Positions 1 to 64,000 of a stretch of 64,000 bases of DNA are shown in pieces (position 1 is the stretch's first letter; every line of letters begins with the position of its first letter). The DNA comes from Utricularia gibba (taxonomy: Eukaryota; Streptophyta; Magnoliopsida; Lamiales; Lentibulariaceae): NCBI GenBank assembly GCA_002189035.1, contig CM007992.1, positions 3,720,001-3,784,000 on the forward strand, given 5' to 3'. Under the pieces are notes generated by a model. That model was not told where the DNA came from and did no database searches. It saw only the letters and a program-made list of their open reading frames with translations. Made by a program: the position numbers and the translations under genes.

Positions 1-487
1 GGTTTTGAACTAAAGTTTTTGACTTTAGGGTTTAGTAGTTTAGAGTTTAAAGTTAATATGTTAGGGTTTATTTTATAAAATTTTAAATTTCTCATTTATA
101 TGATTTAATATTTAGAGATTAAGTTTTATGTATTTCTATTTTTTTATAAATGAATTCGATATTTTACAAATGATAATTAAAGACAAGATACATCACAAAA
201 AATGAAAGTAGAGTATTTAACAATCAAATAATGATAATTAACCGGCGGGGCCGTTGGTTTATGGTTGATGATCACCCTTGTGGAGCCCTTGCGTCATCAT
301 GCTACGTGGCTTATGGCTGATCGAAAAGCGTACATCACTATAAGGCTCTAGTTCTTTGTTGTGTCTGTTGTCTTGATTTCGTAACTAATCATTGTGCTCG
401 CTGCATCTTCACCATTAGCCACAAGTGTTTTTTTTTTCAAGGCTCACAAGAAGATCACGAGGTCAATACTCAGATCGTCGCAGAGAC
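1..487. other. AT-rich upstream region of the PILS gene
   Basis: No coding potential was recognised. The first 240 bases are AT-rich, with repeated GGTTTAG/AGGGTTTA-like words. The part after about 240 is more GC-balanced and probably holds the promoter and 5' leader of the downstream gene. No confident TATA box was assigned. Confidence 0.5.
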
Positions 488-2545
488 ATGGGCTTCTGGA
501 CGCTGTTTGAAGTTTCCTCAATGCCAATGCTGCAGGTGATACTCGTTGGCCTATTGGGAGCTTTCATGGCGACAGAATCGCTCGGTCTTCTTTCGGCAGA
601 GACCCGTAAATCACTCAACAAGGTAAAGCGTCTGGGTTCCAATCGAATGATCATTCATAATGGGGCGATACGGATCCGGGTCTTTCTTCCCTGTTTCCCG
701 TGACCGAGAGTTATGATCTCTGGGATTGCGTCTTGAACTTCCCCTGTGCGTCTGTTTCAGATAGTGTTCGTTGCCTTCACTCCCTCCCTGTGCTTCGAGA
801 TTTTAGCTTCGACCGTGGAACTCAAGGACATAATCTCATGGTACCTCTTAAATCTTTGTGCTGGTTGAGTGTTTCCAGGTTGTGCATACAACAAACCAGA
901 TATCAGATCAAAATCTGCAGGTGGTTCATGCCTGTGAACATTGGGATAACATGTCTGGTTGGAGGGACATTTGGATGGATAGCTATGAAGATAATCAGAC
1001 CCAAACCATATCTCCAGAATCTCATCATTGCAATGTGTGCAGCGGGTACTTGTCTAACTTTTCTATTAGTCATACACTTCGATGTATAACATTACACTTG
1101 AATTGAACAGGGAATCTGGGAAACATTCTCCTGATTCTAATCCCGGCTATGTGCAATGAAAGCGGAAGTCCATTTGGTGAGAAGAGTGTCTGCAGAACAG
1201 CTGGACTCGCATATTCTTCTTTCTCCATGGCAGTATGTTTGTTGCTTAGCCTTCTTGCCTGCTTGCTGTTTTCATACATCGTTGATGAGAAGCTGGCGCT
1301 AAACAGATTTTTTATCCCAGATTGGAGCTTTCTACATATGGACTTATGCTTACTACTTGATACGACGATCTTCAGAGAAATATGCTGCTATGGTTGCAGC
1401 CGAGGAGGAGGATGAGGAGTGCAAAGAATCAGAAATCAGTGAGAAAACTCCCCTTCTTGCAGTTGTCTCCTCAACCAGCGCTCTAAATGATGACACTGAG
1501 CAATCAGTAAGCTCTCTTTCGTAGCACCTATTCGGCTTAGAAGAAACATAAGATGTGAGCATGACTACACATATAAAAAAAAAAAAAACAGGCGTTGAAT
1601 TGGCTAACTTTTACACTATGATTCGCTTCTCAGATTGTTTCTCCTGCTTTTGACGGCAATTACCTTTTTGCTTTTGGTTTCAATGGAAGAGGACTATGTG
1701 GGGAGTTATTGCACCAGTATTGAAAATGGTACATGGAGTCCTGCATAAGATTCTGGAGGAGCTCAAGGCACCTCCCATTATTTCCTGTGTAAGATCTTAA
1801 TATATCTTCATTTCTTATGTTACTCACTCTTCAAAATGAAAGTTTGCAAAAAAATCTACTTCCAGATACTTGGTTTCATCTTCGGGACAGTTCCCTGGCT
1901 CAGGAACCTCATCATTGGCGATGAAGCTCCTCTCCGAGTTGTCTTCAGTTGCACCAAGCTGCTCGGGTAACAAAGCTGAAGCTCTACAAAACCTTATACA
2001 CTATTTAGCAGGGGGTAACACTTGACTGGACTACATTGCAGAGATGGAACTCTCCCTTGCATCACTCTGATCCTCGGAGGCAATCTCACACAGGGTACAA
2101 CTATTTTCCTACAGGCCCCCAGTTTCCTTACAGAAGCTTTTATTCCAGAGATGTGACATGGGGTGGGTGCAGGGATAAGGAAGGCGGAGGTGAATGTGGC
2201 CATGGTGGTGGCGCTGATTGTCGTCAAATACGTTATACTTCCGGTGATCGGAATTGGTGTGGTGCTGGGAGCTTCGGGCTTGGGATTCCTGCCCCAAGAC
2301 CCACTCTTCCATTTCATGCTGATGATTCAGTTCACCCTTCCTCCCGCCATGAACATAAGTACGATTCCAGGGCTAACTCCTCTGGCAGAACATGGTTGTG
2401 ATGGTCTGGTTTCAATGCAGGTACGATGACCCAGTTGTTCGAGGTGGCTCAAGACGAGGCCGCCGTTCTGTTTCTGTGGACCTACTTGGTGGCGGCCATC
2501 GCCATGACGGGATGGTCCACGGTTTTCATGTGGATGTTATCGTGA
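488..2545 (+). CDS. PIN-LIKES (PILS) auxin efflux carrier family protein
   Basis: An intact 403-residue membrane protein of the PILS family, ER-localised carriers thought to regulate intracellular auxin. Ten exons join in frame: 488-622, 761-840, 921-1045, 1111-1232, 1321-1506, 1690-1788, 1866-1966, 2042-2094, 2173-2358 and 2421-2545. The N-terminal half has hydrophobic helices with the family pattern VFVAFTPSLCFEILAST, then WWFMPVNIGITCLVGGTFGW and NLGNILLILIPAMC. The middle is a charged cytosolic loop (EEEDEECKESEISEKTPLL). The C-terminal half has GFIFGTVPWLRNLIIG, GGNLTQG and a last helix ending WSTVFMWMLS. The start is the first Met of the family-typical opening MGFWTLFEVSSMPMLQVILV. The acceptor of exon 6 (1690) is the least certain junction, because the alternative at 1634 would put a stop in frame. 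The family is clear; the exact PILS orthologue is not. Confidence 0.9.
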
Positions 2546-3034
2546 ACGGGGTGAACCGCCGAACGGACCGTCGGTGTGTGGGGCCCGCATATTGAATTTT
2601 ATTATTATAATATAGGGAATATATTTGTTATAGTTCGAGTGGTTTTTCGTGTATTTTTATTAAACATTATTATTGGGCTTTTGGATTTTATTTTTATGGT
2701 GTAAAGTAATTTGTATTTTTATTATTTTATTTGTTTATTAAATAAATGAAATTTTGTAAGATATAATATATCTTTACTACAAAATAGAGGGACGGAAGGC
2801 GGGGAGGGAGGAAGAGACTGGTCTTAGTGAACTGGAGTATGACTTTTGTCGGAGAGGGAAGAAATACCGAGTCTTGCCGCGGGGGAAGGTGATTTGCCGG
2901 TGAAGCCTAGGATATTCGTTTCCCGAATCCTATGCTCACCGCAAATCCATTGCTTCTTGGAATTCTTTTCTTCTGGACACTTATTGGTGTGTTTTAAATT
3001 GGGGAGGGATTTGCAGAACTTCATCTGATCATCA

Positions 3035-6000
3035 ATGAAACGCCATTTGCTAGTAATCTTTTTGCCTCTTTTTTTTGCTATTGCTTGCTATTCCGAGGAA
3101 TTTATTCGACTTCAAGATGATACCTGGACCAGTGGCCGCCATGTTCTCTCTCCTCCTCGTCGGACTTTGAAGTCGGAACCTGCAAGGTAAGTTTTCTTTT
3201 TCTTCTTCTGGGTTAAGTCTGTTCGTCGAATTTGTAACTCGGATTTACGCATATCTTGGTTAGGCGTCTGGGGGTTGGCTTGACCGTTCTTTTTCTTTCT
3301 TTCTTGTTTTTAATAGGGGATTAGATACTGCATTGGTTGCCACTCTGGATGGTACTATTTATCTGTTGGAAGTTGGTTCCATGATTCCATTGTGGTCATT
3401 TTCAGCCGGATCCCAGATTTACTCCTCATATCAGGCTCCTGTTAATGATTATGAGAATAAGTTTGAGGTAGAAGGTAATTACTTTATTGACTGTGGTGAT
3501 GATTGGGAACTCTATGCCCATAATAGCCTTCGTAAACTGGTGAGCATTTGTTATCATATCCTGAGAGTTAAGGCCTTTTGGATGTTGATTAATTTCTCGT
3601 GCAATGTGTTTAGAAACTTATGAAAAGCCTTGAAGAGTATATTATTTCGACACCTCAGATAGGAGAAGATGGAGGGATCGTCCATGGTTCCAAAAAGACA
3701 ACAACTTTTTTAGTTGATATAAAGTCTGGAAAAGTCATCCGCACATATGGTATGGTTGATTTACCGTCTCCTGCAACAAGCAAGGTTAAGGATCTTTCGT
3801 ATAGTATGACAACTAACAGACATTATGGTTCTGGGTCAGATGTAGAGAAGGATGAGTTACCTCTTTATATCACGAGGACAGACTACACACTGACCTCATT
3901 TTCATCAAATTCAGACAAAGTTTTATGGAATTTGTCAGTTGCTGAATTTGGGGCAGCATATTTGTGTCGAGATTTGGATGATTCCTCTGTGGTTGAGCTT
4001 GCAAATATTGGATCTTCTGAACCTGAGTTTCTTTATAGGATGCCTCTTCCTTGCCAGTCAAGGGCACTCATATACCGTTTTCGGAGTCATAATCTTTTAG
4101 AAGCTTTGTCCTTGCCTGCAGGATCATCAAAGCCTTTTTATGAAGGCAAGGCGCTTCCTCCATCCAAGGCTGATACCCTGCCGATGCAACCAAATGTAGG
4201 AAAAGTTCTTGAAATGCTTACTTTGCCATTCAGCAGTGGTCAACAGCTAGACACTGATAAAAGCATGCACGCAAAAGGTTTTTCCCAGAATGAGACATGC
4301 ATCGAAGATAATTCAACAGATATGAAATTGTTACGTGTTGATGATACTGGAGGACCTTATTCTTCACGCCTGATTCTTCTGTTTGGAGTTATTGTTCTGT
4401 CGCTCGTTGTTTTCAAATTTGTCACTAGAGCTCACAAGTCATCCTCAGAATCCACCGGCATTAGTCCTACAACCCCACCATCAAAAAGGAAAAAATCTCG
4501 TAGAGCTGGGAAGAGTGGAAGCCAAGAGAAACAGAATGATATGTACACTAATCGAAATGCAACTGGTACTGACTTTTTGGTCCTTAGAGAACGTCCTTGT
4601 ACCTCCGGAGGACGCACAATTGGTAAGCTATTTGTTTCTAACAGACAGTTAGCAATGGGTAGCAATGGCACAATTGTCCTTGAAGGGACTTATGAAGGCC
4701 GTCTAGTTGCTGTAAAGCGTCTTGTGAGATCCCATCATGATATTGCGCTCAAGGAAATTCAGAATCTTAGTGTCTCTGACTTTCATCCGAATATAGTAAG
4801 ATTGTATGGTTTGGAACAGGACCAGGACTTTGTATATCTTGCGTTGGAGCGGTGTACTTGTAATCTGAATGATCTTGTGGTCTTCAAGTCTTCCGCTCAC
4901 CCGCAGAACATGGTAGAGTCTGAAGTTACTGCAGCGGACAATATAACTTTGGATTCCATTAACGGTTTTATGCAGAGGCTTGAGATGTGGAACCAAGATG
5001 GGCTCCCTTCGACTCTGCTGTTCAAATTGATGAGGTTCTACAATTTTTTTTTCTCCGCATAGTTGCCACCTGACTGTCAATTTTGAATTATTCAATCAAA
5101 CTTTTTTCTGTTATTCCTCACGTTTGTGTTGGATCACAGGGATATAATATCAGGACTTGCACATCTTCATGAACTAGGAATTATTCATCGAGATCTCAAA
5201 CCTCAAAATGTGTTGATTACCAGTGAAACATCTCTCTGTGCAAAACTTTCTGACATGGGTATCAGCAAGCGCCTTGTAGGAGAAATGTCTTCCTTGAGCA
5301 ACCATGCAACAGGTAGGACTTATTCCTTTTTAGTCATCGAATATCTCCATGGAGTGTAGGAAGAGCCCAGGAAAGGAATTAAATATACCGATGATCAGCA
5401 AATTTATCATTCCTAAACTGAAGCCATGTTTTGTGTTCTTTTGTTCAATTCCAGGCTCTGGAAGTTCTGGGTGGCAAGCACCAGAACAGCTTCTATGTGG
5501 ACGTCAAACGCGTGCAGTCGATTCGTTCAGTCTTGGTTGTCTTCTATTCTTCTGCATCACAGGCGGCAAGCATCCCTTTGGGAATTCTCTTGAGCGTGAT
5601 GTCAACATTGCTACAAACAAAGTCGACCTCTTTCTAGTAGAACATATTCCAGAGGCAATAGATATTATCTCACGGCTGTTGGATCCCTCTGCTGATATGA
5701 GGTATTCGTGAAGCAGAATTAGCTTTTTATCAGTTTGTTATCTAATGTAGTGATCATCGTGCACAACAGGCCAAGAGCGTTGGAAGTTCTCCACCATCCC
5801 CTGTTATGGAGCGCGGAGATGCGACTCTCCTTCCTCCGTGACATGAGTGACAGAATTGAATTAGAGAACAGGGGTGACTCTGCTCTTTTGATTTCACTAG
5901 AAAGCACAGTCCCTGTTGCTCTCGGTGGGAAGTGGAATGACAAGATGGAAGCTTCATTTATCGACAACATCGGCCACTACCGGAAGTACAAGTTCGACAG

Positions 6001-6290
6001 CGTCCGCGACTTACTCAGAGTCATCCGCAACAAGATGAATCACTACGGAGAACTTCCCTCAGAGATTCAGGTATGCTCTCCCTAATACGGCAATTCTCAT
6101 CTCTTTGTATTGAGCTTTTTCAAGCTTGCGTTCGTCTCAGGAGCTAGTTGGGCCAGTACCAGAAGGATTCGACCGGTATTTCAGGAGACGGTTCCCTAGA
6201 CTCTTGATTGAAGTATACAAAGTGATGATAGCTAGCCGTGTGTGTGAAGAACCATTCTTCCGCAAGTACGCTTGCCCTGGTGGACAGTGA
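3035..6290 (+). CDS. IRE1: IRE1 unfolded-protein-response kinase/endoribonuclease
   Basis: An 888-residue type I ER membrane protein. In plants IRE1 senses unfolded protein and splices bZIP60 mRNA through its RNase. Seven exons: 3035-3186, 3317-3539, 3614-5034, 5140-5312, 5455-5701, 5770-6070 and 6141-6290. A signal peptide opens MKRHLLVIFLPLFFAIACYS. The lumenal sensor domain follows (DTALVATLDGTIYLLEVGS), then a membrane helix near residues 374-395 (LILLFGVIVLSLVVFKFV). The kinase domain spans about 460-730, with MGSNGT glycine loop, VAVKRL lysine, HRDLKPQN catalytic loop and DMG, the usual IRE1 version of DFG. The C-terminal KEN RNase domain includes GHYRKYKFDSVRDLLRVIRN and ends at KYACPGGQ. 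Stop 6288-6290. No defects were seen. Whether it is the IRE1a or IRE1b type was not decided. Confidence 0.95.
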
Positions 6291-6355
6291 CATGTAATCT
6301 CTGAATCGTATAGTCTAATACCATAGTTTGTTACCCCATGATTCTGGTGGTGTCG

Positions 6356-6356
<1 letters not shown>

Positions 6357-6388
<32 letters not shown>
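6357..6388. repeat. (CGG)n microsatellite in IRE1 3' UTR
   Basis: About 10.7 uninterrupted CGG units lie 67 bases after the IRE1 stop codon, so they should be transcribed in the 3' UTR. The location within the UTR is inferred from distance; no polyadenylation site was mapped. Confidence 0.9.
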
Positions 6389-6389
<1 letters not shown>

Positions 6390-7341
6390 TCACATGATTG
6401 AATCGTTCGCTTGCTCAGCACTCATTTTTGCAGCATTTGATACACACTATTACTTGATACTCCTAATCATGTGTAAGAGTGAAGCAGACACATGGGGTAT
6501 CTCTTCCACACCAGAAGCTTCCATTTCCACCACATTGCTGCGAATCAACCGAAAAATGCACAGTATTCGTAAAACTGATGCAGATTCCTCTCAATTCTTC
6601 TTCACGAATCTTCCCTGCGTTGAAAACCGATTCAGCATTTCCATCGGTCCATTCCCAATACAGACATTCATTTCTCAGCATTTAGCTTTCTCACTTGGTA
6701 ACGAATTCTCTTGCAGAAAAGGCTGGTTTGCCTTCTTTCTTTTTATCTCAGCACACTAGCTTCTCTTTGCCCCACTATTTCTTCTCTGCTTTTCCGTTGG
6801 TATCACCGTTTTCATTGTTCAGTATCCCACATTCTTCTCCGCATCCGCGTTATCCGTTTGCTCGTGCGTCGGGATCAGAAAATCTCGGAGACCTGGAGTG
6901 GCATTCCGATCCCCGACTCCGCTCCGAAGGCGGAGACTGAGAAACTTGGGCTTCTTCAGCAGCAGTCGTGCCCGCATGCGGCGCTTCCTCCTCATCGATT
7001 CTTCCAGTGGAGAAGGCTTCCAATCAAGTACGTGGAAGCAAGTGCGGATCAGAGCGAGCAAATGAAGTCAGAAAAGATGAGAGCTTTTTAGCGACAATTC
7101 AATTATTCATGCATCGTCATCACGTACGGCGGAGGAGGAGATCAGGCATGGCGACGGGTGGGAAGGCGGGGGGATTCGGTCCCTGTAGTCTACTCTTGAA
7201 TAAAGTTCTCGTTGACTGGTTGCCGATCGATCGGACGACAAAAATTAATTAATTACATTATTTACAATATTTTCACGCTCAGTAGGCAGAAATCAAGATT
7301 TTATTGCGTTTTTATTTTGTATTTTGTAATAAAGGTAATAT
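6389..7341. other. Intergenic region between IRE1 and the AGP-like gene
   Basis: Probable IRE1 3' UTR followed by intergenic DNA. Several open frames of 60-140 codons occur on both strands, but none shows a recognisable domain, a plausible splice pattern or a family match. The part from about 7250 is likely the 3' UTR of the minus-strand AGP-like gene. Confidence 0.5.
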
Positions 7342-7638
7342 TTAAAAGAGAAAGAAGAAACCAGCTGCTGAGACGGCCCCCACCGAACCGGAAATCTTCA
7401 GGACATCGCCAGCGCTGGGCGTGTCCGCAGCGGCTCGGCTATGGCTATGGCTAGGCCCCGAGGCTGCACCGGTGACCGCATCTGGTGAAGCAGAAGGCCC
7501 CTCCTCCGCATGGGCGGGTGCAGCCGCCGCGGCATCAGGCTCCGACGGGGAGGATGCCGGAGAAGATGATGTTGTGGCGGAAACCGCGACGGAGGTGGCG
7601 ACAAAAAGGAGAAACAGAATCAGCCCTCGGCTTGCCAT
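7342..7638 (-). CDS. Short arabinogalactan-protein-like, predicted GPI-anchored
   Basis: An intronless 98-residue protein with classical AGP architecture. An N-terminal signal peptide (MASRGLILFLLFVATSVAVSA) is followed by a Ser/Ala/Pro-rich middle with SP and AP dipeptides (TTSSSPASSPSEPDAAAAAP, GPSASPDAVTG), where hydroxyproline O-glycosylation is expected. A hydrophobic C-terminal tail (VGAVSAAGFFFLF) preceded by small residues would serve as a GPI-anchor signal. Such proteins sit at the outer face of the plasma membrane or in the wall. It lies between two plus-strand genes, with SNF12 about 950 bp away and divergent. Biased composition makes the exact AGP class uncertain, but the three-part layout is distinctive. 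Confidence 0.75.
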   Translation of the reverse strand: MASRGLILFLLFVATSVAVSATTSSSPASSPSEPDAAAAAPAHAEEGPSASPDAVTGAASGPSHSHSRAAADTPSAGDVLKISGSVGAVSAAGFFFLF

Positions 7639-8588
7639 GCTATCGATTCTCGCCGGAGGTTAAGTGTAACGGTGATGGGAGACAACCCCGTGCGTGTGTG
7701 GATTTGTAGGGGCTTCGACCGCCGGAAATGGCGGAGACCGACGGACAGGGTTCCTCGGAAAATCTTGTCGCATGCAGCCCTTGCCCTTCCACCGTTAATT
7801 TTTATTTTCTTTAGCTGAAAATAAAATTAAAACATGAATTGCAACGTGAAAGACATTCGATTCATGCGGGCCCCACTGCTGACATGCGCACTTTCCTTAC
7901 TACTACTAAAAGGGCCGTGGACCCAATACAATTTGAAAAGCCCCAAGGAGAGGCCCAACAACTACTCATGGTTTCCGGAGCTTAGAGAGGGCAATGCCGG
8001 GGACGCCTCACCGGCGACGACGAGGATGAGAGCGTAGTTTTGCAGAATCTGCAAAGCCTTCGTCCTCTTCTTCGGATTTGAAACAGTGAGATCGATTTTT
8101 AGCTTAATGTAGTTGCCTTCTTACTTGTGGATTGTGTTCGAAGCTCTGTGTGCCTTGCTTTGTTTTCCTCAAGTGTTGTTTTGACCATTCTCGGGCTAGT
8201 TGATTGCAGCAATGTCCTGTTGTTTTTGCTTTTACCTTTATCCAGATGGAGTAGACACCCAGTTTTTTTTCTTCTCTCTTTAATTTGCTGTCCTGATTTA
8301 GGGTTTCTATTCTGTTGTGACGTCCTGTGGCTATTTTCGCCCTTTGTTTGCTAACGTGTATTCTAGATGGAACCTCTAATTGGTTTTTTATGAACCTGCG
8401 TGAGCTATGCGTAGCTGAAATTATGCTCCTTACAACGTGTTCTGCCATGAAGGCGATCATTATGTCTGAGATGATAAAGCATGTAGTCTTCATGAGTCTG
8501 TTCACTTACCATTCAGGGTTTTAATGGGTTTTCTAATGGATTTTGAAGGTTTGCTGCTGTTTGGTGGTTCCTGTTAAACATATTTATC
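7639..8588. other. Divergent promoter / SNF12 5' leader region
   Basis: The interval between the minus-strand AGP-like start and the SNF12 start. The distal half (to about 8040) looks like promoter. The T-rich stretch at about 8100-8580 resembles a 5' UTR intron, but no junction could be fixed. No additional gene is supported. Confidence 0.4.
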
Positions 8589-10369
8589 ATGTCTGCAAAC
8601 AATAACCTACAAAAGACTATTGGCGCTGCATCTTCTTTTGGAAATTCTTTTGCTGCGAATCCAGCTGCTCAGCAACAATTGGGATCCGGATTCCCTGCTC
8701 AATTTCAGCTGTCTCCTGCACAAGTAAAAGCCTTTGCCCAAGCCAGCCAAGCTCAGACGAAAGTGCAGGCAGTGGCACAGGTTCAGGCTCAGGTTCATGC
8801 TCAGGCTCAGGTTCATGCTCAGGCTCAGGCTCAGGCTCATGCTCAAGCTCAAGCACAATTTCAGGCACAAGCGCAATTTCAAGCTCAATTGCAGGCTCAG
8901 GGGCTATCATCACACTCCTTTAATCAGATGCATGCTGGTGGTGTTCCAAATTTTGGTTCATTATCACACTCCATTTCTGCGGCACAAAGCTTAGCTTTGA
9001 AAAGGTTTCCACAAAAGCCTCCAGTTCGCCACCCGAGCTTTCTGCCTTCTAACACCTCTTCTCCCTTGAGGACAAATATTATTGCAGATGCTGCTCAGAA
9101 AAAGAAGCAGAGACTTCCTGATAAAAACCTCCAAGAGAGAGTTGCAATGATTCTACCTGAGTCCGCTCTATACACTCAACTCCTTGAGTTTGAATCCCGT
9201 GTGGATGCAGCTTTGACAAGGAAGAAGATTGATATTCAAGATGCCTTGAAGAGCCCGACCTACATTCAGAAGTGTCTTCGTATTTATGTGTTTAATACCT
9301 TTGCCAATCAGACGCGCACGGTTCCAAAGAAACCACATGCAGAGCCACCAACTTGGACGCTGAAAATTTTAGGGAGAATTTTGGAGGACCCAGATTCAGA
9401 TCAGGCTACGGCGGCTCAGAAACCCAGTGCCGAGTACCCCAAGTTTTCTTCTTTTTTTAAGCGAGTTCATATCACCTTGGACCAGAAAATGTATCCTGAT
9501 AACCATCTGATTGTATGGGACAGTTCTCGAGCACCTGCTTCTCATGAAGGCTTCGAGGTTAAAAGGAAAGGGGATCAAGAATTCACTGCATCCATAAGGT
9601 TAGAAATGAATTATATGCCAGAAAAGTATAAACTCTCCCCTGCTTTGACAGAGCTCTTGGGTATTGAGGTTGACACTCGAGCAAGAATCATGGCTGCAGT
9701 ATGGCATTATGTCAAGGTTCGGAGATTGCAGTGTCCAGATGACCCATCTTCTTTTAATTGTGATTTCGCTCTTCAGAAAGTATTCAACGAAAGCAGAATC
9801 AAGTTTACAGCAGTCACTCAAAAAATTGCACAACATCTGTCTCCTCCTCACCCCATACATTTAGAGCACCGGGTCAAACTTTCAGGAAATAGTCCTGTCG
9901 GAAATGCATGTTATGATGTCCTGGTGGATATACCCTTCCCTGTACAGAGGGAATTGAGCACCTTGTTGTCTCATACTGAAAAGACCAAAGAGATTGAGGC
10001 CTGTGATGAAGCAATCTGTGCTGCTATTAGAAAGATCCACGAGCACCAGAGGAGGAGGGCATTCTTCTTGGGATTCAGTCAGTCACCCGACGAATTCATA
10101 AATGCTATTTTAGATTCTCAGAACAAGGATTTGAAACTTGTTGCTGGGGAAGCCAGTCGAAATCCAGAGAAGGAGCGTCATTCTGATTTCTACAACCAAC
10201 CATGGTATGATTTGTGGATATTCCTAAAAAATGCCATCCTGATATTTTGCAAGTCACTGTTACTTGTTATTTCTGCAAATGGTCAGTATGAAACAAGTCA
10301 TTGATTTGCAGGGTCGAGGATGCCGTCATTCGCTACCTTAACCGAAAGCCATCCACTGCTGACATCTGA
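8589..10369 (+). CDS. SNF12: SWI/SNF complex component SNF12/SWP73 (BAF60), SWIB-domain
   Basis: A 557-residue chromatin-remodelling subunit (BAF60/SWP73/CHC1 class), a nuclear accessory subunit that links the remodeller to transcription factors. Two exons, 8589-10204 and 10312-10369; the junction falls inside the Trp codon of [15 protein letters not shown]. The N-terminus is low-complexity, with a Gln/Ala(/His) array at residues about 58-105. A SWIB/MDM2 fold lies near residues 345-420 ([20 protein letters not shown]), preceded by the conserved block after [15 protein letters not shown]. The C-terminal region carries [17 protein letters not shown] and ends RKPSTADI. The start Met is the first in frame, and length is close to the usual 520-560 residues of plant homologues. 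Identity is confident. Confidence 0.93.
8762..8905 (+). repeat. CAGGCT/CAGGTT-type hexamer array coding Gln-Ala repeats
   Basis: A degenerate run of hexanucleotide units (CAGGCT, CAGGTT, CATGCT and variants) in the SNF12 first exon, translating to alternating Gln-Ala, Gln-Val and His-Ala. Units vary at synonymous and non-synonymous positions, so the array is not recently expanded as a pure repeat. Confidence 0.85.
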
Positions 10370-11510
10370 ACCACAGGGATGCTACCACCTCCATGGTGAT
10401 CCCTATTCCCACATGGCAGCAAAAAGACTTGGTTCAGAAATGCAGGCGCAGCAATTAGAAATGGTGCCCCCCCATGTGTTGGCCAAACTGCAGCATACTT
10501 TCCGCTGTTTCTCTCACTCTTTTCTACTCCTAGCGCCACCCATCAACGTGCATCAAGGGTGTCGCAGGTGCTCCATGTGTTAGGTACAATATCCAGCGTT
10601 TTGCACTCGGCTCCTAGTAACATATGCATCTCTGCTCAGGCTCCCTGTGCCTGGGACGATGGCAAGACCCTGACCTCAAAGCTGATGGGCATTCCCCAGG
10701 TAGGTACCCAACAAGAGTAGAGTTAGAGACAGGTTGTCAAGCGCTGGAAAGTGGAAACCTTAGTCAACTGTGGTTGCCAACTACTGTATAAAATATGTTA
10801 GAATTTCAAATTACGACAGGCACGCCTAGTCGCCTACCACCCCTATCCTTTTTCTTATTCCAATAAGAAAGACACCTAAATCAGTAGTGGTTAATCTAGT
10901 TTAGTAGTCATTTTATATTAAATAATATTTTTTAATTACAATGTTTTGATACTTAATACCAGTCATTAAATATGTATTATATAGAGTTGGTTAAACTTGT
11001 CGCAATAAAATACAATATTATCTTTTTTATTTAGAAAAGATTTTTCACTAAATGCTTTAAAAATATATATTCATGTTAAATTAATGTTGTACATATTTAA
11101 TATCGAATAAATTAAATCATCTTTAAACTCTCATGCTTCTAGAAAGTTAGTTCCATTCTTGATTTTTAGGAACAGCGTACTCTGAAAAATGTAATGAAGC
11201 TGTCTGTGATCTTTTTGAAAATTAACTATTCTAATATTGTCTCCCACATTAAAATCAAAATTTTATAATAACGGTTATTTTTCGCATAGAGTAGCACAGT
11301 AATTTAATTTTCAAAATCATTGTGCTGACGTCATTTTCCCCATAATTGTAACGGTAGTAAAACTTAGAAAGTTAAGTTAATTGCGACATTGAATTGAATT
11401 GGTCACCCCACCTACCCTATAGTCAACTCTCGGTTAACCCGAGTCTATATAGCTTGATCATTTAATGGTGTTCAGGAGAAGCAGACTCCCCCAGAGCCAG
11501 TTGCACGAAA
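10370..11510. other. SNF12 3' region and AT-rich intergenic DNA
   Basis: The first 200-350 bases are probably SNF12 3' UTR. From about 10750 to 11350 the DNA is strongly AT-rich with no supported gene. The last 150 bases are the peroxidase promoter, described separately. Confidence 0.5.
11446..11452 (+). promoter_or_regulatory. Probable TATA box of the peroxidase gene
   Basis: TATATAG lies 59 bases before the peroxidase ATG, leaving room for a short leader. Core TGAC/GTCA words (AGTCAACT, GGTCACC) lie just upstream and could be W-box-like sites; this is inference from motif only. Confidence 0.55.
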
Positions 11511-12682
11511 ATGGAGGAGCTGAATCACTGCTGCAAAAGGCCCTTCTTCTTGTTGTTTGTCTTGGTTGTGATCGCAGCCGGATGGGGAGACGCGGCGCCG
11601 CTCAGCGTCAACTTTTACAGTTCATCGTGTCCCAACGTTGAGAGCATCGTTCGCCAGGCGGTGACCACCAAGCTGCAGCAAACGTTCACCACGGTTCCGG
11701 CCACACTCCGCCTCTTCTTCCACGACTGCTTCGTCGAGGTCCCGTCTTGTTGTTCTCTCGCTTCGCTTTTCACCGTGTGATTGCACCTCGAGCGAGAACG
11801 GGGTTTCCTTTTTGCAGGGATGTGACGCTTCTGTTCTCATAGCTTCGCCCAACAATGACGCCGAGAAGGATGCGCCGGACAACATTTCGTTGGCCGGCGA
11901 CGGGTTCGATACCGTCAACAAGGCGAAAGCCGCCGTTGAGGCTCAGTGCCCCGGCGTTGTTTCCTGTGCAGACGTTCTCGCCATCGCCGCCAGAGACGTC
12001 GTTGTCCTGGTACTTTCAAATATGCCCAAAAGACTGCTCTGCATAATAATAATAATAATAAATAAATAAAGAAATAGGGAAATTAAACCGGGCTTCTTTT
12101 GGTTGTCAGACGGGGGGTCCGACATGGGATGTCGAATTAGGGCGACGAGACGGCCTGATTTCGGAGGCTTCGCGGGTCGCTGGGAATCTTCCGGCGCCGA
12201 CATTCACCGCACAGGAGCTCACGGATCTCTTCCAAAAGAACAATATCTCCCAGGTGGATATGGTGGCGCTCTCCGGGGCGCACACCGTCGGCTTTTCGCA
12301 TTGCAGCCGTTTTGCCAATCGACTGTACTCCTTTTCTCCGACGGAGTTGACGGATCCGCTGTTGAACCAGACGTACGCGCAAGAGCTGAAGGCGTCTTGC
12401 CCGGAGAATGTGGATCCCCAAATCGCGGTTCACATGGATCCCATTACTCCTGAAAAATTCGACAACAGGTACTTCAAGAATCTGCTTCTGGGGATGGGGA
12501 TGTTCACCTCCGACGACACGCTGTTCAGAGACTCCGCCACCAGCCCCGCGGTGGTGAAATTCGCCACACATCATCGTCAATTCCAGTGGGCCTTCGCGAA
12601 AGCCATGGTCAATCTTGGTCGAACTGGAGTGAAGACTGGGGACGAGGGGCAGATAAGGCGGGATTGCGCATCCTTCAATTAG
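11511..12682 (+). CDS. Class III secretory peroxidase
   Basis: A 330-residue plant heme peroxidase (EC 1.11.1.7), secreted to the wall or vacuole, that uses H2O2 to oxidise phenolics. Three exons: 11511-11738, 11818-12009 and 12110-12682. A signal peptide ([18 protein letters not shown]) precedes mature [20 protein letters not shown]. The distal heme pocket is RLFFHDCF and the next exon begins [23 protein letters not shown], the [14 protein letters not shown] block and the proximal histidine motif [17 protein letters not shown] are all present, with eight conserved cysteines expected. The layout resembles the Arabidopsis PRX16/45/51/73 group by sequence feel, but no orthology is claimed. The third ancestral intron is absent. 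Confidence 0.93.
12043..12069. repeat. (AAT)n microsatellite in peroxidase intron 2
   Basis: A run of AAT/AAAT units within the second intron of the peroxidase gene, imperfect towards its 3' side. Confidence 0.7.
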
Positions 12683-13648
12683 CTCCCAATTGGATCCTCC
12701 AACGGAGCCAAGAGAGAGGTGTATATGCTTGTCCTCGTCCTGCCGCCCTTCTAACACAATTAGAGATTCAATCGAGTCATCGTCCATAATTGTGGGCTGT
12801 GTGTCATCTTCTTGTTTCCAATTCTTGTAAATTGTAATAAGTCCCAAGGAATTCCCATGAGGCAGAATGTGATATTCACACACGGCTTGGTAGGTGTTTT
12901 TTTTTTTCATCAAATTAAGATACTCATCACTTAGGCCACGTTTGGTACGTGTGTGGTGGGTTTTAAGGTGAGTTCCATATTTGGTATATACTGTTTACAA
13001 ATACGGTTGAAATACGTTTTCATCGATTTACATAGTTCGAGGGGAAAGGGTCAGTTTTTTACATAACCACATCTCGCGTATTACCAATCAATTATTTAGA
13101 TGACCAACAACGAGAGGTTAGTCAAATTGTGGATTCTGACAATCGCATATTTAGATACTCACATAACTTATTTCGTTTACTTTATATTGAATGAAACATT
13201 TGACATTTGGTTCAATAAAGTTTTCATGGGGATGTTTTATTATAATTTTTTTTAATATTTCAAATATATCAATACAATATGGTGGGGAGTCCATAGAGTA
13301 ATGGGTCTGACAAGTTTTCGTGCAACCATTTCCACTGGGCTTAGCTCAGGTTGTCTATTCAAGCCCAAGAATGTGCCCCTAATTAACTATTAGTGCAAAT
13401 CAAGTCATTTCGGCCCAATATACGTTTGGGCCTCCATTAAGCGGGAAATCGGCCCAATAGAAAAGAAGTATTCAGCATCCGGCATTTCTGATCGGAAGGC
13501 ACATAAACCCTAACGGTCCCCAAGTTTCCAGATAGATCTCTCCAATTATCAGACCAGCTGTCAACGTTTGATGATTTTAAGTTGCCGTTGTTTGATTTCC
13601 TAAAGCCTTTCTTACCTTAGATTTGTTTCCGTTACTGTGCTTCGGATC
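12683..13648. other. Peroxidase 3' region and AT-rich intergenic DNA
   Basis: About 250 bases of likely 3' UTR are followed by AT-rich sequence. The words GGCCACGTTTGGTACG (near 12934) and CATTTGGTTCAAT recall ends of small plant MITEs, but no clean terminal repeats or target duplications were found. The last 150 bases are the eRF3 promoter and leader. Confidence 0.45.
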
Positions 13649-16600
13649 ATGTCGGAATTTGGTGGGAATCTTGCAACGCAAGGTCGGTTTTGGATTATGA
13701 GCTTCCTGCCAAAGTTTTCATTATTTTTAATCTGGATTCTGAATTTTTGAGTTGGTGCAGATATAGAAGAGGACATCAAGGCGTTGCAGCTGGAGTCTTA
13801 TGGTAAGTGTCTTTTCTAAGACGTAGTTTTGCCGTGGTGATGATACTCAGAGGATTCTTGATTGCTGTTGGAAGATTCTGCAATGGCTGTTTCTGAAGAA
13901 GGAGGACCCTGTAAAGATGTGAATCGTGAGGATGCTGATGGAGGTTTGTTAGTTTGGGAATTTGAAAATTGCTGATGAATATTATTTGTTAAAGACGCTG
14001 TCTTACGTCATAGTTTTATGCCTTATTGTCACCTATGTTTTGTACTTCTAGCCGATGGTTTTGTGATGGTTAACGCTGTTGATGCAAAGCGTGAATCACT
14101 TGAAAATCTTGATGGTATTGATAAAGGTTGTGGTTTTGCATGTGGATGCTTCTTTTCTTATGAAACAGTGCTCCTTATGACATCCCTTTAGTCTTTATGT
14201 GTTGTCTTGATTTCATCAGACCACGCCTCCATTCTTAACGCAGTAGCTGGGGAGCATGATCAACATGACAGTATAGATGTAGGTATGCAGGAAAGCAAAC
14301 TATCTTCTTAGTAGTTTTTTAGAGGCTTTTCTCTACGTTTTCATTTTTTGGAAGACTTCTTTGTACTTTCCCAATCCTTCATTCTTATCAAACTGTAGAA
14401 ATGAAGGAAAGCTTTCATCCTGATGATGAGGAGGGGAGCCTCAGAAAGAGGCACTTGAATGTTGTGTTCATTGGTCATGTTGGTAAGCAGAACCTTATTT
14501 AATTTTGAATTCATGCAGATTGTATTTTATTATGTTGGAAATGTCTTTTGTTGAAAATGTTGAAAGTGCTTTCTGTCCTTAAAAAGTATTGAAGTTTCAT
14601 AACAATTTGCAAACACAGTATTTCTGTGAAAATCCTCGAGCGCTTCACATTAATTCTTTTCTCAGAATCAACCAGCTCATAAGTTTAGTACTAAAATCAT
14701 AGAAATCAAATGCATCTTTAAAGACAGAATTCTTACAGAGATTCAGTAGAAGTTAAATAAGAACATCATCATAGTCTTTAGATATCTCTTGTTGCTAACC
14801 GTTATAGTATGATTTGCAGATGCTGGGAAGTCTACAATTGGTGGGCAAACTTTATTTTTGAGCGGCCAAGTGGATGAACGCACCATACAAAAATATGAAA
14901 AAGAAGCCAAAGATAAAAGCAGAGAGAGTTGGTGAGTCGTTATAATGTCTCTATCTTCTCATTGTTTTTTTTTTTTTTATTTCAGCTTTAAAGTGCTTTT
15001 GATATATAGTCCCTTTGAAAGAGTATTTGTTATTTACTAAGTTTTAGATTTTCCGCATAGGTATATGGCATACATAATGGATACGAACGAGGAAGAGAGG
15101 GTTAAGGTTTTTTTTTCTGCTACTAATTCTTATAGTCTCCCTTTTTTATATGTCCGCCGTATTTTCTGCTCGCTAATTTTTGCATGGACTTTCTCATTTC
15201 TAGGGGAAAACAGTAGAAGTTGGGAGAGCTCATTTTGAAACGGAAACTACTAGATTTACCATATTGGATGCTCCGGTATCTGCATATCCATCCCTTTTCG
15301 GATAGTATATGTGATGGCCTTCTGCTGTGTGCCATATGTATTTTGAATTTTGCATGTAAAGCAGTATTAAAATCTTTTTTAAGTTGATTCTTTGATTTCC
15401 AGGGCCACAAAAGTTACGTACCAAACATGATAAGTGGGGCTTCCCAGGCAGATATTGGAGTACTTGTAAGTAATGCATGTCCTTGCCCATTATAAAGAGA
15501 GATGTTAATTGATCTGGTTCAAGTATTTCAGGTTGTAAGGCTATCTGCTAATAAAAGGAATTTGAATCATGTTATGCAAAAAGTGTGCATGTGAATTGTC
15601 TAATAATTTCTGTATGTGTCAGGTAATTTCTGCTCGCAAAGGAGAATTTGAAACTGGTTACGAAAAGGGTGGGCAGACACGGGAGCATGTCCAGCTTGCG
15701 AAAACTTTGGGAGTCTCTAAGTTGATAGTTGTTGTTAATAAAATGGATGAACCTACAGTAAAGTGGTCTAAGGAAAGGTAAAATGGATTTTAGTCCTGTT
15801 TTTTTTTGTTTTTTTTTTGCTCAGTTCCCATCCAATATCTTAGTTTGTGAATGCCACAGATTTGATGACATTAGGCTTAAGATGGAGGCTTTTTTAAAGT
15901 CATCAGGATATAATGTGAAGAAAGGCAAGTTTGATTTGTTAATCTAAATTCTCATGTTGACGTGGCAGCAGTCTTGCATGTAAACGTTTACCTGGGGATT
16001 TCTGTTGTTACAGATGTTCAATTTCTTCCAATATCTGGTCTTCTTGGGACAAATATGAAGACCCGAGTTGTTCCAAGCATATGCCCATGGTGGGATGGTA
16101 AATGCCTTTTTGAAGTACTTGATGCCATTGAAGTTCCAATGCGAGACCCCAGTGGTCCTGTAAGGTTGGAAAATAATTAAATGACTAGGTTTCCTTCTGT
16201 ATGTTTACGATTGTTCCTTGTACATTCCACCTATGTATCGTTAATTTTGCATTTGTGTTATTTTGCTCTTTCTATTATACCTTCTTATTGCAAGTTACTA
16301 CTTCCTGCTATGAGAAAGTACAAATGATAGCAACTCATCTTTTTTCACACTGCACTTTTTTTTTTTTTTACAGAATGCCTATCATTGACAAATTTAAAGA
16401 CATGGGGATTGTTGTCATGGGCAAAATAGAATCTGGGACTATTAGTGATGGTGATAATCTGCTCATCATGCCTAATAAGGTTGTTTTCTGTTTGTTTGTT
16501 TTTATCTAGAGGTGATGGTATGATCATGAAATTGAAAATGTATCGTCATTTATTTTCCATCTACAGGTCCAAGTGAAAGTCGTTGCTATATTTTGTGATG

Positions 16601-17486
16601 AAGATAGAGTTAGACGAGCTCAACCTGGTGAGAACTTGCGGGTCAGGGTATCTGGTATTGAGGAAGAAGACATTGTAACGGGCTTTGTTCTTTGCAGCAT
16701 TGGTAGGCTCCTCTATCTCTTCTACCAACTAAGCAGATTTTTTTGCTTCTGACGTCCATTTTTCTTTCCTTTTAAATATGCAGCAAGACCAATACCTGCC
16801 GTTTCAGAATTTGTTGCTCTTTTGCAAATCCTTGAGCTGGTTGACAATGTATGCTTTTTTTTTTCCTTGTTATGGAAAAGGGCTAGATGAATTTTTTTTA
16901 GATATATTTCATTGACATGTTAACTGAACAGTTTTATGCATTGTACCTCGTACTTTGTTTCACTGTCGGAAAACATTTTCAGGCAATATTTTGTGCTGGC
17001 TACAAGGCTGTTCTGCACATTCACGCAGTTGTGGAAGAATGTGAGATAGTTGAACTGATGCAGCAGATTGATCAGAAAACTAAAAAGCCAATGAAAAGGA
17101 AGCCCCTCTTTGTGAAGCAAGGCGCTTGTGTTGTCTGCAGAGTTCAGGTCAGCTTCATAATTCCTTCCTTGCAACGAAATAGGACAAGGCATGCCATGCC
17201 GTGTCCATTTTTTTTTGAGATCAAGCTTTCTTGGTGCGTTAACTTAGTCCTTCCATGCTTGCCTTTCAGGTCAGTAACCTGATATGCATTGAGAAGTTCT
17301 CCGATTTTGCACAGCTCGGGAGATTCACTCTACGTACTGAAGGTTAAGGCTTAGTTTTCAGTATCTAACCCAGTCTCCTCCTACCCTGTGAGTTGAACTC
17401 ATGATGCATGATCTTTGTATTTGTCAGGGAGAACTGTGGCCGTGGGTAAAGTGACCGACGTTCCTAATTCTAGTGACCACATGTAA
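13649..17486 (+). CDS. Translation termination factor GTPase eRF3 (SUP35/GSPT-like)
   Basis: A GTPase of about 545 residues that partners eRF1 at stop codons. Nineteen short exons assemble in one frame from [11 protein letters not shown] to [13 protein letters not shown] (stop 17484-17486). The acidic N-terminal extension (about 120 residues) includes [13 protein letters not shown], a PAM2-poor version of the plant eRF3 N-terminus. The G domain has GHVDAGKST (G1), [20 protein letters not shown] (G3) and VVVNKMDEP (G4). Two beta-barrel domains follow ([37 protein letters not shown]). The G1 loop is split by the intron 14482-14819. Intron 12 begins with GC (15925-15926) instead of GT. HBS1-like proteins are the main alternative; the [12 protein letters not shown] and [16 protein letters not shown] blocks favour eRF3. 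Confidence 0.9.
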
Positions 17487-18805
17487 CCGATTTTGCCAAA
17501 CAGGTAGTCTCTCAACCCGTGTTTCTTTTTTCTTTTTCATCCTATAAAGCTCCCTTCTCCCTCCCCAGCAGGAAGGGGTTCCCTTCCCAACTGAACTCTT
17601 CCAGATTGTCCCGAGTGTTAAGTCCCTTTTGACAACCCCCATAGCCATATTCTATAACACTGCGAATGGGAGATATCTTCTCAGTGTTCCACTTTACTTT
17701 CTGCAGGTGCTCGACATCTCTCTGAGGCCAAGAGCTGCAATGCACAAGATTCTTTCTGTACTTGCAAGGTTCCAGTGGATGCCTTGCTGCCATGTTGTGT
17801 TGTGTTGTTTGCCTTCGCGGATGCTCATCTTCGTGAGGGGTTGGGACTGCGCGTGGATGGATGTATTTGAGTCAATTTTCAGTTATTTATTCGTCAATCG
17901 TCGTTATTACAAAATAACTTATCGGGCTTCGTGGCCCATCAATTCTAAGGGCGGCCGCGTTTCTATTTACTTGAGCCCATTACGTAATTGGGCTAAGTTC
18001 GGGGAACTTGCCATTGTTAGGAAATTCCGCAATGGAACTGCAACGGTGGCGATAATCAGTTGTCCGATTCTTGTGGCAGCCATCGTTGCCTTCGAGGCTT
18101 GAGCGCCGTTGATTAGAGGAGGAAACTGGTGGCCGACTGAGCCAATGAATGCTGTTTGGAGGTTTCGTTTTCTCCTTTTTCCGTCGATTTTCGAGGGTTT
18201 TCTGTGAATTTATTGTTACTGTTCTTTTTTGCAATGTTTCTGCTGGTCATCTGCAGCATCTACGGATGGTGAGATTCTGTTTTCGTATTGCGCTTCGATA
18301 GATATTTATATTGACTTTTCTGTGTCGGTTTCGTTTCCATGGTGCTCGCCCATTTGGTTGACTTGGGAATGAGATTCCCTGACTCTCTGTTCGGATTATC
18401 CCACGTTCATCAAATCTGTTAAAATGTGTGACTGGAGAGTGATTTGTTTTAGCGATTGGAATGTTTAGGGAAATGGTAGTTTTTTCTGAACTAGCGCTCT
18501 GCTAGCTGCATATTTGAAGATGAACTTGTTTGTAATTTAGAGTGAGTAACTGGAAGAAAAATCTGTCTTTTCCTCACTTTCTTTGGGTAATTTTTCCGTG
18601 CTGCATTTCATCCTTGATTTAGAGTCATGTAAGTTGTTCTTTCAGCTTGAAGGCCACCTTATTTACTTCAAGATTATTCTTTAGATCCTGCTTCGATTTT
18701 CTTAAATAGCGTTTCTGTATTACTTGTTGCAACAGGGCGTCTTGATTATTCATCACTTTCTGATTTCTGTTCGCACTTGACCTCTGGCTTGAACACTGTT
18801 CGGTA
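17487..18805. other. eRF3 3' UTR and DnaJ-gene 5' leader with probable UTR intron
   Basis: The first 350-400 bases after the eRF3 stop probably include its 3' UTR. The sequence around 18110-18268 followed by GTGAGATTC, and TTGCAACAG at 18728-18735, fits a 5' UTR intron of the downstream DnaJ gene (about 18269-18735). The intron is inferred from consensus only. No other gene is supported. Confidence 0.5.
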
Positions 18806-21800
18806 ATGGCTAGAAAAGGAAATCAGCTAAGGAATGGTCTGTCCCAGCGATCAAAAATGCATAATAAAGAAACGGACAGTTCTACTTTACCTTCCAAAAA
18901 AAGTGATCACGCTTTTGGGAAAGATGAAGTAATAGTAGAAGAACTTCCTACTGGAGATCATTCTATATCATCCGTGGATAGTGTTACTGACATGGATCAC
19001 AGTCCGTCTGTGAAGAAGAGCAAGAAAAGGCCAAAGGGTCCAAGAAGGCAGAAATTGGATTTCAATGAGACCCTTGCTGGAAATGCAAAGCCATTTGGTG
19101 GGTATAATGAAACAGAGCAGAATGATGGATCTAAAGCTTCTGTATCAAACTTAACAAAACAAGATGATTCGCCTTCTCATAACTTTGATGATATGAATAG
19201 TGACATACTTCATGGAGGCAATACACATAAAAATGCTGAGTTTCCAGAAACTGTGGCTTTTAAATTCCTCAGAACTGCAGCTCTCTCTATGGCTAGTACA
19301 TTCGCTCAGTGGGTGAAGAGGAACAGTCCTGTCTTTGTTGCCTTAAAGATGAGCACATTTTCGGGGTGTGATTATGTGCATAGGAAGATTCAACTTGCAT
19401 TTCCTGTCATACTCCGGTGGACCGTATACATAAAAAATATCTTCGTTTTTCTGTTTCTCGTTTGGCTGGACTGTGCTCTCAGAGGAATAGATTCACTTTT
19501 GCGTATGGGAACAACTTCATTTTTCTCTGTTTTCTGGTGCTGTGTTCTGTTGGTTTTATCAGTGATAGGGATCAGCAAATTTCTGTTGACACTGGTAAGC
19601 AACATGCTTTTTATTTTAAACATTGTGCTCGTATGCTGCCATGCAGAGGCTAACAAAAATTTATTTATATTATATGATTACATTGGGTCCATTATCTATA
19701 TGGATATGGGGTTGCTACTCCATCAGTGAAAATTATGCTGTCATTTTCAGAATACAATAAAAGAGGATTTGAAAATGCGTTGGAAGCTTCATATTTACAA
19801 TTCATTTCTGAGCTCACCTGTGATTTTCATCCAATAGTTTCAACATTGGTTGTAGTGTTTTCAAATTGCAGACAGCAAGCAACCTCGTTCCAAAGTTTAA
19901 AATTATATTATTTAAATTTGACTTAAGCTCATTGGTACTACAGGCTATTTTGGCAGTTGTAGCTCTATTTCTAGGATTCATGTTCACACTTTTCCTAACT
20001 GGAGTTATGGGTATTGCGCTCTTGTGGATTTATGGAAGCTTTTGGACAACGGGTCTTGTCATAGCACTTGCAGGTGGCCATTCCTGCAGCTTTGCAACTG
20101 GTTCCTCATGCAATGTACATTTTTCTTAGTATATTTGTTTTAAACTCGTGTCTGATCATTGTTTTTGGTCAAGTGCAGGGTTGGCATTTGCAACTGCTCA
20201 TGATCGTATCGCTCTGTTGATGATGAGTGGATATTCAATATATTATACATGGAACGTTGTTGGGTGGCTTGGCATACTTTTGGTCTTAAACTTATCTTTC
20301 ATTTCAAGTGATGTTCTGCTATTTTTCCTGAGGGGTATTGTGGATAATGGAACAGCGAGTAGTTCCCCAGAAGAAGCAACTGGATTTCAAGGTCATTCTG
20401 CTCCTTCTGATGAAGCTATGCATGATTCACCCACAGAATCTACTTCTCAGAGTCAGAGGGCTGATCGAGGCCCAGGATTACCTTCAACTAGTGGTTCTGA
20501 TTCTGAAGTAACATCCGAAGATGAAGTCATTAGACTGTTGAACTGCAGTGACCATTATACTGCACTGGGTCTTTCAAAATTTCAGAACATAGATGCATCA
20601 GTTATGCGAAAGGAGTACAGGAAAAAGGTGAATGCAATATAATAAAAATATTTGTATAAATTCGGTTTCATGAAAAAATGATGTTGTACTCCTGCCTTAT
20701 GCTATGGCAGCTGTTGCGTAAGCAATGTGGCTGAAACACAACAGATGTGTCTTGATCGAGAATGCTGTTGATGGTTTCACATGTTGATGTATTTAATGTG
20801 TTTGCAGGCTATGCTTGTACATCCTGACAAAAATCTGGGCAACGCACAGGCTGCAGAAGCCTTCCAGAAACTTCAGAACGCATATGAGGTAATTTCAGGT
20901 TTTAACACATATTCTTTGTTGCGATACCTTCAGAAAATTTTCTTTGATGTGCATGTGAATTTTATTCACTAAAAGTAGTAAAACACTTCAATAGGAATTC
21001 TTCAATCCATGCATCGCACGAAGGTAGCCTTTAACAAAGTTCTCCCCCTCCCCATTAGGTTTTACTGGATTCCCTTAAGCGCAAAGAATATGATGATGAG
21101 TTGAGAAGGGAAGAGCTTTTGAAGTATTTACGTAAATTCCAGAATGCTGGCCGTGAGGTTTGAGGCTGGTCCCCTTTCTTCTCTCATTTTGGCATAATGA
21201 ACTGGTTGTTTCTTGTACTTATATGTCGATGTCTATCTGATAAATCTTCTTGTCAATCACCGAAGCAGCTGGGATAAGTCCCCGCTCTGATTATACTATT
21301 ATCTAACATGTGAAAGCGCTTTGCGCTATGATGCTCTATTGAGCGTGAACTTGTGCAACTTTGATGAAGATTAGATGATGAGCTGTTTGTATTCTTCGCG
21401 TATTCTTTTATTCTATCATTTTCCTGTTTTCTTGTTTTCCCAGAACAAACAGAATGGTTCTTCTAGATCTGGGTTGGGTCGCACAGAAGTTACTGCTGAT
21501 GACATCCTTGGAGAGTCCAGACGAATCGCATGCAAGAAGTGTGCTCTTTTTCATGTTTGGGTCTATACAGATAAACCTAAATCTAAAGCTCGATGGTGCC
21601 AGGTACTAATATTTCTAGGATCAACAGTCAGAGAAATCATTAAGAAGCCCAACCCATTTGTGGTGATTTTTTATTGAAACATTCCACCTCTTTTCAGGAG
21701 TGTAAAGATTTTCATCCTGCTAAAGATGGTGATGGTTGGGTTGAACATTCTACCCGGCCCATCTTTTTCGGAATGCTGCAAAAGGTAGGCACCATAAGCA

Positions 21801-22355
21801 GAAAAATATTTCTCCAGAAACCATGAGCGTTCCTTCAAATATTCAGATTTTATCCCACTCCTTTGTTGACAATTTCAAGGTAGAAGCTCCTTCTGCCTAT
21901 GTGTGTGCTGGAGGCAAGGTATACAGAGTAACAGAATGGTTCATTTGCCAGGTAGCATGACATTCTCCGCTGTTCAAGCAGTGCATTTTAGGGGCCTACA
22001 ATTCCCCAAGCTATTCGTCTTTCTGCCCTTGTAGGGACTGAGGTGTCCTGCCAATTCGCACAAGCCCACTTTCCAAATCAACACAAGCATTGGGTCAAAG
22101 AACTGCAGTGCCAAGGGCAATACTTCAGGCCAAAGGGGTGCAGGGGTTCCCCCGCCTAATATGGAAGAGACAATGACAGAGGAAGAATTCTTTGAGTGGC
22201 TACAAAATGCAGTGGAAAACGGCATGTTCTCCAATTTCGGCGAAAGCTCATCAGAAAAACCATCTGGTTTCAATGCCAAGAGTGGCGGCAGCGGCAGCAG
22301 CAGCAGCAGCAACAGTAGTTTCAAACGGAAGAAGAAGGCAAAGAAGCCATGGTGA
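18806..22355 (+). CDS. Membrane J-domain protein with Jiv90 domain (DNAJC14-like)
   Basis: A 728-residue polytopic membrane co-chaperone. Nine exons: 18806-19594, 19944-20073, 20179-20627, 20808-20888, 21059-21157, 21444-21602, 21698-21784, 21880-21951 and 22035-22355. The N-terminal third is hydrophilic and basic (KKSKKRPKGPRRQKLDF). Hydrophobic segments follow (IFVFLFLVWLDCAL, FWCCVLLVLSVIGISKFLL, AILAVVALFLGFMFTLFLTG and two more). The J domain begins DHYTALGLSKFQNIDASV and holds the HPD triad in AMLVHPDKN, so it should stimulate Hsp70. After it comes a cysteine-rich Jiv-type module: ACKKCALFHVWVYT, WCQECKDFHPAKDGDGWVEH, AYVCAGGKVYRVTEWFICQG. This is the arrangement of animal DNAJC14/DRiP78 and its plant relatives. 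The tail is Ser/Gly-rich with a terminal basic KRKKKAKKPW. Probably ER-located, by analogy. Confidence 0.88.
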
Positions 22356-23026
22356 GTATCAAATTCAAAGCCATAGGTTTGTAGGCGTATCAACACCGAA
22401 CAACACGGTTACTCAGCACATGGATGACTCAGTAATTTCTCTGCATGTATATTGAAATTTCTCAGCGGCTGATGAACGTAGTAAGCAGGTCGCTCAATGA
22501 TCCTCCGCTCTTGCCTGCTCCCTATCAGATGAGAGACGTTCCTCTGTCTGCTCTTCCACGTCGACGGGCTTAGGCCCAGGTCCATTTAGAGAAATCCAAA
22601 CAGTCTGGCTCAACATACAAATGAAAAGGCCTCTAGCCCAATGCTTTTCTTATATATTTCAAAGCCCAAATATTGTAGGAGTCGGGCCGGGCTCTGGAAC
22701 CACCAATCCACACAGAAAACTCAAAAGCAGGGAGCACCCCATTTGCACCATGATCTTATATTATATAGAAAAAAACAACTATACCAAACAGACGCTCAAT
22801 TAAATCTTTCACCAAAACCCTAGCCCTAATTTCCTACAGAATTTAGGGTTAAAAAAAAGACAAACAAATGAGAGACAAATGCTCAACACTCGACCCAAGT
22901 TTTATTTTTTTTGTTTTGGTATGCGTGCAGAGATTAGCTAAAGGTAAACATGGAAAAGAGCGTTATAACCCGATTAAGGACACTAGAATTGGATTAAAGA
23001 CACCTTGAAAGGTTGTCTGATTCCTA
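22356..23026. other. Intergenic, convergent 3' ends of DnaJ and WRKY genes
   Basis: Contains the 3' UTRs of the two convergent genes. A poly-A/T-rich middle (22840-22920) is the only notable composition. No gene is supported. Confidence 0.5.
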
Positions 23027-24037
23027 CTACATCCTCGGATCTTTCCTAATCTTCGAAGGCAGCATGTCTTCAAGGAGCCCATGATCCCTCTCCATGCAAG
23101 AAGCAGGAGGGCAAAACGTGGTTTCGCTGAACGCCGGATCGGGGATGGGAAAACAAGGTGGCGCCCTTTGGTGGGTTTGCGGCATCATGAATCGAGACGA
23201 TGGGCACCTGCCTCCCCGGGCGGCGGCGGTCTCAGATAGCAGGCCGAATGCTCCTCGAGGCGTGATTGGGCATGGGTGTGTGTGTGTGCCTTCGTAGGTT
23301 GTAATGACAATGGATCGATCTTCAAGACATCTTTCCACTCTTTTCTTAACCCCGCATGATGTATTAGTGCAACGGTAGTAACTCCTGCACCATCAAAAAC
23401 CCCACCAAAGGAAGACATGATGGATGATTGTTTCAACAAGCGAGCTCCCCTCCCTCCTCAAATAAAAGGGTGTCAGGTGTGAAAATGGAAACATACCTTG
23501 GGAATGGACTGTTCTTCACTCCCTTTTGGCCGTACTTCCTCCATCTATAACCGTCGTCTAAATGGTCAATATCAGTCTTGGTCATGAAAGCAAATCTGGG
23601 CTCCCTCTGCCGTTTGATCTTGTTCTTCGCCCCCAAGCTGAATCAAAACAAACCAGATCAAGCTTAGAGACAGTATGCACACCCGGCTAAGAAAGTGAAA
23701 CTCACAGCTTCTTGATCTGGTTTTGACTTCTTTCATCCTCATTTCCAATGTTACTCCTTTTCCCATCGTCGAGTCCGACACCCTCATTCGTAGAGGAAGA
23801 AGCGGAATTCGGAGACGCAGGAGCTTTGGAAAACTCCGAGTATTCCCTGGCAGCGGAAACCGACAGAATCTTATGGGCGGTAACACTTTGAAGCAGATCG
23901 TCGAATGTAGACCGGGAAGAACCAAAGTCGTGTGAAGTCAGCATATCTAAGAACCCTAAAGTTTCCTTACTGTCACGATCGCCATAAAAGCTTCCTTCCC
24001 CAACCGTGGAAAAGCTGCTTATTTCCGGGATCATCAT
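23027..24037 (-). CDS. WRKY transcription factor, group IIc
   Basis: A 276-residue nuclear regulator binding W-boxes (TTGAC). Three exons on the minus strand: 24037-23706, 23637-23497 and 23384-23027. The second and third rebuild one WRKY domain: [20 protein letters not shown] joined through the group IIc-type Arg codon intron to [18 protein letters not shown], with C-X4-C and then 23 residues to HTH. The preceding [20 protein letters not shown] is typical of the WRKY48/57/28-71 cluster. The heptad is intact, but the usual Ala after GQK is Gly. The N-terminal region is Ser/acidic-rich with no recognised motif. Upstream (about 24040-24290) is the promoter side. Exact orthology unresolved. Confidence 0.92.
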
Positions 24038-27000
24038 CTTAACCTGATCCTATTGTCAATAAAATTCGACTGAATTCTTTCTTCTCCTCTCTCCCACTGC
24101 TGCTAATCTTGTATTCTATAGAAGATTTGCTCCTATTCACTTGTGAACGAGAGGAAGAAAACATGAGAAAGGAAAAGAAACCGACGACTAGTAGGCTCCT
24201 TGTCATGAAATATTTATACAGCCCACAAAGCAAAACCACAAAAAAAATTATCTTTTTTTCTAGCATTCTGTCCATCCAATTCATTGATGCCTTGGGCAGA
24301 CCATTCTGAGATGTTTTATTTTGAAATCTTAGAACGGGCAGTTCAACTATTCATTTACCTCGTTTACCGTGTGGTGTTAGGTCCATCCTGCTACCACTTG
24401 CGAATTACATTACTCGTACCAGCAAGCAGCTACCTTGAATTCACTACCCTTCACCACAAATCGTGACATTTCAACGTCCATAAGTGTTTTTTTTTTTTCT
24501 TACTGCCCATTCCTCCACACAGTGAACACAACAATGCTCTCATACTTGTCTCACAACGCAGGAACAAAGAGATAGATGGGCAGGCAGGCTGAGGCTGAAG
24601 CTGAGTGGGAGCATTGAATGTGCGTAGTCCATCCCAGGCCATGCTTTCATACCTTTCCCCTTGACCGCCGCGCGTGACAGACTGGTAATCAATGCTATCT
24701 CATCTGAGGCTGAGACTGAGACTCGTCCCATTGTCATTGCCTTGTGATTGGAGATTGTATTTTATTTCTTCTCGGGGGAAACGTACTCGTCGGATTGTTG
24801 TTAAGGTATCTTGTTTGGGAACCGTTAACCGCAAAACCCCAAAAAAGTGACCATTAATGATGACGAGTGGGAGTGCAAGAGAGAGTTATCGAGCCTCGCT
24901 CATTTCTTTGTTTGTCTGTTTTGCTGGGGGAGCAGACACGTGGGGCCTCAGCAGTAGCAGTAAATAGCAGTGGTGGGGGCGGGGGAAGGCCGAGACGGCG
25001 GACCGGCCCCTGGGCGTCCAGCGTAACCCCGATCTGAAAAAACCAGGCGGTTGCTTCTTCGAACCGCATCGCATTTAAGTCACCGATGACGATCACACCA
25101 CGTCGGCACACCCCCACAACACAGTATCTGCAGTTCTTTCAAAATCCCAACAACACGCAGAAATGAAATCGGACACCTCACCAACCAAGACGAAATTCGG
25201 GCATGGGAAACGTTGATCGCAACCCTCCACCAGCCATCACCCCACCCGGCGAGCCTCCACCAGCACCCACTTGGCTTGACTGTGTGACAAGAAGATTGGG
25301 CTGGCTAGCCCCTTGGAGACAGATGTCCCGGGCCGATGCGAAGAAGACAAAGCTTCGCCATCATGAATCCATGGAAGAAATAGGCGTGATGAGAAGGGAA
25401 GGGAGCGATTGCCATGTCGCGGTCGACGGCAACTGGTCCGGGTCTCTTATCAGCCTGCCCAATTCACACCTAACCCTACCGTCTTTTCGACGTGGCCCAT
25501 TGCCCCCAAATTGATCGGGAACGGGAATGCTTGTTTTTATTCAAATATATTAAAAAATCAAGCTCTAGAAAATTAATTTAATTAATTTCTACTTGTAGAA
25601 TATTTTGGGGAATTTTGAATTGAAATTATATCAATTTGTTATAATTCATTACAAACATTTCCATTGTTAAAACAAAAAATAATCTATAAAAATATAAATA
25701 ATTAAGATCTATTTGGTGTTGCTTCAATTTCAATAAAAGCAATTGTAGAAGAGATTTTCGTATAAAACACGCATTGATTCTGCTTCACATGAAGCTAAAC
25801 AATGTAGTATTTTAATTTTTTTAAAAGATGGGATGCCTCTATTCCAAAAAAAAAACAACTAAAATACTTTTATAATCATTTCTTTGGATTTGTTTTTTGA
25901 AGCTATATCAAAAGACCCTTAGTTATTAAAATTATTTCTCATTTTTAATATAATAATAATTCTTAAATAATATATATCAATTTTTATTATATTAATTATG
26001 AGGTGATTTTTCCCGATGTCTCCAAAGGATCCACTGCGTGGGTTTATTAGATTTGATGGTGATCTCACGCGCTCTTTCTGTGGTAAAACACAGCATGCAA
26101 ATTAGGGTTTGAAGTTGAAGGGTGCTTTGCGTGGGAATAATTAAATTGCATGCGTGGGTTGGTTCCCCTTTGGTGCCCTTATCCTTTGGTTGATGAATGA
26201 AATGGGATGGGATTGGGGGCTGCGTGGATCCCACGCACGCCAACAGACATCTAATTCTGCTGCTATTGCTAATGCCGACGATCAATTAATGCCATATCAG
26301 ATGAGATGAGCAATCTCAACTGTCGGCCATGCTTATGCTTTGCTTTGCTTTCCTTCCCCGGATAGCATTAGTGCATCACCATCCCTCCCACGCCCACTGT
26401 TTCAACGGACCGTAATCCAACTCAAGCACCTGGTGGCGACGTACACGTTGATTCGCTGGTGCAGTGAGTGGGGGGCATGGCAGGTGTTACTGTTGGGCAT
26501 CGCCATGTGCATCCATGCCTTTTTGGTTCATCAAAGCCGCCAAAATCGGTGCAAAAGCTGGAAACCCTCATGCTGCTACTTCTTTCTTTCTTTCTCCCAA
26601 TGATCGATCATCTTAGATCCATCCCTCTTGCCTACCTACACGCATTTTTGATTGAAACCACATAGCAGATAAACAAGGAAAGGGGTACTACAACTACAGT
26701 AGGGGAGGGGAGGGGAGGACCCGGGAGCATCTGTGGATTGGATTTTATGGAGTGGTACTGGTGTTGGTGATCGTAAATGCAGCATGTGGGAGAAGAGTGG
26801 AATCCCGGGAAATCCCATGTGTTGGTTAGTTATGGTTGAGTGGCGGCTTCGGCTTCGGCTTCAATGGGGGAATATGGATGACAGGGAGAGGTGACCCTGC
26901 GGTAGGGCACCCCAGCCGTAGCAAGGAATAAGGACAGGGAGAGTGGGAAATTTCATATGCGATACAACTTCGAAATACCATGGATTTATTGTACGAAGAA

Positions 27001-27439
27001 GAAAAGGAGATGGAGGTGGGGGCCTTTGTCGTTGTTTTCCGATTGCGAGTACTTGTTTAAGTGAGGGATGGGGACCTTTTAAGTCACATGCATATCCTTG
27101 TTTTCAACGCACAATCCAGAGGCACGTTACCCATCCTCCCCGTGGTCCATCTTTGCCTTCTTTTTTAGGTCATGTTCATGAAATAGATCTTGTGCCAAGC
27201 CATCGCCTTCACCCCCACTTTCCCATTCAATCAGCATATGATTCATTTCAGGCACCTTTTGCGTTTCAAATTTATGGATGATCATGAGCCAGCCAGCCAC
27301 TGGAAACACACAGATTCTCTGGTGGTGTGATTTTCGAGAACCTCCCGACTATGGGGAGAGGAGATAAACAAAGCATGGAAACTAATTCACATAATCATGT
27401 AAACTTTGTGCCAGCAGCACCACATCAGTTCGGTGTAGA
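24038..27439. other. Gene-poor interval (3.4 kb)
   Basis: No supported gene. The first part is the WRKY promoter. From 25530 to 26000 the DNA is strongly AT-rich. From 26000 to 27400 it is mixed, with several pyrimidine- or G-rich tracts (for example AGGGGAGGGGAGG near 26705). A 103-codon frame at 25203-25514 (+) and a 112-codon frame at 26943-27281 (+) have no recognisable domain and were not accepted. I looked for common plant miRNA mature sequences by eye and saw none. Confidence 0.5.
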
Positions 27440-28191
27440 CTAGGCTTGCCGACCATCTCCGGGAACCGTCGTGAGGCGCGCCACCAAGGCACTCATCGCC
27501 CGGACCTACAATTTCCCCACGCCATACTGAGTTTCACGTCATATAATCCGCCGGTTACGAAAGAAAAAAAAAAAAAACAGAAAGGTGAATCTTCCTTCAT
27601 ATGCTAAGACAGAAAAATAGTGATTCGGGGGTGTACCTGCATTTCCAGGGCGGGTATGTAGTCGAGAGCCTCCTGCAACACCACCTGAACAGGCTGTTTC
27701 CGGCAACCGGGAATTAACCTTCCCAATGAACGCGCTTTGCACTGGAAAGCCGCTAAGCCCTTGGATTTCAGGCGAGGAACGCTTAACTTGGATTTCTTCA
27801 CCCACCGGGTGTTCCCGGTGGTGATTATCGTCATCCCTGTACGCTGTCTTTTCATATCATTTGTTTTCTTCATCAACTTCTTCCGCTTGAGGCGGTTGGT
27901 GAGGATGGCCCGGCTCCATCTCGAGCTGCCCTTGGCGGTGGTGGCCAGTGCTCTGTTAGCTGCATCGCGTACTCGACTCGTCTGCGGCGGTGACGCCCTC
28001 GGTTCGCTCAGCCTCACCTTTTGCAGCGCGTCAACCAATTTGGAGGAGTAGACTTGCTGCTGCGCATCGGATTTCCACTGCACAGCGGCGGAATTAGGAA
28101 GGGGACATTCGTTTTGGTTTCGCATCTTTTTGCTCCTCCCTTCCCTGGACGATGATCGACCGGCGGTAACCGATTGATCTTGCGGCATCAT
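27440..28191 (-). CDS. bHLH147/148-like atypical bHLH transcription factor
   Basis: A 206-residue protein in two exons (28191-27637 and 27505-27440). The N-terminal block SSRWSRAILTNRLKRKK is the signature of the AtBS1/bHLH147-150 (AIF/IBH1-related) family, small proteins that modulate brassinosteroid and growth responses by heterodimerising. The C-terminal helix-loop-helix reads KARSLGRLIPGCRKQPVQVV then LQEALDYIPALEMQ|VRAMSALVARL, interrupted by the intron after EMQ. The basic region lacks the canonical H-E-R DNA contacts, so it is expected to act as a non-DNA-binding or weakly binding partner. It has a long Ser/Arg-rich N-terminus. A GGCTCGGCTCAGCTCAGC-type tract lies in the promoter (about 28355-28385). 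Confidence 0.88.
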
Positions 28192-29185
28192 CTTGCTGAG
28201 ACAATCAAAAGAAATCCGATCCGACTACGAAGGAGCTGAATCGATCAAAAAGGGAGTCATGAAGAGGGCGCAGGGCACTTGGTGGTGGTGGGGGGGATGA
28301 AGATTGATTGTGCGGGGGAGGAGGCCTTTAAAAGAGAATCGTGGAAGGCTGGCTGCTTGCTCGGCTCAGCTCAGCTCGGCTCACGAGCCGCCCCGCCACA
28401 TACATGAGAAGGTGCTTAAATCTTAAATGCAGGAGAGCCATGGAGCCGAAACCTGGTTAGGTTAATCAGATAAATAAATAAATAAATATATATTTACATC
28501 ATAATTATTCTTGAATGGAGAATGGATTGGATGCAGACGTGTACTTATTCAAGTAATTTACAAAAAAGTTGGTGCTGGGTCTCGGGCCATGTGGTTGGCA
28601 AGGTGCAGGGGGCCCACTCGCATGTGCGTTTTGGGCATACGTATAATTCCATTGTCTTTTCCAAAATATATATTTTCAACAGTATTTTTTAAAAAAGAAT
28701 ATTACTTTATTGGATACCAAGGTACTGCCACACATATTATCCCCAAACTTTGTGTTTTTAGCAAATCAAGGCTCCAAATTTGGTTCGGGGTAGGCAGTTC
28801 GATCTGTATGAATGATTTAGAAATTTGATAATATTGGATGGTCCTCAAATAAAACTATACGATAAAATATAATTTATGAACTATCGGTGGATACGAGTAA
28901 GAGAAATCACTGTATTACTAAGTTAATATGAATGGATAATTAATTCATTGCATGCTTTATAAAATTATATAGGGTAATTTCTCAAATTTTGTAAGTATAA
29001 ATAGATATATTTAGTTTTATTTAAAAAACATTTATTGATGAAAATATATATAATATGGAGGTTATTTGTTGACTTTTAGAATATCGATTGTTTTAATGTT
29101 TTTCGAATACTAAAAAATTGATTTTTTTTGGAATATAAAACTAGATTTATTTTTTTGATGACAAAAGGGCCCATCATTCTGGGCT
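28192..29185. other. Promoter of the bHLH gene and AT-rich intergenic DNA
   Basis: The first 250 bases include a short pyrimidine/GCTC repeat and are probably the bHLH promoter. From 28440 to 29160 the sequence is AT-rich and non-coding by inspection, including a (AAAT)n-like stretch near 28472-28490. The far end is the 3' side of the EF-hand gene. Confidence 0.5.
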
Positions 29186-29662
29186 TTATCCGACGGCCAA
29201 GATCTTGAGGAAGCAATCAAGGGTGACGCCGTCTTGTTCGTCAGCACCTTCTCCGCAAGCCAATGCGATCATGGCCTTGACATCCTCTTCATGGGCCTTA
29301 AACCCAGCCCAGCCCAAGTAAGTAATGAGATCCTGGACCCCAATTTTCCCATCTCCGTCCTTGTCCATCAGCCGAAACGCATCCTCCATCAACGCCTTCC
29401 TCGCCCTCCCCGCTGCTCTGCCGTTCACCACCGCCTCGAATTCCTCGTACTCGACGTACCCGTTCTTATTCGAATCCGCGGCCATTATCATCGAATCTAT
29501 CATGTCCTCCTTCTGCGGTCCATTCGAGAAACCACCGTAGAATGCGCGCAGATCGTCGTAGCTGATTCTCCGGTCGCCATCGCCGTCGAGGACATCGAAC
29601 GCAGAGCGAAGATTCGGTTGCTTCTCGAAGCTACGGCCTCCATGCGGCGTCGTTGGGCACAT
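29186..29662 (-). CDS. EF-hand Ca2+-binding protein, CP1/CML-like
   Basis: An intronless 158-residue calcium sensor resembling the Arabidopsis calcium-binding protein CP1. Three canonical EF-hand loops are visible: DGDGDRRISYDD, DSNKNGYVEYEE and DKDGDGKIGVQD. The fourth site (ACGEGADEQDGVTLDCF) is degenerate. The open frame continues upstream to 29782, but I chose the internal Met at 29662. The CP1 family begins MCP followed by a short linker, and the 40 extra residues upstream (HTSAESAKKHQPINTLYKNH) do not look like coding sequence for this family. Likely cytosolic or nuclear. Tandem hydrophobic core residues between loops support a folded pair of EF lobes. Confidence 0.88.
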   Translation of the reverse strand: MCPTTPHGGRSFEKQPNLRSAFDVLDGDGDRRISYDDLRAFYGGFSNGPQKEDMIDSMIMAADSNKNGYVEYEEFEAVVNGRAAGRARKALMEDAFRLMDKDGDGKIGVQDLITYLGWAGFKAHEEDVKAMIALACGEGADEQDGVTLDCFLKILAVG

Positions 29663-30073
29663 TTTGGGCGAATTCAATTCACAGAAATTCCTTGGAATTC
29701 CTCTAAGGCAATGGTTTTTATAGAGGGTATTGATTGGCTGGTGCTTCTTCGCACTTTCCGCTGATGTATGCAGTGACATCATTCCCTCACGTGCCTATTA
29801 GGCACGCCAGGGTCTTCGTGTTCTCCCCTCCTCCTCGTAAATATTCTTTATTTTATGACTATTAATTTCAAATTGTGTACAGATTTGATTTTCAATATTT
29901 AATTACTTTCTAAATAAAAATGGACCTGGCCCAGTTAGAAGTAAGGCCCATTCTTTCTTTGTCCATACAAAGAATAAATGGGGCCGGCCCATTTTGAAGG
30001 CTGACGAACAGATTTCCCGCCTTCAACCTGGCTGTCCTTTTACAACGGGCGGCATTTCATCCTCCACGGAAAA
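29663..30073. other. Divergent promoter between EF-hand gene and OB-fold gene
   Basis: A 411-bp head-to-head interval. AT-rich in the middle (29830-29925), then GGGCC/GGCCCA words (TGGGCC-type, near 29930-29995) that resemble the UP1/site II elements common in promoters of growth-related plant genes. The motif assignment is visual only. Confidence 0.5.
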
Positions 30074-33000
30074 ATGAGGTCTCCGAGGGACGGGATGCTC
30101 GAGGTCTTCTTCGATGGACACGAAGAGGCGTCTATGGAGATCGAAAAATCAAATCCTACTGAAGACGACAATGGAGATCCGTTTCTTAAGTTCATATTGT
30201 ACGCGAAATCGATTCTATCCACAGAAGAAGGTGATGCATACGACTGCGAGGATGCTGTAAGCTGTCCGAGTTGGAGCTGGATGTCAAATCGGATTCTGCG
30301 TACATGTGCGGCTTATTCGAGTGGCGTGACGCCTGCGATCCTTCTTTCCGAGCTTGCAATGGTACCCCGCAATTTACGATTTCGGAGAGCTTGTCATTTG
30401 TTAGATTACCAACTGAATCCTGTGTTCTACTGACTGAGCTTCATTATTTACTTTTTTATGAATAATCAAGGCTTGGAACGAGAAATGTAGAAGCGGGGAT
30501 CCAAAAAAACAGGCACACGATGTTTCCATCTCAAGGAAGAAAAGGAGAGAGAAATCTCCCAATACGGTTACTATTGATTCAGTTTATGAGAAGAAATTCT
30601 TGTCACTTAGTGGTGTGATTGAAGCAGTGATAATTGATGCGTTTACACTAACTGGTATGGTGTTTGTGTATTCATATGCAGGGCTTCGTTGTTAAGCCCA
30701 CAAATAATTTTGAAATAGTATCATTCTTCTACAGGAACTGACATCCACATGTTAAGCTTGGGAGACGCTTGGAGTTGCAATACCATAGATCTGTATCTTC
30801 ATAGAAGGTAAATGGAAACCACCCTTGTACATCCTATGGTTGATTATGTCTGAATGACTTGCTTGGGATGCAGATTTTATGATATTGTTGACCCGAGTAA
30901 TGGGATTCTGAAGAAGGGACGTGAGGTTGTCTTAACTGGTTGTCGTCTTCGAGTTACTGCAGGAAACTCCAGGAGAATTCGGCTCTTACCAACCGAGTAT
31001 TTTGTCATACTGTTGGATGAGGTAACTTTTCGCTTTTGTATTTATGTTTTTTAAACATTGAACATGGTTGAGTACAGAGAATGGCAGTCACCTTTTGATG
31101 CGCGGTCCCAAGTCCTAGTTCCATCTTTCCTTTTGTTACTGACAGTTTCTACCTTTTCGAGTCAGGAAGAAGATGATGATGCCATGCTTTTAGGAGCACA
31201 GTTTTGCTCCGATTCATTTTCTTCGATTTCGCTTGATGATGTGGCGTTTGGGGTATCATATGCACTGTATGCAAGGTATGATTCCCTCCAAATTCTCTTA
31301 CAACTAGCGTGGAAGAGTTGTGCATTTGGTATAAGTGCCACCCGGAGTACATGTGATATGTTCTCATTTGTATCTCAGGTGATAATCTGGTCTGTAATAA
31401 AATTTTCCACTTCTAAAAACTGGTGACAAAACCAGTTAGGAGCAACAACGAAATTTTTTTATACGCCCTTGTTTACAAACTTTTTCAACCGCAGAATTGA
31501 AAATATAGGAGCGTTGGAGGAGGTACATGCTAAATGCGGAGGCTTGCAGAGGAAACAAATTGCTCTTGTTGATAACAATGGTTCCAGATTAAAATTTCTA
31601 CTGTGGGGGGAGCAAGTACTGATTGCAAATCTTCTCAGGTGAATCACATTTTCTTCATAAGATAGCATGTTAAAAAATGGGAACACAACGCTTGTATCTC
31701 GTATATACCAATTACCATTGTTTCAGTTGGTGTTACGTTTATTCCTCTGGCTGATTCTAAAAGTTGAGGCTGTGTGTTAATGCAGCGTTGGAAGCATCCT
31801 CGCACTAGATTGCCCCTTCATTGCTAGTGCTAAAGATAGCTCTCTTGAAGCATGCGATGAAATTTGCCTAGAATATGGAAGTGTCACTAAGTTATATCTT
31901 GTCCCCCAGCACTGCACAGGGAACAAGTAAGACAAGAAAACCTTCAGGAATATGTCACTACTGTTACACATTTGTTAATTTCATTTACGACGAGAGTACG
32001 CTGTGGGTTCAGGTTTCCGTGGCATTGACTCAGAACCAATATCAAGCGTCAAGGCTGTTGAGAGCCACAGATCCGAGCCAGGGACACATGGTTTCCCAAG
32101 TGGAGTTACCTTGTGACTCTTATGGATCTATTGATTTCACCAACTACCCATTTCGGGTGAGCTGGTTCTATGACCTTGAAAAGTCCTTTTTTTTTTAAAA
32201 AAAAAGGATTGTTCACTGTAACAAGGATTTTAACCGTGTCTGGTTTGAAGTTCTGCAGTCTTATGTTTCTGATTTACACGACAAGATGACTGGTGTCAGT
32301 CTCTATGCTACTATTAGAGATATAAGAGCATCACGGGGAATGCTCTCGATAAGGATAGAAGATGAATCTGGAGCTACATGGGCAAAATTGCATCTTAGTG
32401 GGCATTGGTGAGTGTTTTCTGACAAAAGGCTTGTGCATTCACAAATACCATGACTATTTATTTGACGCGCTGAAGCTTCGTCAGGTCGTTGGGGAGACTA
32501 GACGTGGGCCACACTATCTTCATATCTGGTTTAAGCACTTCCCTCGCCTCAGACATGAGGTAACATCTTTTAAGTCATGTTAGAATACATAAGTATTCAA
32601 TTTTCTAAAAAAAGTATCATACGATCAATGCAGCATAGAGTTATCATGGTACGAGGACAACACCGGTTCTTCATTCTTCAATTTGAGTTGCTTGCCGGCT
32701 ATCCTCAACTCTCCTTGTCTTCACAGATTGTCTAGGCTTTGTGACCTATCCACCCACTCGATAGGTACAATGGTATGTTGCTCATGCAATAATCTTTCAT
32801 CCTTTTAATATCGAAGGCACCACTCATTAGTTCTTTGAAGCTTGTAGCACATTCTACACTCTTTTTAATTCTATTAATGTTTCATCATTTTAGGTATGCC
32901 GAGTATGTGTAGATCAGACTGAATGCTTTTATGTGGAAACGAGATTCATGCATGCCCTCTGCGGTCATCTGCTGGATGAATCCCCCCACGGTGACTTGGA

Positions 33001-33429
33001 ATGCAGATTTTGTGAATCCACTTGTGGTGCTGAAATCCAGCGTACCTTCAATGTAAGAATGACACTTTCGGACGACACGTCAAAGGTTGTTGTTAGATGT
33101 ATCGGTCAGACAGCTGCTGAGATGCTTCAAATATCCCCTCAGGAATTCCATGCTCTCTCTGAGGTAATGGACGAACCACCCCTTTGAACGATACAAAATT
33201 GCTGTCGCTTTTTTTATTCCGACCACGTAATAACCGTTCCGTCGGAATTGCGCAGGAAGAGCAGTGTATCTACCCTTCGTCACTTGGAACTGAAAATTAC
33301 ACCGTGGCTATAGTTAACCGCAGGAGACAGGACACTGGAAAGTTTTATGAGCAAGTCAGGATGACTGCGTCGAGTGGGAAGTCACTTGCGCCATCAAAGC
33401 CTGATTTTCCTACTGTAAATACGATATAA
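30074..33429 (+). CDS. Multi-OB-fold, zinc-ribbon protein (RPA70/SHLD2-like), frame broken once
   Basis: Thirteen exons run from 30074 to 33429 (30074-30361, 30471-30654, 30735-30807, 30874-31021, 31166-31275, 31495-31638, 31786-31926, 32013-32156, 32259-32407, 32485-32559, 32634-32772, 32894-33163, 33256-33429). They would encode about 679 residues if one base were added in exon 7. Beta-rich segments typical of OB folds recur (REVVLTGCRLRVTAG, LDDVAFGVSYALYARIE, GATWAKLHLSGHWSLG). The last third holds a CxxC...CxxC zinc ribbon (CGHLLDESPHGDLECRFCES) followed by VRCIGQTAAEMLQISPQEF, the pattern of the RPA1 C-terminal DNA-binding domain. I infer a single-stranded-DNA-binding or genome-maintenance role. 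The shieldin SHLD2-like assignment is only a suggestion. As sequenced, exon 8 is read out of frame and stops quickly. Confidence 0.7.
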
Positions 33430-33609
33430 ATTTCCTTTTTATTTCGGGCAAGCTGGGGAAGCTTATCCGACAACGAGCGGATTAGATGTATCGAATCGAA
33501 TCCAACGGTGGGCGCCAGCGCCAAATGATCGATCATAAATGATGCTCAGTGTTGCTTTATTGAGGTGTCCTTCGTGGAATATCAGAAGGAAAGAGCGTAA
33601 ACCTGAAGA

Positions 33610-34334
33610 ATGGGAGATAGCCGGAGAGTGGGCGTGGCGGTGGATTTCTCGCCGTGTAGCAGAAAAGCTCTGGACTGGGCTTTGAATCATCTCGTCCGCG
33701 ACGGCGATCATCTGATCCTCGTCACCGTTCGCCCCGAGGGCGGTTACGAATCCGGCGAGCTTCAGCTCTGGGAAGCCACCGGCTCTCGTAATTTTTTACC
33801 GCTTTTGCGATGAATTTTTCTCCCCTACTTGGGCTGATATTAAATTCATTGGTTTTTCTGGAAGCTTTGATCCCTCTGTGCGAGTTGACCGACCCGCATG
33901 TGATGAAGAAATACGAGGTGGATGCTGATCCTGAAACCCTAGATATGCTTTCCACTGCTGCCCGGCAGAAAGAGGTACGTGCATCTGATGATCATGGATG
34001 AATTAGGAAACCGATTTCTTTTCTGGGTTTCTTACTGAATCAACAAGGAGCAGATCACTGTGATCATGAAGATCTTCTGGGGTGATCCTCGTGAAAAGTT
34101 GTGTGAATCAGTAGACGCTATTCCCCTCGACTGCCTCGTCGTTGGGAATCGAGGCCTCGGCAAGATCAAAAGGTCCCTCCCATTGATTAACATATTGCTT
34201 AATCAAGTGGATTGATTACTTTATAAACCTCCAAATCTCACTCACTCTGTAACAGGGCGATCATGGGGAGCGTGAGCAACTATGTGGTGAACAATGCCTC
34301 GTGCCCTGTGACCGTGGTCAAGAGCCACGACTGA
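33610..34334 (+). CDS. Universal stress protein (UspA-like)
   Basis: A 161-residue cytosolic USP-fold protein in four exons (33610-33787, 33865-33974, 34054-34172, 34256-34334). It opens [20 protein letters not shown], the usual beta1-helix1 with nucleotide-contacting Asp. The C-terminal ATP-binding motif G-2X-G-9X-G(S) is present as [20 protein letters not shown], followed by [10 protein letters not shown]. The family is implicated in stress and hypoxia responses and binds ATP; the specific role is unknown. The start lies only 180 bases after the stop of the OB-fold gene, so its promoter must be very short or overlap the neighbour's 3' UTR. It ends 257 bases from the convergent bZIP gene. 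Confidence 0.92.
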
Positions 34335-34590
34335 ACCTCAAGCTTGATTCAGGCTGAACCTTCTTCTCTTCTTCTCTAACCCGTGTAGTGGCTGTTCTCG
34401 CGACAATAATGTATCTCACACTGCCAGCTATGGTTTGTTGTCCTCCTTAATGTCATCATTTTTTAGGACCCTACTTTTCATCCACAACGGTGATGGGTCG
34501 TCGGTGCACCATGAAAAGACAACCTTGGCTAACGCCCAGCAACTCCCTGAGATTGAAATGGGGGCTGAATCTGGTGCCAGGGTTCTTCAA

Positions 34591-34944
34591 TCAACAGCTC
34601 CTGAAGAAACGAATCATGGCTGCTGATGGGTATCCAGAGTTTCCTCCAGCATTTGCAGCCTCCTTTAAGCTCCTCCCCAGCTTCCTCAACTTCCCGTTCT
34701 CCAATTCCACGCCAGCGTATCTCCTCTTGATATCCTCGCACTTGGCATCGATTTCGCCGTTTTCGGCGCTGAAATGCACCACCTGATCATTCAGATCCTT
34801 TACGTATTGTTGCCTTTTCAACCTGGACCGTCGCGCGGATTCCCGGTTGGATAGCTTCCTTCTCTTCTTCTTCTTCTCATCCAACGTGATGGCTCCATGT
34901 CCGTAGACTTCGGAAGATATGGAGTTGCTTCCGAGCATCGCCAT
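34591..34944 (-). CDS. Short bZIP transcription factor (group S-like)
   Basis: An intronless 117-residue bZIP. The basic region is KLSNRESARRSRLKRQQYVK, containing the invariant N-X7-R. A short zipper follows with hydrophobic positions spaced by seven (Leu, Phe, Ile, Ile, Val, Leu). Small intronless bZIPs with this basic region are usually group S, which heterodimerise with group C; the basic region fits, though the zipper is less Leu-pure than typical S1 members. It is not the IRE1 target bZIP60 type: there is no membrane helix. The promoter faces the acyl-activating enzyme gene. A CTTCATCATCATCATCTTC tract lies upstream at 35234-35268. Confidence 0.87.
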   Translation of the reverse strand: MAMLGSNSISSEVYGHGAITLDEKKKKRRKLSNRESARRSRLKRQQYVKDLNDQVVHFSAENGEIDAKCEDIKRRYAGVELENGKLRKLGRSLKEAANAGGNSGYPSAAMIRFFRSC

Positions 34945-35559
34945 TGATAATTTCTGTGGGTAATTTCACTGTCACAACAGAAAGGTTGGAAAAACCAGCA
35001 GAAAGGTGATCAGGAAGAAGGGTGACAGACAAAGCAAGCGATCACCTTGGATGGAAATCATGAGTACGATCGCAAATCCAAAGGAAACACCACAAACTTC
35101 TGCAAGCCTGAGGAGGATTCAAAATATGGAGGAAGATGAATGCCAATTGGCAGCGATAAATTCAGAGGAAGATTACGATAGCTCCCGGCTTCAAGAATGG
35201 ATAAGGTTTGAATAGACGTCAAAAGAGCAACATTCATCTTCATCATCATCATCTTCTTCTTCCTCTTCAACCGCATGTGACCCTCACACTGAGTCTTCAC
35301 ATTCGAGTCACGAAGCAATAAAATACAATTATCAGTTATCACTGGAGTTGGGCAAAAACCACTCGAGTCGTAAAGAAATTGTCTTGTGCTTCTTTCCGGT
35401 AATTGCGGCCCGATCCCTGTAACATGGTGATATTTCCAAGTGGTCCTTCCAAGTGTTGCAGTAGGCTACTTCTAACGTTGTCCAGCTATATATATATATA
35501 TATATCACTCACTTCTCTACAGCAACTAGGGAGAGGGAGTGCGAAGAAAATTTCAGGCG
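34945..35559. other. Divergent promoter between bZIP and acyl-activating enzyme
   Basis: A 615-bp head-to-head region. It holds a (TCA/TTC)-rich tract at about 35234-35268 and a (TA)n run at 35487-35505 close to the start of the plus-strand gene. A 94-codon frame on the minus strand (35058-35342) lies in the bZIP leader region but does not match the conserved group S1 upstream ORF. Confidence 0.5.
35487..35505. repeat. (TA)n microsatellite
   Basis: Nine and a half TA units 55 bases before the start codon of the acyl-activating enzyme gene. It could double as a TATA-like element, though the distance to the ATG is short. Confidence 0.85.
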
Positions 35560-37960
35560 ATGGAGAGAGACATCGACGACCTGCCCAAGACATCGGCGAA
35601 CTACACCGCTTTGACGCCGCTCCACTTCTTGGACAGGGCGGCGCTCGTCCATCCCAATCGGAGCTCGCTAATCCACGGCTCTTTAACTTACACGTGGTCC
35701 CAAACATACCGAAGATGTCGCCAGCTGGCCTCTGCTCTCTCCATCCGCGGGATCACCTTCGGCGCCACGGTCAGGGGCTTTCATTTTTTCTGATTCTTGA
35801 ATCATATCTTGCTTCTTCGATTCTGGGTTACTGAATGATTTTCCATCTTGTTGGTAACGAATAAACGAGAGTACTGATTTTGTTTTATCTGCAAGGTTGC
35901 ATTTTCTTCTTTTATTTGGGTCGGCATGTGAGTTAAATTGAGAGTAGAACTTCTTCAGTTTTCCTTTTATCAGGAATTCAGCTTTTGCTAGGGCTGTTCA
36001 GTGCCGTCATGTTAATCAGCTGGCTGTAATGAAACGGAGAGTGCCTACTTCATTGAGGTTACTAGGCATAGTATGTACTGCGTAAGCCAAGGTTTCTTAT
36101 AGGTTTTTCCTTCAGTGAGTTTTTGGGTTTCTGCGATTTTTGAGTGTTGGGATGAATATCATGAAGAGTTACTTGGTCGTTTTCTGTATTTAATGAGACT
36201 GTGCAGCTGTTGTGAAAGGAGTAGAGAAGGTTTAACCTCACAGCTCTGTAAAGTTATGCTCTTTTCGGTGCGGAAGCTAGATGTATTACAAGCAGTAAAC
36301 AGAAAAATGACACCTTCGTGTTTAATCTGAAGTTGCTGCTATGTACGCAGTTTCACAATGGCGTTTTAGTTTTATTGCTGTAAGTGCAGGTAGCTGTGAT
36401 TGCACCAAATGTCCCAGCCATGTACGAGGCTCACTTCGGGGTTCCAATGTCCGGTGCAGTGATAAACGCAGTGAACGTTCGTCTGAATGCACCAACTATT
36501 GCTTTTCTGCTCGGTCACTCCCACGCAGCTGCTGTCATGGTAGACCAAGAGTTCTACACGTTGGCAGAGGAAGCTCTGAAGATATGGGCAGATGCTAGTG
36601 GGACGAACTTCAAGATGCCCATTCTGATAGTAATTGGGGATGAAAACTGCGATCCAAAGCCTTTTCATCATGCACTATCAAAAGGGGCAGTCGACTATGA
36701 GAAGTTTCTGGAAACTGGTGACCCTGCGTTTGCTTGGAAACCACCGGAAGATGAGTGGCAGAGCATAGCTTTAGGTTATACTTCGGGCACGACGGCTAGT
36801 CCTAAGGGAGTAGTTTTACACCACAGAGGGGCATATCTGATGTCTTTAAGTAATGCCATTGTATGGCAAATAAGGGAAGGAGACGTTTACCTGTGGACAC
36901 TGCCAATGTTCCATTGCAATGGATGGTGCTTCACTTGGACCGTTGCAGCTCTTTGTGGCACTAATGTCTGTCTACGACAGGTAAAAGCTACACGAATATG
37001 CTGTCCGCTGATTCCATCTTTTCCTTTTTTTGTAGCTGTGAACATGATCCTCACTTTGTTTAGGTTACTGCTAAAGGCGTATACTCAGCCATAGCCAACC
37101 TCGGGGTGACGCATTTTTGCGCTGCTCCGGTGGTGCTCAACTCGATTGTCAATGCTTCAAAGGAGGACAGGATCCTCCCCCTTCCTCGTGTCGTTCATGT
37201 GATGACAGCCGGTGCAGCACCGCCGCCTTCAGTTCTATTTGCAATGTCGCAACAAGGCTTTCGGGTTACTCACACCTATGGCCTCTCTGAGACATTTGGC
37301 CCCTCCACGATATGCGCATGGAAGCCGGAGTGGGACTCACTTCCACCAAAAGAACAAGCCCTGAAGAATGCTCGCCAAGGAGTCCGATACGTGGCTCTTG
37401 AGGGCTTGGACGTTGTTCATACTCAGAACATGAAACCAGTGCCAGCTGATGGGAAAACAGTTGGAGAAATCGTGTTCAGAGGCAATGCTGTGATGAAGGG
37501 GTACCTCAAGAACCCGACAGCGAATGAGGAAGCTTTCGCTGGAGGATGGTTCCACTCTGGGGATCTCGCTGTAAAGCATCCAGATGGATACATCGAGATC
37601 AAGGACAGGTCTAAAGATATCATAATATCCGGAGGCGAGAACATCAGCAGCGTGGAGGTGGAGAACCTCTTGTATCATCATCCCGCGATTCTAGAGGTCT
37701 CTGTAGTTTCCCGGCCGGACGAACAGTGGGGCGAGTCGCCATGTGCGTTCGTGACCCTGAAACCAGAGGTTGACACTTCCGATCCGCAGCGCGTGATCGA
37801 AGACATAACGAGCTTCAGCAGAGCAAACATGCCAGCATATTGGGTGCCCAAATCGATCGTCTTCGGACCACTGCCTAAAACAGCCACCGGGAAGATACAG
37901 AAGCATTTGCTGAGGACGAAGGCTAAACAAATGGGACCGCTGACGAAGAGCCGCCTCTAA
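35560..37960 (+). CDS. Peroxisomal acyl-activating enzyme (AAE1/BZO1-like acyl-CoA ligase)
   Basis: A 565-residue AMP-forming acyl-CoA synthetase in three exons (35560-35769, 36390-36980, 37064-37960). The AMP-binding P-loop is LGYTSGTTASPKGVVLHHRG. Further motifs are MFHCNGWCFTW, HTYGLSETFGPST, GWFHSGDLAVKHPDGYIEIK (with the conserved Asp and Arg of A8) and the C-terminal PKTATGKIQKHLLR with the catalytic Lys. It ends in Ser-Arg-Leu, a PTS1 peroxisome-import signal. This matches plant AAE clade VI enzymes (butyrate-, benzoate- or cinnamate-CoA ligases). The substrate cannot be read from sequence. The start is the Met of MERDIDDLPKTSANYTALTP, matching the family N-terminus. Intron 1 is about 620 bp. 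No defects were seen. Confidence 0.93.
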
Positions 37961-38886
37961 AGGGCAAGCTCTGTCCTCATTCATCTTAATCTTCCAGGTA
38001 AGCCAGCGCTATCATCAATCTCCCTTTTAGCAAGCGAATAATTGGTTCTCTGTATTATATCCGAATATCCACATGCATGTGGCTGTTGGCATCATTATTT
38101 ATCAATTACTTCAGAATCTGAAACGTGTTACAAAAAAACAATGGTATATTGCCGATAACGTGTTCGTTATCCATCTCAGTAATTCAAGGTAATTTCAGAA
38201 TTCACGATCCGCAGAAGAAGGCTTCTCATGTACAGTTTTCCGGGAAGGACCTCCAGATTCTGCAGAGGGCCTGTTTTCGTCGCCACTTGGTTTCTGCAAC
38301 TCCTCGCAATTTGACATCTTTTGATGCCGCCAGACATCGAAGTGGCGAGTGTAGGGAGGGGACAGGGATGGATCACAGACGGTGATGGTGTTCCCCAGAA
38401 CCAGAGACGAACGTCTCATCATTCCGTTCTCGACTCTCGACCATCAGACAGAGTGGGGGTTTCCCCAAGATCAATTTTTTAGTGCATGAAGGTAACCAGT
38501 AGTCCATCATCAGCCATACGGAGTCTACAAAAGTACGGATGGATTCCCTATGTGAAAGTCAAACAGGGCCTCCTGGAGGAGGAGGTTAGAAACAAATTGG
38601 GGACTGACCAAGTACCTACTATTCACACCTCTCCCTTCTCTCTATCCCAACTCCCACCTCCCAAGATGCATATCTAATTAATACACCCTGTCTATCATAC
38701 GCATTGTAAATATCTACGGCCCTGCTCTTCCTTCATTTCCCCTCCTTCTCTCTCTCTTTTGGTAAGGTAAGGAGCATGGGGTAACGGGTATGTTTCCTTT
38801 TTCTCTTCTTCCTTGTTTTGTCTTTGAATTTCCTCTTCGTTTCCCTGGTTTCTGGTATACGCCCAGAAGCGGCAATCGCGTATCTG
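37961..38886. other. Intergenic between acyl-activating enzyme and endosulfine genes
   Basis: 3' UTR of the upstream gene, then about 700 bases without supported coding capacity. Pyrimidine-rich DNA at 38640-38770 and 38790-38850 is likely the endosulfine promoter and 5' leader. Confidence 0.5.
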
Positions 38887-39915
38887 ATGGAGGAGACCAA
38901 CGGAGTCCCTGCTGCTCAACTCCCACAGGTGATCTTTTCTTCCCTCCCCCTTCCGCAAGAACAATCGCGTAATCTGAGAATATACGTAGTTTGTGTCTCT
39001 GTTTTTACGAAGGCGGAATTATGATATGCTACGTGGTTGATTTCAAGTCGTCGGTGGCTTTTACAATCTCCCCCAGCTCCGGGGGGGGATATTATATTTG
39101 TTTTACTTGAGAAAAAAAAATATTCTGGAGATGTTTTCAGTACTAGGAGGGGTACGAATATGCCGCCGGGGATGCGATTTCCTTTTCTTCTTCTTTTTTT
39201 CTCTGCATATTAATAAAAGAAAAACGAGAAGGGTCGCCCGCCGTCGGTGGCACGGCGTCAGTGCTCTCCCTCGCCCACCCCGGCTTTTACTTAAGGGTAG
39301 TGTAGCAATAGCCTGTATAGCAGCGTGGTTCTTCCAGAGCCCGGTTTAAACAAAGAAGGGGGGGTTGCACTTCACAGGTTGCTCCGCCGCCGACCAGCTG
39401 CAACAGATACGGCGACCTGGTGCCCAGGAAGAAGCCTCTCATTTCTAAGGCAAGCCTACCGCTGTTGGCAATCAGTCCTTTTCACCTTCATTGTATTTTT
39501 TTTTCCTTAATTTGTCATTTTCCGACCCAATCAGCCTTCTGACCTCTTAAATTAAATACGTTTTAAAACGTGTTTCTCGAGATGAATTCTGGTGTTTCCA
39601 CCGCAGGACACGGGGAGGGCGTTTTTCGACTCCGCCGACTGGGCACTCTGCAAGGTAATTGCTTCAGATTTTAACCCGCCCGCTCCTCGTTTCAATTGTA
39701 TGAAATTCACCATGATCGATCATCAGCAAGGAGCGAGGATTGAATCGCCCATGGACATCGAGACGCTGCGCCCTAAATTACAGGTACGGGCTCCCGGCTA
39801 CCTCCTGTTGCTGAGTGAGGCGTGGCGATGAAGTCGTGCATAATACCTTGTTTTGCAGAGAACTCCCCATCAGCAGCTGCCACCTCGGCGACCGGCGTGC
39901 ACTTCCTCGCCTTGA
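38887..39915 (+). CDS. Endosulfine / ARPP19 family PP2A-B55 inhibitor homologue
   Basis: A small protein of 91 residues assembled from five tiny exons: 38887-38928, 39378-39449, 39607-39654, 39727-39783 and 39859-39915. The family core is unmistakable after splicing: LVPRKKPLISK|DTGRAFFDSADWALCK|QGARIESPMDIETLRPKLQ. FDSADW is the plant version of the animal FDSGDY motif, whose Ser is phosphorylated by Greatwall to inhibit PP2A-B55 at mitosis. In plants the function is little known. The N-terminus (MEETNGVPAAQLPQ) and C-terminus (RTPHQQLPPRRPACTSSP) are short; the usual family length is 100-150. Intron 2 uses a GC donor (AAG|GCAAGC at 39450). Because no exon exceeds 72 bases, frame-based gene finders are likely to miss it. 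The start Met is the first that keeps the frame; a longer N-terminus is possible. Confidence 0.85.
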
Positions 39916-40735
39916 GCCGCCGGCAGTCCGTTGCTACGTCTTTGTATAATACATCACAACACATACCCCCTCTCTCCCTCCCGGTAAACCGATGAATGAA
40001 ATTCTGGATATACCCAGCCGCCGTCTTTGCTATCTAACATGTTCTTGTGCAAGCGGATCACACTAGCCCAATGGGCCTAACCCAGGCTCATCATACGTGG
40101 AAAATCTCTTTCTATTATATAGTAATATTTTATCAAAAGTGGGACCCCGCGAGAGAGAGAGAGATTGCGTTGATCGGATTGCTCCAGGAGCACCACTCAA
40201 TGTCCTCCCTCCGGATATCCGCATTTTCTGAATTTGATTTTTTAACATATTTCTAATTTTATTTTTCCAAGGTGGCCGTTGGAAGGGCATCCCCAGAATG
40301 CCCTTCGCTCGAACAGCTAAAGTTCCTGTGACGGCGCTTCGTGAGTGCATGTCCCTTTTCGTCTTTTGATTCTCCCGCGCCCCGGTAGGGTTTTTCATTT
40401 TGTCGAATATAAAAACGGGCTCATTAATTCAGGATTTTTTACGGCCACCGCCTGCTCTCCGACGTTTCTTCGCGATCTTCCAAAAAATTCCCTCTTCCGT
40501 TTCCCATCCCTCCTCTCCGATTTCAGTGCTTATTTCTGCCTTTTCGTCCGTCGTCGTTCTTTTAAGCTTGAGCTTGCTTTTACAGAGGGGGCTTCCCTTT
40601 ATTTCTTGATTGGAAGAAAATTCAGCCATCCATTTTCCGGGTTTTGGAGATCTTTTCGAGTTTTGCGATCTGTTGTTGAGTTGGGATATTTCTGCGGGCA
40701 GTGCTTTCTATCTTTGAATTAGTGGTTCGAGAACA
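39916..40735. other. Intergenic / GATA 5' leader
   Basis: Contains the endosulfine 3' UTR, a (GA)n tract (GAGAGAGAGAGAG near 40151) and a pyrimidine-rich long leader of the GATA gene (40380-40735). No gene is supported. Confidence 0.5.
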
Positions 40736-41422
40736 ATGGATCTGCGCGATGATGTAATGGCTCCTCTTCATCGTACTTCTGATCTATCTAGTGGAAAACA
40801 GCTGATTTTTTTTAATCATGATCCTTCTATTCTCTGGGTGATTGAGGTCGCTTTGACACTTTTTTGATGAACTTAGCAAATCTCCGTGGTTTTTTTAGGG
40901 CTCAGAGTGCCAAGGGATGAGCAACAGGACCTTCGATGTGGTTTCATCCGACGGCGCAAATCTCAAGAGGTGCGTAGATTGCGGTACCTCGAAAACCCCA
41001 CTTTGGCGAGGCGGTCCAGCAGGTCCCAAGGTAAAACCGATATACAAAAATGACGAGTCTTTTCTTGATTCAGTTACGACAATGGCCTGGATACTCCTCT
41101 GCAGTCCCTTTGCAACGCGTGTGGGATTAGGAGCCGGAAAAAGAGAAGGGCGCTAATGACGAAACAAGAAAAGAACAGCAAGAAATGTTCCTCGCTTAGC
41201 CCCAGGGGTCACCACAGCTGCAGCCACAGTAGTAGCCCAAGCAGCAGTAGCGCCGGCGACGGGGGCGACAGTTTTCAATGTAAGAACACATCAGTGGGCT
41301 CCGGCAGCCAATCGAGTCTACAGAAACCGAGATCGAACACAAATCCGAAGAGAAAATTGGGAGAAGAAGAGCAAGCCGCTTTCCTTTTGCTAGCGTTGTC
41401 ATGTGGCTCTGTTTACGGTTAG
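40736..41422 (+). CDS. B-class GATA zinc-finger factor (GATA15/16/17-like)
   Basis: A 155-residue transcription factor in three exons (40736-40753, 40899-41030, 41105-41422). The finger is CVDCGTSKTPLWRGGPAGPK|SLCNACGIRSRKKRR, the plant C-X2-C-X18-C-X2-C form, with the intron between the two cysteine pairs as in other plant GATAs. A Ser-rich linker follows. The C-terminal QAAFLLLALSCGSVYG matches the LLM domain of B-GATAs such as GATA15-17, except that the Met is Leu. The first exon codes only MDLRDD and is inferred from a GT donor and phase; a start at 40917 (MSNRTFDV) is the alternative. Such factors act in greening, flowering and leaf development. Confidence 0.88.
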
Positions 41423-41676
41423 CCCAGCACCGTGTACCACATACTACTGGCTTCCACCGCCGGCGGTTTTGCGTTTTATCCTTCACGGCTCATATGGCGT
41501 TTAATCGCAAAACCGCATCATTTGTTCAGGGCTTTAGCCGAGGTCTTAGCCCAGAAATGAAACTGAGACCTGTCCCAATAATTTCATTGCTTATTCCATC
41601 ATTTTTTCCTTTGTTGATGGTGTTTGTTTTTCCGACATCGCATCGCCAAACACTTTTTATTGGATATGACGAAGGC

Positions 41677-42341
41677 TTAAAAGGAAAAGGGGCACAGGGG
41701 GGAGACAACACTGGCGCACACCTTCACGGAAACCATGCAAACCAAAGAAGAGCGAGAGAAGCGGGAAGTTGATGGATCAGTACTCGTGGGGTGGGCGTGG
41801 AGGTACTCCTCGACGGCCTTGAAAAGCCCCCTGGACTTCTCCTTCCCTTCCTTGATCTTCTCCTCTGTGATCTCGTGGGTTCCGGTGGTGTAGTACTCGC
41901 TGGCGGACTTGATGATGGAGCCGGAGCCATGGGCTTCGATCTTCACGGTGGTGGTCACCTTCTCCAGCCCAACCAGTGTATCTCCTTCCACCACCGAGTA
42001 CTTGAACACCTTGTTCGCCTCATCCAGTTCATCGATCACATGCTTCGACGTCTTGTAGCTGCTCCCTGACAAAAGCATAAGCCACGGCAATAGGAGATGA
42101 GACAGAGTCACAGAGCGCGCACGATTCATCAGGAAGCAGCTGGTGGGATCCGCGTACCTTGGCCGAAGGTGATCAGTTTGACGGTGCCGGCCTTGCCGTC
42201 TCCCTCGATGATCTGGATGCTGCTGAAGGCGGCGGGGGCGACCTTGGGGAGGAGGTTATCGCCGTCGAGGACGAAGGCCTTGAAGAGCCTCTCTGGTGCG
42301 ACGGCAGAGGAGACTTCCTGCTCGTACTTGATCACACCCAT
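41677..42341 (-). CDS. PR-10 / Bet v 1-like protein, copy A (C-terminal frameshift)
   Basis: A Bet v 1-fold intracellular ligand-binding protein (PR-10). Two exons: 42341-42158 and 42065-41677, the intron splitting codon 62 as in most PR-10 genes. It starts MGVIKYEQEVSSAVAPERLF and carries GDGKAGTVKLITFGQG (glycine loop region) and KVFKYSVVEGDTL. It is nearly identical to copy B. A one-base loss in the run at 41788-41791 (four G here, five C in copy B) changes the last three codons (HEY) and bypasses the normal stop (41777-41779). The protein therefore gains a Ser/Cys-rich tail and ends at 41677, for 190 residues. The core fold should be unaffected if the tail is real. Confidence 0.87.
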
Positions 42342-42441
42342 ATCTCAGGCAAACACTTACTACTCAGCTGGTGTCGAGTGTGCAGAATTGCGGTGCCCAA
42401 ACGCCTCAATTTATAGAAGAGCCAATGGGTGTCGAGGAGTT
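41716..42441 (-). repeat. Left arm of PR-10 inverted duplication
   Basis: The whole PR-10 unit, from about 100 bases before the ATG through both exons and the intron to about 60 bases past the stop, is repeated in inverted orientation at 43119-43833. The left copy has an 11-base insertion just after its stop region (ATCAACTTCCC), absent from the other arm. Confidence 0.85.
42409..42415 (-). promoter_or_regulatory. TATA box of PR-10 copy A
   Basis: TATAAAT on the minus strand, 68 bases before the copy A ATG, in the same context (CTTCTATAAATT) as in copy B. Confidence 0.75.
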
Positions 42442-43118
42442 GCCTCTGCTAACACACTTCTCCATTTTCCCGCACAAGCTGACTCTTCTCATGTGTCGTT
42501 TTCTTAATGTGGCGGTCTTGCATGGGCGTGTATCTGGACACTCTTGAGTCTTGAGACATTTTCGCTCAAAGAAACACATATGAGAAGATGCATACAGACA
42601 GTGTCCTAATGCGGGACCGAGTCTCGACGACAAGTCCAGCCTTCTAGATTGATTAGTCCATCTGTTCAGGTGAAACAGAAAATACTTTTCTTCATGAGAT
42701 TCAGTGGAAAATCCAAAAAGTTCAATCCAAGCGAGTGATGTTGCACCATCATCGTGTGCTTTGTGAGTTCCGGACGGGAGACGCATGGTGATGTTTCTCT
42801 TGTGGGATGGCAGGCTCCATGCAATACACTCTGCATTTTCGCACACTAAGCTTCTCACCAGGCTGAGTTGTTCTTCAAACCAGTTGGACGATTCGACGAC
42901 GAGATCCAGAAAAAAAGACAAATGACTTTGAAATTGTCGTTTCACTGCGGTGACGGAAAATCACTCTCGCGGCGGCGGATTCTAGAATCCAATAGAAAGT
43001 AGTGATTGCTTGAATTATTGCAGAGAGGGTCGATGGAACGCCATCGATGACCATTCAGAGCTATAACAGTAACAAAAAATAATGAAAACACAGGGACGAT
43101 GGAGAAATGCATAGATCT
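42442..43118. other. Spacer between the PR-10 inverted arms
   Basis: 677 bases of single-copy DNA flanked by the two PR-10 promoters. A 179-codon frame on the minus strand (42406-42945) spans most of it but shows no domain and overlaps the TATA box, so it is not taken as a gene. The spacer must hold any shared upstream regulatory elements. Confidence 0.55.
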
Positions 43119-43144
43119 AACTCCTCGACGCCCCTTGGCTCTTC

Positions 43145-43151
43145 TATAAAT
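43145..43151 (+). promoter_or_regulatory. TATA box of PR-10 copy B
   Basis: TATAAAT in CTTCTATAAATTC, 74 bases upstream of the copy B ATG and conserved in both arms. Confidence 0.75.
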
Positions 43152-43218
43152 TCAGGCGTTTGGGCACCGCAATCCAGCACACTCGACACTAGCTAAGTAC
43201 CAAGTGTTTGTGTGAGAT

Positions 43219-43784
43219 ATGGGTCTGATCAAGTACGAGCAGGAAGTCTCCTCTGCCGTCGCACCAGAGAGGCTCTTCAAGGCCTTCGTCCTCGACGGCG
43301 ATAACCTCCTCCCCAAGGTCGCCCCCGCCGCCTTCAGCAGCATCCAGACCATCGAGGGAGACGGCAAGGCCGGCACCGTCAAACTGATCACCTTCGGCCA
43401 AGGTACGCGGATCCCACCAGCTGCTTCCTGATGAATTGTGCGCGCTCTGTGTCTCTGTCTCATCTTCTATTTCCGTGGCTTATGCTTTTGTCAGGGAGCA
43501 GCTACAAGACGTCGAAGCATGTGATCGATGAACTGGATGAGGCGAACAAGGTGTTCAAGTACTCAGTGGTGGAAGGAGACACACTGGTTGGGCTGGAGAA
43601 GGTGACCACCACCGTAAAGATCGAAGCCCATGGCTCCGGATCCATCATCAAGTCCACCAGCGAGTACTACACCATCGGAACCCACGAGATCACAGAGGAG
43701 AAGATCAAGGAGGGGAAGGAGAAGTCCAGTGGGCTCTTCAAGGCCGTCGAGGCGTACCTCCACGCCCACCCCCACGAGTACTGA
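43219..43784 (+). CDS. PR-10 / Bet v 1-like protein, copy B (intact)
   Basis: The intact partner: 157 residues in two exons (43219-43402 and 43495-43784), the usual PR-10 length. It begins MGLIKYEQEVSSAVAPERLF and ends FKAVEAYLHAHPHEY. The C-terminal helix is preceded by HEITEEKIKEGKEKSSGL. Bet v 1-fold proteins bind hydrophobic ligands (cytokinins, flavonoids, alkaloid precursors) and are induced by pathogens. None of the norcoclaurine-synthase catalytic set was recognised, so a generic PR-10 assignment is used. The gene is transcribed away from copy A, from a promoter duplicated with it. Confidence 0.92.
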
Positions 43785-43833
43785 TCCGCTTCTCTCGCTC
43801 TTGTCTGGTTTGCATCGTTGCCCTGAAGGTGTG

Positions 43834-44784
43834 CGCTTCTCCTGCTCTACTTTGGTTTGCACCGTTGCTGTGTCGGTGCGCGCTTGTGTTGTATCCTTTA
43901 AGCCTTTAATATATGAAATAAGAAGTATTTGATGATCCGATGAGAGAAACAAGTTGTCATCATCAGATGATCTCCCAGAAACCGTTCCTTATCAAACCGT
44001 AAAGGCTTCAGATCTAAATCAGAACAAAACAAATACGTCATGTCATTCATCCTGATCCAACTACTTACAAAATTCATATCTCCCACCACCACCTTTCGGG
44101 GTTGCCGTTTGATGATTTCAAGCGTTCGGATCTCTTTTCATGGCCGGAAGGACTGGCGAAGGCAAACGACTGAATTGGAGTTGGGCTTTTCTAACAGGCC
44201 CAGATGCTTGTTATTGAAAAATGGCGCATTAACAGCCCAACAGCGGCTACCGTCCGAGGAAGTAAACCCAAAAAGTCTGTCCCAGGATCACCCCCAATTT
44301 CATTCTGACACGATGCAATTTCGAACCCTAGATCTGAAATTCCGAGCGTTTTAATGGAAATCTGTGTGATATCAGAAGTTGTAACGTCAATTCCCTTCTC
44401 CGGGAACTGCTTAGTGTTCGGGAATATCCTAATTAGACGTTCGGAGAAAGTGTTGTCTGTCGTTGACGCGTCGACGGATCAGGCACAAGAAACGTTGCCG
44501 CAGTCCGGATGTTGGCGTACACTTCCCCCGACGAAAACTCTGATCAGGAGGCGTTTCTGATAGGTTCGCAGAGTTGGGATTAAAACCTTAGACGTTGCAG
44601 CATTTTTGTTATGTCTAGCACTCACGCAGTGGGCGTTACCGGCGTCCCCCAAGATGTAGCCGGCATGTTACTGCGTCCCGTCCGAGTAGCTGTCCAGAAT
44701 ATGGTGAGGAATTCTAGATTGTCTTGTTTGGACAAGGAGGGGGGGTTACCCATCTAGGGTGTTGATTAATTGGCATCGAGAGAT
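43834..44784. other. Region between PR-10 copy B and the hAT element
   Basis: About 950 bases with no complete gene. At 44611-44703 a short frame MSSTHAVGVTGVPQDVAGML continuing to VQNM ends at a good donor (ATG|GTGAGG) and looks like a first coding exon with a leader. No further exons follow before the transposon. It may be an orphaned exon; it was not annotated as a gene. Confidence 0.45.
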
Positions 44785-47700
44785 GTTAGTACGTGGATAC
44801 TCTACCCGATACGGGATACGTTTAATTATAAAGTATAATATTTGAGGATACATCAAATATTATTATTATTATTGTGTAATCAATTTTTTATTAAACATAA
44901 AATGATATATAATAAGATACAAAAACATATTAAACTAAAAATGACATATAATAAGATACAAGAGCTTGTAGAAAATAAAACCAAAGGATTGCTTTTATAA
45001 TCAAGCATCTTTTTCTAATATTAGCATACATAATAAGTAAACTTAAAAAAATCATTGAGTTAACTTAATATCACTAATTAACATCATCAAATTCAGACTG
45101 CAACATATCATCAAGTGCACTAATTTCTAAATCCCAATCAATGTCATCCAAGTTAATATTGGGTGCCTAACGAGTAGCATCACCTTCATCTTCAAGATAT
45201 TTAACCATTTCATAATCAACATCCCGATATTTTGTCTCACCTTCAGTATACTCAGGAGAAGTTCTTGAAAGCACACAAAGATTAGTATGCACATATACTA
45301 ATTTTTCTGCACGTTCAGGAGCTAAAGAACCTCTCTTTGGAGAATGTATAAAATCATATGTACTCCAATTTCTTTCACAATTTGAAGATGAAGAGACTTG
45401 CCCAATGAGCTTTTTAGCAAAGATTTGAAGATGAGGTGTTGTTGCCCCATAAGCTATCCACCATTCTAATGGCTTCATTTTAGATCTGCAAAGCATACTA
45501 TTTTTATCTTCAAATGCACCCAACATTCTTATATACCTTGAAATTTCTGTCATCACAATTGTTCGATCATCTTCATCATGAAAACAAAATTCTACCCATT
45601 GATTTCTCAAACATAGAAGTTCACCATCAACATCAAGTGGAAGTTGATTTGGATGTTCTCGACGCCATTATAATGTTGTACACCTATACAAAAATATTAA
45701 CATAAAAACATAAAGTAATTTAAATCAAATTATATATATAGAAATAAAATATACATACCTTGAATTCAAAGTATGAGCAATGACATGCAAAGGAGTCAAG
45801 TTTTGTTGTCTTCTTGCTAATACAATCCCATGCAAAACACTACAAAAGTAACATTCCATATGTTCTGGAATTTTCTTGTATGTATAAATAACATTTTTCA
45901 CATTCAATATCAAAATATTCCACATATCATAAACCAAATGTAAGGAAGGTCGATCAGTATCACACTTCCTAATCATACAATGTATAAGTTCAGTGAAAGC
46001 CAGAATAAAATCAATCGAATCCCATAACTCATCATTCAATACTTTTGCTTTGATAATAGCAGCCATTTGGACATTATCTGACCGATAAGAAGACCACTCA
46101 GAACAAGTCACCAAATTAGACAACTCCATCTTCAATTTTTTGAACCTTTCTAGCATAATACAATGAGATGCAAAACGAGTATCTGTGATTTTCAGTAGTG
46201 CTAAAGAAGAGTACATCCTAAACATTGATAATCTCATAGAATGGTTTAAAATAAAACTTCTGATAGTTACCACACTACTTAAAGCATCATTAATCAAGAT
46301 CATTTCTTCAAAGTCATCATTCTTTTGAGAAAATATATCTTTCAATGCCAAATTTAATGTGTGATCAACACATGTAGTCCAAAAAACCTGCATAAATAAT
46401 ATATAAATATTCAATGTAAATGATTATAAAGCCTATGGAAATAAAAAAACAAAATGAAATACCTCAGGATATTTCTGTTGAATTATTGAACCAGCTCCTT
46501 TGCAATTGGAAGCATTATCCGTAATGATTTGGACAACATTTGAAGATCCTACTTCTTCAATGACACTTTGCATAAGAGAAGCCACGAAATTAAAACTTTT
46601 TATCTTGCCTTCGCAATTTGTAGCTTTGAGAAAAAATGTTCATGATTGATTTACAACTAAAAAAATTAATAAGAGGGCTTCTACGTGGGTATGACCATCC
46701 ATCACACACTATAGTGACACCTTTTAACTCCCAAGTGTCCTTAATAATTTGAAGTTTTTCTTCAATACTTTTTTTTTCTTCATCTAATAATTTGATTCGT
46801 AAAGAATCCTATTATGGAGGTTTGTAACCTACAAAATACACAAAGTTTTAGTAGAAATTAAATTATATGAATAAATAAAAAGCATTCAAAGAATTAAAAT
46901 ACAAACCTGAAATGTTTAATTTACATGCTAATTGATATGATTTCTTAAAATGAGGATTTCGAGCAAGCATGAAAGGAATTCCAGCAGAATAAAACATTTT
47001 TGCAATTTCTTGATCTAATTCTTTTTTAGCCCTTTCATTGTAAATAGTGTCCAATGTTTGTTGGCCATCACTTTTTTTCCTTTTTCCAACAAATCTTTAC
47101 GTAGAGTCCATATCCATAGAGGAGCTGTCACATTTTGATTGCAATGAACTGATAACTTTTCCTTTATTTCTAAGTCTTCTTTCCTCTGCTTCCTTTTCCA
47201 AATTAAGCAACATAGCACGGTCTGATCTTGTTATAGTTTCACAAGCCTGTATCCCTTTCCCAATTAATCCTAACGAATGTCCCTTCACTCTGAAATATGA
47301 TCCCTTATAAGTAAAATCACAATATGAACATATAAATTCAACATTGCCACCTGTTTCTCCAATCCTTCTAACTTTTGAAACATAATTCCATAATGGCCAT
47401 ATATCTTCAGTTGCATTGCTTTCACTTGTGTTTTCCATTTTCGAATTTCAAGTATCAAGAATCTAAAATAAACATTAGTCAAGTCAATACAAATAATCAT
47501 TACGAATATATAATCAAAGTATCATTCTTCTAATCAACAAGATTGTAAAAACTCACCGTCTTAAGTATTCGCCATAGTAAACTCGTCGACTTGTCTTGAG
47601 TTGCAAAAGTATAGACTGCAAATTAATCTCAAAGTGAGAAAGAATCTCTTGAATTGCAAAGATGAGCCGTCGGCCGTCGGGTAAATTGGAGTTGCAAAGA

Positions 47701-47843
47701 GGTAGGGCAAAGTCAATTAGTATTAATTAAAATGTTTTTAGATATATAATAAAAAATAAACTTAATAAATTATGTATTTTAATATTAATGTATTAAATAA
47801 TATTAATTTCTGCACTCTTGTACCGTCCTATTCACGTACTAAC
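44785..47843 (-). mobile_element. Degenerate hAT-superfamily DNA transposon
   Basis: A 3.06-kb element bounded by a 15-bp imperfect terminal inverted repeat: GTTAGTACGTGGATA at 44785-44799 and its complement (14 of 15 matching) at 47829-47843. Inside is a minus-strand transposase with BED finger and hAT dimerisation domain. No clear 8-bp target-site duplication could be matched, so the exact ends are provisional. AT content is much higher than in the host genes. Confidence 0.75.
45167..47438 (-). pseudogene. hAT transposase pseudogene
   Basis: Read right to left: a BED-type zinc finger (FICSYCDFTYKGSYFRVKGH) near the N-terminus; a middle domain of DUF659 type (VCDGWSYPRRSPLIN, VVQIITDNASNCKGAGS); then FWTTCVDHTLNLALKDIFSQ, LKITDTRFASHCIMLERFKK and the C-terminal hAT dimerisation motif (PLEWWIAYGATTPHLQIFAK, SSSNCERNWSTYDFIHS). 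It is inactive: an in-frame TAA at 47097-47099 interrupts the N-terminal part, two consecutive stops follow KPP near 46812, and there is a frameshift plus TGA around 46640-46690. Introns split the remainder. It cannot give full-length transposase. Confidence 0.88.
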
Positions 47844-47976
47844 TATGTAGGAGGTGTCGGACACTCAATTTTTCTAAAATTGTGTCTAGTTAGTTGCCGT
47901 GATATATGCATCTTTTATGATTACATTTCGGATTATTCGTTTGCAGCAAATGACGAATGGAGGCCCATGGGCTGAG

Positions 47977-48652
47977 TTGGTGATATACATCTTTTTGCAT
48001 TTTTTGTTTGCAAAATACATCTTCTTGTATTAGGTTAGTAAAATACATAATTTTACTAAATCGACTGCGATTGCTGTTGACTCCGTCGCATTTGGAATGA
48101 AGTCCGCCAAGTTCATCGTCATTCACCCGCCGGTCCAGAAATCTGGCCCCACCATTGCCGCCTAGCACCACGCGGTGCTGAAGGTTATCATCTTCTTCGG
48201 CCAGGCTTTATGTTTAAGCCAGACCTGCGACGTCCGTCATACGAGATGATTCGTCGCTTCATGGATCTGTTGCCCATGCCCTTTTATACTATGCGTCGTA
48301 GAATTTCACCGCTGTCAGTAGCCGTATGTCTGCTTCGGAAGTGAGGTACACCGCCGAAGTTCTCCGGCGACGCCCGCCGCCGTGCAATCTATTGGTTTTT
48401 GGGATGACCCACGAAATGTTCCTGTGGAGTTCTCTCAACTTTGGGGGCCGTAGAGGCACCCGTCAGTCGAAGTCTACGGTGTGCATTACTTCACGAAAGT
48501 GAGCCAACTCCGAGATTTGATTCAGTATTACAAGGCGGAGATCAGCGGCGAGTGTCGACCGGTGCAATTAATGTAAAATGATGTATTTTCCTAACTCAAT
48601 ACAAAAGGATGTATTTTGCAAATAAAAAATACATAAAGATGTATTTCACTAA
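47977..48652. mobile_element. Non-autonomous inverted-repeat element with GC-rich cargo (Pack-MULE-like)
   Basis: A 676-bp element with 80-bp terminal inverted repeats (47977-48056 and 48573-48652), aligning without gaps at about 68 of 80 positions. The arms are AT-rich, with repeated AAATACATC words. The 516-bp interior is GC-richer and reads like protein in places (FWDDPRNVPVEFSQLWGP then, after a TAG, VEVYGVHYFTKVSQLRDLIQ), as if a host gene fragment was captured. CCCATGGG occurs just outside both ends (47964-47971 and 48667-48674) and could be a target duplication, but the outer borders do not fit it exactly. Assignment to Mutator-like elements is inference from TIR length and cargo. Confidence 0.7.
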
Positions 48653-51433
48653 TTTTTTCGAGTCGTCCCATGGGGTGGCTGCTTTCGGATAACTGGGAGC
48701 GGAATAGATGCAGTGCACTGCTGAGCTGAGCTGAGCGCACATCTCATCTCATTGTTACTTACGCAATTGGTCTTCTGTTGTCGGAAGCCCTGGGATACTC
48801 TGCTCCCTGTCAGAAGGCGAGTTGAGGCGTCGACTGGTCTCCATCACCGCTTGAATGCGAGGGTCCCACCTGCCGCAGGCGACCTTTCAAACCCGCCTCG
48901 GCTACCCAATTGCAAAACAATTCAAGAATGGCTGAAACGATTACTTAATTCATTCGCGTTCCGTTGGATTTATGAAACTTAGCCCTTGTTTAATATGAGG
49001 TTATGAGGTTGGTTTATGATAGGTTTACGTAAATTGTATTGTTTTGTATATATGTATAATTATATTTTATATATGAGTATAATAATTATTATATACATAT
49101 AATAACTTCATATATGATTATATGTATACTCATGAGGAATATAGTTATTTTTATATACATATATTTAAATTTAGCTAAATCCAAATAATTTAAATCTATT
49201 AATACTTAAAATACATGAAGTAAATAAGACCTTACATGTATTCAAATAAACATTATTTACTAAAAATATATAAATTTTAAAAAATAAAATTATATAATAA
49301 AAAATAATTTAAATTTAAATTATTAAGAATAAAGTGATAAATCAATATGTAAATATTTAAATATCAGATCAATCAGTCTTTAAAAGATAAATCTAATATC
49401 GAAAATATTAAGACTTATATTAATGAATAATATAACTATAATCTCAATGAAAAAAAAAGATAATCCATACAACAACTAATGAAATAAAATATAATTATAA
49501 TTATAAATTTAATAAGATTATTAAATAATATATGCATATTTCTTGCATTGAAAATTTTTCTTTTTAATAATAATTTATTGGATGAACGCGTACGTGTATC
49601 TAATACATGACTAGTAGAATGCATATATTATAGTAGTTGCAGAATAAAGAAGAGAATTTAAAAAATACATTGCAGTCTTAGGAAGCCTGCAAAAAATGAT
49701 CCATTTATGAATTCATTAATATGAGGAGGAAACCGCCGAGGGGCCCAACCGTGTGACGCCAGTAGCGTTGTCAGCTTCCTTGCGACGCGTGGCTACATCA
49801 CAATGGAGTTCTGTTGAACGATTTCTATTGTAAAAAAATTACAAGTATTGTTTTTTTTTTTTACAAAAACATATAAGGTTTAGTTTCAAAAGAAGTTCTT
49901 ATTGTAAATTTGACACCATTAAAAAATTGCAAATGGAAATGCAAATGAGGCCAGTGATTCCGAACTGTAGGTGTGCCACTCCAGTCCAGTCGAGGGATGG
50001 ACTATGTAAATTTATAAAAGAAGCAATAATGAGACATGGTATAGAAGCGAAAAAGGCGGGGTCCCATCCACCATCCATCCATCATCGGAATCGGAATCGG
50101 ATCCCCGTATTTTTTTAATCTAAGGAGCTCGTTGTTTATGGGCACCCGGATCCCCATCCAACGGAATAAAATAAACCGCCGCAGCAGTCCACGACTCATA
50201 TCAAAACAAGAAAGAAAGAAAGAAGCTAATCTCCTTTCACTAATCTAACCTATTCTGTGTGCCTTAGGGTCCCCAGTTCATTAATGGATGACGTCCCTGT
50301 GTCTGCTCAACTGGCTGTGTGACGGATTAGGCCAGGGCGGCTCCGTGGAGGTTTTACCATACCATTGTCAGAAGGGCTCTGTTGGTGTTTTACCCCACCT
50401 ATAACAAGTTTTTGGAATTTACCCTATCAATTTACCTTATTACTATTCTTTTTTAAAGAATTTCAAAATCTAATAATAAGAATAATAAAATCTGATGCAT
50501 TGTTTAGATACATATAAACTATTTTATTTATCAAAAACTGAAAATAGATTTCAATATTTTTTCATTATACAACTTAATTGATTGAAATACATAAATTATT
50601 TATAAACAAAATAGAAATATATATTATATGTAGTATGAAATATTGATTCTATATGAAGAATTTATATTTTTCAAAATTTTAAGTAAATGAAATGCATAAA
50701 TAAGAATTTTAAAGTTGGGGGGTATTCACCCTATTTCCCGTTGGCGCTCTTGTAGGAGGAAGCCGTATGGGCATCGCGCACACTGTGTTGTGCAGTGATC
50801 TGGGGGTTCATTCACCACTCGACCGACCCTTTTCCCAACCAAGGAGGAAATCAACGGCTTTGATTTCTCCTGAGCTCTGTGTTCGCAGCCCCCCTGATCT
50901 CTTCTGCGTTTTTTCTCGCAAGTTGGTCCTGGTGCATTGCATTGCATGCTTAGGGTCAGACCAGTACTGTGCGATGAATACCAAGAAAAAACAACAGTCT
51001 AATGTTCCGCTTATTTGGTCCAAGCAGCCTCAATCATTGCCGCGGCGTTTCTTATTTGTGTTGATCACCATGATTTTCTGGGGTCCATGCTTTGGGAAAG
51101 AAGAAACACGATCCTCCTCATGAATCCCAATCGTAACCACGTCACCCCTACTCATGTGATCGCAAATGGGTGGTTACCAAACGCTAGTCCATTTTCACGA
51201 TGCTTGATCCGACACTTTCCTGCGTATCCACATCCATCATTCTTGTAAACTTGTTTATCAGTTATCAGTGTGGTGAGATCTGAATTGCAATTTATGGCCA
51301 ATGGCACCACCGCTTTTCTATAACTTGAACAGGAGAGGGTGGTCGTTATGATTAGGGGGATAAACTGGAGGGGAGGATCGATTGATTGATTGATTGATTG
51401 ATGCACGTGAAACAAAGACAGCAGTCCTAAGGC
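48653..51433. other. Gene-poor AT-rich interval (2.8 kb)
   Basis: No supported gene. 48980-49720 is almost pure AT with many TATATA/ATAATT words. 50384-50730 is an AT-rich block with weakly complementary ends (GGTGTTTTACCCC and GGGGGGTATTCACC) that might be an old MITE. 50740-51430 is mixed and probably includes the 3' UTR of the ERF gene. Open frames up to 118 codons (50767-51123) have no recognisable domain. Confidence 0.5.
51380..51402. repeat. (ATTG)n microsatellite
   Basis: Five to six perfect tetranucleotide units about 30 bases beyond the stop of the minus-strand ERF gene, probably in its 3' UTR. Confidence 0.85.
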
Positions 51434-51969
51434 TTAAAGGAAAAAGCTCCATGGATAAACCGACGCGGGATCCGGACTCGGACTTAGCTCCAGAAACGCC
51501 TCCAGCTGCGAAAGAGTTTCCTTCATTGACTCCTCCTCCACGGCTTCTTCAGCAGCTGGAGCCATTCCACCACTTGTTGGCTGAAACACTTGGCCTGGGA
51601 AATTGAGCTTCGCCTTCTGTCCTCGGATCCTCTTCGCCGCTCGGTCATACGCTTGAGCCGCTTCAATCTCCAAGTCGAAGGTTCCGAGCCAAAGCCTGCC
51701 ACCCTTTTCAGGGTCCCGGATCTCTGCTGCCCATTTACCAGAAGCTCTTCGTCTCACGCCTCTGTACAGGGAATGCCTTGCCCTCTGCGTCTTCTTCTTG
51801 CCCTTAGCAACAAAATCTAAGAAACAACATGTGGGCCGGCTCACTCAATGGCTAAACTAAACCTACAAGTTGAGGAAGCATGAATTAGAAAGCTGAACGA
51901 CCTACCTTCGGGGAAAACAGTGGAGGAGTCTGTTAGAGGAACTCCGTAGTCCGCCGAGTCTCCGCACAT
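51434..51969 (-). CDS. AP2/ERF transcription factor with Met-Cys N-terminus
   Basis: A 148-residue ERF in two exons (51969-51906 and 51816-51434). Exon 1 codes [20 protein letters not shown], so the mature N-terminus would expose Cys2. That is the arrangement of group VII ERFs, whose MCGG start is an oxygen-sensing N-degron; here it is MCGD. The single AP2 domain begins [20 protein letters not shown] and continues [20 protein letters not shown] to GQKAKLNFP. The strongly conserved Pro-Trp before GKW is replaced by Ala-Ser. The acidic/Leu C-terminus ([18 protein letters not shown]) could be an activation segment. The intron after an N-terminal exon also fits group VII. A start inside exon 2 (MSRPTCC) would be the alternative but reads through the acceptor. 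Confidence 0.85.
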
Positions 51970-53029
51970 TCTGGCTGGCCTAAGAGAGTAGGAGAAGAGC
52001 TCAAGAGTTGGAGATGGTTTTATGGAGGAAAGGGAGAGAGAATGTTGCTGTTATGTCCCAGAGCGAGTTTATGATAGGTGTCGTGGTGGGAACCTTTAGC
52101 TTAGGGGTAACTTGCCCCCGTGCAACTTGCAACAGCCAACGCTTCCCCCTCTCCGCGAGCCACTCAAACTCTTCCAAATCTGCACAGATTCGATCTGGCA
52201 TCCCAGCTGCTTAGTCCCTCTCACATGGGGTGCGATGGCAACGGTCGCTTCCTTGAATGAAGCGACGATGATCCATCGGTTGCTGGAGCTGGATTATTCG
52301 ACCTATTAACTTTCGCAGTAAACTAACCCTTGGGTTGGAGAGCCAGAGACAGCGACATGCTTTTATACATTTGCGCGGCGCGTCGTCCGTAGCAAGTGCC
52401 CAAATTGACCACATGAAAACAAGAGCAAAGCTGAATGAATAGACTGGGGGTTCGTTTGGAGATGAGCAGAGAACTCGTCGGTTTATCCGTACAGTACTGC
52501 CGATTTCCGGTTTCATGTCGGACATGCAACCAAGGCGATCGAGCTGGAAGATCATCTGCATACACGAATTCCGCGGCGGATATTTCGATATTTTTTTCAA
52601 AATAATATAAACAACAGAAATCTATGGACCAAATACGTGATGCAGACGGGTCAGTAGTTTCGGCCCGTACTGACTGGGCCTTGCCCGTGGCCCGGCCAAA
52701 TATATACGTCATCATCTACGGTGACGGCCCAGCGACGCCGAGAGTCGTCGTCGACGGCGTGACGGATCGAGTCCCGGTGGTGACTCCATTGGTTCGCTCT
52801 AATTGCCTTTAAGCGTTTTCGAAATATCGAACCTACAACTACCATTTCCGCACACGTGTCCGAAAATGGCAAGTAGTAGCTCTCGAACCAATGAGCTGAC
52901 TGTATAGCACGAATCCTGGGTTGTACGGATTCATCATTAGCCCTTGATACGACGACTCGCCACCGGGCCAAGCAGCGAGTCTAAAGGCAAATCTGTAGCT
53001 ACCCCAAGCTTTCCCTTCCGGATCCGGCG
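51970..53029. other. Divergent promoter region between ERF and SWEET genes
   Basis: A 1.06-kb head-to-head interval. Several overlapping 100-130-codon frames on the minus strand (52211-52971) were examined and show no domain or family resemblance. The GC-richer part (52640-52800) has CCG/GACG words but no assigned element. Confidence 0.45.
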
Positions 53030-54114
53030 ATGGGGATCAGTGTTATCGTCGGAGTGCTGGGTAAGTCGATTTCTTCCGCAAATTCCATTCTTCTTCTCAA
53101 TCTTCATCTCCCTTTCGTTTCAGGCAACATCGTGGCAGCACTGCTGTTCCTTGCTCCTCTGTGAGCTTCTTTCTCCGCCAGGCTCCGAGTACCTTTTCCC
53201 TATGCCACCCCTCACCCAACTTATTGATGCTGTGGATTTATTCTTTCGTAGGTCAACGTTTTGGAGAATAATCAAGAACAGATCCACAGAGGAATTCGAG
53301 AGCATCCCCTACGTGGTTCTACTGTTGAATGCTTCTCTTTGGACGTATTATGGGTCAATCAAGCCTGACGTGCTTCTCGTGACCATCAATGGCTTTGGGT
53401 CTCTGTTGATGGTCGTGTATCTCTCTATCTTCCTCACTTTCGCCCCTCGGAAAAACAAGGTAAATTTGGGTTTTCCCTGTTTGAACAGCTTATGCTGCTT
53501 GAACAAGGTAAATCTCGGAAAAACCGAGATTTGAGATTTTTCGGCGGCGGTTGCAGATTCGGACCGCGGCGCTGGTAGCTGTGGTTAATGTGGGTGTTCT
53601 AGTGGGGGGATTGTGGGGACGAGATTAACGATGCCGAAACGGGCACAAGTCAACACCATTGGCCTCCTCTGTGACTGCGTCACAGTTGTTTCATTTGCTT
53701 CCCCGTTGGCGGCCATAGTAAGCTCCTTTAAACCATTGCCCCCCTCTGTGAAAAAAAAAAGCTCCTCCGAACCTCATCTGATTTTAACATGAATACTCAG
53801 AAAACAGTAGTGACCACAAGGAGCGTTGAATTCATGCCATTCTGGCTGACATTCTTCTACTTCCTGGTGGGAATGACTTGGAGTACTTACGCCCTTTTGG
53901 TGAATGATCTCTTCATTTTGGTGAGGCCATGACGCCTGATGATATGAATATCCTATTCAAGGGACATATTAAGAAATGCTCCTGGCCTTTGCAGATCCCG
54001 AATAGCGCAGGGTTGTTGCTGGGAGTGATTCAGTTAGTGCTGTATGCTTGGTACAGCAGATGTCCAGCTCCCCTTGAAGGAAATGAACCTCTTGTTCACT
54101 CTGATGATGCCTGA
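53030..54114 (+). CDS. SWEET sugar transporter, frame broken by 1-base deletion
   Basis: A seven-helix sugar uniporter (MtN3/saliva family) in six exons (53030-53060, 53124-53160, 53252-53459, 53557-53717, 53801-53920, 53995-54114); 225 residues if the frame were whole. The first MtN3 repeat reads APLSTFWRIIKNRSTEEFES with PYVVLLLNASLWTYYGSIKP. The second holds KTVVTTRSVEFMPFWLTFFY, TWSTYALLVNDLFI and IPNSAGLLLGVIQLVLYAWY, so both 3-helix bundles are present. In exon 4 the G run at 53604-53609 has six bases; seven are needed to keep frame, and translation instead stops at 53626-53628. Exon 4 length (161) is one short of a multiple of three. Resemblance is to vacuolar-type SWEET16/17 or clade III; unresolved. 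Confidence 0.83.
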
Positions 54115-54666
54115 TAGCGTGTACCAGCGAGAGTTCAATTTGAATCCATGTGTTGGAGTGTGATGCTTTTGCCACCACAATTTTCATGGGTGGTGGCATT
54201 TGTTGAAATACTTGTACTAAGCACTTGCTTCTTTGGATGCTTTTGACAAGGGATTAGTTGTTAATTCAAGGTGATTCGTTTGTATTTATTATTTTATGCA
54301 GGAGGTGGTTCTGGAACGAGAGTTTTCGGTTCATTAAATGGCTGTCTGCCTGCCTCCTTAGGCAGTAGGCGCAACGCGCAATGCGTGTGGGTGAAATGAC
54401 AAATGACAAGTGTACCGTTACCGAGACCAGTTCTTGAATGATGTGTTGATAGAATGGATGCGCACGTCGTCTTCTTGGAAATTTTTGTTGATTTTCATTA
54501 ATGTCTTCAACCCCACCTGTTCCGGATCCAAGACAAGCTTTTGTTTTCTTTCCTTTTAATTCTTTCAGCCTTCAAAGAATCCCAAAAGCTCCACCTTTTT
54601 TGGTTGGTCCGGGTCGCGGTTTTCAGCAGCTTTGCTTCATCTGTGTTCTGGGGTTTTGTGTTGAAA
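54115..54666. other. Intergenic / leader of the CxxHP gene
   Basis: SWEET 3' UTR followed by promoter and leader of the next gene. The open frame of that gene extends upstream to 54541, but the added 42 residues are rich in Phe/Ser/Leu and look like translated leader. No separate gene. Confidence 0.45.
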
Positions 54667-55716
54667 ATGGTGATGGAAGTAGTTCATGAAGAAACGGGGG
54701 AAGGAAGCATGCTGCAGTGTGCTAGCCACCCCTACAAGAACAGTTCCCCTGGTGGGATCTGCGCATTTTGCCTTCAAGAGAAGTTGGGGAAGCTCGTTTC
54801 TTCTTCGTTCCCACTTGCTGTTTTCCCTCCTCCTCCTCCTTCATCCTCTTCCCCTTCATTTAGATCCGAGGTCGGCGCTCCCATCTCCTCCCACCACAAT
54901 CCTCCTCCATCTGATAGCGGAGGCATCAACAACCGCCGCAGAACGGCGAGGTCAAAACTTCCTTTACGGTTGTCGCGCAAGAAGAAGCGGCCGGAAGAGG
55001 GAGTAATGGTGAGGGGGAGGAATAATTGCTCGGATTCTGCCACATTCGTTTTTATGAGGAGTAAATCTATGGCAGCTCCGGGAAAGGCTCTGCATTTCTT
55101 GGATGAAAACCATAAAAGAGGGTTTTGGTCATTTCTCTACAATCCAAAGGATTCTGGTTTCAAGAAAAGCGACAACCAGTTGAATGATTCTGGTGGGACA
55201 TCCGGTTCCAAGGACAAGAAAACGGCAGAAATGGTGCTGGTGGAGGAGGATGCGAACCCTGGCGAAGTTGCTGTTGATAGAAAGGTATCTAGATCTAAAT
55301 CCATTGGCTGCGGCAGCCGGAGTTTTTCAGGGGATTTCTTTGAGAGAATCTCAACTGGGTTTTCCGATTGCACTCTCCGCCGTGCGCAATCTCACAGAGA
55401 AGGTAAGATGAAAGCCAAACCAGTTCACAGGAACGGTAGGGGTGAGGGTGATGGCCAAGATTGCATCAACGGAAGAGTTAAATGTGGCCGGATTTTTGGT
55501 GGTTTTATGATCAGGTCATCCTCTTCGTCCTCAACGTCTTCCAACTGGGTTTCATCTTCAGCTGAGGATACTACAATTGCAAGGGGAAAGGCAATGACCC
55601 TCCAATCCCATTGGCGTAGCAGGAGCTGGGGATGGAGTCTCCCAAGTTCAATGAGACCTGCAAAGCCACGTCCCAGGAAAACGGACTCTGACTCTTGTAA
55701 TCTCCCTCAAACATAG
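54667..55716 (+). CDS. Plant-specific protein with CxxHP...CxxC N-terminal motif
   Basis: An intronless protein of 349 residues from the chosen start (MVMEVVHEETGEGS). Near the N-terminus it has CASHPYKNSSPGGICAFCLQ, a C-x2-H-P ... C-x2-C arrangement seen in a plant family of poorly known proteins that includes OCTOPUS/DUF740-type members. After a proline run come many Ser/Arg/Lys-rich stretches (RKVSRSKSIGCGSRSFSGDF, SSSSSSTSSNWVSSSAED). It ends RSWGWSLPSSMRPAKPRPRK. Low complexity suggests it is largely disordered. No enzyme or DNA-binding domain was recognised; a scaffold-like or membrane-peripheral role is only a guess. An earlier Met at 54541 is in frame. Confidence 0.75.
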   Translation: MVMEVVHEETGEGSMLQCASHPYKNSSPGGICAFCLQEKLGKLVSSSFPLAVFPPPPPSSSSPSFRSEVGAPISSHHNPPPSDSGGINNRRRTARSKLPLRLSRKKKRPEEGVMVRGRNNCSDSATFVFMRSKSMAAPGKALHFLDENHKRGFWSFLYNPKDSGFKKSDNQLNDSGGTSGSKDKKTAEMVLVEEDANPGEVAVDRKVSRSKSIGCGSRSFSGDFFERISTGFSDCTLRRAQSHREGKMKAKPVHRNGRGEGDGQDCINGRVKCGRIFGGFMIRSSSSSSTSSNWVSSSAEDTTIARGKAMTLQSHWRSRSWGWSLPSSMRPAKPRPRKTDSDSCNLPQT

Positions 55717-56386
55717 CCAAAATCCCTTCTTTGTTGGCTGTGAGTTAATTTCCCGAAAACCATCTCAAAATTACTGTATGTATGTAATGTTCTCTCGTAT
55801 TTGGTGTTGCGTGAACCCAGTCTTTCATTCATTCATCACACTGGTTTTCATCTCTGCGTCAAGCACAGCATCATCCCTGTTTTTTGAAGGAATGGCTCAT
55901 TCTGTTCCTGTTCCTGGGTAATAAAGAAAACACATTGAAATGAAACCAACGACGGTAAAAGGGAGCAGACAGCGGAGAAGGAAAACCGGTGTGGTACTGC
56001 ATCCTGCACATGCTCTGCTGCCCGTTTATGGTTTGTGCCGGTGAATCGACGTTACTGCTCTGAATAGGAAGCAGCTGTTTTGGGTAACAGCGGTAACTTT
56101 TGGGGCGACACAAGAAAAAGCTCACCATCCCAGAATCGTCAAGCTGTAGTCGCAGAAAGTCTTGCCGTCTGCTCTGGCGCAACCGTGGCCGTGGAGGGGG
56201 GGAGGGGGGAAACGTAAAGGGGGCGGGGGGTGGATGGGTGGGGCCCACAGAGAAACCCTTATTTCTGAAGCGTCCCCCAGCCAGGGTCCCATGCCTAATT
56301 ATTAGTCGCTCTACCGATCTTTCTCTTTCAGAAATTTGAGTTTTCCACCTCGCAATTGCGACGTTTAAGCTGAGAGTGGGAGAGAG
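55717..56386. other. Intergenic upstream of the small membrane protein gene
   Basis: 3' UTR of the preceding gene, then about 400 bases without supported coding capacity. A GC-rich GGGGGAGGGGGG tract lies near 56195-56230. A 182-codon minus-strand frame here (55871-56419) has no recognisable domain and was not accepted. Confidence 0.45.
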
Positions 56387-56725
56387 ATGATCGAAGAGCG
56401 GCGGGCGAGCCCTCCCCACGGCGCCATAATCGCGGTGGCGGTGCTGGTTGCGGTGACGGTTCCGTTTCTGATAGGAGACCCGAGCGAGGCCGCCACCGGA
56501 TTCTTCGCGGAGCTGCTCACTCCCCTCGGTCTACTCCTCCTCCCCACGCTCCTCCTACTCACCATTCACTTCCTCTCCTCCGATCGCGGATCCTCCGGCA
56601 AGCCCAATTCCCTCCAACGCGCCCCCGGATCGCCTCTCGGAGTCGCACTCCTCCTCCTCCTCGTGCTACTTCTCCTACTCACCAAAATCTCCATCTTCGG
56701 AGGCGGCGGAGACGCCGGAGACTGA
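56387..56725 (+). CDS. Conserved small two-pass membrane protein
   Basis: An intronless 112-residue protein of a small plant family known from many genomes but without assigned function. It opens MIEERRASPPHGAIIAVAVL, giving a first membrane helix (IIAVAVLVAVTVPFLIG). A conserved block follows, with a second hydrophobic stretch (LLTPLGLLLLPTLLLLTIHF) and LSSDRGS. A third run (GVALLLLLVLLLLLTKISIF) precedes an acidic GGGGDAGD tail. Depending on how the middle is counted there are two or three helices. The start is the first Met, preceded by a leader with no upstream ATG nearby. GC-rich codon use is stronger than in neighbours, because Leu codons are CTC-rich. Confidence 0.85.
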   Translation: MIEERRASPPHGAIIAVAVLVAVTVPFLIGDPSEAATGFFAELLTPLGLLLLPTLLLLTIHFLSSDRGSSGKPNSLQRAPGSPLGVALLLLLVLLLLLTKISIFGGGGDAGD

Positions 56726-57358
56726 TCCTCGACGCTTGATTGCCGACCACTTCTAGGTGGTGTGTGGTTGTTTTTTTATTGTGTCCGTACGGTTGTGTTC
56801 CTGATTTTGGTTTCCCAGTACACCTTTAAGTGGGTTCAAAGGCCGAGCCGTGTGCCTGTGGAACGCCGACCCAGTGCTGCAGTAGTACGAGAAACCGGCA
56901 CAAGTTGGTTTATGAACGGCCCCGAACATTTGGACAAGCACAAACTGCTGTATGTTGGCGTTCTAAATTGAACTGTTGGTCTGAGTTGAGATGCCATAGA
57001 GTGGGAGTGGTTGCTTTTATTATTATTATTACTACTATCAATTTATTGTAGTAAGATTCTCGTTGCTTGATACAATATGTCTACCGACAGCAAAGTTTGC
57101 ACCAAGTGATTTGGGCAGTGTGTGGTAGGTTTCTTTAGTGAACGTAGGCATGGCCGCTATTTGGACGCAACTGGGCCGCTCATATTGGAGCAACATACAA
57201 GGAAAAGGGCTCCATGCAGTCCATTGGAATGTCGTTTCTATATGTACCTGGCGGATGGCACCCTCCAGTCCTGTGGACCTTGTATCAAGATTCAGGATCC
57301 GCGAGATGTTCCTTTGGATTGCTCCTTCTAGTGGATTACCGAGGGAACTTCTAGAACT
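56726..57358. other. Intergenic before the TCTP pseudogene
   Basis: 3' UTR of the small membrane gene and sequence that may be the decayed promoter of the TCTP copy. A 119-codon frame at 57138-57497 overlaps pseudogene exon 1 in another frame and was not accepted. Nothing else seen. Confidence 0.45.
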
Positions 57359-58334
57359 ATTTTGGTTTATCAAGAGCTGCTGTCTGGTAATACTTTTCGC
57401 TTCGAGTCTTCTCAATTCTTTCCCCTTTCTGTGCGGGTTGCTTGGTGGTTTTTGGGTATTCTTTTTATTTTATTGTTGGTTGAATTTGTCGCTTTGAGTA
57501 TTTGAATGAGTGTATCTGTAAAAGATTGTAACTTTAACGTAATTTTTCAATTTCTGGCATGGGAAAAGTTCACCAATTCTTACTGCAGGTGTCGACCAGC
57601 TCTCGGACTCCTTTCCCTACAAGGAACTCGAGAATGGAGCTTTCTGGGAAGTAGAAGGAAAGGTTAGGATCTGTGAAAGTTTATATATCTCGGCAGCTGC
57701 TCACTGAGGGAATCCGCGAATCTTATTCCTCTGCCCCCCTCTACCTCTTGGTTTGTTTGCTGCAACACTTGTGCTCAATCACTCCATCCATTTTTGTTGT
57801 TCCGTCAGTGGGTGGTGAAGGGAGCAGTTGATGTAGATATTGGTGCCAACCCTTCTGCTGAAGGCTGTGAACGAGGTTGAAGGCGTTGATGACCAGGCTG
57901 TCAAAGTTGTCGACACTTTCAGGGTTCAGGTTTTTGTGGCGCCAATTGAGAGAGCTATTATACCATTGATGTTGTTCTCACATTTTTTCTTCGCGGGAAC
58001 AACCTCCATTTGACAAGAAGTAATTTCTTGCCTGGATTAAGAAGTACATCAGGCTGTTGACTGCCAAACTGGAACCTGAAAAGCAAGAGGAGTTCAAGAA
58101 ATCTATCGAGGGGGGCACCAAGTATTTACTCTAAAAAATCAAAAACCAGTTGTGAGAAGCAAAACCAGTATTGAATCCCAGACACTCCCTCCCCCATGCT
58201 GATAAATGCTTCTCCTTTGCAGCTTTGTGGGTAAGAGCATGCACGGTGATGGCAGCCTCGTTTTCGCATACTTCAAAGACGGGGGCGGTGGATCGGATCC
58301 AACATTCCTGTACTTGGGCCATGGCTTGAAATAA
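57359..58334 (+). pseudogene. TCTP (translationally controlled tumour protein) pseudogene, intron-bearing
   Basis: Five exon remnants keep the TCTP order: 57359-57386 (LVYQELLSG), 57589-57662 ([20 protein letters not shown]), 57809-57929 (WVVKGAVDVDIGANPSAEG, then VDDQAVKVVDTFRVQ), 57997-58149 ([18 protein letters not shown]) and 58223-58334 ([20 protein letters not shown]). Multiple lesions make it a pseudogene: the start codon is ATT (57359-57361), exon 3 has a frameshift after SAEG, the acceptor before exon 4 lacks AG, and stops interrupt exon 4 (TAA at 58021-58023 and another near its end). Introns are retained, so it arose by DNA duplication, not retroposition. TCTP normally promotes growth and cell-cycle progression; this copy cannot. 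Confidence 0.93.
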
Positions 58335-58836
58335 ATCAAGTGCTAGATGACCATCTACTGTCAAGACTCCATCTTTTGCTTTGGATTTGTAACTTTTGGA
58401 TGATGAGTTGAGCTTCTGCATACGGAAATTGTCCTAATGTGTGTCTCAATTTGCTTGCATGATTCCGGATGGATTAGCATCTTTTGTCTTCATAAGCTTT
58501 TCCGCAGCACTGAAATTCTACCTTTCAAAAATCTCGAATGTTTCTTCATTAACAAACATTGAATTCTATGTTACTTGAGATGATAAAGGAACAGTGGCGG
58601 AGCAGCAAGCATTCTACTCCAGCTCGGACAACAGGCCAAATAGAAAAAAAGGATAACTGAGTCAATATCTGTACAAAATCGCCTATCACGATTACTGGCA
58701 GCGTGTGCTTGGTACAAGAAAGCTGCCGCTGGTCAATCTGCAATCTTCTAAAAGCAATCGCAAATCTTCCTCTCTACAAATCTCTTGCGATTCCCTCCCG
58801 GTTTCAATGCCTCTACAAAAGTTTCATCTATTTGAG

Positions 58837-61448
58837 TCACTCTGCTCGCAACTTCAGTATCTCTTTTGCTGTTCTCCGTCTAAAATACTGCATGTGATCC
58901 TTCAAATACGATCGGAGAAATTAAGATAAGGGATCAGGAGGATACATGAAAAGGTCAAGCAGGAGACTGAAAAGGGACAAACCTGGCTAAAGCATAACTC
59001 AATCCCTCTGCTGTGGAAATCAGCATACTTGATCATGAACATCCCGCAGTCGTACCTGTTAACGAAGACACACTCATTTGGCTTACTGTTCATGGCAAGG
59101 AGGGTAATCTTGCCACATTGGAGCCAAGTTGACGGGCACATGAAAGACACAAAGTTCTTAACTCCCTAGCATCAAAAATCTGAATTGCTTTTACCCGTTT
59201 TCCTGTTCCGGTAGGTCATTGACGAACTCATGTTCCCATGAGCTAACATTAATGGCCTGCCCACACTTGTCTTTCACTTCATCCATATAATATCTTGCCT
59301 GCATTATGACATCCTCCGAGTGAACCACAATGATAGCCACGAGCTGTCAAGAGAAAGAATGAAAGCATACCAGCACATTCAAAATGTCTGTATCGTATCC
59401 TCGGAGTGAATCAAGATATTGAAATTTTTCAGCCTTCTTGTTGATAATAGCCAAACACCAATGCACTTCTCTGTGGATGGGCACAAAAATCTAAGATAAC
59501 AGTGAAATGGATCAGAGCAAATTTGCAAGAGTACTTGAGCGCTTTAACTAAAAAATATTGTCCTCTCTGGGAGAAATTAAAAGAACATCCAACGCTTACC
59601 TTTTCACACTCTAGAAGACTATACCCCAGCTTCTTTTGAGTAGTCCATCTTCTAACCGACCGAAAATCATAACCACCTCTGCCACAAATTAACTGGAACA
59701 GAAGCACGCATACAAAAGCATAGTAACATTGAAATTGCACCAAAGGTATCACTGCACAATGCAAGGCAGTGAAGTAGCGATTTTTCTACAATTGATGAAA
59801 AAGCATTTCAAAGAGAAAAAATTTCAAATAAAGTGCCCAGTTCTTCCAGAGAGTCAAATTTGATTTTAAAACCAGATCCACCATCAACGCTCAGATAAGG
59901 TTGCAGACAGCTTCCTATACAAAGTGACAACATTTGTTTTTTTCTTTTATGCAAATCAAATTTGCATAAAGTGCCTAGTACTCCAACAAGCTTTGCAACG
60001 TCATGTTGGCAGGTCTTAAAGCAGCAAATCACACATTAAATCAACATTGGTTGCACTTAATGAAGAACTAGGAACGTGACAAACCTTTTTGTAAAAGAAG
60101 GTATTAAAGAAATGGCACTTCAAAAATTTCCCAGACTCTCTTTTCTCCCTTTCTTTCAACAATGCGAGATATAAATTGGTGACCTGAAAGAAGGCCATAT
60201 CATAAATTCCGAGAAGTTTTTTCAGTACATTATGGAGTATCATTGTATGAGTGCCAACTCCCACTTATTTAGTGGCGTGAATGATGAGGAAAGAATTATA
60301 ACGACTGCTATTCGAATTTCACACATTGAAAGGGGCATATCAGGTGGAAAAAAACTCATGCACCGAAAATCTGTCTCAAATCGACCACCCAAAGGAAGTT
60401 CGATTCTTAAGTACCTCATCATTTAGCCAGGCACCATTCCTCAAACATTGCAATTTTTCCCCGGTAATTTCAATGTTTGAGCTTTCATGAATCACTAGCA
60501 CCTTAAAACTGCAGAGGTTGGAAAGAGATGAGAATCATAAATACATACGAGACTAGCCCAAATAAAGAAAACATAATACCTATTATTATTTGACATAGCA
60601 TCAGAAATTTCAATCTCCTCTTCTTTGGTGAGAGGTGCAAAATACTCCGGTAACTTTTCTTTCCTTGAATGCCGTGTGGAACGGATCAATTCAACACTGC
60701 TCGTGAGTACTTGTATCCATGAATTCAGCCAGCTCCTCTTTTCATTTTTCTTACTGATTTTCTCAAGCATCCTCTTGTACAAAGGCTCCGAGGAATCAGA
60801 TATACGATCCAATTCCTGTGATTCCATACCGTTGGTTACATTCTCCTTTAAGATGACATGAACGGCATCCATGATAATAGAAGACCCAAAAGATCCGACT
60901 TTTTCAATCACCATGGCATTTCTGTCTTTATGTGAATTCTGTGCCACTGATTGCTGTTGCATCCTCTTTTTTCCTCCAAGTTCCGTAGTCTCCACATTCT
61001 TAATGTCAAATTCCTCAGGTACACCGTTCCAGCGATCAATTCTCTTGTCAACATCTTTTCTCATCCACTGCAAACTAGCAACGGCTTCTTCCTTTAACTG
61101 TTCATACCTCTGGAGACGAGAAGTTGTATCAATTCGATGGTCCAGAGGCTTATCACTTGTCAAATTACGTTTCTTAGCCAGACGGCAAAATCTGGAATTC
61201 CGAACAGGAGCATGCACCCTCTTTCGAAATGCTGGTTTTCCAAAGGGGTGAAAAATTTTCAACGCTGTGATGCTTAACGATGCACGACCTTTTGAGGGAC
61301 CGTAGAAATCGAAAACCTCCGTCTCTTGGAAAGCAAGCCGTCCTCCACGTCGCATTGGGATGAAGCATCGTCCCCACGCTTCCGTAGACCGGCGAGAATC
61401 TCCATCACCAAGGATCAAAGCTCTTGACGAAACCCTAATTGGGTACAC
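58837..61448 (-). CDS. Ubiquitin-like-specific (SUMO) protease, ESD4/ULP1 type
   Basis: A 504-residue cysteine protease that matures SUMO and removes it from targets. Eight exons on the minus strand: 61448-60580, 60508-60415, 60183-60085, 59692-59600, 59490-59371, 59298-59195, 59055-58983 and 58899-58837. The long N-terminal exon is regulatory (basic, low conservation). The Ulp1 catalytic core follows: LKCHFFNTFFYKK, YDFRSVRRWTTQKKLGYSLL, then VPIHREVHWCLAIIN with the active-site His. The Asp lies in FQYLDSLRG, the Gln in LPEQENG and the nucleophilic Cys in YDCGMFMIKYADFHSRGIEL. It ends FRRRTAKEILKLRAE. All members of the triad are present, and length is close to the Arabidopsis ESD4 family. 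Probably nuclear. The start codon faces the TOG-repeat gene across 271 bp. Confidence 0.93.
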
Positions 61449-61719
61449 GGCGGCATCTACACTACAAAAACCAGTAATAGAAGGGCTGCTTGGCTTTCAA
61501 TAGCTTACATAATAATAATAATAATAAATCAACAAAATTAGTTACGAAACTTTCAAGTTTCAAGGACCGTTTTAGTCCTTTTTTTAATGGCTACTCTTCA
61601 AGTGCCGGAAACGGTCACTGACAATTTGAATTCAAATCACGACCGTTATAAAATCCTCCGCGCTCCCTTTAACGTCTCATTCTCTTGTTTCTTGAAGCTT
61701 CGCTGGGAAAAAAAGAAAA
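61449..61719. promoter_or_regulatory. Divergent promoter of the SUMO protease and TOG genes, with MSA-like cores
   Basis: Only 271 bases separate the two start codons. It contains three copies of the AACGG(T) core of mitosis-specific activator elements: 61566-61571 (as ACCGTT), 61610-61615 (AACGGT) and 61642-61647 (ACCGTT). A TATAAAA at 61647-61653 faces the plus-strand gene. MYB3R factors bind this core at G2/M in plants. Function here is inference. Confidence 0.6.
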
Positions 61720-62942
61720 ATGGCTCTGCGGCCTATCGATAACGCGATGCCGACGACTCCTGAGAGACCTAAGAAGCAGGCCAAGATTACACTACCACCT
61801 CAAAAGGAGAGACAACTACCAGATCGTGTGGGCAAAGATGAAAATCAGCTCCCTTCAGTGCAGCCGTCGCCTGAAGACGCGTCGATCGACTACGTCTTAT
61901 CGGAAAATCTCGAAGCATTTCAAGATCCAGACGCCAAATTCCAGGTTTTTTTTTCTAACATTTTTCTTGATGTTTTGGAATCCTGATCTTGGGACTGAAT
62001 TTTCTGGATCTGGTATGGCCGCTCTTGCAGGGTCTTGTTGGCGGATTAGAATCTAAAGATTGGTTGAAGGTGTGTGGATCTCTGAACGACGCTAGGCGAT
62101 TCGCGCTCCATCACTCTGATTACCTTGAGCCAATTATGTAAGTTGTAGATCGTTCTCATTTTCTATTATCCTGTGCTGCTTTCAGCATTTAAGAAGGAAT
62201 GCTGGTTTATGCAGGGAAAAGGTGATTCTAGCCATGGTGAAGGCAATCAAAAACCCTAGAAGTGCATTGTGCAAAACTTCTATCATGGCTGCTGCGGATA
62301 TTTTCAAGGCTTTCGGTGAAAAGTTGCTTGAGACTGAATCTGATTCATTCAACCAACTAGTGAGTGTTTGACTCAAACCTTTTGGCTTAGTCCTCAAGAT
62401 AGAGTAAGATTTTCGTGTTTTTGGCATGTAGTTGCTACAGCTGTTGCTGAAAGCTTCTCAAGACAAGAAATTTGTGTGTGAAGAAGCATCCAGGGCGTTA
62501 GCAGCAATGGTGGAATCGATAGCTCCACTTTCTCTGCTTAAGTGCCTTGAACCATACGTTGCACACTCGAACCTGAGAGTCAGGGCAAAAGCTGCAATGT
62601 CCATGTCCAACTGCGTGTCAAGACTGGTATGACGAAAATCCAAGCATCCTTTTTCAACTTGACTCCAGCTCAAGGCTTTACATTGATCCTGTCATTGTAA
62701 ACACTCGACAGGATCTGAAAGGAATGGAACAGTTGGGGTTGGTTGAACTGATCAAAATGGCTGCAATTCTGATAAATGACAAGCTCCCGGAGGCAAGGGA
62801 AGCGGGTAAATCCATTGCAGTTTCGGTGTATGAGGCCAGCACAGAGAACGAAGAAGAGAAACAGCAGTTTTGGCAAACCTTTTGCCACTCCAATTTGCCA
62901 GCCATTCTTGCCCTGGCCATCGTTAAACTTGTTTCCTCCTAG
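61720..62942 (+). CDS. TOG/ARM-repeat domain protein (CLASP/crescerin-like)
   Basis: A 300-residue helical-repeat protein in five exons (61720-61944, 62031-62137, 62215-62359, 62432-62626, 62712-62942). After a 60-residue Pro/charged N-terminus come paired helices of the TOG type: GLVGGLESKDWLKVCGSLND, then VILAMVKAIKNPRSALCKTS, LLQLLLKASQDKKFVCEEAS and LVELIKMAAILINDKLPEAR. The DW...R/L...L pattern in the first repeat resembles CLASP/crescerin TOG domains, which bind tubulin. The C-terminus ends ILALAIVKLVSS. This matches a small plant ARM-repeat family of unknown function. The divergent promoter with MSA-like cores would fit a microtubule role in dividing cells. Confidence 0.87.
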
Positions 62943-64000
62943 TCCCCAAGTATGGAACTGCGTGCCGTGCAGTTGTTACTGAGGACACCGTTATTATCCT
63001 GAGTCTACATTTTTTTTTTCAAAGTAAATCGATCCAAGCAAGGGGGGAGGGTGATGGCGCCAATACCTCCTTGCTTCAAACATCCTATTCAGCTTATAAT
63101 AAGAACAGGGCATGCATTCAGAACCATGCGCAAACGAATAATGCAGAAACTTTGATCAACAAAGCATCTTTTGCAGAAGCGTGAAGCGCATAAAAATCGT
63201 ATGGTAAAACTAGGGAACCATGAAAACGGATGCTTGTTTCACTGATAATTCTCATTATTTGTTGCAGCAAATGGTCACTGCAGGGGAAGGATTCAATCAA
63301 GGCATTTGAAAAGAATGATAATGAGGAGCCTTCTTGAGCTCAAGCTTGCCAGAAGAAGATGCAACACCGAAGAGCATTTTGATGAATGAAACTTCTGAAA
63401 AGCCGACCACATAATGCAAGGTACGACCAATAACTCTGAGCTTTATGGGATACTAGGAATCTTGATGAACTCTGATGATGCCAGTATACCTGAGGTAGAA
63501 GTGAAATGTATGATGTGGGAGGTTTCTGGAGCCCCCGATAATCGCGGGTCAATGGCATCTTGGATATCAAGATGAAATGTTAAAAGACCTAAGACTACAT
63601 ATGATGATTTCCTCTGGGGCTCGCATGAACAACAAGAACTCTGGTTTTCAAACACTATTCATGTAAAAAAAACACATCCATTATCATACTGAAAGTATCT
63701 CCTGATCAGCAATCTGAACTGTGGAATGCCGTTCTTTCAAGACACAACAGCAGGGAATGCAACTGAAATATAAAAAAACTTACATCGTTGAGTGGTGTAC
63801 TGTCCAAGCACAAGCTAACAAAAAATTTGTGAGAAGTTCCGTGCTATGAAGAGTAGTCAGGTTCACACCAGAATAATTTTGTTGCTGGGAAAACAAAGCC
63901 TGAACCAAACGAAGACACGAGATTGGATCAGGAGTACAATAAGATGATTCTCATGAATCTTTTAAACGCCATATTTACATCACATTGCAGCAATAGCAAG
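62943..64000. other. 3' end of window, no supported gene
   Basis: About 1.06 kb after the TOG gene. The first 150 bases are its probable 3' UTR. Frames of 60-76 codons on the minus strand (63118-63655) show no domain; this could be the 3' UTR and introns of a minus-strand gene lying beyond the window, but nothing was confirmed. Confidence 0.4.

Follow-up and report, generated by a model that had tools for sequence, protein, structure and literature searches.

The gene located at positions 30074–33429 on the forward strand of the window, the whole 64-kb stretch of Utricularia gibba DNA that was analysed, very probably codes for a plant protein of the fission-yeast type of Cdc24 family, predicted to be an RPA-like chain of OB folds with a terminal zinc-ribbon OB fold. 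Despite the common name, Cdc24 of this type has no kinship with the exchange factor called Cdc24 in budding yeast. A Pfam-A scan of the 684-residue product, in which matches with E up to 10 were considered, showed CDC24_OB1 at residues 37–159 (125.1 bits, E 2.1e-36), CDC24_OB2 at residues 166–296 (158.2 bits, E 2.1e-46) and CDC24_OB3 at residues 421–637 (219 bits, E 8.4e-65). These three domains constitute the likeness to S. pombe Cdc24 (PF17246-PF17245-PF17244): all of them were matched over essentially the full length of their profiles, in the correct order, and about 100 bits or more over the curated CDC24 cut-offs, which lie near 25 bits. The kinship with S. pombe Cdc24 rests on the Pfam family; the yeast protein, of about 500 residues, is shorter than the predicted plant one.

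The OB-fold families detected span most of the length of the protein, in agreement with the sequence-only reading of this DNA, which had proposed a multi-OB-fold protein of genome maintenance. Residues 297–420 contained no above-threshold domain in the Pfam-A scan, and any count of the OB folds is therefore provisional.

The gene is intact from the ATG at 30074 to the TAA at 33429, and the 13 exons previously proposed for this interval were confirmed by canonical splice sites and an open spliced frame. All 12 introns are short (66–219 bp) and of the GT..AG type, the GC content is 0.45 in the exons versus 0.37 in the introns, and the spliced frame is free of internal stops, the other two frames containing 35 and 50. 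The start codon and the beginning of OB1 are found in exon 1 (30074–30361), and the remainder of OB1 in exon 2 (30471–30654) together with a basic stretch, RKKRR, at residues 118–122. OB2 starts in exon 3 (30735–30807), continues through exons 4 (30874–31021) and 5 (31166–31275) and ends in exon 6 (31495–31638), where a weak resemblance to REPA_OB_2 was observed at residues 269–309. Exons 7 (31786–31926) and 8 (31997–32156) are followed by exon 9 (32259–32407), in which OB3 starts at residue 421, and by exons 10 (32485–32559) and 11 (32634–32772), also within OB3. The zinc-ribbon region, with the RPA1-C-like stretch GQTAAEMLQISPQEF, is located in exon 12 (32894–33163), and the stop codon in exon 13 (33256–33429).

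The junction between exons 7 and 8 required correction. Joining the GT donor that follows 31926 to a CAG acceptor at 32013 threw the downstream exons out of frame, and a boundary at 31999 also broke the frame. Because the 32013 acceptor breaks the frame, exon 8 was taken to begin at 31997; of the acceptors nearby, only the AG preceding this position keeps the reading in frame when the good donor following 31926 is used, and the corrected product is of 684 residues. The length of 679 residues given earlier is obtained arithmetically when exon 7 is extended by one base, to a non-GT donor, and thus apparently needs a non-canonical junction. The predicted junction at 31997 is set by the reading frame alone, and no Pfam domain spans it.

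The C-terminal region resembles RPA1 (RPA70). In the Pfam-A scan Rep_fac-A_C was matched with 21.7 bits (E 1.9e-4), under its cut-off of 28.5 bits, and the matches to tRNA_anti-codon and REPA_OB_2 were likewise under cut-off. The NCBIfam model TIGR00617 (rpa1) gave a partial match (E 3.7e-5, 22.5 bits versus a cut-off of 334.2), and the sole sensible match among solved structures was Ustilago RPA70 (4gnx, E 0.055). The RPA1-like zinc ribbon previously noticed at the C-terminus is thus real as a family resemblance, though its profile matches are sub-cut-off. Exon 12 encodes cysteines at positions 539, 542, 548, 560, 574, 577, 581 and 606, and the spacing C560-x13-C574-x2-C577 is identical to the C-x13-C-x2-C of the RPA1 of the same genome; C560, C574 and C577, together with C548 or H557, are therefore candidate zinc ligands. 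The first C-x2-C (539/542) of the cysteine pattern formerly described may thus not contribute ligands, and these two residues would then sit in a preceding strand. AlphaFold2 prediction of exon 12 alone, from the single sequence, gave a pLDDT of 40.

A divergent RPA1 paralogue serving as the RPA large subunit would account for this C-terminal likeness, including the zinc-ribbon-like cysteine pattern, the stretch that follows it, and the matches to Rep_fac-A_C, TIGR00617 and Ustilago RPA70. All of these matches are nevertheless sub-cut-off, to be compared with 125–219 bits for the CDC24 profiles, and the rest of the protein fits CDC24 and not RPA1; neither an above-cut-off match to Rep_fac-A_C nor a full-length match to the rpa1 model was found. 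Furthermore, two intact RPA1 matches are present elsewhere in the genome, and direct blastp comparison with these two RPA1 proteins was weak (best E 0.011), which makes an RPA1 paralogue improbable. MEIOB also resembles RPA1, and a plant MEIOB-like meiotic OB-fold protein was considered as well; the full-length matches to all three CDC24 profiles, with nothing specific to MEIOB seen in the Pfam and NCBIfam scans, render this identity more doubtful still.

A homologue of the shieldin subunit SHLD2, which would protect double-strand-break ends in the plant, had also been suggested for this gene. SHLD2 has several C-terminal OB folds, and the likeness to it is limited to this general architecture. 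The SHLD2 family gave no match to the protein in the Pfam scan up to E 10, in which the full CDC24 OB1-OB2-OB3 series was obtained instead, and when all six frames of the genome were searched with SHLD2_C, only a chance-level match emerged, located elsewhere (12.9 bits, E 3.3, cut-off 27). The profiles thus reject the SHLD2 identity, and the suggestion is scarcely credible for this gene. As the genome search runs exon by exon, its result does not prove that the plant lacks shieldin.

Membership in the Cdc24 family, the preferred reading, was also considered at the genome level by profile searches of the assembly (100.09 Mb, 516 contigs). All the CDC24 matches above cut-off corresponded to exons of the gene at 30074–33429, and the CDC24-family gene is apparently single-copy in this assembly. 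One other OB3 match was obtained, under cut-off and coinciding with an RPA1 gene, and the OB3 profile also picked up archaeal genomes among the controls; these matches in archaea and, weakly, in plant RPA1 fit an RPA-related origin of the domain. The nuclease family of Dna2 (PF08696) was found over cut-off at one locus of the same genome. In addition to the two intact RPA1 C-terminal domains, a third RPA1-like locus (C328:1572780–1573375) showed split C-terminal-domain matches, one of them with an in-frame TAA, which may reflect either introns or a decayed copy.

Upstream of the coding region, an E2F-type site, TTTCCCGCC, is located at 30013–30021 (+), about 50 bp before the ATG, and would fit an S-phase gene. 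The site is a consensus match only: TTTSSCGC occurs four times in the window versus about seven expected, so it is not enriched, and an expectation of about seven per 64 kb corresponds to a chance of about 1% in any given 100 bp, which leaves the site as suggestive only. An intronless gene for a calmodulin-like EF-hand protein (29186–29661, reverse strand) and the CDC24 gene are arranged head to head, about 410 bp apart, a layout in which a bidirectional promoter may be common to both genes. A multi-exon universal stress protein (Usp) gene is found directly downstream of the CDC24 gene (33612–34334, forward strand), and a reading frame for a bZIP transcription factor at 34591–34965 (reverse strand).

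Okazaki-fragment maturation in S. pombe requires a heterodimer of Dna2 and Cdc24 (PMC4159138; PMC6943134). The co-purified Dna2-Cdc24 binds DNA and cuts a 5' overhang, an activity that RPA stimulates (PMC4159138), and flap cleavage may be stimulated by the interaction of the two proteins (PMC6943134). Homology makes it most likely that the plant protein binds single-stranded DNA as a partner of Dna2. It would be nuclear, and the basic stretch RKKRR could act as a nuclear import signal; no canonical PCNA-binding motif was found in the protein sequence. Expressed in S phase, probably via the E2F site, it would use its OB folds to bind single-stranded DNA or RNA-DNA flaps, pair with Dna2 and, beside RPA, direct flap cleavage in Okazaki-fragment maturation and perhaps end resection.

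Cdc24 was termed unique to fission yeast in a 2014 paper (PMC4159138), and a 2019 review stated that its homologues had not been identified outside fission yeast (PMC6943134). Given the full-length Pfam match of a predicted plant protein, this fission-yeast-only view would appear to be wrong, and the regulation of plant Dna2 becomes directly testable with mutants. The protein is not of a new kind, since the Cdc24 family is already modelled in Pfam, and the plant branch of the family appears to be unstudied: no papers on a plant Cdc24 member or its function were found in the literature searched, subscription papers being mostly outside its reach. Whether a functional Dna2-Cdc24 system has been retained in plants, for maturing the lagging strand or for resection, seems to us an evenly balanced question. 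If it has, Dna2-Cdc24 would be an ancient eukaryotic module that was lost in some lineages, and not a peculiarity of fission yeast.
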